A DNA stretch of 35,491 nt from Planctomycetota bacterium (GTDB lineage Bacteria; Planctomycetota; Phycisphaerae; FEN-1346): the NCBI GenBank assembly GCA_026386995.1, contig JAPLMO010000316.1:1-35491 (forward strand), written 5' to 3'. This document shows positions 1 through 35,491 of the stretch, piece after piece. The notes beneath the pieces are model-generated. The model had not been told where the DNA came from and searched no databases. It saw only the letters and a list, made by a program, of their open reading frames with translations. The position numbers and the translations under genes were made by a program. The number at the start of each line of letters is the position of its first letter. The first letter of the stretch is position 1.

Positions 1-1119
1 CCGCGCCTCGCGCGCCAGATAATACATGGCGACGGCCGAGGAATCGGCGAACGGTTCACCGTGGCGCAGGACGAGTTCCGGCAGGGCCTCCAGGCATCGA
101 GGCTCGGCGCGGACCTCGGTGTGCTCCGTTGCGAACCGGCAGGCGACTTCGCGGGCGTAGGCCGACTCGTCCCACCCGGCCTCGGCGAAGCGGACCGTGA
201 ACGTCCGGATCGGCGCCGAGGCGCCTGAGGCCGCCAGCGCCGTGACGGCCGAGGAATCCAGGCCGCCCGAAAGGAGGACGCCGAGCGGCACGTCGGCCAC
301 GAGTTGCGACCTCACGGCTTCCGAGAGGGCGGCCCGCAGCCGCTCGCGCCAGTCCTCGGCGCTCGCGTTTTCGTCGGCGGGGCCGCGCGGGATGTCCCAG
401 TAGCGCGTCGGGCCTTCCACGCGGCCGGCCGTTGCGTCGAAAACAAGGTAGTGGGCGGGCGGAAGTTTCTGGATGCCCGCAAAGCCCGTCGCCGCCGCGG
501 GAACGTAGCCGAAACGCAGGAACGCCCCGATGGCCCGGCGGTCGACCCCGCGCGGCACGTCGGGGCACTCAAGCAGCGCGGCCGGCTCGCTCGCAAACGC
601 CAGGCCCGCCGGCGTGCGGCTCCAATAAAGCGGTTTCTGGCCCAGCCGGTCGCGGGCCAAGAGGAGGCGCTGCCGCGCGGCATCCCAGATGGCGAAGGCG
701 AACATGCCCACCAGGTGCGCGAGCATCCCCGGTCCGTGGTCCTCGTAAAGATGGACGAGGACCTCCGAGTCGCCCGCCGACCGCAACGTGTGCCCGCGCG
801 ACGAAAGGTCAGCGCGAAGGTCGCGGTAATTGTAGACCTCGCCGTTATACGCGAGGCAGATCGCGCCGTCCTCGTTGGCGAGCGGCTGGCGGCTGCCGGC
901 GGGGTCGATGACCGCCAGGCGGCGGACGGCCAGGCCAACGGAAATGGGGACTGTACCCTTTTCCGAACGGCCGGAAAAGGGTACAGCCCCCTTTTCGCCC
1001 GACAGCCAAACGCCTTCCTGGTCCGGGCCGCGGTGGACGAGGCTCGCAGCCATGCGGGCCAGGACCGCGGGGTCAACAGGCCGGCCGTCGGTGCGAACGA
1101 TTCCCGCTATGCCGCACAT
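1..1119 (-). CDS. asnB: Asparagine synthetase (glutamine-hydrolysing), 3' end cut by window edge
   Basis: Converts aspartate to asparagine with ATP, using glutamine-derived ammonia, in the cytosol. The first residues are MCGIAGIVR, so Cys2 is the class II glutaminase nucleophile. HRGPD, YNGEVYNYRDLR and GDSEVLVHLYEDHG follow, and the synthetase domain opens with the PPi-loop LLSGGLDSS near residue 280. The reading frame stays open to base 1, giving 373 codons, so more than 100 C-terminal residues are probably outside the window. The ATG at 1119 is preceded by GGGAGA on the minus strand at good spacing. About 20 extra residues (near 43-62) between GVWL and VGLAVRRLAVID are encoded by a palindromic repeat (separate entry). 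Family assignment is firm; whether it serves asparagine supply or a surface-polysaccharide/peptide pathway cannot be told from here. Confidence 0.93.
   Translation of the reverse strand, partial: MCGIAGIVRTDGRPVDPAVLARMAASLVHRGPDQEGVWLSGEKGAVPFSGRSEKGTVPISVGLAVRRLAVIDPAGSRQPLANEDGAICLAYNGEVYNYRDLRADLSSRGHTLRSAGDSEVLVHLYEDHGPGMLAHLVGMFAFAIWDAARQRLLLARDRLGQKPLYWSRTPAGLAFASEPAALLECPDVPRGVDRRAIGAFLRFGYVPAAATGFAGIQKLPPAHYLVFDATAGRVEGPTRYWDIPRGPADENASAEDWRERLRAALSEAVRSQLVADVPLGVLLSGGLDSSAVTALAASGASAPIRTFTVRFAEAGWDESAYAREVACRFATEHTEVRAEPRCLEALPELVLRHGEPFADSSAVAMYYLAREAR
946..990. repeat. 45-bp palindromic element inserted in frame inside asnB
   Basis: The arms GGGGaCTGTACCCTTTTCC and GGAAAAGGGTACAGcCCCC flank a short centre (gaacggcc). 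Read on the asnB strand it encodes GAVPFSGRSEKGTVP with no stop, and both flanks continue normal AsnB sequence. It looks like a mobile palindrome tolerated within a surface loop of the glutaminase domain. No other copy of this family is visible in the window. Confidence 0.85.
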
Positions 1120-1137
1120 AAGGATTCTCCCAAGGCG

Positions 1138-1165
1138 AGTCTAGCGCGCGTGCGGCAGGGGTCAA
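1138..1165 (-). promoter_or_regulatory. Candidate sigma70-type promoter for asnB
   Basis: On the minus strand TTGACC (1165-1160) and TAGACT (1143-1138) are separated by 16 bp and lie just upstream of the asnB Shine-Dalgarno. The match is good at -35 and partial at -10. Confidence 0.5.
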
Positions 1166-1264
1166 GGCAAAACAATGTTGACCGTCGCCGTGTGCGGCGA
1201 CGGCTAAACATGCGCGGCAGCGCCGTGCGTGCCCCGGCGGTAGTACCCCCGGCGGCAGTAATGA

Positions 1265-1294
1265 TTGACACCCCTTGCGGCGCGGGCCTATAAT
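1265..1294 (+). promoter_or_regulatory. Consensus sigma70-type promoter of the lipoprotein cluster
   Basis: A perfect TTGACA (1265-1270) and a perfect TATAAT (1289-1294) are separated by 18 bp, with the first lipoprotein start codon 36 bp further on. Both hexamers being perfect in such GC-rich DNA is unlikely by chance. It probably drives the genes at 1330-2919. Confidence 0.8.
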
Positions 1295-1329
1295 CGGCCG
1301 GTTATCGTCTGTTGGAGCGGGAGCCGTAC

Positions 1330-2052
1330 GTGACGCTACGTCTGAAACAAGCCTTGGCCGCCGCATGCCTGGTCGCGGGAGGCATTTTTCTGGCCGCGGG
1401 ATGTTCCATGACCCGGTCGCCGGACGCCGAGCGGTTGATCATGGCGTCGGACCTGGCGGACGCCCTTCGCGAGGAAGCTCTGAAGTTGCCCGATGCGGGC
1501 CAGCGCGAGCGGCTGGTGTCGGGCCTCATCCAGATGCGCGAGTTGATAATGGGCGAGTCTCCGCTGAAGGGGGACGAGCCTGCGCCCGGCGCTCCGCGCC
1601 TGCCGGGGCCGGAAGGGGCCAATAAGCCCGCTCCCCCCTGGGCCACGATGTTCGCCCCGGCGAGCCTCGTGATCGGGTTCTTCACGCGCAGCCGCAACTT
1701 CGGCGGCGGGGCGGGCGACGAGGGCCTGGAGGTGCGAATCCAGCCGCTCGACCAGTTCGGGGACCCGTCGAAGGCCGTCGGCTCGTACCGCGTCGAGGTG
1801 TTCCAGTACCGCATCCGCACTACCGAGAAGAAAGGGGACCGGCTGGGGCACTGGTTCGTCTCGGTCCTGGACGCCGAGGCCAACCGCAAGTTCTACGACC
1901 CGGTGGACCGGTCCTACGTATTCCCGCTGCTGTGGGTAACGCCGATCGAGTCGGGGACGCAGGTTATTGTCCAGGCGACGTATTATCCGCCGGGGGGATT
2001 CCAGGAAAAACTGTTTGCCCAGCGGGTGATCAAGATCGGGCAAGAGCAGTGA
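1330..2052 (+). CDS. Lipoprotein of unknown function, paralogous to the one at 3064
   Basis: The 240-residue product begins with a lipoprotein signal peptide (LKQALAAACLVAGG) ending in the lipobox LAAGC, so it should be a membrane-anchored periplasmic or outer-membrane protein. I chose the GTG at 1330 because GGAGCGGGAG lies just upstream; an in-frame TTG at 1312 would put charged residues ahead of the signal. The C-terminal half looks like a beta-rich domain: the stretch IQPLDQFGDPSKAVGSYRVE and the later GDRLGHWFVSVLD match in order VILEPLDATGDVVKRAGSLE and GERLYHLWTFPLDD in the minus-strand lipoprotein at 3064-3735. The two genes therefore appear to be paralogues, though I recognise no named family. 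It is first in a three-gene lipoprotein run behind a consensus promoter. Confidence 0.85.
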   Translation: MTLRLKQALAAACLVAGGIFLAAGCSMTRSPDAERLIMASDLADALREEALKLPDAGQRERLVSGLIQMRELIMGESPLKGDEPAPGAPRLPGPEGANKPAPPWATMFAPASLVIGFFTRSRNFGGGAGDEGLEVRIQPLDQFGDPSKAVGSYRVEVFQYRIRTTEKKGDRLGHWFVSVLDAEANRKFYDPVDRSYVFPLLWVTPIESGTQVIVQATYYPPGGFQEKLFAQRVIKIGQEQ

Positions 2053-2168
2053 GTCGCTGTTTGGTTAGCCGCCCATTTTAATGGGCGCGTGTTGTTGGTG
2101 TTCGGGCGCGCGGCGCAGGAAGTGAAGATTCAGGCGCCTAAGCGCCGATGAAATAGGAGTTGGGGGCC

Positions 2169-2474
2169 ATGCGCAAGACAGGATGGTTACTGGCGGCTGC
2201 GGTGGTGGCGGGCCTGGCGCTGGCCGGGTGTCAACTGACGCGGCAGAGTTTTCAGGCCGTGTCGCTTGGCCAGACGCCGGAACAGGTCCAGAAGATTCTC
2301 GGCGCGCCGCGGTATCAGTTCGGCGGCGAGTGGATCTATACGAGCGAGGACCCGCGCGACCTGACGAAAGTCGCCGTCTACTTTGACGCCGACAAGAAGG
2401 TCGCCGGAAAGTCCTGGGAGAACCCGGAAAAGCCTTGGGAGAATCTGCGAGAGGGCCAGGTCCCCAAGCCTTAG
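2169..2474 (+). CDS. Small BamE/SmpA-like lipoprotein
   Basis: The 101-residue product has a short lipoprotein signal peptide (RKTGWLLAAAVVAGLALAGC). The mature part contains VSLGQTPEQVQKILGAPR, then WIYTS and VAVYFDADKKV. This is the pattern of the SmpA/OmlA (BamE) fold, in which a G-x-T-xx-xV-xxxLG-xP helix precedes three strands. BamE family members assist outer-membrane assembly, but many short lipoproteins share this fold, so the role here is only inferred. The ATG at 2169 has AGGAG nine bases upstream; an in-frame TTG at 2160 abuts the Shine-Dalgarno and is unlikely. It sits between two other lipoproteins and is a probable tandem paralogue of the next gene. Confidence 0.82.
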   Translation: MRKTGWLLAAAVVAGLALAGCQLTRQSFQAVSLGQTPEQVQKILGAPRYQFGGEWIYTSEDPRDLTKVAVYFDADKKVAGKSWENPEKPWENLREGQVPKP

Positions 2475-2514
2475 GGGCCGGCCACTGGCAGGGTAACTGC
2501 GAAAGGGGTTGCGG

Positions 2515-2919
2515 ATGCGGACGGACCGGCTGCTGATCGTCGTCCTCGCGCTTGGGTACTTTGCGGCGGCAGGGTGCTGGTACCAGCCCCCGGACACCGA
2601 GGGCATGTACAAGCGCGTATCACTGAGCATGACCAAGGAAGAGGTCATCAAAAAACTCGGGGAGCCGACCGTGATCCTCGAGAGCGAGATGTTCTACATT
2701 TACGACGACCCCAAGAACCCCGTCCGGTTCCGGTTCGTCCTCAACGACCAGAACGTCGTCGTCGCCAAATACTTTGAATCGAAGAAGGACCTGGCGAAGA
2801 AGACGGAGCAGACCAAGGGCGAGGAATCGACCGCGGTCACGCCCCCGCCGCCGCCGGGCGAGCCGAAGTACCCCGGCGGTCCCCTGCCGAAGTTCGAGAA
2901 GAAAGGGCCGCCCTGGTGA
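2515..2919 (+). CDS. BamE/SmpA-like lipoprotein with proline-rich tail
   Basis: The 134-residue product has a signal peptide ending in the lipobox AAAGC. The core VSLSMTKEEVIKKLGEPT, then MFYIYDD and FVLNDQNVVVAKYF, follows the same SmpA/OmlA plan as the preceding gene, so the two look like a tandem duplication. The last 40 residues are lysine/glutamate-rich and then proline-rich (VTPPPPPGEPKYPGG), as in a flexible periplasmic linker. The ATG at 2515 is favoured over an upstream TTG at 2509, which would touch the AAAGGGG Shine-Dalgarno. The gene ends before two palindromic repeats that separate it from the convergent gene at 3064. Confidence 0.82.
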   Translation: MRTDRLLIVVLALGYFAAAGCWYQPPDTEGMYKRVSLSMTKEEVIKKLGEPTVILESEMFYIYDDPKNPVRFRFVLNDQNVVVAKYFESKKDLAKKTEQTKGEESTAVTPPPPPGEPKYPGGPLPKFEKKGPPW

Positions 2920-2950
2920 GTTCCTGAGGCGGACACGTGAAGGCGATTAC

Positions 2951-2978
2951 GCGCGGCGGGTCATGCGGCCCGCCGCGC
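2951..2978. repeat. Palindromic repeat, family B variant
   Basis: GCGCGGCGGG and CCCGCCGCGC flank an 8-base loop (tcatgcgg). The stem is that of family B but the loop differs from both main subfamilies. It lies between convergent genes and may also act in transcription termination, although no T-tract follows. Confidence 0.75.
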
Positions 2979-3009
2979 TGTTTATAACGAGATCGCTGGG
3001 CCGCAGTTT

Positions 3010-3037
3010 GCGCGGCGGGTACGGAGACCCGCCGCGC
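3010..3037. repeat. Palindromic repeat, family B1
   Basis: GCGCGGCGGGT, loop acggag, ACCCGCCGCGC: identical in stem and loop to the copy at 4892-4919. The downstream text GCGCTGTCATA at 3053-3063 resembles the outer arm of the 18320-18396 element, so the mobile unit may extend that far. Confidence 0.85.
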
Positions 3038-3063
3038 GAAACCTTGAAAGCGGCGCTGTCATA

Positions 3064-3735
3064 CTATTTCGCCGATGCCTCGGCCTTCTTCGCAGGAGCG
3101 GGCGCGGGCAGCGGCACTTCCGTCTCGGCCTCAAGGACCTGGCCCGCAAGGGTCCTGAACCGCGCCTTCAAGTGCAGCGTCTGGCCGGCGGGCGGCCGGG
3201 CCTCGGGCCAGGGCAACTTCAGGACGTAACCGTACGATCCGAGGCCGCTCAGCCAGGTCTGGCGGAGATCGTCCAAAGGAAACGTCCAGAGGTGGTAAAG
3301 CCGCTCGCCGGAAACGGCCGCAGCGGGGGCCGCGGGGCTGGCGGCGGGCGCTCGCTCGAAGGCTTCCAGTTCGAGGCTCCCCGCGCGTTTCACGACGTCG
3401 CCCGTGGCATCGAGCGGTTCCAGGATGACCCGCAGGCGCTGATCGGCGGGCGGGCGGTTCTCGTCCACCACGCCGGTGTACCGGCCGAACCGGACCGCCA
3501 CCGCGCGAAACGGGTCTTCGACCGTCGCGGCGGGGGCGCGCGGCTGGGCGCCCGAGGCGCTGAGCGCGGCGATCTTCTCCTGGGCGGCGTGAAGTTCCTC
3601 CTGGAGCCGGCGGTCCTTGGCCATGAGTTGCTGGACCTGCTCGTCGCGCGACAGGCTCGTCCCGGAGCAACCCGCCCCGACGATCCCGAAGATCGCGCTT
3701 CCCAGAAGTGCGGCGAGTGTCGACAGGCTCTTCAC
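3064..3735 (-). CDS. Lipoprotein with coiled-coil segment
   Basis: The 223-residue product has a signal peptide with lipobox IVGAGC. A helical, probably coiled-coil stretch (about residues 29-60, EQVQQLMAKDRRLQEELHAA) follows, then a beta-rich domain (about 72-205) and an Ala/Pro/Lys tail ending PAPAKKAEASAK. The GTG start at 3735 has AAGGAGG upstream. The beta domain is paralogous to that of the lipoprotein at 1330. A second, truncated copy of this gene's extreme 3' end is present at 3986-4044. The gene is convergent with the lipoprotein run at 1330-2919. Function is unknown; periplasmic or outer-membrane location is inferred from the lipobox. Confidence 0.82.
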   Translation of the reverse strand: MKSLSTLAALLGSAIFGIVGAGCSGTSLSRDEQVQQLMAKDRRLQEELHAAQEKIAALSASGAQPRAPAATVEDPFRAVAVRFGRYTGVVDENRPPADQRLRVILEPLDATGDVVKRAGSLELEAFERAPAASPAAPAAAVSGERLYHLWTFPLDDLRQTWLSGLGSYGYVLKLPWPEARPPAGQTLHLKARFRTLAGQVLEAETEVPLPAPAPAKKAEASAK

Positions 3736-3860
3736 GGGCGCCTCCTTCGTGCTGCTGTTATCTCTCCCACGCCTTCCAATCTAGTTGGCGGGGGCGGTGG
3801 TGTCAACGCTTGCCGCGCGCCGGCCGCGCGGCCGCGCGCGGGCAGTGCGTCAGTAGCGGG

Positions 3861-3938
3861 GTGGCACCGCAGGCGTGTCCATCCGGGGCGGTCGGCCCCT
3901 GGCGATACCCACCGCTGGACAAGCCAGCCGTGCCACAT
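3861..3938. repeat. Degenerate copy of palindromic family A
   Basis: The right arm (about 3911-3938) is intact and nearly matches the arms at 21111-21140 and 28544-28574, while the left arm (from GTGGCAC at 3861) carries several mismatches. The loop, read on the minus strand (tatcgccaggggccgaccgc), nearly matches the loop of the 28493-28574 copy, which shows common descent rather than chance similarity. Confidence 0.75.
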
Positions 3939-3985
3939 TCTGCAATCTGAAGCAGACGCACGTGACTGGGGGGACACGCTGCGGG

Positions 3986-4044
3986 CTATTTTGCGGGCGC
4001 CTCGGCCTTCTTCGCAGGCGCGGGCAGCGGCACTTCCGTCTCGG
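3986..4044 (-). pseudogene. 3' remnant of a paralogue of the lipoprotein gene at 3064
   Basis: Read on the minus strand this ends ETEVPLPAPAKKAEAPAK plus stop, almost the same as the C-terminus of the 3064-3735 product (ETEVPLPAPAPAKKAEASAK). The DNA match runs from the stop codon (3986 against 3064) to base 4044 (against 3128), with a 6-bp gap and a few substitutions, then stops abruptly. Upstream on the same strand the frame soon meets a stop and has no similarity. Because the match is confined to coding sequence, this looks like the tail of a diverged second gene copy rather than a recent segmental duplication. Confidence 0.75.
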
Positions 4045-4047
4045 GAG

Positions 4048-4824
4048 TATCCGCGGGCGCTCGGGCCGCTCCTTAGGAGCGGTGAGATCGACGCCGCTCT
4101 CTTGCCGGCGATCGAGTACTTCCGCCTGGCGGCCGAGGGGATAGAGCGGGCCTGGGCGCACCGGCCGGACGCTCCGGAAGGCGGCGCGGCACGGGGCGGG
4201 GCGGGACTTTTTCTGGCTATGCCGACGGCGGCGATCGGGTCGCGCGGGGCCGTCGGTTCCGTGCGACTCTTCGGCTACACGGAACCGGAGCGCGTGCGGC
4301 GGGTGCTGCTGGATGCCGCCAGCCGTACGTCCAACGCCCTCGCGCGGGTCATCGCCGTCCGGCGGCTCGGCATCTCGCCGCATTTCGTGCTGCCGGAGGA
4401 GGCCGCCAAGGCCCCGAACCGCGAGCCCGATGCGGAACTCGTCATGGGCGACCCGGGCCTCGTGGCCGTGCGGCCGAAGGCCCAGTGGATCCTCGACCTC
4501 GGCCAGGAATGGGAACGCCTCACGCACCTGCCGTTCATCTACGCCTTCTGGGTGGTACGGGCGGACGGGCCCCTGGCGCGCCTGAGCGCGCTGCTGACGG
4601 CCGCACGCGACCGGGGCCTGGCGGCCCGCGAAGAGATTGCCGCCACCTCGCCGGCAGAGTTCGGCGTTCCTGTCGACGTTGCCCGCCGCCACCTCTTCGA
4701 GCAGATTCGGTACGCGTTCGGCCAGCGCGAGCGGGACGGCCTGCGGGCGTTCTACCGCATGGCCGCCGAGGAGGGCCTCGCCCCGGAGGGAGTGCGGCTC
4801 CAGATGGCCCGCGAAAGCGAATAG
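4048..4824 (+). pseudogene. mqnA: Chorismate dehydratase MqnA lacking its N-terminus
   Basis: MqnA makes 3-[(1-carboxyvinyl)oxy]benzoate from chorismate, the first step of the futalosine menaquinone pathway. Recognisable family sequence starts at YPRALGPLLRSGEIDAALLP and continues through SRTSNALARV, LVMGDPGLV, WILDLGQEWERLTHLPFIYAFWVVR and the C-terminal helical region to the stop at 4822-4824. The usual first 30 to 40 residues (the RVGxVxYLNxxPL strand that helps form the substrate cleft) are missing, and no ATG or GTG occurs in frame near the point where homology begins. Instead the frame runs back into the lipoprotein-tail remnant. I therefore treat it as truncated, by deletion or assembly error. 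mqnC lies 108 bp downstream, which supports the identity. Confidence 0.72.
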
Positions 4825-4827
4825 CAC

Positions 4828-4886
4828 GTAGGCCGGGGCAACGCCCCGACTGTCATTAATGTTGCCGGGGCGTTGCCCCGGCCTAC
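4828..4886. repeat. Palindromic repeat, family D, with 21-bp perfect arms
   Basis: The arms 4828-4848 and 4866-4886 are exact reverse complements (they begin GTAGGCCGGGGCAACG and end in GGCCTAC), with a 17-base loop containing attaat. It starts directly after the mqnA stop codon and could form a strong hairpin in any mqnA-mqnC transcript. Confidence 0.85.
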
Positions 4887-4891
4887 ATTGC

Positions 4892-4919
4892 GCGCGGCGG
4901 GTACGGAGACCCGCCGCGC
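4892..4919. repeat. Palindromic repeat, family B1, upstream of mqnC
   Basis: GCGCGGCGGGT, loop acggag, ACCCGCCGCGC, ending 13 bases before the mqnC start codon. It occupies the place where a Shine-Dalgarno or promoter would normally be and could affect mqnC translation. Confidence 0.85.
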
Positions 4920-4932
4920 AAGACCCAAGGTT

Positions 4933-5994
4933 ATGAACGCCACAGGCAAAATCTCTCGCCTTTCGCCCCAGGAGGCCCTTGAGGCCCTCCGCGGGGCGGA
5001 CCTCATGGACCTTGCGCGGCGGGCCGATGCGATGGCCCGGCGGCTGCATCCGGAGCCCTGGCGCACCTGGGCGATCGACCGCAACATCAATTTCACGAAC
5101 GTCTGCCGCGCGGGCTGCCGCTTCTGCGCGTTCTGGCGGCGGGCGGACGACCCCGAGGCGTATGTGCTTACGCGCGAGGCCGTCGAGGCCAAGGTGCGCG
5201 AGGCCGTCGACCTGGGGGCGACGCACATCCTGGCCCAGGGCGGCCTTCACGACGGGCTGGGCCTCGAGTGGTACGAGGGGCTCCTGGCGCACCTGAAGTC
5301 GAAGTTCAAGGTCCTCCTGCACTGTTTCAGTCCGCCGGAAGTCTGGCACCTTTCTCAGCGCGAGGGCCTGCCGGTCGAGACGGTGCTTAAGCGTCTGCGT
5401 GCGGCGGGCCTCGACAGCCTGCCCGGCGGCGGGGCGGAAATCCTCGTCGACCGTGTCCGCGGCATCGCCAGCCCCAAGAAGTGCACCGCCGGCCAGTGGC
5501 TCGACGTCATGCGCACCGCACACCGCCTGGGGATGCGCACGACCGCCACGATGGTCTTCGGCCACGTCGAGACGCCAGAGGAACGCATCGAGCACCTCGT
5601 CCGCCTGCGCGACCTCCAGGACGAGACCGGCGGGTTCCTGTCGTTCATCGCCTGGCCCTTCCAGGCGCGGAACACGGAACTCCTCCGGAACCGGCATCTC
5701 GGCCCCTCGTGGCGGCCGACGAGCGGCGTGGAGTACCTGCGGATGGTGGCGGTGGCGCGACTGTTTCTGGACAACATTCCTAACGTCCAGGCCTCGTACG
5801 TGACGATGGGCACGCGTATCGGCCAGGCGGCACTCCACTTCGGGGCGAACGACATCGGGTCGACCATGATCGAGGAAAACGTGGTGTCGGCCGCCGGTTG
5901 CGTCCATCGGTCCTCCCCGGCGGAACTTCAGCGTCTCATCTGCGGGGCCGGCTTTCTGCCGCGCCAGCGCGATTCTCGTTATCAGCGGGTCTAG
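4933..5994 (+). CDS. mqnC: Cyclic dehypoxanthine futalosine synthase (radical SAM)
   Basis: MqnC is the radical-SAM enzyme that cyclises dehypoxanthine futalosine in the futalosine route to menaquinone. The 353-residue product has the 4Fe-4S motif at C58, C62 and C65 (VCRAGCRFCAF), followed by AQGGLHDGLGLEWYEGL, LHCFSPPEV, SLPGGGAEIL, TTATMVFGHVE, FIAWPFQARNT and the C-terminal GANDIGSTMIEENVVSAAG, all typical of MqnC/MqnE-type enzymes. TWAIDRNINFTN matches MqnC better than MqnE. The ATG at 4933 is chosen because upstream sequence is a repeat; the Shine-Dalgarno (CAAGG) is weak. It follows the damaged mqnA and precedes an HD-like gene and an MTAP-like gene, so a menaquinone operon is likely. 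Confidence 0.92.
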   Translation: MNATGKISRLSPQEALEALRGADLMDLARRADAMARRLHPEPWRTWAIDRNINFTNVCRAGCRFCAFWRRADDPEAYVLTREAVEAKVREAVDLGATHILAQGGLHDGLGLEWYEGLLAHLKSKFKVLLHCFSPPEVWHLSQREGLPVETVLKRLRAAGLDSLPGGGAEILVDRVRGIASPKKCTAGQWLDVMRTAHRLGMRTTATMVFGHVETPEERIEHLVRLRDLQDETGGFLSFIAWPFQARNTELLRNRHLGPSWRPTSGVEYLRMVAVARLFLDNIPNVQASYVTMGTRIGQAALHFGANDIGSTMIEENVVSAAGCVHRSSPAELQRLICGAGFLPRQRDSRYQRV

Positions 5995-6036
5995 CGCTGG
6001 CCGATAATACCCACCGGTGGGCGGGGAATCTCCAGT

Positions 6037-6720
6037 ATGCCTGAAATCGAACCCATTATCGAAATCGCTCGCGGGGTCCTGGTCGGCCGCTCGCCACTGG
6101 GCCGGGAAGACGCGTTCCTCTTCGATCACTCCATGCGCGTCATGCAGGTGGCCGGGCGCCTGAGCAACTGCCGCGAGGTTTGCTCGTGGCGCCTCGACCG
6201 CTTCGCGATGGCCGTAGCGGCCCTGTTTCACCAGGCGGCCACGGTGCGGCTGGAGGAAGAGCGGCGATCGAGCGCCGTTTACGCGGCGGCCCTCTTGAGC
6301 GCCGAGGACGTCAAGGAATACAGCGCGGAACTGGCCGGCGACCGTCTTGCGGGCCAGGTCCCCGCCCGGCAACTGGAGTACGTGCAGGAGATCATCCGCC
6401 ACACCCACGACGCCGGCACCGACATCGCGGAGGCGAAGATAGTCTCCGACGCCGACAGCCTCGACGACATGGGCGCCCTGGGCGTCTGGCGAGACCTGAG
6501 ACGCAACATCCTCGAGGGCCGCGGCGTCGGGGACGCCGTCCACACATGGCAGCGGCGAGAGCAGTACGGGTACTGGGACGCGCGAATACGCGAGGCCCTG
6601 CGCCTGGAGACCAGCCGCCGCCTGGCGGCCGGACGCCTCGGCGCAGCCCGGGCGTTCATGGCGCAACTTGCCCGTGAACGCGACGCGTCGGACCTGCCGC
6701 CGGAAGACCAAGCCACCTGA
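6037..6720 (+). CDS. HD-domain-like protein with altered metal motif
   Basis: The 227-residue soluble product resembles HD-superfamily phosphohydrolases. It has DHSMRVMQVAGRL (first His, near residue 31), ALFHQAATV where HD proteins carry the adjacent HD pair (here HQ), IIRHTHDAGTD and SDADSLDDMGALGV, which resembles the last conserved Asp region. Replacement of the central Asp by Gln should weaken metal binding, so it may be catalytically altered or act as a binding protein. It starts 42 bp after mqnC. A short palindrome, CCCACCGGTGGG (6010-6021), lies in the gap. I know of no HD step in the futalosine pathway, so its role there is open. Confidence 0.7.
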   Translation: MPEIEPIIEIARGVLVGRSPLGREDAFLFDHSMRVMQVAGRLSNCREVCSWRLDRFAMAVAALFHQAATVRLEEERRSSAVYAAALLSAEDVKEYSAELAGDRLAGQVPARQLEYVQEIIRHTHDAGTDIAEAKIVSDADSLDDMGALGVWRDLRRNILEGRGVGDAVHTWQRREQYGYWDARIREALRLETSRRLAAGRLGAARAFMAQLARERDASDLPPEDQAT

Positions 6721-6732
6721 ACGAAACCTTCC

Positions 6733-6760
6733 TTGCAGCCCAAAGGCCGATTGCTAAGAT
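6733..6760 (+). promoter_or_regulatory. Possible promoter for the MTAP-like gene
   Basis: TTGCAG (6733-6738), a 16-bp spacer and TAAGAT (6755-6760) lie upstream of the TTG start at 6799. Only the -10 is a good match, so this is tentative; the gene could equally be read from an mqnC transcript. Confidence 0.3.
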
Positions 6761-6798
6761 GATACCGCGCGAATCGAGCGCGGAGAGCGAGTAGACAT

Positions 6799-7665
6799 TT
6801 GACCCCGGCCATTATTCTCGGCAGCGGCATCTGGCGGATGTTGCAGGGCCCGAGCGCGCCGCAACTTTCGGGCGGCCGCACGCGCGAGACGCCCTTCGGC
6901 CCGTCGCGGCCGGTCTACGAGGCCGTCCTGCCCGGCGGCCGCAAGGCGCTGCTACTCACGCGCCACGGAGAGCGCGGATACGACATCGGCGCCTGGGCCG
7001 TCAACTATCGCGCCAACCTGTGGGCACTGAAGGACCTCGGGACCGACTACGTCCTGGCGACGTGTGCCTGCGGGGCGATCGACCCGGGCCTTGCCGTCGG
7101 CAGTTTCGTCGTCCCGCACGACATCCTCGACAAGACCACCCGCCGCGCAAAGACCTACTTTGAGTCGAGCGGCCTGGGCATCATCCGCCACGCCGAGCCG
7201 TTCTGCCCCGCGTTGCGGTCGGCGATTGCGCAGGGCCTTGCGGCCGCCGGCGCGCCGCACCGGACGGAAGGCATCTACGCCTGCACCGACGGGCCGCGCC
7301 TTGAGACCCCGGCCGAGATCCGCTCCTTCGCACGCGAAGGGGCGACCATCGTCGGCATGACCCTGGCGCCGGAGTTCGCCCTGGCTCGCGAACTGGAGAT
7401 GTGCTACGCCGCCGTGGCGTTCGTGGTCAATCCGGCGGAGGGCGTGGCCCTGCGCCCGTATCGGCCCGACGTCCTCTTTGAGGGCATGGCCACCGAGGAA
7501 GAGTTGGAGGAGGGCGACCGTGCGGCCGACCGGCTGCCCGGGATTCTCGCCGGGGCGCTCGAGCACATCGCGCCCGAGCGGCCTTGCCACTGCCGCCAGG
7601 CGATGAAGCGGTACAAGGACCGCGGCGAAATCGGCGAGGATTTTCGGACGTGGCTGAAGCAGTAG
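6799..7665 (+). CDS. MTAP/PNP-family nucleoside phosphorylase
   Basis: The 288-residue product belongs to the purine nucleoside / 5'-methylthioadenosine phosphorylase family, which splits purine nucleosides with phosphate. It has the phosphate-binding start AIILGSGIW, RHGERGYDIGAWAVNYRANLWAL, the ACGAIDPGLAVGSFVVPHDILDKTTR segment, CTDGPRLETPAEIR and GATIVGMTLAPEFALARELEMCYA. The TTG start at 6799 is needed to keep the AIILGSG loop; the next ATG would remove it. Because it sits next to mqnC, it might carry out the nucleoside-cleaving step of the futalosine pathway (normally MqnB) by phosphorolysis, but ordinary MTAP function in methionine salvage is the alternative. Family is sure, substrate is not. 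Confidence 0.85.
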   Translation: MTPAIILGSGIWRMLQGPSAPQLSGGRTRETPFGPSRPVYEAVLPGGRKALLLTRHGERGYDIGAWAVNYRANLWALKDLGTDYVLATCACGAIDPGLAVGSFVVPHDILDKTTRRAKTYFESSGLGIIRHAEPFCPALRSAIAQGLAAAGAPHRTEGIYACTDGPRLETPAEIRSFAREGATIVGMTLAPEFALARELEMCYAAVAFVVNPAEGVALRPYRPDVLFEGMATEEELEEGDRAADRLPGILAGALEHIAPERPCHCRQAMKRYKDRGEIGEDFRTWLKQ

Positions 7666-7676
7666 GCGATGCCGTT

Positions 7677-7738
7677 CGAGCCCGCGACGGGAGTCGCGGG
7701 GTATTCGCGAATGCCCCGCGGCTTCCGCCGCGGGCTCG
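7677..7738. repeat. Nested hairpin between convergent genes (family E)
   Basis: Outer arms CGAGCCCGCG (7677-7686) and CGCGGGCTCG (7729-7738) enclose a second stem, CGCGGGG (7695-7701) with CCCCGCG (7714-7720), around the palindrome ATTCGCGAAT (7703-7712). It lies between two convergent genes and could act as a bidirectional terminator, but lacks a T-tract on either side. Confidence 0.75.
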
Positions 7739-7747
7739 ATAGGCGAC

Positions 7748-8863
7748 TTACTTCTTTTCCGTTGTCGTCTCGCCGTGGCTGATAACGGCATTTACGCCTT
7801 GCTCGCGGGCGATGTCCAGGACCTCCGCAACAATCTTCTGGTCGGCCGACTTCTCGGCACTGATCGCCACTTTCTCGGCGCCCATCAGAAGCGTCCCCGC
7901 CTTGGCCCGGAACTCTTCCAGCGTGAGCGTCTGCTCGCCGATGCGGACCTTGCCGTCCGCCGCAATGGTCACCGCCAGCGGCTGAGCGGCGGCCGGGCCG
8001 GCGGCCTTCGGCGCAAGCAGCATCGGGTGCACCTTCATCAGGGCGTCGCGCAAGACGTCGTAGACCTGCATGAAGCGGCCGACGGACTCGTCCGCCTCGG
8101 CCTTCAGGACGGCGGTCCGCACGTCGGCCGGCATGGCGTTCAGGGCGTCCCTCAGGGCCGGCATGTCCTTCGGCTTGCCGTCGAGCACAGGGGGCCGGCC
8201 TTTACGTTCGCTCGTCGGACGAAGGATGAGTTCGACGGGGGTCTTCACGGGCGGCACGACCGCCGGGTTCGCCTCGTACAGGAGTTCCGCGTTGACGCTC
8301 GTGGACTCGAAGGGCACGTCCAGGACGGCCTCGGTGAAGTTCGAGAGGCAGACGACCGTGCCTTCCTGGTCGGCGGCCCGCAGGGCCTGCTCGGACGGTC
8401 GCCCGACGTAGACCCACTGTACAGGCCGCTCCAGGCCGGATTCGGATCCCCCCAACTTCAGGAGTTTCCACGCGGGCACTTCCACGGTCTCGGTTTTCCC
8501 GTCGGGCTTGGCGACGGTCCAGCGAGCCGCCACTTCGACGACCGTGCCGCCGGGGGGGCTGAACGAGCCGGCCGCGGTCATGTAGCCGGGTTGGCCGGGC
8601 GCCAGGTCCAAGAGCGCCAGGGCGAACACGATGTGCGACGGCTTCGCCTTCACGACGATCACGCTCTCGTGCTCGCGCGTGCCGGGGCTGCACGCCAGAA
8701 GTTCCAGCCCGCCCCGCTGGAGGCAGACCTCGCCCTCCAGCCGCACTTCCCGGGCCTTCGTGTCGACGACGATGCCGGGCAGGGTCTTGATGACGGGGAC
8801 TTCGCCTGCCGGTGCGGCAACCGCCAAGAGCAGCAGGGCGGCGACGGTTATAGCGTGGCGCAT
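7748..8863 (-). CDS. Secreted YdjY-domain protein with C-terminal ExbD/TolR-like domain
   Basis: The 371-residue product has a cleavable signal peptide (MRHAITVAALLLLAVAAPAG). Residues about 28-130 (GIVVDTKAREVRLEGEVCLQRGGLELLACSPGTREHESVIVVKAKPSHI) match the YdjY domain found in many planctomycete secreted proteins. Residues about 295-365 (LAVTIAADGKVRIGEQTLTLEEF, then VAISAEKSADQKIVAEVLDIAREQGVNAV) resemble the periplasmic domain of ExbD/TolR, but without the transmembrane helix those proteins need for proton-motive-force coupling. The ATG has GAGGA upstream. It is last in a minus-strand run after the cyclase-fold gene. Function is unknown; the fusion suggests a periplasmic partner or binding role. 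Confidence 0.75.
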   Translation of the reverse strand: MRHAITVAALLLLAVAAPAGEVPVIKTLPGIVVDTKAREVRLEGEVCLQRGGLELLACSPGTREHESVIVVKAKPSHIVFALALLDLAPGQPGYMTAAGSFSPPGGTVVEVAARWTVAKPDGKTETVEVPAWKLLKLGGSESGLERPVQWVYVGRPSEQALRAADQEGTVVCLSNFTEAVLDVPFESTSVNAELLYEANPAVVPPVKTPVELILRPTSERKGRPPVLDGKPKDMPALRDALNAMPADVRTAVLKAEADESVGRFMQVYDVLRDALMKVHPMLLAPKAAGPAAAQPLAVTIAADGKVRIGEQTLTLEEFRAKAGTLLMGAEKVAISAEKSADQKIVAEVLDIAREQGVNAVISHGETTTEKK

Positions 8864-8920
8864 AGGGTCCTCGCGGGCCGGTTCACATCCGAAATCGGAG
8901 ATTTCAAATTTCCGACACTT

Positions 8921-10216
8921 CTACTTGCATTCCGCCAGGGCGATGAGGCAGTAACTGGTGGGCACGATGGCCATCTGTTCGCCCTCGTACCACCGCTCGG
9001 CCGCGTTGACCCACGTGCCGTCGGGCCGCTGTCGCGCCAGGATCGCCTCGGTGATCTCGGCCCGCCAGTCGTGCGGGCGGCGGCGGGCGTCCATGATCTT
9101 GTCCTCGCCAGCGGCCTTGCTGTAGGCCGCCAGCGCCCGGGCCGCCGTCATGTAATAGTAGTACAGCCCCTGCTGGCCCATCTCGGGGTTTTCCTCGAAG
9201 GTCCAGTGCTTGCGGATCCAGTCGAGCGAGGCCAGGACGCGGGGGTCCTTGGCGTCGAGGTTCGCAAAGACGAAACTCTTCAGGATTGCGTAGGTCATCG
9301 AGCCGTAGGTCTTGAAGACCTTGCGGCCGTCGGGCAGTTCGATCACCTCGGCCTTCGTTTCGACGGGCGAGTAGACGCCGCCGCCGTCGTCGCGGCCGGC
9401 AAACGCCTTGTCGTTGGACTCCGAGCGGTCCTGCGAGCGGCTGACGAAGATCGCCGCCCGCTCCCAGACGGCGCTATCCTTCGGCACGCCGGCCGCCTTC
9501 AGCGCGTCCAGGCAGAACTGCGTGTTCGACATGTCGGGCCGGTTGTTCTTGCCGTAGCCGAAGCCGCCGTACCGGAGGTCCGACTTCTCGATGCTCTCAT
9601 CCGCGCCCCACTGGCACTTCTCGATGTAGGCGAGGACCTTCTTGATCGGTTCGGCGTAGGCCTTCGGGTCGGCCCTGGTGAGGGCCTTCAGGGCGATGCT
9701 GGAGGAATAGATCTTCAGGCCCACGTCGTCGTAGATGCCGCCGTCGTCCTTCTGGTTCGCGAGCAGATGCTGGACGGCCCGCAGGATGCGCGGGTCCTGA
9801 GTAGTCATGCCGGCCTCCAGCAGGGCATCGGTGCAGAGGGCGGAGATGCCGACGTTGCCCTTGACCCAGGAGCCGTCGGGGCCTTGCTCCTTGAGGAGCG
9901 CCGCCGCGCCTGTCTCGATCGCGCGGATGCGGCGTGCCTCGAGCGTGGCGGCGTCGGCTGGGCCTGCGGTCGGGCCTGTTATCGCAGAGCCGGCCGCCTG
10001 GGCCTCCTTCTTCGCCCGCTCAGCCTCGGCGGCCCGCTTGATGGCCTCCGTGTGGACCGCCAGTTCCGCCTGCTGGGCCTCGACCATCTGGTGTTTGCTC
10101 TCTGGCATACACCAGAATAAAAGGCCCGTGACCCCAAGACCCGCCGCCAGCAGCAACCCCAGGCCTGCCGCGCACACTACGGCAATGGCCACGATGATCT
10201 TCGCTCCCTTGCTCAT
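8921..10216 (-). CDS. Membrane-anchored prenyltransferase/squalene-oxidase-repeat protein
   Basis: The 431-residue product has an N-terminal membrane helix (about residues 7-36), an Ala/Glu-rich linker and then an alpha/alpha-toroid domain with QW-like repeats: LLKEQGPDGSWVKG, NQKDDGGIYDD, LRYGGFGYG, RDDGGGVYSP and ILARQRPDGTWVN. These are hallmarks of the terpenoid-cyclase/protein-prenyltransferase fold. The DxDD acid motif of squalene-hopene cyclase is not evident and the protein is shorter than the 600 or more residues usual for that enzyme, so I do not call it a hopanoid synthase. Similar anchored toroid proteins of unknown function are common in Planctomycetota. It lies 57 bp upstream of the YdjY-domain gene. 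Confidence 0.8.
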   Translation of the reverse strand: MSKGAKIIVAIAVVCAAGLGLLLAAGLGVTGLLFWCMPESKHQMVEAQQAELAVHTEAIKRAAEAERAKKEAQAAGSAITGPTAGPADAATLEARRIRAIETGAAALLKEQGPDGSWVKGNVGISALCTDALLEAGMTTQDPRILRAVQHLLANQKDDGGIYDDVGLKIYSSSIALKALTRADPKAYAEPIKKVLAYIEKCQWGADESIEKSDLRYGGFGYGKNNRPDMSNTQFCLDALKAAGVPKDSAVWERAAIFVSRSQDRSESNDKAFAGRDDGGGVYSPVETKAEVIELPDGRKVFKTYGSMTYAILKSFVFANLDAKDPRVLASLDWIRKHWTFEENPEMGQQGLYYYYMTAARALAAYSKAAGEDKIMDARRRPHDWRAEITEAILARQRPDGTWVNAAERWYEGEQMAIVPTSYCLIALAECK

Positions 10217-10318
10217 TTTTCACTCCGTTCTTTCCCTGTCAGCGAGGACGCACCCCGCCCCCGCATTCTCGAAGCGCCCGAGACCGAGGCCTTACGCCGG
10301 GCGATAAGGCACATGGAG

Positions 10319-10324
10319 ATTATA
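10319..10324 (-). promoter_or_regulatory. Possible -10 element for the toroid-protein gene
   Basis: A perfect TATAAT on the minus strand lies about 100 bp upstream of the start at 10216. No good -35 is visible at the right distance, so the call is weak. Confidence 0.3.
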
Positions 10325-10377
10325 CGACCGAGAAGGATGCCTTTCGAGGCCGCTTTCTGCCGCCCGGAGGGCGGGCC

Positions 10378-10665
10378 TTACGGCTGGGCCGGAGGAGTCG
10401 CAGAGGTCTTCGACCGCTTGGTAGCCAGGACGAACAGGTATATCGCGCCGATGGCCGCGGCGATCATGATCACCCAGTTCAGGGGGATGTACCAGTCGTT
10501 CCCCGCCTTGCGCCACTCGTCCGGCATGCCCCGGATAAAGAGGTCGGCGAAGCAGTAGACCGCGAGCGCCAGGAGGCCCAGGCCGAAAACCATCAGGGGG
10601 CCGGGGCCGTAAGGCTGACGGGCCGGCGACTCGGGCTTTGGACCAACATTCGGGTTATCCGCCAT
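10378..10665 (-). CDS. Small two-helix membrane protein
   Basis: The 95-residue product has a proline-rich cytosolic start (NPNVGPKPESPARQPYGPGP), a hydrophobic helix (LMVFGLGLLALAVYCFADLF), a short polar loop with DEWRKAGNDW, a second helix (WVIMIAAAIGAIYLFVLA) and a basic tail. The ATG at 10665 follows a strong GGGAGGA. I do not recognise a named family. It is 161 bp upstream of the toroid-protein gene on the same strand and probably shares expression with it. Confidence 0.78.
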   Translation of the reverse strand: MADNPNVGPKPESPARQPYGPGPLMVFGLGLLALAVYCFADLFIRGMPDEWRKAGNDWYIPLNWVIMIAAAIGAIYLFVLATKRSKTSATPPAQP

Positions 10666-11062
10666 GAGGGTTCCTCCCCTGAATCAATCATTGACCTGCC
10701 GCCATATTGTAGGGTGCGCGGCGGCGGCTGCAAGCGCCGAATTCGCCCGTCGGCAATCCCTCAGTTTCTGGCGCTCATTCAGCCTCAATGGGGTGGCACC
10801 CAACGCCGTTAACTAATTCGGGTCGCGGCATGAGTGTAACTCCTGTGCCATCAGCCTTTCCGCGTGCGTGGCCGTGCGGATTTTCGCCGTACCGGGCGGG
10901 TGCTCGTTCTTTTTTCGGGGCCAATAGCGCGCCTCTTTCGGCCGGTGGCGTACGTAGCGGTCCCGGACGGCAAGTCGCAACTGACGGCGCATGCCTCCCG
11001 CGGCTCGCGCCACTCCGAGCCGCCGCATCGCTCCCCGCACCACCCGCAACGCCGCCGCCAGG
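10666..11062. other. Gene-poor stretch with one doubtful minus-strand ORF
   Basis: The roughly 550 bp between the small membrane-protein gene and murJ hold no confident gene. A minus-strand frame at 10813-11049 encodes up to 78 residues, including AVRDRYVRHRPKEARYWPRK and PPGTAKIRTATHAERLMAQE. It is basic and reads more like protein than most antisense frames, perhaps the remnant of a transposase or DNA-binding gene, but it has no clear Shine-Dalgarno and I cannot assign a family. Confidence 0.3.
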
Positions 11063-11092
11063 CTTAGTTTCCTAGTGCTTAGTTTCTTAGTG
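11063..11092. repeat. 15-bp tandem direct repeat upstream of murJ
   Basis: CTTAGTTTCCTAGTG (11063-11077) is followed at once by CTTAGTTTCTTAGTG (11078-11092), with one mismatch. It is AT-rich compared with its surroundings and 120 bp upstream of the murJ start. Confidence 0.75.
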
Positions 11093-11213
11093 CAGGGGCA
11101 GTTGTTGACAACGCCCCCGCGAAAGATTACCGTATCCGTGCCCTTCCGCTGCCGACGGCCGCAAGCGATGCATACGGCCTTTCTGTGCTGCGCTGCACCG
11201 GCTGATAGGAGCC

Positions 11214-12893
11214 TTGCGAACCGCCGTGGCGTCTTTCCTGAAACACCTGCCGGTCGTCAGCGGCCTGACGCTCTTGTCGCGCCTGGCCGGACTGGCTCGC
11301 GATGCCGCCCTGGCCCACGTTCTGGGCGCCCAGTGGGTCATGGACGCCTACTCGATGGCCTTTCGCCTCCCGAACCTCCTGAGGCAACTCCTGGGCGAAG
11401 GGGCCCTCAGCGCCGCCTTCATCCCCGTCTTCACGGGGTACCTCGAGAAGGAAGGCCGCGAGGCCGCCAACCGGTTCATGAGCCTGATGATCGTCGTCCT
11501 CGTGACCACGCTAGCCGCCCTGACGCTCGTCGGCGACGGCGTGCTCCTGGCGCTGCGGTGGTATCTTACCGAGGCGGGCTCGAAGTGGCATCTGATTTTC
11601 GGGCTGTCGGCGGTCCTCTTTCCGTTCGGCATCATGGTATGCCTGGTGGCCCTGCTCCAGGCGGCGCTGAACTGCCGCCACCACTTCGCCTTGCCGGCGC
11701 TGGCGCCGGTGCTCCTGAACCTCTTTATCATCGCCGGCGCGGTGACGGCGGGCCTGCTTGTCGGCGGCGACACCGTCACGCAAGTGTACCTGATTGCCGG
11801 GTTCATCCTTGTGGCCGGCCTGGTGGAGATCGCCGTGCAAGTGCCCGCGATGAAGTGGGCGGGCCTGGTGTTCCGCCCCGTGTGGGACCTGCGGGACGCG
11901 GGCCTGCTGCGGGTGCTGGAACTCCTGGGCCCGGTGGTCATCGCTGTGGGGGTCGTGCAGGTCAACGTCTTCATGGACTCGCTCATCGCCAACCTGCTGA
12001 GCCCCAGCGAGGCCGGCGTCGCGACCTTCAGCCTCGGCCCGTGGGAGATCGCCTACCCGATGAAGATCGGCGCCGCCTCGGTACTCTACTACGGCCCGCT
12101 GATTTACCAGTTCCCGCTGGGCGTCTTCGGCATCGCCCTGGCGACGGTCGTCTTTCCGGTCCTGACGCAGTACGCCGTGCGCAAGGACCTCGTCGGGATG
12201 GCCCGCACGGCCTCGCACGCCCTGCGGTTGACACTGTTCGTCGGCATCCCGGCGGGCGTGGGGATTATCCTCGTGTGCGAGCCGCTGATCCGGCTGGTCT
12301 TCAACCACGGCAAGTTCGCCGAGGCGCCCGACGCCGTCGCCCGCACTGTCTGGGTCGCCAGCCTTTTCTCGCTGGGCATCTGGTCGTACTCCGCCAACCA
12401 CATCCTGAACCGGGCGTTCTACGCGATGCAGGAAATCACGACGCCGCGGCGCGTGGCCATGATGGCCGCCGGCCTGAACCTCACCTGCAACCTGATACTC
12501 GTGTGGTGGATGGCCGAGGGCGGGCTGGCCCTGTCGACCGTCATCTCGGCGGTCTTCCAGACGGCGGTGCTCGCGTGGCTCCTCCAGCAGCGCTGCACGC
12601 ACCTGGAGTGGCGGGCGATCGGGGCAAGCGCCCTTCGGACCCTCGCGGCCGCCGCCGTCATGGGCGCGGCCGTCTGGGCAGCCGTCTACTGGGCGGCGCC
12701 GCTGGCGCTGGCGCCCGGCCGCGGGCTTTACGCAGCCCAACTTTTCGGCGGCGTGGCGATCGGCGGCGCGGTCTTCTTCGCCGTCGCCCGGCTCCTCGGC
12801 TTGACCGAACTGGGGGACCTCCTCCGGCGCGGGCCAAGGCCGAGCCCCGTGCCAGCCGGCGTCCCGCCGCTTGAAAACGACCCGCCGGTGTGA
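11214..12893 (+). CDS. murJ: Lipid II flippase MurJ
   Basis: MurJ moves lipid II across the cytoplasmic membrane for peptidoglycan synthesis. The 559-residue product is almost wholly hydrophobic helices, as expected for the 14-helix MOP-superfamily flippase. Family landmarks are the start (SGLTLLSRLAGLARDAALAHVLGA), MDAYSMAFRLPNLLRQLLGEGALSAAFIPVF, FPFGIMVC, and in the second half GVFGIALATVVFPVLTQ and EPLIRLVFNHGKF. The TTG start at 11214 has AGGAG six bases upstream (GATAGGAGCC), and the next in-frame Met would remove the first helix. It is followed after 39 bp by alanine racemase, forming a small peptidoglycan operon. Confidence 0.95.
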   Translation: MRTAVASFLKHLPVVSGLTLLSRLAGLARDAALAHVLGAQWVMDAYSMAFRLPNLLRQLLGEGALSAAFIPVFTGYLEKEGREAANRFMSLMIVVLVTTLAALTLVGDGVLLALRWYLTEAGSKWHLIFGLSAVLFPFGIMVCLVALLQAALNCRHHFALPALAPVLLNLFIIAGAVTAGLLVGGDTVTQVYLIAGFILVAGLVEIAVQVPAMKWAGLVFRPVWDLRDAGLLRVLELLGPVVIAVGVVQVNVFMDSLIANLLSPSEAGVATFSLGPWEIAYPMKIGAASVLYYGPLIYQFPLGVFGIALATVVFPVLTQYAVRKDLVGMARTASHALRLTLFVGIPAGVGIILVCEPLIRLVFNHGKFAEAPDAVARTVWVASLFSLGIWSYSANHILNRAFYAMQEITTPRRVAMMAAGLNLTCNLILVWWMAEGGLALSTVISAVFQTAVLAWLLQQRCTHLEWRAIGASALRTLAAAAVMGAAVWAAVYWAAPLALAPGRGLYAAQLFGGVAIGGAVFFAVARLLGLTELGDLLRRGPRPSPVPAGVPPLENDPPV

Positions 12894-12932
12894 TACAAAG
12901 ATAGCCGCGCTGCGCATCACTGAGGGGTGATC

Positions 12933-14045
12933 ATGCCGCGACCGACTTACGCCGAAATCGACCTGGGCGCCATCCGCCGCAATTTCCGCGCGCTGAAGTC
13001 GCGCCTCCAGAGCGGCGTTCGTATGCTGGCCATCATCAAAGCCGACGCCTATGGCCACGGCGCGACGGCCGTCGGGCGCGCGCTTGAGCAGGCGGGCGCC
13101 GACATGTTCGGCGTCGCCCTTGTCGAAGAAGGCGTGGCCCTCCGGCGGGCCGGACTCCGGGCGCCCATCCTCGTCATGGGCATCGCCCCCGAAGACGAAG
13201 TCGTGGAGGCGATGCAAAACGACCTGGCGGTCACGGTGGACTCGGTGGGCACGGCCGCCGCCCTTCAGCAACAGGCCGCCGCGTGCGGCCGCACGGCAAG
13301 GGTGCACCTCAAGATCGATACCGGCATGAACCGCCTGGGCTTCCGCGCCGAGGAGATGCCCGAGGCCGCCGTGGCCGTCGCCCGCATGGACCACCTTAAA
13401 CTCGAAGGCGTGTACACGCACTTCGCTTGCGCCGACGAAGACGACCTGAAGCCCTCGCAGGACCAACTGGTGCGCCTGAAGTCGGCGCTGGCGGGCCTGC
13501 GGTCGGCCGGGGCGACGCCGTCTCTGGTCCACGCCGCCAACTCCGCCGCCCTGCTGAAAATCTCCGGCGCGCACTTCGACATGGTTCGCAGCGGCCTGGC
13601 GCTGTACGGCATCCGGCCCTGCGCCGACACGTCGGGGGCTGACCTGCAACCCGCGATGGCCCTGAAAAGCCGCGTGGTCCACCTGAAACGCGTCCGCCGC
13701 GGCGAAGGCGTCAGTTACGGTTACCGCTGGCATGCCGAGCGCGATTCGCTCATCGGCGTTCTGCCCATCGGCTACGCCGACGGGTACCGCCGGGCACTCT
13801 CGAACCGCGCCCAGGTGCGAATCGGCGGCCGCCTGTGCCCGGTGCGCGGCACGATCTGCATGGACGCCACGATGGTGGACTTGACGGGCGTGCCGGGGGC
13901 CGAGGTGGGCCTGGAGGCCACGGTGCTGGAGGCCGCCCATGACAGCCCGCTGTCGGCCGCGGCCCTGGCCGATCTTTGTGACACCATCCCTTACGAGATC
14001 TTGACGGGCATCAGCGCCCGCGTGCCAAGGGTTTACGTGGAGTAA
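12933..14045 (+). CDS. alr: Alanine racemase
   Basis: This PLP enzyme interconverts L- and D-alanine for cell-wall synthesis in the cytosol. The 370-residue product has the lysine motif IIKADAYGHG (K36 binds PLP), VHLKIDTGMNRLGF, EGVYTHFACADE, HAANSAALL, FDMVRSGLALYGI, the catalytic-Tyr region GEGVSYGYRWHAERDSLIGVLPIGYADGY and CPVRGTICMDATMVD. Length is normal for the family. The ATG at 12933 has GAGGGG five bases upstream; a GTG at 12927 overlaps that Shine-Dalgarno. It lies downstream of murJ and ahead of a composite repeat. Confidence 0.96.
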   Translation: MPRPTYAEIDLGAIRRNFRALKSRLQSGVRMLAIIKADAYGHGATAVGRALEQAGADMFGVALVEEGVALRRAGLRAPILVMGIAPEDEVVEAMQNDLAVTVDSVGTAAALQQQAAACGRTARVHLKIDTGMNRLGFRAEEMPEAAVAVARMDHLKLEGVYTHFACADEDDLKPSQDQLVRLKSALAGLRSAGATPSLVHAANSAALLKISGAHFDMVRSGLALYGIRPCADTSGADLQPAMALKSRVVHLKRVRRGEGVSYGYRWHAERDSLIGVLPIGYADGYRRALSNRAQVRIGGRLCPVRGTICMDATMVDLTGVPGAEVGLEATVLEAAHDSPLSAAALADLCDTIPYEILTGISARVPRVYVE

Positions 14046-14057
14046 GCCTGGGCGTTT

Positions 14058-14207
14058 GCGCGGCGGGTACGGAGGGCCTGTTGCCCAATATGTAGGGTGG
14101 GTGCTCTGCACCCACCAATGCCGTTTTTCTCGCGTGAAAACGGTGAGTGCATAGCACCCACCCTACATGAACGCCAATTGGGCAACAGGCCCCGGGACCC
14201 GCCGCGC
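14058..14207. repeat. Family B1 palindrome interrupted by a second, nested palindromic element
   Basis: The B1 left half GCGCGGCGGGT plus loop acggag is at 14058-14074 and the right half ACCCGCCGCGC at 14197-14207. Between them lies about 122 bp bounded by GGCCTGTTGCCCAA and TTGGGCAACAGGCC. This encloses an inner pair, GTAGGGTGGGTGCT (about 14092) with AGCACCCACCCTAC (about 14153-14166), and an innermost CCGTTTT/AAAACGG hairpin. The insert appears to have entered the loop of a B1 element. Confidence 0.85.
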
Positions 14208-14239
14208 CAAGACGCCATTCTAAACCGCTTCAGGCGCAG

Positions 14240-14268
14240 AAAAAGGGCCGGGCGTTTTTTCACCCGGC
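14240..14268 (-). terminator. Rho-independent terminator of the kinase gene
   Basis: On the minus strand GCCGGGTG, a six-base A loop and CGCCCGGC form an 8-bp stem (14268-14247), followed by cc and five Ts. It ends 10 bp after the kinase stop codon and is the only clear stem-plus-U-tract terminator in the window. Confidence 0.75.
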
Positions 14269-14278
14269 GCTGGCCCGA

Positions 14279-16228
14279 TCACTTCGGTTTTTCGTTGTCG
14301 GATGCGCCCTGGAGCCGCGCGATGGCCTTGCGAGCGTCTTCCGCGGCCTTGGTCTTCGCGTACGCATTGATGGCGAGAACGTTCTCCTCGTACTTCGCGA
14401 TGACATCTTCGCGCGGCACTCTGGGGTCGGCCTCGAGTTTCTTGACTTCATCGAAGGCCGCGCGGGCGGCATCTTCAAGGAGATTAGCCGGTTCCGCCGG
14501 CGCGGACGGCGGTTGCGCCGGCTGCTCGCCTGCCCGAACGGGGGGCTGAGCGCCGGGTTCGGGGGCGGGCCCCGAGGGCAGGGCCGGCGGAACAAACGCG
14601 CCTCCCGGCCGCACAGCGGCCGGCGTCGCATCGCCGCCGGTCGGGCCGGCGGCCCCGTGGGGCTTTCGGTTGGCCAGGATGAACGCCGCCGCAATCGCGC
14701 CGCCGATCACGATGACCGCTCCGATCACGATGAGCAGCAAGATCAGCCAGGAGTCTCGCTTCGGCGTCGCCGCGCGCTCGATCGCCGACAGTCGCTGCCC
14801 CGGCGTGGGGGTGCGTTCGCGCTGGGCCCGCTTAACGACTCGCCCGAGCGCCTCGGTCAGGTGCGACCCGCGGTCCTCGGGCGCGATCCGCCCGATCTGG
14901 GCGCTGAGGGCCTGCGGCGTGATGGGCCCGGTGGCGCCCGCCATCGAAAAGTCCAGCCGGTCCAGCGCCTCGACGAATTCTTCGGCCGTCAGGTACCGCT
15001 CCTCGGGCTGCTTGGCCATCGCCCGCTCGAAGAAGCGGAACACCGCGACCGGCAATTCCGGCACGAACTGCCGCGGGTCCGGCACGTCCTCGGTCACCTG
15101 CTTTTTCATCAGTTCTCGGTCCGAGGTGGCGTCGAACGGCGCGCGGCCGGTCAGGAGCGCGTAGTATGTCGCCGCCAGCGAGTACAGGTCGCTGGAGGCC
15201 GTCGGCTCGTCGCCCAGCGCCTGCTCCGGCGCCATGTAGCGGGGCGTGCCGAGGCTGTGGCCCGGGCCGATGATGTCGCGGCCCTGGAGGACGTCGCGCG
15301 CCAGGCCGAAATCGCTTACCTTCACCTGCCCGTCGTTGGTAAGCATGATGTTGCCGGGCTTGATGTCGCGGTGGATGATGCCGCGGCGATGGGCGTGGCC
15401 GAGGCCCTCGGCCGCCGCCCGGATGATCCGCGTCGCCTCGACCGGCTCGAACCGCCGCTTCTGCACCAGGCGCTCGTGCAGCGCGCCGCCTTCCACCAAC
15501 TCCATGACAATGTAGAACGTATCCTTATAAGGGCAGATTTGGTGGATCGTAACGATGTTCGGATGTGACAGTTTCGCCGCGCTTCGGGCCTCGCGGAGGA
15601 ACCGGTCCACCAGGCTCTTGCTTGTCTTGGCGATCTTGGGCGGCAGCATCTTGATGGCCACCGACCGTTCCAGGCTGGTGTCGAACGCATGATACACGAC
15701 GCCGAACCCGCCGCTGCCGATACGCTTGATGATCCTAAAGCCGTTGATCGCCGTGCCGACAAGCGGGTCGGGCGGATCGCCGGGCGCAGCCGCCTGAGGG
15801 CGGGGCGCCGGTTGCGGGTGCGCGGCCCGTGCCTTGGTCGCATCGGCCATCGCCGCCAGCGCGTCTCCGGGAGCGGCCTTGGACATCGCCGCTTCCAACT
15901 TCGCTGCCGGCGACTTGGCGCCCGCCTTGCGAGCCGCAGCAGCCTGGGCCAGCGATTCCAGTGCATCGAGCGACCCGGCCGGCCGCGACGCCGGTTTCGG
16001 CGGCACAGCAGCCGCAGGGGGCGCTGACGCTGCGGGAGCAGGTCCTTGAGGGGGCACCGCCGAAGGCGGCGGCGCAGGCGCAGCCTCGTTTGCCGCCGCG
16101 GTTTTCGCCAGGGCAGCGGGCACCCAGCGGTGACCGCACGAACGGCAGGTCACCTCTGATGCCGCAAATTCCTTGGCGATCTTGTACGCGGCGTGGCACT
16201 TCGGGCACGCCAGCAAGAGATAGGACAT
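14279..16228 (-). CDS. Membrane serine/threonine kinase (PknB type) with N-terminal zinc finger
   Basis: The 649-residue product phosphorylates protein Ser/Thr residues. Residues 8-31 form an MJ0042-like zinc finger (CPKC then CRSC). An Ala/Pro-rich linker follows, then a kinase domain at about 164-425: glycine loop GSGGFGVVY (171-179), ATP lysine K193 in AIKML, HRDIKPGN (286-293), DFG (306-308) and APE (333-335). All catalytic residues are present. A single transmembrane helix (about 494-519) leads to a Pro-rich, then helical, periplasmic tail. The ATG at 16228 has AAGG upstream; the open frame continues further upstream through a repeat, which I exclude. The finger-kinase-helix plan is common in Planctomycetota. 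Substrates are unknown. Confidence 0.92.
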   Translation of the reverse strand: MSYLLLACPKCHAAYKIAKEFAASEVTCRSCGHRWVPAALAKTAAANEAAPAPPPSAVPPQGPAPAASAPPAAAVPPKPASRPAGSLDALESLAQAAAARKAGAKSPAAKLEAAMSKAAPGDALAAMADATKARAAHPQPAPRPQAAAPGDPPDPLVGTAINGFRIIKRIGSGGFGVVYHAFDTSLERSVAIKMLPPKIAKTSKSLVDRFLREARSAAKLSHPNIVTIHQICPYKDTFYIVMELVEGGALHERLVQKRRFEPVEATRIIRAAAEGLGHAHRRGIIHRDIKPGNIMLTNDGQVKVSDFGLARDVLQGRDIIGPGHSLGTPRYMAPEQALGDEPTASSDLYSLAATYYALLTGRAPFDATSDRELMKKQVTEDVPDPRQFVPELPVAVFRFFERAMAKQPEERYLTAEEFVEALDRLDFSMAGATGPITPQALSAQIGRIAPEDRGSHLTEALGRVVKRAQRERTPTPGQRLSAIERAATPKRDSWLILLLIVIGAVIVIGGAIAAAFILANRKPHGAAGPTGGDATPAAVRPGGAFVPPALPSGPAPEPGAQPPVRAGEQPAQPPSAPAEPANLLEDAARAAFDEVKKLEADPRVPREDVIAKYEENVLAINAYAKTKAAEDARKAIARLQGASDNEKPK

Positions 16229-16418
16229 CGGCCTTTCCGGAACGCTGCGCCTGTCGCAGGCGACCCCGCGCGATAATCGCGGCGGATCGACTCCATGCGC
16301 GACGAGCCCGTGAGAGGCGAGCCACAGGTATTCTAAACGCAATCCACCCCGCGTCAAACGATTTTGCCGCCTTCGAAACACTGCGGTACCGCGTCGCATA
16401 CCACTGCAACGCAACTTT

Positions 16419-16446
16419 GCGCGGCGGTTCAGGAGAACCGCCGCGC
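16419..16446. repeat. Palindromic repeat, family B2
   Basis: GCGCGGCGGTT, loop caggag, AACCGCCGCGC, followed by acaatagggaagttacgctg, which is shared with the copies at 18344 and 22498. It lies in the roughly 360-bp gap between the divergent kinase and WaaP-like genes, where I see nothing else. Confidence 0.88.
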
Positions 16447-16591
16447 ACAATAGGGAAGTTACGCTGTCGGCTTTTGCCTTGAAAGCCGCCCATGGACGGA
16501 CTACGATGGTCACATCAAACGTCGGGAAACAAGGGGTCCGGAGCCCTACAACGATATGGCTTCTGGCCCCTTCAGAGTCCTTGCGGGGCCT

Positions 16592-18319
16592 ATGGACGCA
16601 ATCGAGACCATCGAGCGCGACGGCCGGCGATGGTGGATCCGGCCCGCGGCCGCAGGACCTCTTCTGGCCGCAGGCTGGCCCCTGGACCATCCCGAGCGAT
16701 TGGTCCCCGTCAAGCAGGGCCGCCGCCGAACGGTCTATCGCTGCGAAGCCGGGGGCACTGCCTTCTTCGTCAAGTCTTACCATGCACCGGGGCTGCTGCG
16801 GCGCCTGAGGGCCAGGCTGGGCCTGGGTCCCGCGCGGCGGGAGTGGCAGGCGCTCGCGGCGGCGCGCGAGGCCGGCCTCGACGTTCCGGAGCCCGTCGCG
16901 CTGGCCGGCGGCGCTCACGAGATCCTCGTGACCCGCGCGATTCCGGACGCCCGGCGGCTCGACGAGTACCTCTTCGAGCAGTACTTCGAGGTCGGCGCGG
17001 CGGGCGATCCGCCCTATCCCGGCGCGCGGCCGCCTGAACTCGTGTCCCTCTATCGGTGCCGGCGCCGCCCCCACGCGGGCGCCATTACGCCGCAAGCCCT
17101 GGCCTACGGACTGGGGGACCTCGTGGCGCGGCTCGCCGAAGCGGACCTGTATTTGCCGGACCTGCACCCGGGCAACCTCCTGATTTCCGGCGGCCCGGAG
17201 GCCTGGCGCCTGAGCCTCGTGGACCTGGCCGAGGCCGAACGGCCCGCGCCGCCCGAAAGCCTCGTCGATCACCTCGTACAACTGGAGCATTTCTTCGAGC
17301 CGATCGCGTCCGTGGCGGAGCGCCTGCGCTGCCTGGACCGCGTCGGCCAGATTCTCGGCGATACCCTCGATGCCCGCCTCGTGGCCTGGGCGGCGGCCGA
17401 TTACCGTCGCGAGTTTTACCGTCACCGCGACCGCCGCACGCGGCACGAGTCGAAATATTTCAGCCGTATCAAGATCGCGGCTGCGGCCTCAGGCGCCTGG
17501 CGGGGCTGGGCGGTCACCGACCAGGCCGACGCCGTCAAGGCGCTCCTGGCGCAAGCGGCGCCGTCGCCGGACCAGCCCGGCGCAACGCGCCTGAAGCCCC
17601 CTGGCCGCACCGCCGACATCTGGCGATCCACCATGCCGGACGGCCGCGACCTCGTCCTGAAGCGCGACAAGCGCGTCGGCCGCCGGGGGCCGGCCCGCGG
17701 CCTCCTCGGGACCCGGTCGCTGGCGGCCTTTCGCAAGGGCCACGCGCTGCTGGCCCGCGGCATTGCGACTGCGCGGCCGGTCGCGGCGGTGGACCTGCAC
17801 CGGCGCGGGGCGGTCAGGGACACCCTTCTGGTGACCGAGAGGGTCGCAGGCGTGCCGCTCTCGGACTGGCTGCGGCACAGCCCGCCTGCGAGTGACCGCC
17901 GGCAACTGGCGCGGTCGCTCGCGCATATGATCAGGCGCATGCACGACGCCGGTTTTTCGCACCGCGACCTGAAGGCGCCGAACATTCTGATCGTTCCGCG
18001 AGGTCCGTGCGGCCCGCAGGCCGTGCTGGTCGACCTTGACGGCGTAAGGGCGGGGTTCCGCATTTCGGCCGCCCGGCGCGCCAAGGACCTGATGCGCCTC
18101 AGCGTAAGCCTCGGCGAGTGGGGCATGGCCCGCCGGACGGACCAACTGCGGTTCCTCCGGGCGTACCTGGGCCGGCGCGGATGCCCCGAAGCGATGACGA
18201 TTCTCGGGCGGCAGCGCGGCGACCGGAGCGCGGCCCGGCGCCTGAGGCGCTGGTGGCGGCGCATCGCCCGCGCCGGCGCCCGCAAGATGGCGGCGCTGGC
18301 ACGGAAGAGATCGTGTTAG
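16592..18319 (+). CDS. Protein with two tandem WaaP-like lipopolysaccharide-kinase domains
   Basis: The 575-residue product contains two kinase-fold domains of the lipopolysaccharide (Kdo/heptose, WaaP-like) family. Domain 1 (about 35-250) has FFVKSYHAPGLLRRLRARLG, a catalytic loop LYLPDLHPGNLLI and LSLVDLAEAE. Domain 2 (about 340-560) has LVLKRDKR, HALLARGIATARPVA, FSHRDLKAPNILI and VLVDLDGVR. Both keep the ATP lysine, catalytic Asp and metal Asp, so both may be active. WaaP proteins phosphorylate heptose of the LPS inner core. The heptosyltransferase gene next door supports this. I prefer the ATG at 16592 (weak GCGGGG upstream); an in-frame ATG at 16556 would add 12 residues. Single-domain forms are the usual length. 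Confidence 0.82.
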   Translation: MDAIETIERDGRRWWIRPAAAGPLLAAGWPLDHPERLVPVKQGRRRTVYRCEAGGTAFFVKSYHAPGLLRRLRARLGLGPARREWQALAAAREAGLDVPEPVALAGGAHEILVTRAIPDARRLDEYLFEQYFEVGAAGDPPYPGARPPELVSLYRCRRRPHAGAITPQALAYGLGDLVARLAEADLYLPDLHPGNLLISGGPEAWRLSLVDLAEAERPAPPESLVDHLVQLEHFFEPIASVAERLRCLDRVGQILGDTLDARLVAWAAADYRREFYRHRDRRTRHESKYFSRIKIAAAASGAWRGWAVTDQADAVKALLAQAAPSPDQPGATRLKPPGRTADIWRSTMPDGRDLVLKRDKRVGRRGPARGLLGTRSLAAFRKGHALLARGIATARPVAAVDLHRRGAVRDTLLVTERVAGVPLSDWLRHSPPASDRRQLARSLAHMIRRMHDAGFSHRDLKAPNILIVPRGPCGPQAVLVDLDGVRAGFRISAARRAKDLMRLSVSLGEWGMARRTDQLRFLRAYLGRRGCPEAMTILGRQRGDRSAARRLRRWWRRIARAGARKMAALARKRSC

Positions 18320-18396
18320 TATGACAGCGCCAGATTGCGATTTGCGCGGCGGTTCAGGAGAACTGCCGCGCACAATACGGAAGTTGCGCTGTCATA
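18320..18396. repeat. Extended family B2 palindrome with outer arms
   Basis: The core is GCGCGGCGGTT (18344-18354), caggag, AACTGCCGCGC (18361-18371; one mismatch). Outside it TATGACAGCGC (18320-18330) pairs exactly with GCGCTGTCATA (18386-18396). This copy shows the fullest form of the B2 unit and fills the gap between the kinase-like gene and the heptosyltransferase. Confidence 0.85.
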
Positions 18397-18417
18397 TTAG
18401 TGCCCCTGGGCCATAAC

Positions 18418-19473
18418 ATGGATTTTTCACGAATCCTGATCATCAAGCCCTCGTCGCTCGGCGACATCGCCCAGGCGCTGCCGGTGCTGACGGCCCTGCG
18501 CGAAGCGCACCCGAGGGCCTACATCACGTGGCTGGTGGCGACGGTTTTCGCGGACCTCCTGGAGGGCCACCCGCGTCTGGACCGCATCTTCAAGTTCGAC
18601 CGCCGCCGCTACGGCCGCATCGGCCAGAGCCTCGGCGCGACGGCCGACTTCGTAACGTTCGTTGAATCGTTGCGCCGCGAAAAGTTCACCGCCGTCATCG
18701 ACCTCCAGGGGCTCTTCCGCAGCGGGTTCCTGGCTGCCGCCACCGGCGCGCCGACGCGGGTCGGCTTTGCCGCCGCCCGGGAACTGGCGCCGATGTTCTA
18801 CACGCTCGCCGTGCCCATGCCGCGCAAGGAAATGCACGCGGTGGACCGGTACATGGCGCTGGCGCGGCACATCGGGCTGCCGGACCCGAAGGCGACGGAC
18901 CATCTGCCCGTGCCGGAGGAGGCCCGGGCCGCCGCCAGGGAGCGGCTCAGGGCGGAGGGCCTCGGGCCGGACGAGCCCGTGATCGTCGCGTCTCCGCATG
19001 CCCGCTGGGCGACCAAGCAGTGGCCGCCCGAACGGTTCGCCGACGTGCTCCGGCGCATCCACGCCCAGGCAGGCGTGCGGGCCGTCCTGGTGGGAAGCGG
19101 CGCCGCCGCACCAGTGGCCCGCCAGATCGCCGAGGAGGCGGCGTCGGCGCGGCCTATTGACCTCGTCAACCGTACGACGTTAAAAGAGATGGTGGCACTC
19201 GTGTCCGAAGCCCGCGCGATGCTGGCCAACGACTCGGGCCCGATGCACGTGGCGGCCGCCCTCGGGAGGCCAGTCGTCGGCATCTTCGGGCCCACCAGCG
19301 CGGACCGGACGGGGCCGTACGGCCACGGCCACCGTGTGCTGGCTGGCGTCGCGCCGTGCCGCCCGTGTTTCCGGCGCGAATGCCTGTATGCGAGCGGCCC
19401 CCAGGCGCTGGCCTGCCTGACGAGCGTCACCGCCGAAGAGGTGGCCCGGCACTTACTGGAAATGCTGCGATAG
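18418..19473 (+). CDS. Heptosyltransferase, glycosyltransferase family 9 (WaaC/WaaF-like)
   Basis: The 351-residue product resembles the ADP-heptose:LPS heptosyltransferases, which add heptose to the LPS inner core on the cytosolic face of the membrane. It starts ILIIKPSSLGDIAQALPVLTALR, continues AVIDLQGLFRSG and VIVASPHARWATKQWPPERFADVL, and has the donor-site motif MLANDSGPMHVAAALGRPVVGIFGPTSADRTGPYG. The ATG at 18418 is chosen from homology; no strong Shine-Dalgarno is present because a family B2 repeat lies immediately upstream. Which heptose position it modifies cannot be told. With the double WaaP-like kinase before it, it suggests an LPS-core locus. Confidence 0.9.
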   Translation: MDFSRILIIKPSSLGDIAQALPVLTALREAHPRAYITWLVATVFADLLEGHPRLDRIFKFDRRRYGRIGQSLGATADFVTFVESLRREKFTAVIDLQGLFRSGFLAAATGAPTRVGFAAARELAPMFYTLAVPMPRKEMHAVDRYMALARHIGLPDPKATDHLPVPEEARAAARERLRAEGLGPDEPVIVASPHARWATKQWPPERFADVLRRIHAQAGVRAVLVGSGAAAPVARQIAEEAASARPIDLVNRTTLKEMVALVSEARAMLANDSGPMHVAAALGRPVVGIFGPTSADRTGPYGHGHRVLAGVAPCRPCFRRECLYASGPQALACLTSVTAEEVARHLLEMLR

Positions 19474-19500
19474 CGCCAGTAGCCTGTCAGTTCTTAATCT

Positions 19501-19579
19501 GTGGGTGCCACGGCTGCGCCTTGTGCAGCCGTGGTCGTCGGCAGGAAACCACGGTCGCCGCGGCGACCGTGGCACCCAC
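19501..19579. repeat. Cloverleaf-like composite palindrome (family F)
   Basis: Outer arms GTGGGTGCCACGG (19501-19513) and CCGTGGCACCCAC (19567-19579) enclose two hairpins: CCACGGCTGC with GCAGCCGTGG (19508-19534), and a perfect 24-bp palindrome (19549-19572). Either the closing stem or the individual hairpins can form, so a three-arm junction is possible. Confidence 0.8.
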
Positions 19580-19663
19580 ATAATTAAAGTTGACGGACTA
19601 CCAGGTCTGAATCCGAGCGTGCAGCAGGCTGAGCCCGCCGTGAAGTCTAGAGCGGGGGAAACT

Positions 19664-21055
19664 GTGAACACCCATTTTGTCATCATCGGCAACGGGGCCG
19701 CCGGGTACCGCGCGGCCAAGACGCTCCGCCGCGCCGATGCCGACGCCCGGATCAGCATCATCACCGAGGAGCGGCACCCGTTTTACCTCCGCCGCCAACT
19801 CGCCGACTTCGTCGCCGGCAGCCTCTCGATGACGGAACTCATCTTTCAGAGCCGCAACACCTACCGGCGCGAGCACATCGATCTGTTTCTGATGACCCGC
19901 GTCGAGCGGATCGAGCCGGCGGCCCACGAGATCGTCCTGTCCAACGGCGAACGCATCCGCTACGATCGCCTCCTCGTGGCCACCGGGACCCGCGCGGCCC
20001 CGTTCAACCTGCCCGGCGCCGACCTGGAAGGCGTCGTGACCTTCGACACGCTGACGCAGGCCCAGGAGGTCAAGCGCCTCTTGCCGGACGTCCGGGAGGC
20101 CGCCATCCTCGGCGAGGGCATCGTCGGTCTGACCCTGACGGAGAGCCTCCTGGCCACGGGCATCGGCGTGACGCAACTGGTGCGCGGCGAGCGGTTCTGG
20201 CCCGAGATGCTGGACGAGCACACCAGCGGCCTCGTGCAGAACATGCTCGAGAACGCCGGCGTGACCGTGAGGCTGGAGACCGAGGCGCGCGCCATCCTCG
20301 GCGCCGGCGTCCGCGTCATCGGCATCGAGACCGTCATCGGCGAGACGATGCAGGCCGAACTGGCCGCTGTCGGCTGCCGGCGGCAGCCCGTCATCGACCT
20401 CGCCGCGGGGTCCGGCATCGACGTGCGGCGCGGCATTCTGGTGGACGACCGGCTCAGGACAAGCAAGGCCGACATCTTCGCCGCCGGCGACGTGGCCGAG
20501 CCGGCCGGCCCGGCCGAGTTCGGGGCCGACGAGGCCGCCTTCTGCTGGCAGCGGGCCTGGGCACTGGGCGACGTGGCTGCCGTCGGCATGCTCGACCGCG
20601 CAGCCGAGCCTGCCATGGAAGCCGTGCGCCTGCGGACATCCCTTTTCGGACGGGAATTGGCCGTCATCGGCCGCGGGCATCTGCCTGCGGAGGGCGATGT
20701 CACCGCCATCGATGCGCCTCACGGCCCCGACGTCTTCCGGCGGCTGGTTTTCCAGAACAATCTTCTCGTCGGCGCGGTCGTCTTCGGCACGGGAGACTCG
20801 GTGCACGAACTCAACCGGCTGGTGGCACTGCGCTCGCCGCGCACCGTGGCGATGGAGACCCTGGGCCTCGCCGAGGCGCCGGCCGGCATAAGCCCGACGA
20901 CGACGTTCGCCCGCCACTGCCCCATCTGCGCCGCCGAGTTGATCGTCCACCAGGGGACCCCCGCGGGCACCGCCATCCGCTGTCCGACGTGCAACACGGA
21001 CCTGGTGGTCCGCTGGAGCGGCGAGCGGATGTGGCTGGATATCCGCCGGCCATAG
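19664..21055 (+). CDS. FAD/NAD(P)-dependent oxidoreductase with C-terminal zinc ribbon
   Basis: The 463-residue product is a pyridine-nucleotide-disulfide-type flavoprotein. It has an FAD-binding GxGxxG start (HFVIIGNGAAGYRAAKTL), LLVATGTRAAPF, an NAD(P)-binding region AAILGEGIVGLTLTESLL and the FAD-closing ADIFAAGDVAEP. It most resembles the nitrite/rubredoxin-reductase NirB-like branch; the redox CxxxxC of glutathione reductases is absent. The last 60 residues contain HCPICAAE and IRCPTCNTD, two CxxC pairs forming a zinc-ribbon or rubredoxin-like knuckle. The GTG at 19664 has GCGGGGGA six bases upstream; the open frame extends back to 19505, but through a repeat. Its electron acceptor is unknown; the C-terminal knuckle could be the docking or metal site. 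Confidence 0.85.
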   Translation: MNTHFVIIGNGAAGYRAAKTLRRADADARISIITEERHPFYLRRQLADFVAGSLSMTELIFQSRNTYRREHIDLFLMTRVERIEPAAHEIVLSNGERIRYDRLLVATGTRAAPFNLPGADLEGVVTFDTLTQAQEVKRLLPDVREAAILGEGIVGLTLTESLLATGIGVTQLVRGERFWPEMLDEHTSGLVQNMLENAGVTVRLETEARAILGAGVRVIGIETVIGETMQAELAAVGCRRQPVIDLAAGSGIDVRRGILVDDRLRTSKADIFAAGDVAEPAGPAEFGADEAAFCWQRAWALGDVAAVGMLDRAAEPAMEAVRLRTSLFGRELAVIGRGHLPAEGDVTAIDAPHGPDVFRRLVFQNNLLVGAVVFGTGDSVHELNRLVALRSPRTVAMETLGLAEAPAGISPTTTFARHCPICAAELIVHQGTPAGTAIRCPTCNTDLVVRWSGERMWLDIRRP

Positions 21056-21061
21056 TAGCAG

Positions 21062-21140
21062 ATGTGGCACGGCTGGCTTGTCCAGCCGTGGGGAACTTCG
21101 CCGGCCTTCGCCACGGCTGGACAAGCCAGCCGTGCCACAT
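21062..21140. repeat. Palindromic repeat, family A, with 30-bp perfect arms
   Basis: The arms 21062-21091 and 21111-21140 are exact reverse complements (core TGGCACGGCTGGCTTGTCC). The arms match the copies at 28493-28574 and 3861-3938. The loop (gggaacttcgccggccttcg region) differs from that of the other two. Confidence 0.88.
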
Positions 21141-21163
21141 TGCCGGTTATGAGCGCCGAGGAA

Positions 21164-21775
21164 ATGAACACCGAGCCGCGCCCTCATCTTATCCTGGCCT
21201 CGAATTCGCCGCGGCGACGCGAGTTGCTGCGGCAGGCGGGGTACCGTTTCCAGGTCCGCCCGCCGCCCATCGAGGACCGCGGGGTCACGGGCGCCCCCTC
21301 GGCGGGCGCGTTCGTCGAGAGCCTGGCGTACCTGAAAGCGATGGCCGCCATCGAGGCCCACCGCCTGCGGGAGGGCCTCGTCCTGGCGGCCGACACGATC
21401 GTCGAACTCGCCGGCCGCATCATCGGCAAACCTGCCGACGAGGCCGACGCGCGGCGGATCCTGTCGGAACTGTCGGGCTCCCGGCACCACGTGCTGACGG
21501 GCGTGGCCCTGGTGGACATGGCGAAGCATCATCGGCTGCTGGCGCATGACGTGACGTGCATCCGCATGCGGCGCATCGCCCCGGCGGAGATCGACGCCTA
21601 CGTCGCCGGCGGCGAGGCCATGGGCAAGGCCGGCGCTTACGCCCTCCAGGAGACCGGCGACCGCTATGTCGAGGCGATCGAGGGGAGCCTGACGAACGTC
21701 GTGGGCTTGCCGATGGAACTGCTGGAGCGAATGATAAAGGCCGCAGGTTATGAGCCGGAGGACTTAAAAGAATGA
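21164..21775 (+). CDS. maf: Maf family nucleotide pyrophosphatase
   Basis: Maf proteins hydrolyse non-canonical or modified nucleoside triphosphates (dTTP/UTP or m7GTP types) in the cytosol. The 203-residue product has LILASNSPRRRELLRQAGY, VLAADTIVEL (the catalytic Asp), IIGKPADEADARRILSELSG, HVLTGVAL, and YVAGGEAMGKAGAYALQ followed by IEGSLTNVVGLPMELL. Length is normal. I prefer the ATG at 21164, four bases after GAGG, over the ATG at 21149, which lacks one. The stop overlaps the start of the DUF192 gene (ATGA), implying coupled translation. Confidence 0.93.
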   Translation: MNTEPRPHLILASNSPRRRELLRQAGYRFQVRPPPIEDRGVTGAPSAGAFVESLAYLKAMAAIEAHRLREGLVLAADTIVELAGRIIGKPADEADARRILSELSGSRHHVLTGVALVDMAKHHRLLAHDVTCIRMRRIAPAEIDAYVAGGEAMGKAGAYALQETGDRYVEAIEGSLTNVVGLPMELLERMIKAAGYEPEDLKE

Positions 21776-22338
21776 GTGCAGAGTGCGGAGTGCAGAGTGC
21801 GGAGTGCAAAGAAAACGGCACAGCACGTTTAGCCGCGAGTCGCAGACGAGCGCATAGGGCGCCGCTGATGGCGCTGGCCCTGCTGGCGGCCCTCGGCTGC
21901 GACCGCGCCACTCCGCCCTCGTCGGCCACGGGCCCCGACCAGCCGCAGCGCCTGGCGACCGCGACGATCCGCGTCGGCTCGACGCCCCTGGTGGTCGAGG
22001 TCGCCAGGACGCGCGAAGAGCAACGCAAGGGCATGATGTTCCGCAAGCACCTCAGGCCCGACGAGGCGATGCTCTTTATCGCCGACCGCGACACGAACCT
22101 CTCGTTCTGGATGAAAAACACGTCCGTCGGCCTGGACCTGGCGTACATCCGGTCTGACGGCGTCATCGTCCAGATCGAGCGGATGAATGCGCTCGACACC
22201 GAGCCGGTCTTTGCGCGCGAGCCGGCGCGGTTTACGCTCGAGGTGCCTGCGGGGTGGTTTGCGGCCCACGGGGTCGGCGTCGGCGCGAAGGTCGAGATCC
22301 CGCCGGAGGTGGTTAACCCCGTCGTGCCCCGGCCTTAA
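21772..22338 (+). CDS. DUF192 family lipoprotein
   Basis: The 188-residue product ends in a DUF192 domain: TIRVGSTPLVVEVARTREEQRKGMMFRKHL, LFIADRDTNLSFWMKNTSVGLDLAYI and VIVQIERM. Its role is unknown, but it is often a secreted or membrane-anchored protein. A signal peptide with lipobox LAALGC follows a basic stretch (SRRRAHRAPL) near residues 23-43. The annotated ATG overlaps the maf stop codon and has GGAGG upstream. The first 13 codons are built from a 7-bp tandem repeat and read MSAECGVQSAEC, which is unlike any signal peptide. Translation may really start within or after the repeat (for example GTG 21790 or ATG 21868). Start uncertain, family secure. Confidence 0.82.
   Translation: MSAECGVQSAECKENGTARLAASRRRAHRAPLMALALLAALGCDRATPPSSATGPDQPQRLATATIRVGSTPLVVEVARTREEQRKGMMFRKHLRPDEAMLFIADRDTNLSFWMKNTSVGLDLAYIRSDGVIVQIERMNALDTEPVFAREPARFTLEVPAGWFAAHGVGVGAKVEIPPEVVNPVVPRP
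21774..21808. repeat. 7-bp tandem repeat (five units) at a start codon
   Basis: GAGTGCA and GAGTGCG alternate: A, G, A, G, A over 35 bp, giving a 14-bp higher-order period. The first unit overlaps the ATG of the DUF192 gene and the maf stop. As seven is not a multiple of three, a one-unit change would put the upstream ATG out of frame. Confidence 0.9.
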
Positions 22339-22345
22339 GAGCCGA

Positions 22346-22476
22346 GGGGCGTAACGCCCCGGTTAACGGGGGCAGACTGCCTTAGCCGGGTGGCATGCCC
22401 AGGCCGCCGTTCGCGTGGGCATGTGCCGTGCAGACAGAATACATGCCCAGGCAACAGCGGCGTGGGCATGCCACCC
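22346..22476. repeat. Hairpin plus nested palindrome (family G) after the DUF192 gene
   Basis: GGGGCGTAACGCCCC (22346-22360) is a small hairpin just after the stop codon. Then GGGTGGCATGCCCA (22388-22401) pairs with TGGGCATGCCACCC (22463-22476), enclosing TGGGCATGT (22416-22424) and ACATGCCCA (22441-22449). The shared core TGGGCAT in outer and inner arms permits alternative pairings. Confidence 0.78.
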
Positions 22477-22497
22477 TGCTTGGGCCGATTGCGATTT

Positions 22498-22525
22498 GCG
22501 CGGCGGTTCAGGAGAACCGCCGCGC
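22498..22525. repeat. Palindromic repeat, family B2, upstream of the rmlD-like gene
   Basis: GCGCGGCGGTT, loop caggag, AACCGCCGCGC, preceded by gattgcgattt and followed by acaatagagaagttgcgctg. These flanks match the 18320-18396 copy and fix the extent of the B2 unit at about 60 bp. Confidence 0.88.
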
Positions 22526-22562
22526 ACAATAGAGAAGTTGCGCTGTCGCACGAGGAGAGAAG

Positions 22563-23441
22563 ATGACTCTGGCCGAGCGGCATTATCCGATCCTGGTGAC
22601 TGGCGCGCAGGGCCTCCTCGGCCGCGAGCTCGGGCCGCTCCTGGCGCGGTCGGCGCCGGCACGGGATGCGCTGCGGCTGACGGACCTGGCGGACCTGGAC
22701 GTGACCGACCCGCAGGCCGTGGCGCGGGCCGTGCGAGACCTCAAGCCCCGCACGCTCATTCACCTGGCGGCGTGGACCGACGTGGACGGCGCCGAGGCGC
22801 ATCCGGCCGAGGCCCACCGCCTGAACGTTGAAGCGGCGGAGAACGTCGCCCGCGCGGCAGCCGAGGCCGGCGCCCTGATGGTCCACATGAGCACGGATTT
22901 CGTCTTCGACGGCGTGAAGGCCGGCGCGTACGTCGAGGACGACCCGCCGACCCCCCAGAGCGTTTACGCGCGGACGAAGGCCGAGAGCGAATCGCGGGTC
23001 CGGCAGGCCGCCCCGGCGTCGCACCTCGTGGTCCGCACGGCGTGGCTGTACGGCGGCAACAGGGACTTCATCGCACGCATCCTGGAGGCCGCACGCGCGG
23101 GCCGCACCCTCCGCGTCGTCACGGACCAGGTGGGATGCCCGACGTGGAGCGAAGACCTGGCGCGGGCGATGGTGGTCCTTGTGGCGGCCCGGGCCCGCGG
23201 GACGTTCCACGCATGCGGGCGGGGCGAGGCGTCGCGGCACGAGGAGGCCGCCGAGGCGCTGGCGGCGGCGGGCCTTCGCACAACCATCGAAGGCGTGACG
23301 ACGGCCGAGATGCCCAGGCCGGCGAAGCGGCCCGCCCGAGCGGTCCTCTCGACAGAGAAACTGGAGCGGACGGCGGGGTTCCGGTTTCCGCCCTGGCAGG
23401 AAAGCCTCCGGGCATACGTGGCGACGCTTGGCGGGCGGTAA
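22563..23441 (+). CDS. rmlD: dTDP-4-dehydrorhamnose reductase family protein
   Basis: RmlD reduces dTDP-4-dehydro-L-rhamnose to dTDP-L-rhamnose with NAD(P)H for surface polysaccharide synthesis. The 292-residue extended-SDR product has the Rossmann motif LVTGAQGLLGREL (TGxxGxxG), DLDVTDPQAV, LIHLAAWTDVDGAE, MSTDFVFDG, the YxxxK pair (Y135, K139, in QSVYARTKAESE) and VVRTAWLYGG. These match RmlD rather than other SDRs. The ATG is preceded by CGAGGAGAGA. The other rml genes (A, B, C) are not in the window, so rhamnose synthesis is inferred. It fits beside the LPS genes as part of an envelope-polysaccharide region. Confidence 0.85.
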   Translation: MTLAERHYPILVTGAQGLLGRELGPLLARSAPARDALRLTDLADLDVTDPQAVARAVRDLKPRTLIHLAAWTDVDGAEAHPAEAHRLNVEAAENVARAAAEAGALMVHMSTDFVFDGVKAGAYVEDDPPTPQSVYARTKAESESRVRQAAPASHLVVRTAWLYGGNRDFIARILEAARAGRTLRVVTDQVGCPTWSEDLARAMVVLVAARARGTFHACGRGEASRHEEAAEALAAAGLRTTIEGVTTAEMPRPAKRPARAVLSTEKLERTAGFRFPPWQESLRAYVATLGGR

Positions 23442-23560
23442 CACCTGCGCGGCCGGCGTTGACCATGACGCCGAGCCTAAAGATCAAGGCCGTGTGCGAT
23501 GGGCCGCGAAAAGAATATGATGCGCCCGGGTATCAGCGAGAACGAGCTCGTGCGCTGTGA

Positions 23561-24757
23561 CTACTTGGTGTTTCGTAGGCGCAGTACGCGCGGGGCGTCG
23601 ACGGGATTGGGCGCCTGCGTCTTCAATTCGACTGGCTGTGAGGAGCTCTCAAGGTAACCGGGTGGCAGACCGCAGACACTCTCGATGTCTGCGGCCCTCA
23701 AGTTCACATGAAGTTCTAGGGTTTGGCGATCAAAGAACCCCTTTGCCAGAGCCAAGTCAAAGGACCGCCTTATGTGTCGCGGGGCCTCAGGTTCGAGATT
23801 GTCATCAAGAGGCTCTCGCAGGCGCCATCCTTGCCGGGAGAGACTACGCCACAGATTCCTCTCCCGGTCCTCCGACAGCAGATTCAGGGCTTTAGCCCTC
23901 ATGAGCATGGCTTGTATGCTGACCATCCATTGACTCTTGAGTGGAACAAATGCATTTACGTTCCCGAGATGTGCGTAGAAGTCGTCAACAAAAGTCCGTT
24001 CCGGTAGTAGAAATGCTCCCGCAAAGGCGTTGGCCTGCTCCTCTATCTTGGAGAATGTGGCAGCCTCTCTGTGCAATGACTTGGACACTCGGCGGTGGAG
24101 GATCATGTGGCCAAGTTCGTGAGCGGCATCAAATCGCGACCGCACGGCCGAGGCTTTATCGGTTCCCAAGACGAAATAAGGCTGTGGGCTATCCAGGCCC
24201 CACTCCGAAAGGGAGTCAAGTTTGTCAGCGCCCAGTTCCTGACGCACAACGAAGCCGCCAGCCCCTTCCAACGTGCCAACCATATTGGGGACAGGGCCTT
24301 CTCCCAAGTTCCAGTACTGCCGTGTTTCTATAGCAGCTTGCTCAATGTCGATTTCTCTCAGGGTCCGTGGGTCCTCTGGCAACCCAGGGTCCGGAAAGGA
24401 CGCTGGCGGAAACACGATGAACTGGCGCAAGTAATTCACTATTCGCTCCAGCCATTTCCGTCGGCGCACGGCTCTTTGCCTTGCCTGAAGGGTGGAGGCA
24501 ACCAGTGATCTAAAGAATACCGGACCCTCTGCCCGCTCGGGTGCGGTCGGAGTTATGAAGAACCGCATCGGTACGGCGAGCCTGTCAGCAAGGAGCCCTA
24601 AAACGTCAACAGACGGACTCTTTGAGCCTTTTTCGTATTCCGAGATAATTTGTCGCGACACGCCGGCTAAGTCTGCTAACGCCACCATGGTAAGCTGCCT
24701 TGCTTCCCTGGCTTCTGTTAGGCGACTTCCGACGAATCCTGGCATAGATGAAGTCAT
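23561..24757 (-). CDS. XRE-family regulator fused to ImmA/IrrE-type metallopeptidase
   Basis: The 398-residue product has a helix-turn-helix at about residues 10-65 (LTMVALADLAGVSRQIISEYEKG) and an ImmA/IrrE (COG2856) zinc-peptidase domain at about 150-260 with the motif AAHELGHMIL (H213, E214, H217) and a candidate third ligand in KIEEQANAFAGAFLLP. Proteins of this plan act as antitoxins or as regulators that cut a partner repressor in mobile elements. The ATG at 24757 has GGAG upstream and overlaps the stop of the preceding gene, so the two are coupled. Base composition is clearly less GC-rich than the flanks, suggesting horizontal acquisition. The C-terminal 130 residues are unassigned. 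Confidence 0.88.
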   Translation of the reverse strand: MTSSMPGFVGSRLTEAREARQLTMVALADLAGVSRQIISEYEKGSKSPSVDVLGLLADRLAVPMRFFITPTAPERAEGPVFFRSLVASTLQARQRAVRRRKWLERIVNYLRQFIVFPPASFPDPGLPEDPRTLREIDIEQAAIETRQYWNLGEGPVPNMVGTLEGAGGFVVRQELGADKLDSLSEWGLDSPQPYFVLGTDKASAVRSRFDAAHELGHMILHRRVSKSLHREAATFSKIEEQANAFAGAFLLPERTFVDDFYAHLGNVNAFVPLKSQWMVSIQAMLMRAKALNLLSEDRERNLWRSLSRQGWRLREPLDDNLEPEAPRHIRRSFDLALAKGFFDRQTLELHVNLRAADIESVCGLPPGYLESSSQPVELKTQAPNPVDAPRVLRLRNTK

Positions 24758-25380
24758 CCGATCTCCGGTTCTTTTCTGGTGTGGGGTTCGCCGCCTTGGT
24801 TGCTGGTGGGATCGTTGGTTTTCTTCGCGAACATCGACACAAGGTGAATGCGGTCCCGGTGATAGCAAATGCCATTCTCTTCATCCGACGGTATGGGGAA
24901 AACGATGTCGGCAAATCCCAGAACTCGCCACTCACCATTCGAGCCATGCAACACTATTGCATAGAGCCGCTCGCCCGGGGGCGGCCGGTCGCTGTAGTCG
25001 AAAAGACACTCTTGGTTGTCCTCCGCATAGGTTCGGCGGAATCGCGCATCGCGCACAACGCGGGAGGGCTGGTCCACGTGAGAAACGGTAAGGCACACCG
25101 GGCCACAAGTAACCTCAACGTGGAACTCACCAGACTCGTTTGGAACGGCCTGCGCGGAAATTCCAGGGAACCGGCGAACCAGATCCCTCAGTGCGGCGTC
25201 AATGTTGGCGCGCCTCGTGTGTGGCACAAGGTAGTGGGACTGCTCATCTGGCAGGTGTTCGCAATCCCTGACAGACTTGGGGTATTCACGACGAAGAAGA
25301 TCGAATACTCCGCGTAGGAACTCCCGGTTAACATGAGACTGGAAAACAACCACTGGCCTTCGCCGATCATCTGCTGACAT
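24754..25380 (-). CDS. Unrecognised 208-residue partner of the XRE-ImmA gene
   Basis: I do not recognise this family. The soluble product starts MSADDRRRPVVVFQSHVNRE, with a likely alpha/beta opening (VVVFQSHVNREFLRGVFDLLRREYP), and continues with FHVEVTCGPVCLTVSHVDQP, RLYAIVLHGSNGEWRVLGFADIVFP and a charged tail. No signal peptide or membrane helix is seen. The ATG at 25380 follows AAGGAG, and its TGA overlaps the ATG of the XRE-ImmA gene by four bases, so the two proteins should be made in step. Position and coupling suggest a toxin paired with a protease-type antitoxin, or a substrate of the peptidase, but no toxin motif is evident. GC content is low, as in its partner. Confidence 0.72.
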   Translation of the reverse strand: MSADDRRRPVVVFQSHVNREFLRGVFDLLRREYPKSVRDCEHLPDEQSHYLVPHTRRANIDAALRDLVRRFPGISAQAVPNESGEFHVEVTCGPVCLTVSHVDQPSRVVRDARFRRTYAEDNQECLFDYSDRPPPGERLYAIVLHGSNGEWRVLGFADIVFPIPSDEENGICYHRDRIHLVSMFAKKTNDPTSNQGGEPHTRKEPEIG

Positions 25381-25407
25381 AACGTTCTCCTTGCCCCCGT
25401 CTTTCCG

Positions 25408-25491
25408 GTTGACGCCATAAGCGAGTTCACTAAAGTGGTCGCTTGCGCCAATGCCGTCAACTAGGGTATTGTAGTTCCGTTGGCGTGTCAA
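25408..25491 (-). promoter_or_regulatory. Promoter and possible operator of the two-gene island
   Basis: On the minus strand TTGACA (25491-25486), a 17-bp spacer and TACCCT (25468-25463) lie about 85 bp upstream of the partner gene. Near it GTTGACG (25408-25414) and CGTCAAC (25455-25461) form an inverted pair that could bind the XRE protein, as is usual for autoregulated pairs. The operator is an inference. Confidence 0.45.
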
Positions 25492-25733
25492 CTGTTTTCT
25501 TGGCGGGAATCTAGCCGTGCTACGCAGATTCCTTGACCTCCGCGTCCCAGCAGCAGCCTTGGCTATCTCGGACCGCCGCTTCTTGGTGAGCGTATTGGAG
25601 GAAACCAGACTACTTTCCCTTCCGCGACCGGCCTGTACGCTTGTGACGCCGCATGGCCGGACGAGCCGCACGCCGCGCAAAGGTGCCTAGTTGCGGCAGA
25701 GGCTTCTATGGACGAAACTCTTTGCGGTTCTGC

Positions 25734-25955
25734 CTAGAACAGCCGGTTCAGGATGTAGAACACCACGGCCAGGACGAACATGCCGGCCGAGACCGACAGG
25801 AAGAAGTGAAGGGCGGACCAGGCGATCTTTCTGGGGTCGTCGAACTTCGTCGCCTTGTAAACCACCGCCGCCACCGCGCAAAGCGGGTAGTAAAGCCAGA
25901 GCGGGTTCGACACGGTGAGCAGGTGCCCGAAGAAGTGGCTAAGGGCCTCTCCCAT
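25734..25955 (-). CDS. Small two-helix membrane protein, last gene of the hydrolase operon
   Basis: The 73-residue product has two hydrophobic segments (PLWLYYPLCAVAAVVYKATK and ALHFFLSVSAGMFVLAVVFYIL) separated by a polar DDPRK loop. I recognise no family. The ATG at 25955 overlaps the TGA of the upstream gene, and GAGGAGGAG is just upstream, so translation should be coupled. Confidence 0.75.
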   Translation of the reverse strand: MGEALSHFFGHLLTVSNPLWLYYPLCAVAAVVYKATKFDDPRKIAWSALHFFLSVSAGMFVLAVVFYILNRLF

Positions 25956-26389
25956 CACGACTCCTCCTCTTCGCGGCGTTTGTCGTGCGGGTAAGCCAGT
26001 TTGACGTAGGCATCCATCATGATGAGCACGTTCAGGAATCCCGCGACGGCGGCGTAAAGCGTTCCGACTTCGCGCAGGCGGTTGGCATAGATCTCGGGGC
26101 CCGCCCGGGCGGCCAGGTACTCCGAGACGGGCGTCAGGGCGAGCGTCGGCCCGCCCGCGCCCATCTGGGCGAACCACCACAGTTCCAGGTGCCCCTGGGT
26201 CTCGCGGTGGATGATGACGGTCCCGCCTCCGATAACCATTCCCGCCGCCAGAAGGCCCACGATGCAGAAGAAGAACAGGGCGGCCTTACCCCATCGGCCG
26301 CCGTAAGCGTGGCCGGCGCCCGGAAGCGCCAGGGCCAGCACGAGGGCCGCTACGGGGCTGGCGTTGGCAGGGGGGGAGTTTCCGTTCAT
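25955..26389 (-). CDS. Membrane protein, 144 residues, in the hydrolase operon
   Basis: The product has hydrophobic segments near residues 12-28 (AALVLALALPGAGHAYGG), 35-57 (ALFFFCIVGLLAAGMVIGGG) and 108-130 (LYAAVAGFLNVLIMMDAYVK), and ends in an acidic tail. The PGAGHAYGGRWGKA segment resembles the TM2-like PGxGxxYxG loop of small membrane proteins. Start ATG 26389 overlaps the preceding stop. Function unknown; tight coupling to hydrolase lipoproteins suggests a shared envelope role. Confidence 0.78.
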   Translation of the reverse strand: MNGNSPPANASPVAALVLALALPGAGHAYGGRWGKAALFFFCIVGLLAAGMVIGGGTVIIHRETQGHLELWWFAQMGAGGPTLALTPVSEYLAARAGPEIYANRLREVGTLYAAVAGFLNVLIMMDAYVKLAYPHDKRREEEES

Positions 26390-27459
26390 GGCAACCGCCC
26401 CGATTCGGCAAAGAATGCTGATTCGTCAATTTTTTCAGGCGCCGGAGCGGCCCGCCGGCCGGCGGCCTGGCCGGTTGCGGCCGGCGGCGACGCGGCGCTA
26501 GCGGAGGCGCTCGGGCGGACCATCCAGCCGTAGAACCGCCGCTTCTCGGCCCGGCCGGCCCGGCCTTGTTTCGACGCATCGGCCCCCGCGCCCGCCGGCG
26601 TGTTGCCCGTTGCGGCCTTCGGGCCGCTGTCCCCCTCGGCCTTGGGGGGCGCCTTGCCCATCACCAGCGGCGCGATCCGCACCCGCACGAACGTCGGGCT
26701 CGTCGAGCCGAGGTGGGTGCCGGTGTTGCCGAGGACCCAGTCGCCGGGCCACCACGTTATCAGCGACAATTTCTGCTTATAGAGGTCCTTGTCGGCGGCG
26801 CTGGCCGTGTCGGGCGGCGAGAAACCCACCAAGCCGCCGGCCAGGCCGCCGCCACGGTCCACGGTCCCGGCCACGGTCACGCCGAGGCTCAGGACGGGGT
26901 CGACCAGGCTGCCGAAACTATAGATGTGGTCCCGGACCTTCGCCAGGGCCGGGCCGAGGTTGTACTTCGTGTCGAGGCTGGAGGCCATCAGCACCACGCC
27001 ATCCACCTGGAGCCCCGGCTGAAGGTCCTCCAGGGCCCAGATAATCAAGCCCGTCCCCGCCGAGATGCCCACCACGTGCACGGGGCATCCGGGGTGCCCG
27101 ATCATGTAGGACTCCAGGCGCCGGGCCAGCGTGCCGGCCGTGCGGCGATTGCTGGCGACGGAGGTCTGGTCAGAGAGGACGTCGCCGCGCGACCAGTCGA
27201 AAACCTCGATGGCGCGGTCCACGCCGCCTGAGGCCAGGCCGTCGCGGATGCGGTCGCACTCGCCCATCATGCCGCCCGCGCCGCTCAGGCACACCACAAG
27301 GCCCCGGTCGTAACGTTCCGGGGACGTGTAGTTCACCTGGCCGCAACCCGCGGCAAGACCGGCGGCCAGGAGGATCGCGGCCACCAGCGCAGGCCTGCGC
27401 AGGCGGGCCGATTGAGGAAGGGAAGGAATGGACGAACGGCGATGCGATTGTCTGGCCAT
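26386..27459 (-). CDS. Alpha/beta-hydrolase-fold lipoprotein (second of a pair)
   Basis: The 357-residue product has an N-terminal basic region, a signal peptide with lipobox GLAAGC and an alpha/beta-hydrolase core: GLVVCLSGAGGMMGECDRIR (oxyanion region), HVVGISAGTGLIIWALE with the nucleophile elbow GISAG, VVLMASSLDTKY, and TGTHLGS near the place of the catalytic His. A 90-residue low-complexity Ala/Pro-rich C-terminal tail follows. The ATG at 27459 is chosen because upstream sequence is Arg/Gly-rich antisense-like. It is paralogous to the gene at 27495. The product should face the periplasm; substrate is unknown. Confidence 0.78.
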   Translation of the reverse strand: MARQSHRRSSIPSLPQSARLRRPALVAAILLAAGLAAGCGQVNYTSPERYDRGLVVCLSGAGGMMGECDRIRDGLASGGVDRAIEVFDWSRGDVLSDQTSVASNRRTAGTLARRLESYMIGHPGCPVHVVGISAGTGLIIWALEDLQPGLQVDGVVLMASSLDTKYNLGPALAKVRDHIYSFGSLVDPVLSLGVTVAGTVDRGGGLAGGLVGFSPPDTASAADKDLYKQKLSLITWWPGDWVLGNTGTHLGSTSPTFVRVRIAPLVMGKAPPKAEGDSGPKAATGNTPAGAGADASKQGRAGRAEKRRFYGWMVRPSASASAASPPAATGQAAGRRAAPAPEKIDESAFFAESGRLP

Positions 27460-27494
27460 CGGTCCGTTGCTCCACGGTTCCAAGGGTGCGGTCG

Positions 27495-28382
27495 TTACCC
27501 GCGGCTGGCGGCGCCCGCCTGGGCGGGCCGAGGGACCAGACCGGCGGGCGGCCCGGCAGGCGCCGCCGGGGCGGCCAGCGACTCGCCAGGGTCGGTCTTG
27601 CCGGCCAGGATCGGCGCGATGAAGTCGCGCGCAAATCGGATGGAAGTCCAGCCCATGTGGCCGCCAAGGTGTCCGGTCTTGATAAGGCTGATCGTCCACG
27701 GAATCTGCCGCACTTTCAGATACTGGGCTCTTTCGGCGGGCTCCACGTTTGCCGGCATCTTGAACCCCACCAGCCCCGCGCTGACGGAATGCTGGCGGTC
27801 CATAGTCCCGAAAACCGCCGTGCCCGCAGCCATGAGCGGCACGTCGGCGTACGAGTACATGACGTACAGGCGGCTGCGCACGTGCCGCAGCGCCTTGGAA
27901 AGATCGTAATCGGGCGCCAGCGCCGGGGCCATCAGGATCGCCCGCTCCACCTGGATGCCCTCGGGCAAATTCTCCAGGGCCCAGACGACGATGGCCGTAC
28001 CGCCGCTGTGGCCGATGAGCGTTACGGGGCGGTTCGGCATCGCCGCCGTGTATGTTTCGACCATCTGCGCGAGGTCCTTGGCGGCGGCATGGTTTCGCGC
28101 CTCGTCCACCAGGTCGGCGACAAACATCCCCTTGGGACCCTTGGACCAGTCGTAGATGACGATGGCGGCCGCAACGCCCGCCTCATCCAGGCCCGCGCGC
28201 AACCACTTTGGACCCCAGTTGTAACCTCCGACGCCATCGAGGCTTACAACCAGACCGGCCTCCAGCCGCTCCTGCGTCACGAACGAGTGTGAACCGCCGC
28301 AACCGCTCGCGAGAATGCCCAGCACCAGGGCCGCTGTGACCCCGAACCCTTTGTATCCGAACGACAAGCCGTGTTCCTTCAT
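27495..28382 (-). CDS. Alpha/beta-hydrolase-fold lipoprotein (first of a pair)
   Basis: The 295-residue product has a signal peptide with lipobox LASGC, then GLVVSLDGVGGYNWGPKWLR, the nucleophile elbow GHSGGT in PVTLIGHSGGTAIVVWALEN, AILMAPALAPDYDL and IKTGHLGGHMGW, a likely catalytic-His region. It aligns segment by segment with the downstream gene product (GLVV, IYDWSKG/VFDWSRG, VGxSxGT, WALExL), so the two arose by duplication. The ATG at 28382 has CGGGGA upstream. It heads a four-gene minus-strand operon ending at 25734. Esterase or lipase activity in the periplasm is the likely general function; substrate is unknown. Confidence 0.82.
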   Translation of the reverse strand: MKEHGLSFGYKGFGVTAALVLGILASGCGGSHSFVTQERLEAGLVVSLDGVGGYNWGPKWLRAGLDEAGVAAAIVIYDWSKGPKGMFVADLVDEARNHAAAKDLAQMVETYTAAMPNRPVTLIGHSGGTAIVVWALENLPEGIQVERAILMAPALAPDYDLSKALRHVRSRLYVMYSYADVPLMAAGTAVFGTMDRQHSVSAGLVGFKMPANVEPAERAQYLKVRQIPWTISLIKTGHLGGHMGWTSIRFARDFIAPILAGKTDPGESLAAPAAPAGPPAGLVPRPAQAGAASRG

Positions 28383-28492
28383 TCCCCGTCTGCCGCAATA
28401 AGACGAGGAAGTATACCACCGCCGCCACCCCTGCGGCAAAGCAAAACCGCGGCCTACTGCCGCTCAGTTACGTGCGCCCCTCCAGATTGCGG

Positions 28493-28574
28493 GGTGTGGC
28501 ACGGCTGGCTTGTCCAGCCGTGGGTATCGCCAGCGGCCGTCCGCCACGGCTGGACAAGCCAGCCGTGCCACACC
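28493..28574. repeat. Palindromic repeat, family A, with 31-bp perfect arms
   Basis: Arms 28493-28523 and 28544-28574 are exact reverse complements around the loop gtatcgccagcggccgtccg. It lies between the hydrolase operon start and the CreD-like gene stop, in a place where no gene is seen. Confidence 0.88.
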
Positions 28575-28611
28575 CGATAGAGGAAAGCGCCCGAAACTCA
28601 GGGGATACGGC

Positions 28612-30213
28612 CTACTTCGCCGCCTTCCGCGACTGCCGCAGGTTCATCACGTTGGTGACCACGGCCAGCAGCGCGGCGTAAAGCGCGAGGCCCCAGTACA
28701 GGATCTGGTTCATCAGCCCCGTCGTGTTCTCGTCCATCAGCGCCGCAAGGGGATAGTAGATCGTGAACACGGCCACCAGGGCCATCGTCTGGTGCGCGGC
28801 AAAGGTCCTTCCCCAGCCCAGCCAGACGTACAGGCCCGCCAGCAGCAGCGTCGCCAGGGCCGCCAACATGAAACACGCCGGGAACCACGTCAGGTGGTCC
28901 GACAGGTACGCCGAGAACGTGTAGAAAAGGTAGTACGCTACCACGACGACCGCCAGCGAGAAAAGGTCGCTACTGCGCCCCAGCAGCATCCACGTGACCA
29001 CCAGCGACCCTGCCAGCAGCAGCAGGCCCAGCGGCGCCTCGTGCAGCAGCCGCGCCCCGAAGTAGCCCGGCTGCTTTATCTCCGGCAGAATGACGCCCAT
29101 GCCGAGCGTCGTGGCGGCGGCCTTCAGGTCCCACTCCAGGATGAGCGGATCGCCGTCGGCCGACGATTCCTTGATGACGGGCGGCGTCATCGAGCCGACC
29201 GGCAGGCCCATGTCCTTCCAGGCGAACTGCTGGCGCCCCTTTGCGGCTTCTTCGCCGCGCCTGGCGTTCGGATAGATTCGCATCGCGACCTTGTACTCCT
29301 CGCGGGTGGCCATGTTGGCCGGCGTGTAGCGGAGGTAGTCCATGCCGCGCGAGGCGTAGGCGATACGCACGTTTGTCGTCTGGCCCGGCGCCATGGGCAT
29401 CTTCCAGGTCTGCGAGTTGTCTTTCAGGACGAGGTTCTCCATCCAGTTCTTGCCGTCGACGGCGATCTCCAGTTTGTCGTAGACGCCCTGGTCGGCGGGC
29501 ATCGGGAACCGAAACTCCGCCTCGGTGGTCTTGTCGCTGCGGTTCTTGACGGCGTACTCCAGGGTCCAGGCGTCCTCGTAGCAGGTGTAGAAGGCCGAGC
29601 CTTTCTGGCGGTAGTTCATGCGGACGTCGACGCCGACCTTGCCGCTGACGACGGAGTTCTGCGGGACGGGTTTTCGGACCTTGCGTTTGATCTTGATGGG
29701 GGCCTGGCCGGGGGCCTTGTCGACACCGGAGCCGTCGTCGGCCGACTCGCCGTCGGGCTTGGCGGCGGGCTTCCCCTTGCCGGCCCCGAGTTCTTCCTCG
29801 GTCACCGTACGGCCGTCCTTGAAGAGGAAGAGCGTTTGCTCCTCGGTGATGAAGTGGGCGACGGCCAGTTCGCGTTGCTCGTGTGGCGGGCCCCAGTTGG
29901 TCTTGATGGTGTCATAGTTGGTCTGGGTCATCTGGCCGTGCCGCTCGTTGAAGAGGCCCGACTGCACCAGTAGCGACCCTCCCAGAGCCGCGACGATAGC
30001 CGCCCCGAGCGCGAGGCCCAGCAGCCCGTTCGCGAGGTCCAGGACGATGCCCCGCCATCCGCCGCGCTCCTCGGAGTCCGCCACGCCGCGGCGCCAGGCC
30101 CGCGACAGAAGCAGCAATATGGCCGTGGCCAGAATGACTACGCCGAGCGCCAATGCGTACTCGGCCTTCGAACCGCAATACTCCTGCAACAGGTCCAGAA
30201 TGTGACGATACAC
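28612..30213 (-). CDS. CreD-like inner-membrane protein
   Basis: The 533-residue product matches the plan of the CreD (inner membrane protein) family: two N-terminal helices (about 18-37 and 55-85), a large periplasmic beta-rich domain (about 90-380) and a cluster of about six C-terminal helices. Landmarks are GSLLVQSGLFNERHGQM, the linker GKGKPAAKPDGESADD, and LHEAPLGLLLLAGSLVVTWMLLG. CreD in enterobacteria belongs to the CreBC response to envelope stress; no such two-component genes are in the window. The GTG at 30213 has GGGAGG upstream. Function here is unknown beyond an envelope role. Confidence 0.75.
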   Translation of the reverse strand: MYRHILDLLQEYCGSKAEYALALGVVILATAILLLLSRAWRRGVADSEERGGWRGIVLDLANGLLGLALGAAIVAALGGSLLVQSGLFNERHGQMTQTNYDTIKTNWGPPHEQRELAVAHFITEEQTLFLFKDGRTVTEEELGAGKGKPAAKPDGESADDGSGVDKAPGQAPIKIKRKVRKPVPQNSVVSGKVGVDVRMNYRQKGSAFYTCYEDAWTLEYAVKNRSDKTTEAEFRFPMPADQGVYDKLEIAVDGKNWMENLVLKDNSQTWKMPMAPGQTTNVRIAYASRGMDYLRYTPANMATREEYKVAMRIYPNARRGEEAAKGRQQFAWKDMGLPVGSMTPPVIKESSADGDPLILEWDLKAAATTLGMGVILPEIKQPGYFGARLLHEAPLGLLLLAGSLVVTWMLLGRSSDLFSLAVVVVAYYLFYTFSAYLSDHLTWFPACFMLAALATLLLAGLYVWLGWGRTFAAHQTMALVAVFTIYYPLAALMDENTTGLMNQILYWGLALYAALLAVVTNVMNLRQSRKAAK

Positions 30214-30236
30214 TGTGATCCTCCCTTTGGGTCAAC

Positions 30237-30274
30237 ACGATACTGTGGGCACGAAACGATACATTGGGCACGAA
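30237..30274. repeat. Two 19-bp tandem direct repeats upstream of the creD-like gene
   Basis: ACGATACtgTGGGCACGAA (30237-30255) is followed without a gap by ACGATACatTGGGCACGAA (30256-30274); only two bases differ. A third ACGATAC with partial similarity lies at 30205, at the start codon. They may be regulator-binding sites in the leader. Confidence 0.8.
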
Positions 30275-30314
30275 CGGTCGAGGAGATGCTGGACGTCGGG
30301 CAGGCGTCGGTGAG

Positions 30315-30344
30315 TATATTGCCCCGCGCGAGGGAGGTTGTCAA
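30315..30344 (-). promoter_or_regulatory. Candidate promoter for the creD-like gene
   Basis: TTGACA (30344-30339 on the minus strand) with an AT-rich AATATA (30320-30315) 18 bp downstream. The -35 is perfect and the -10 weak. It would start transcription just upstream of the 19-bp repeats. Confidence 0.45.
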
Positions 30345-30390
30345 TACAAAACTCGCCGGCACTAAAAGCGCCGGCAGCGTAAGGTATTGT

Positions 30391-30418
30391 GCGCGGCGGT
30401 TCTCCTGAACCGCCGCGC
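30391..30418. repeat. Palindromic repeat, family B2, inverted orientation
   Basis: GCGCGGCGGTT, loop ctcctg (the reverse complement of caggag), AACCGCCGCGC, preceded by attgt. This is the only B2 copy facing the other way in the window. Confidence 0.85.
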
Positions 30419-30830
30419 AAGTTGTCGGCTACCGGGGCCGTGGGCGGTTTCGCCATTCCTGCCAAACCACGCGGCCTGCGCCATGACCACGCCCGGCCGC
30501 CCCGCCCAGCTTCGTGCGCCGCCGAAAAAGCACGCGGAGATAAGCATCGCGCCCCCCCCGCACAGTCCCGGGTGTTGGGAGAATGGGAACAAGCCCGCGG
30601 CAATGCCGCGGGATGCTTCTGATGCCCCGGCGCGGCCGGTGGGGACTTCATCCCCCGCATGTCGAAGACTCGCCAATGCAAGTCGTAGAGTTGCCGTGGC
30701 GATTCGCCCGGCCGACCTCGCGGAGGCGTACGATAACGGCTTCAGCCAGTTATTTTTGAGTTACCATGTCAGGGGAGCGATTATCATACCAGTTCAACCG
30801 CGCCTCGTAAAGACGGGCTTAGAAAAGAGG
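30419..30830. other. Non-coding stretch with one hairpin
   Basis: I see no credible gene in these roughly 400 bp. CCCGCGGCA and TGCCGCGGG (30594-30612) form a perfect short hairpin. GC content falls from about 30,720 onward, near the start of the less GC-rich right end. Confidence 0.4.
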
Positions 30831-30831
30831 A

Positions 30832-30934
30832 TTTAACCGCGGAGAACGCAGAGAACGCAGAGAAAGACTTCTTTGTTTTTAGAAAAAAAGAGACTTGGTT
30901 TCTCTCCGCGCTCTCTGCGTTCTCCGCGGTTAAA
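30832..30934. repeat. Palindromic element with 23-bp perfect arms (family I)
   Basis: Arms 30832-30854 and 30912-30934 are exact reverse complements (core AACCGCGGAGAACGCAGAGA) around an AT-rich centre with a run of seven As. The arm contains a short GAGAACGCA tandem repeat (30842, 30851). It marks the boundary between GC-rich DNA and the less GC-rich esterase cluster. Confidence 0.85.
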
Positions 30935-30995
30935 CTTTTCTATAGCGGCCGCAATGACGCGAAGGAAAGGGCAATGAGAATATCAGTACTGTGTC

Positions 30996-31055
30996 CCCCG
31001 AAATGCCCCGAAATCGCCCCGAAATCGGAAATCGTCCCCCGAAATCCCCCGAAAT
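30996..31055. repeat. CCCCGAAAT array with 10- to 11-bp spacing
   Basis: CCCCGAAAT occurs at 30996, 31006, 31017, 31037 and 31047, and a degenerate CGGAAAT occupies the gap at 31026. The repeats are in helical phase and iteron-like. The array lies 45 bp beyond the stop codon of the deacetylase gene. Confidence 0.8.
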
Positions 31056-31099
31056 CCCGATGGGTTCCTTGTTCTTCAAGAGGCGTGAATGGCCGGGAG

Positions 31100-34000
31100 C
31101 TATGGCTGAGCAACGAGAACACCAGTTCCCTTGAGGTGTTTGGGCGAGTTCGCTTCGCTATACGTACCGGGAGGCTGAACTTTCCCGTCAAGATAGAGCT
31201 TACGGATACGCATTTCTCCTTTGAAGTTCAGGCCAGCCATAGCGCCTTCAGAAATATAGACGTCGGTGTTCTCACCAAGGCTGTGTGTGCTCGCAAGCAC
31301 GAGGGTGCCCTGGGATATCGTCGTCGGGCCGGTGTAACTGTTGGCGCCGGAAAGTGTCCATGTGCCTGTGCCGGATTTAGTAAGGGCCGTTGTCGCTTTG
31401 CCTGCGCGGTCATAGGGATCTTCTATATTGCAGGAGAGTTCACCAGCACCGTCGCTTGAGCCGGCAAGAACTATCGTTTTGCTTTCAGCATAGCCGGACA
31501 TCACAAAGGGGCTGGTCAGTTTCAACAGGCCCGTTCCAGATTGATCCAAAGTAATCGTGTCTCTGCCGCCTGGAAGGTTCAGGGTCCGGTCGGTGGTCTC
31601 GCCCTTGCCCGTATAGATCAGAGTGCTGCCGCCACTCATCATGATCTCGGCATCGGCTGCGGTTTTCGGCGCGCCCAGGCTGCTGCCGGCCCTGCCTTTC
31701 ACAAGGCTGTTAAACGAATCGATGCTCAGGGCGCCACCCTCCAGGATCGTCCGGCCGCTGTAGGTATTGGCGCCTGACAGATTCAAGGTTCCTGCGCCGC
31801 ATTTTTTAAGAACAACTGCTCCGCCGCCCGGACCTTTGGAATCTGCGATATTGACAGAAAGGTCCTGCACATTCGTGGCGCCTGCAGTATCCAGGCCGAA
31901 GGTGCCGCCGGCCATCAAGCCGTTCTTGTTGACGCCGGTGGTGATGTTCCTGAGCATGGTTCCGGCCTGCTCGGCAGTGAACTCGCCTGGACCGCCGATA
32001 TGCAGCCGCAGTTCACCCGCCGCCCCATTCACGATGATATTCGCCGGGGTCCAGCGCGCAGGTTCATTATTGTAGAGCGAAGACATGACTTCAAAGAGTC
32101 CCATTTCAACCTTGGTGACTCCCGTGTAAGTATTGCGCCCGAAGAGTTTTATCGTCCCGCTTCTGGTCCCATGGTCGACGCGATGCCCTGTCTGCGTGAA
32201 GCCGCCGGGCCCGCTGATTCCGCCTTGCTTGTTATTGAACTCCAGGCATTCGTAAGCACTGACCTTGGTATTCCCCTTCAATGTCACGGGTCCGCTCCAG
32301 CGGCCGATGCCGCCGGAAAAGACGCGTCCACCGCTCGTGGTGAGTGGATTCATCACCGGGGCTCCGCCGATACCGACCGCCCCATCATTGTTTACCGCTA
32401 CAGGACCCGTCCCCAGCCCCTGCTGCTGAACAGAGAGAGAACCGTCATTAACGATCGTTCCGCCACTGTAGGTGTTGGTCGCATTGCCTACGAAGAGCGA
32501 GTGGGGGCCGTTCTTGATCAAGGCGCCGGTGCCGGAGATAACACCCGGCAGGAACACGCGCGTGTCATCGAGTTCGAGTCCGTCAATGGTGAGATCGGCA
32601 TCAAGCCTGATCGGCGCTTTGATCGTAACTTCCGCACGATTCTGGCTGTTCATGTAAGGCAAAGAGGAATACGAGCCGCTCTTGGCGAATACCAGAGTGC
32701 CTTTGGAGGTCAGCGTCAGGGAAGAGCTTCCGAAATTGAGCTGGTTGAGCACGAAATCGCCGGCGCCCTCTCTCGTCACCGTGTATCTGCCTGCCGTATA
32801 GAAATTGAGGATGTAGTCGGAATTTCCTCCGGCGGCAGGGGCCGCGACAGCGCCAAGATTGCTTTTCCACTGCGCGCCGTCATCGAAGTTGCCCGCATTG
32901 TTCGACATCCAGGTGAAGTGCATCGGCGCCCCGGTCTGCACCACCTGCACGGTATAGTCCCTGGTGGAGCCGTCCTGGGCTGTGATGGTATAGGTCTGCG
33001 GCTTGCTGAAGTCCCTCTCGGTTCCGGATGCCGGATTCGCTGTGGCAAAACGCGCCAGTTCAAAAGCGGGGGCGAGCGCCTTCACATTGGCGGACGCGGG
33101 GACATAGAGGGTGATCTTTGACCCGTTGATCGCGCCAAAGACGGAACCCGGCAAGTGCAAACGATAGATCTCTTTTACCGTCCATGGAGCAGTCAGTTCA
33201 CTTGGGAAAACATAGCCCTTGTGTTCACGCTTCTTTGGGACATAGGGTTTGTCACCCTTGACCAGCAGGGCAGGCCCGGGATTCTCAAGCTTCGTCTTGG
33301 TCGGCGGAAGGTTCGCCGCCTTTGCCGCATCGATGTACCCGGCCAGATCGCGCATGGCAATGACCTTGTAATTGTTATCCTTCAAGTATTCCACCATGTC
33401 TTCGAACAGATCAGGATCGGTTCCAACAGGGGGATGCTCCATATCCGGCACGCCGTGGAAACAGAGCACAACCACCCTGCCGGCAGTGGCCTGCTGAACC
33501 GCACTGATGAAACCCTCCATGGTCATCCCCGCGCCGCCAACGGCAAACGAGGGGACATCAAATGGGTTATCCACGGCGGGTCGATAGGTGCGATAATGAC
33601 CGCCTCTGGCGAAGATATACCCCCAGCTGCTCAAGAGAGGGTAGAACTTCGGATTCACATCATAGAAAGGCCAGCAGAAGGTCGTCGGCTTGGGAATCCT
33701 GTTCGCGATCATTTCGTCCTCCAGGGTCCACACATAGGCCTGGCAACCTCCAACATCTGTAAGCGATAATTGCCCATGTCCCCTGGTGTGATTGCCGATC
33801 TCAAAACCATCCTCGGCCATGGCCCTGATCTGCCGCCACGTCATATACCAATCCTTGCGCTCGCGGAACAAATAGGCGTCCGAGACATAAAACGTGCCGC
33901 TGAAACCATGCTTCTTAAGGATCGGGGCCGCGACTGTCGCATGACTGGCACAGCCATCGTCGAACGTGAACACCACAAGCCTGTCCGGAACAGGTTTCTT

Positions 34001-34105
34001 GATAATCCCCGTGGGATCATCAACCTGTACCGGCTCTGCCCGCCCGATAGATGCCCCTGCAACCAGCACCGCACACATCAACACCATTTCCATGCGTTTC
34101 ATCAT
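31100..34105 (-). CDS. Secreted polysaccharide deacetylase fused to autotransporter-type beta-strand repeats
   Basis: The 1001-residue product has a signal peptide (about residues 1-23), then a NodB-type deacetylase domain (about 40-290) with VVFTFDDG (D49, D50) and EIGNHTRGHG (H106, H110), two of the metal-site motifs, plus VLCFHGV. A short beta domain (about 320-410) ends in YTITAQDGSTRDYTVQV, like a DUF5018-type module. The rest (about 415-1001) has repeated autotransporter-associated (PATR) strands, for example LSGANTYSGRTILEGGAL, LSGANSYTGPTTISQGTLVL and ATNTYSGGTIVNDGSL. No C-terminal beta-barrel is evident. The MM start at 34105 is preferred for the signal peptide over longer upstream frames. 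It likely removes acetyl groups from a surface or extracellular polysaccharide. Confidence 0.85.
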   Translation of the reverse strand: MMKRMEMVLMCAVLVAGASIGRAEPVQVDDPTGIIKKPVPDRLVVFTFDDGCASHATVAAPILKKHGFSGTFYVSDAYLFRERKDWYMTWRQIRAMAEDGFEIGNHTRGHGQLSLTDVGGCQAYVWTLEDEMIANRIPKPTTFCWPFYDVNPKFYPLLSSWGYIFARGGHYRTYRPAVDNPFDVPSFAVGGAGMTMEGFISAVQQATAGRVVVLCFHGVPDMEHPPVGTDPDLFEDMVEYLKDNNYKVIAMRDLAGYIDAAKAANLPPTKTKLENPGPALLVKGDKPYVPKKREHKGYVFPSELTAPWTVKEIYRLHLPGSVFGAINGSKITLYVPASANVKALAPAFELARFATANPASGTERDFSKPQTYTITAQDGSTRDYTVQVVQTGAPMHFTWMSNNAGNFDDGAQWKSNLGAVAAPAAGGNSDYILNFYTAGRYTVTREGAGDFVLNQLNFGSSSLTLTSKGTLVFAKSGSYSSLPYMNSQNRAEVTIKAPIRLDADLTIDGLELDDTRVFLPGVISGTGALIKNGPHSLFVGNATNTYSGGTIVNDGSLSVQQQGLGTGPVAVNNDGAVGIGGAPVMNPLTTSGGRVFSGGIGRWSGPVTLKGNTKVSAYECLEFNNKQGGISGPGGFTQTGHRVDHGTRSGTIKLFGRNTYTGVTKVEMGLFEVMSSLYNNEPARWTPANIIVNGAAGELRLHIGGPGEFTAEQAGTMLRNITTGVNKNGLMAGGTFGLDTAGATNVQDLSVNIADSKGPGGGAVVLKKCGAGTLNLSGANTYSGRTILEGGALSIDSFNSLVKGRAGSSLGAPKTAADAEIMMSGGSTLIYTGKGETTDRTLNLPGGRDTITLDQSGTGLLKLTSPFVMSGYAESKTIVLAGSSDGAGELSCNIEDPYDRAGKATTALTKSGTGTWTLSGANSYTGPTTISQGTLVLASTHSLGENTDVYISEGAMAGLNFKGEMRIRKLYLDGKVQPPGTYSEANSPKHLKGTGVLVAQP

Positions 34106-34139
34106 TGTTCTTCGCTTTCGTTTTGTCACGGTTTCTCTT

Positions 34140-35246
34140 TTATTTTTTGGTTTCAGCCGTGAGCGGGAACAGCTGAAGAACAACCTGGGCATAGAGACGG
34201 TGCCCGAAATCGTTCGGATGGTTGACGTTGTTGCCGCTCAGATCGGAAAACGGTTTCTTCTTGAGGATTTCCTGCCAGGGCGTCGTCACATCCGCCAGCG
34301 CCACATTCGTTGTCACCAGATTGCCTAATACCTTGGATTTGTTGGCGAAGCCTTCGGCGCCGAAAAAGCGCGGATTCCCGCTCATAGGCGCGACCAGCAC
34401 AATATCGGCGCCAGGATTGGCGGCTTGAACCGCATCACGAAGTTTGCGCATCTTCTCCTCGAAGCCCCCGCTGTCATTCATCCCGAAGGCGAGGAGGACC
34501 AGATCCGGTTTTTGCTCCGTCACCTTTGGAACCATCTGATATCCCCATCCGGGTTCCGATCCGGAGACGCTCAGATTGACCAGCGTCACCGTCGCGCCGA
34601 AACGCTTCTGAAGCGTGTTGGCAACCAACTGCGGATAGCAGGGCTGATAGGGAGGCGCCAGGGAGGGCTTGAATCCTGAAGCATTGAATCCCGCCGTGAT
34701 GCTGTCGCCCAGGGCCACGAACTTGACCGGCTGCTTGCCCCTGAGCTTGGCAAGAACGCGCGTCAGCCGTTCCGGCTGGGGCGTATCCGGCAGGGTCCAG
34801 GCGTCGTTGTTATGCCAGTACGAAACCTGCACCTGCAGATCATGGAAGAAATGGCCTTCGGAATGCAGGACCGTGGCAAACATGTTCGGGCTGCCGGCCG
34901 GCGGAACCATCTGCGCAGATGTCTTGAACGGTATCCGCGAGGTGGCCGTCAACTCAATCGTATTCGCACCGGGCTTCCAGACATAATCCTTCCCCTCCTG
35001 ATACTCCATCACCAGATCCGGATGCGTGATCTTGGGTTTCGAACTGGGAGTGAATAGCAGTTTCCCGAAGGCCACAGGCTTGCCTTCCTCCTGGATGAAG
35101 AGAACCGGCTCATTCTCCATCGCCTGGGAGCGCCAGAACGGCTCTCCGAGCGACATCCCCTCGCCCGCCTTCTCCGCATCGGCTGCCATCAGCGCCATGC
35201 TGCCCCAGAAGAATCCCAGCACCGCCACCATCATCATGCGTCTCAT
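34140..35246 (-). CDS. Secreted SGNH/GDSL hydrolase
   Basis: The 368-residue product has a signal peptide (MRRMMMVAVLGFFWGSMALMAA), an N-terminal beta domain (about 30-150) and an SGNH hydrolase domain (about 170-365). The four blocks are visible: ALGDSITAG with nucleophile S182, NLSVSGSEPGWG (Gly of the oxyanion hole), FGMNDSGG (Asn) and NNVNHPNDFGH (D346, H349). These enzymes cleave acetyl or other esters, often on polysaccharides (carbohydrate esterase). The ATG at 35246 has AAGGAAGG upstream. It is 34 bp upstream of the deacetylase gene on the same strand, implying an operon. Confidence 0.9.
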   Translation of the reverse strand: MRRMMMVAVLGFFWGSMALMAADAEKAGEGMSLGEPFWRSQAMENEPVLFIQEEGKPVAFGKLLFTPSSKPKITHPDLVMEYQEGKDYVWKPGANTIELTATSRIPFKTSAQMVPPAGSPNMFATVLHSEGHFFHDLQVQVSYWHNNDAWTLPDTPQPERLTRVLAKLRGKQPVKFVALGDSITAGFNASGFKPSLAPPYQPCYPQLVANTLQKRFGATVTLVNLSVSGSEPGWGYQMVPKVTEQKPDLVLLAFGMNDSGGFEEKMRKLRDAVQAANPGADIVLVAPMSGNPRFFGAEGFANKSKVLGNLVTTNVALADVTTPWQEILKKKPFSDLSGNNVNHPNDFGHRLYAQVVLQLFPLTAETKK

Positions 35247-35278
35247 GTAATTGCCTTCCTTTCGTTTTGCAGGTTATC

Positions 35279-35491
35279 TCACTCTGTTTCAATGGAAATC
35301 TTGGCCCAGTACCCCGCCTCAAAACACCAGCCGGTAGGCTGATTGTAGAGCTCCAGAAGGATGCTCTTGCCCTGGTACTCGGTGAGATCTACGGACACGT
35401 CGAGCCAGCCGCTAGTGGCGGTGGTCTTCCAATCCGTCTTCCGCAGAAGTTCCCGAATGTCCGCCCTGACAACCTGATCCCAGTCGCCCTC
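35279..35491 (-). CDS. C-terminus of a beta-sandwich (carbohydrate-binding-like) protein, cut by window edge
   Basis: A 70-residue C-terminal piece in the open minus-strand frame reads EGDWDQVVRADIRELLRKTD, then SGWLDVSVDLTEYQGKSIL and NQPTGWCFEAGYWAKISIETE. The WLDVSVDLTEYQGKSI-type pattern resembles the C-terminal beta-sandwich or lectin-like modules of secreted glycan-active enzymes. It lies 32 bp upstream of the SGNH hydrolase start, so it is probably the preceding gene of the same operon. The rest lies beyond base 35491. Confidence 0.7.
   Translation of the reverse strand, partial: EGDWDQVVRADIRELLRKTDWKTTATSGWLDVSVDLTEYQGKSILLELYNQPTGWCFEAGYWAKISIETE

Follow-up and report, generated by a model that had tools for sequence, protein, structure and literature searches.

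Palindromes that code for protein are best known from Rickettsia. In the window (the whole 35,491-nucleotide stretch of DNA, from an uncultured planctomycete, that we analysed), the asparagine synthetase gene asnB contains a palindrome that is read in frame, which raises the questions of what this element is and how it came to lie inside a conserved enzyme. The explanation that we prefer, and consider quite probable, is that it is a non-autonomous mobile palindrome of the REP/TIR type, which a REP-type tyrosine transposase acting in trans placed in asnB and which lengthened a loop of the protein. The in-frame insertion of a mobile palindrome in asnB is real; that this palindrome belongs with the REP/TIR elements linked to transposases is probable but remains to be proved.

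The letters at positions 946-990 agree with the earlier note, which had described a near-perfect palindrome of 45 bp at this place. Folding gives a perfect stem of 15 pairs (951-965 with 972-986) around a 6-nt loop, with a further 4 and then 6 pairs outside the stem. These outer pairs extend the palindromic structure to about 939-997 (Table 1), and the inserted unit is nearer to 57-59 bp, so the sequence in that description stands and the size does not. As single-stranded DNA, the element has a fold energy of −24 kcal/mol, against a mean of −9.4 for shuffled sequences (z = −6.6), and 0 of 200 shuffles matched its fold. The two arms are the sole occurrences in the 35-kb window of the half-site GGGGACTGTACCCTTTTCC with up to 3 mismatches (0.01 expected). 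The element contains no stop codon in any of the six frames. Together, the fold and the arms show the arrangement of inverted units that is expected of a REP/TIR element. No target-site duplication is established for the window element, whose ends are uncertain.

Table 1. Coordinates of asnB, of the inserted element and its parts, and of other repeats in the window
Feature	Positions	Strand	Basis or remark
asnB, asparagine synthase (glutamine-hydrolysing), N-terminal 373 residues	1..1119	-	Pfam, TIGR01536
Palindromic element, inverted dimer of 21-nt units	939..997		Fold and alignment; ends approximate
Left arm GGGGACTGTACCCTTTTCCG (4 + 15 pairs, one mismatch)	946..965		Unit AAATGG-N9-CCTTTT from 942
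Hairpin loop	966..971		Coding strand CGGCCGTTCGG around it resembles CGGCCGTATGG of the MiaB copy in genome G004
Right arm CGGAAAAGGGTACAGCCCC	972..990		Unit AAAAGG-GTACAGCCC-CCTTTT, exact fit to the 21-nt pattern
Second palindrome family, GCGCGGCGGnTn...CCGCCGCGC	3008-3040, 4890-4922, 16417-16449, 18342-18374, 22496-22528, 30389-30421		
Third family, paired inverted TGTGGCACGGCTGGCTTGTCCAGCC around a short spacer	3858-3937, 21062-21140, 28492-28575		
Hairpin with perfect 21-bp arms (GTAGGCCGGGGCAACGCCCCG)	4828-4886		17-nt loop
Inverted repeat with 37-nt arms	30832-30934		Arms 89% complementary, 29 nt between them

The host gene runs off the start of the window; its reading frame is uninterrupted, and the sequence that flanks the insert on either side is conserved. 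The product exceeds the Pfam cut-offs for GATase_7, GATase_6, and Asn_synthase and scores 319.6 bits against TIGR01536, above the cut-off of that model. The coding strand of the element is read as GEKGAVPFSGRSEKGTVPIS, at about residues 41-60. Counted from the alignment, the net gain over P0006, a homologue with a minimal loop, is 19 residues or 57 nt, which bears out the earlier estimate of about 20 residues gained with the frame intact. The suggestion that the insert occupies a loop also held in the structural model, where residues 43-54 are disordered (pLDDT <50) and lie between strands 34-39 and 60-67. The fold matches of the model confirmed the AsnB fold and nothing more.

As had been anticipated, the insert is missing from relatives. 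We used the best 120 of 7,990 homologue matches (the nearest named sources among these are mostly Planctomycetota), and 119 aligned rows, including the window, reach the segment. Among those rows, a peptide of this kind is present only in the window and possibly in P0004, which reads GEKGPAPISG / GEKGPAPISGAGRTS at the insertion site; judged by eye, this is perhaps an eroded copy of the element. Other relatives read WLDGAAGLAVRR (P0006), WLEGTPGAIGLAVRR (P0003), or WIESGTPSPSCAGLAVRR (P0001, 86% identical) at the insertion point, and the DNA of four relatives from named genomes (L001-L004) has no element at the asnB site. The length of the segment is naturally variable, at 3-32 residues across the aligned rows and 26 in the window. 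(These lengths were taken from the alignment; a survey by regular expression had matched just 49 and 18 sequences.) We also observed that two AsnB relatives, P0002 and P0014, lack the usual N-terminus and start just before or inside the loop that bears the insert. From their sequences, the frame in these genomes is perhaps broken at that loop.

Is the element mobile? Exact half-sites were present in 0 of 4 close genomes and 0 of 392 planctomycete genomes, the paired form was present in 0 of 246 genomes, and no exact or near-exact copies were found in viral contigs or plasmids. When four relatives were searched with 3 mismatches allowed, an inverted pair was found in the sister genome G004 (G004:C153). 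(The control pattern gave one match in this search, and only G004:C153 was counted as kin.) The coding strand of this copy reads GGAAAAGGGGACAGGCTCCTTTTCC-GGCCGTAT-GGAAAAGGTGCCTGTCCCCTTTTCC: its arms are laid out as in the window and its loop, CGGCCGTnnGG, is nearly identical to that of the window. The copy is an in-frame part of miaB (L086:1342-2829), where it encodes residues 425-443 (EKGTGSFSGRMEKVPVPFS), and its reading frame matches that of the copy in asnB. No insert of this type is present in the remaining MiaB orthologues of the order that extend over this position. As a homologous copy lies in an unrelated gene of a sister genome, we infer that the palindrome of the window is mobile.

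A looser half-unit is rare: it was found in 3 of 199 planctomycete genomes, and a similar search found it in 4 of 50 genomes from several phyla (a sample drawn from 50 of the 80 loci L001-L080). All four of the latter are planctomycetes, and control patterns gave 0 matches in both searches. Four loci from the 199-genome search and nine from the 50-genome search, together with G004:C153, make 14 distinct kin loci. In 4 of these 14, the copy is in frame in a recognisable gene: miaB of G004; a gene of G072 for an FAD subunit like that of 4-hydroxybenzoyl-CoA reductase (FAD_binding_5 above and TIGR03195 below cut-off); glmM of G433 (TIGR03990 above cut-off); and, at G149:C69, a gene in which the copy follows a PKD domain and the next match, to Golvesin_C, is below the Pfam cut-off. 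Another copy (G149:C3) lies within a 956-residue frame with no Pfam family, and 9 of the 14 loci show no sign of a gene around the copy.

Could the palindrome be an artefact of assembly, or a gene-breaking insertion in a decaying copy of asnB? Palindromes are prone to misassembly. Also, P0014 and the P0002 protein (95% identity across 85% of the query) begin at the loop, as if the frame had been broken there, and the MiaB frame of G002 also stops early. Against this, the asnB frame of the window is open between conserved flanks, and the family is in frame again in other genes from independent assemblies. We consider an artefact or a decaying gene unlikely.

A slightly less probable alternative is that the insert is not tolerated mobile DNA but has a function, either as a selected mRNA hairpin or as a selected peptide with a regulatory effect on AsnB. 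The hairpin is strong. Furthermore, the 3' arm is read in one and the same of the three frames in all six intragenic copies, including that of the window. (This test was made post hoc on few copies, with P ~0.004 for 6/6 and P = 0.012 for the 5/5 that remain without G149:C3. In the arm at G149:C69, one other frame contains a stop, so the three frames are not all open there.) However, near relatives do without the insert, homologues fill the same loop with unrelated sequences of many lengths, and the element is also present in unrelated proteins, so we doubt that AsnB makes use of it.

If the element is instead tolerated mobile DNA, then a transposase might have moved it. All 8 genomes of the order have matches to Y1 transposases (PF01797), with 3 to 9 per genome. 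We built a tree from 38 of 56 transposase loci; the 18 excluded loci are mostly weak matches, yet the strong L169, L174, and L188 are among them. In this tree, L106 (G004), L115 (G397), and L190 (G149) form a clade with a support of 0.999, and L188 (G149) joins it by its 59% identity to L190. Units of 21 nt with the pattern AAAAGR-N9-YCTTTT adjoin the gene in 4 of 4 members of this clade and at 0 of the 52 other loci. (We picked the motif after seeing three of the four loci; L188 was found afterwards, with its other flank cut by the end of the contig.) The background is 5 such units in 1.17 Mb (L001-L080), all of them in L004 of G004. The N9 of the flanking units differs by gene, as each of the four has its own. 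The right-hand unit of the window fits this layout exactly, and the left-hand unit is one base off. The exact unit of the window flanks none of the transposase loci that we examined in related genomes. A count of units of the AAAAGGNTCCNGGANCCTTTT type gave 141 in G004 and 2 in G397; the six remaining genomes had none. We scored the coding potential on either side of 31 sampled clusters of this type in G004, using a simple codon model derived from 51 ORFs. The copy at the second AsnB site was the only one to exceed 0.1 on both flanks, so this family is probably intergenic for the most part.

A neighbouring clade of transposases has flanks that bear GGGGAC. At L177 (G004), each end carries AAACCTGGGGACGGTACCCATGTTTT in inverted orientation; L168 has GAGATAAGGGGACACTCACTTATCTC. 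The inverted ends of L177 contain GGGGACGGTACCC, which is one base from GGGGACTGTACCC of the window. Inverted GGGGAC flanks on both sides were found at 3 of 8 loci of this second clade versus 0 of 30 others (a post hoc comparison), or 3/12 versus 0/40 (P = 0.01) if 14 of the 18 excluded loci are placed by their best BLAST match. The contrast is weaker for GGGGAC on one side alone (6/8 versus 6/30 on the left). Against the NCBIfam model REP_Tyr_transpos, with a cut-off of 80 bits, L106 and L177 both fall below it, at 68.6 and 69.4 bits. The link between the element and the transposases of either clade is circumstantial, as it is drawn from related genomes rather than from the window's own.

How does the element compare with those already described? 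REPINs consist of two inverted REP-like units with a short spacer and are thought to depend on RAYT; they typically have a high copy number. The window element likewise pairs inverted units around a short spacer. In published work on REPs, GTAG and CGTC are the tags of super-families (the CGTC super-family includes RPE-4 and RPE-6), intragenic REPs are known in several species, with dimers adding 20-30 residues, two recB genes carry REPs that differ from each other but lie at roughly one position, and transposases can be flanked by TIRs, some of which share the motif GGGGWSAS (PMC3733652). The window element resembles these REPs and TIRs of RAYT and TIRYT in having short palindromes in an inverted dimer and, circumstantially, a link to Y1 (HUH) enzymes. 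By motif, GGGGACAG of the G004 copy fits GGGGWSAS, as in some TIRs, whereas the window arms GGGGACTG and GGGGGCTG miss it by at least one base (PMC3733652). Unlike the tagged REPs, the element has neither GTAG nor CGTC, nor their complements, in positions 936-1004, which places it outside both of these super-families.

The earlier note had likened the element to those of Rickettsia. As described in PMC10969869, these are in-frame palindromes of ~150 bp in loops of unrelated proteins, and similar insertion was suggested to be possible outside Rickettsia. The likeness in behaviour stands: residues were gained in frame in a loop, the copy in MiaB points to mobility, and both asnB of the window and miaB of G004 are protein-coding genes. 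Membership is not supported: nothing in our results links the element by sequence to those of Rickettsia, it lacks both tags, and at 57-59 bp, in a GC-rich planctomycete, it differs from the elements described (PMC10969869). True kinship with the Rickettsia palindromic elements (or with a CGTC-type repeat without its own transposase), whether acquired or inherited and with the means of spread unspecified, is the least probable reading, and quite improbable, since what it has in its favour, namely in-frame copies in loops of unrelated conserved proteins with one frame preferred within genes, is set against the missing tags, the lack of any Rfam match in the window, kin that were seen only in planctomycetes among the genomes searched, and a unit layout that also flanks transposases. 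Judging by titles and the openings of abstracts, the open-licence literature did not yield in-frame palindromes in planctomycete AsnB or MiaB. This is a new repeat family, in a phylum for which we found little on the subject, and the type of event is already known.

We return to the preferred explanation, a REP/TIR-type palindrome moved in trans. Against it weigh the rarity of the unit, the lack of exact half-sites in the genomes searched, the lack of a transposase locus flanked by the exact unit of the window among those examined, and the 9 kin loci with no sign of a gene. The element would consist of a pair of 21-nt units (AAANGG-N9-CCTTTT) in inverted orientation, with a short loop between them. 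From the flanks of the related transposases, we infer that a REP-type tyrosine (Y1, HUH) transposase was the probable mover of the window copy and that it acted in trans on a single-stranded hairpin. As the element has no stop in six frames and added a multiple of three bases, its arrival would have made an exposed beta-hairpin turn longer by about 19 disordered residues. This turn would lie in the glutaminase domain of AsnB, and the enzyme presumably still works; copies that landed in less tolerant places would be lost.

Other repeats lie in loops of the same enzymes. A second loop of AsnB, flanked by REAFS and LPxxVL, contains a perfect AAAAGGGTCCAGGACCCTTTT palindrome in frame in G004 (L004:4596-4616). 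In P0002, P0012, P0013, and P0014, this loop has peptides such as GEELRIANCGLRI...QSAIRNPQSAI, which fit a AATCCGCAATCCGCAATC repeat known from five of the order's eight genomes (from a protein reading only). The TRAM-domain loop of MiaB is covered by six of the order's eight orthologues, and five of these six differ from one another, each with a palindrome or repeat in frame. The insert in G004 is of the window's family. That in G396 is GCGCGGCCCGTACGGGCCGCGC, which has exact copies at three G004 loci and none at the other G396 loci examined. G003 has a CAATCCGC repeat without a perfect hairpin, and G398 has CCCTCTCCCTTGGGAGAGGG, with one mismatched copy at another G398 locus. G001 has CGCTCGCCAAGGCGAGCG twice and nowhere else among the loci examined, so dispersal of CGCTCGCCAAGGCGAGCG is without support. 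G399 has no insert, the G002 frame ends before the loop, and the G397 match is partial. MiaB has another such segment, ahead of its radical-SAM part: here G001 (L127) has an in-frame insert of 34 residues with a GCGCGGCGGG...CCCGCCGCGC palindrome, and G398 (L128) has a different, repeat-like insert in frame at the same place.

We tentatively propose, with slightly more doubt than confidence, that across the order transposase-linked palindromes keep extending the loops of core enzymes, that a few sites (two in AsnB and two in MiaB) are refilled by unrelated families, and that one reading frame, the ExxxVPFS-like frame used in 6 of 6 intragenic copies of the window's family, is favoured by selection or by the choice of target. 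That different repeat families recur in the same loops is the least ordinary aspect of our data. Protein-coding palindromes are seen here in planctomycetes of high GC content; their relatives have candidate transposases, and several repeat families share the same enzyme loops. Related genomes then reveal both the birth and the decay of inserted peptides. Whether the inserts are merely tolerated or are shaped by selection on reading frame can be tested. Annotators should also be wary of odd segments of 10-40 residues in planctomycete enzymes, as these may derive from mobile DNA.

The window contains other repeats as well (Table 1). The copies of the second palindrome family in the window lie between presumed genes; this family is also found in relatives, with one copy in frame in MiaB of G001. 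A hairpin and a longer, imperfect inverted repeat were also seen. The third family occurs in relatives too, and a transposase locus of G397 (L091) has similar palindromes on both sides.
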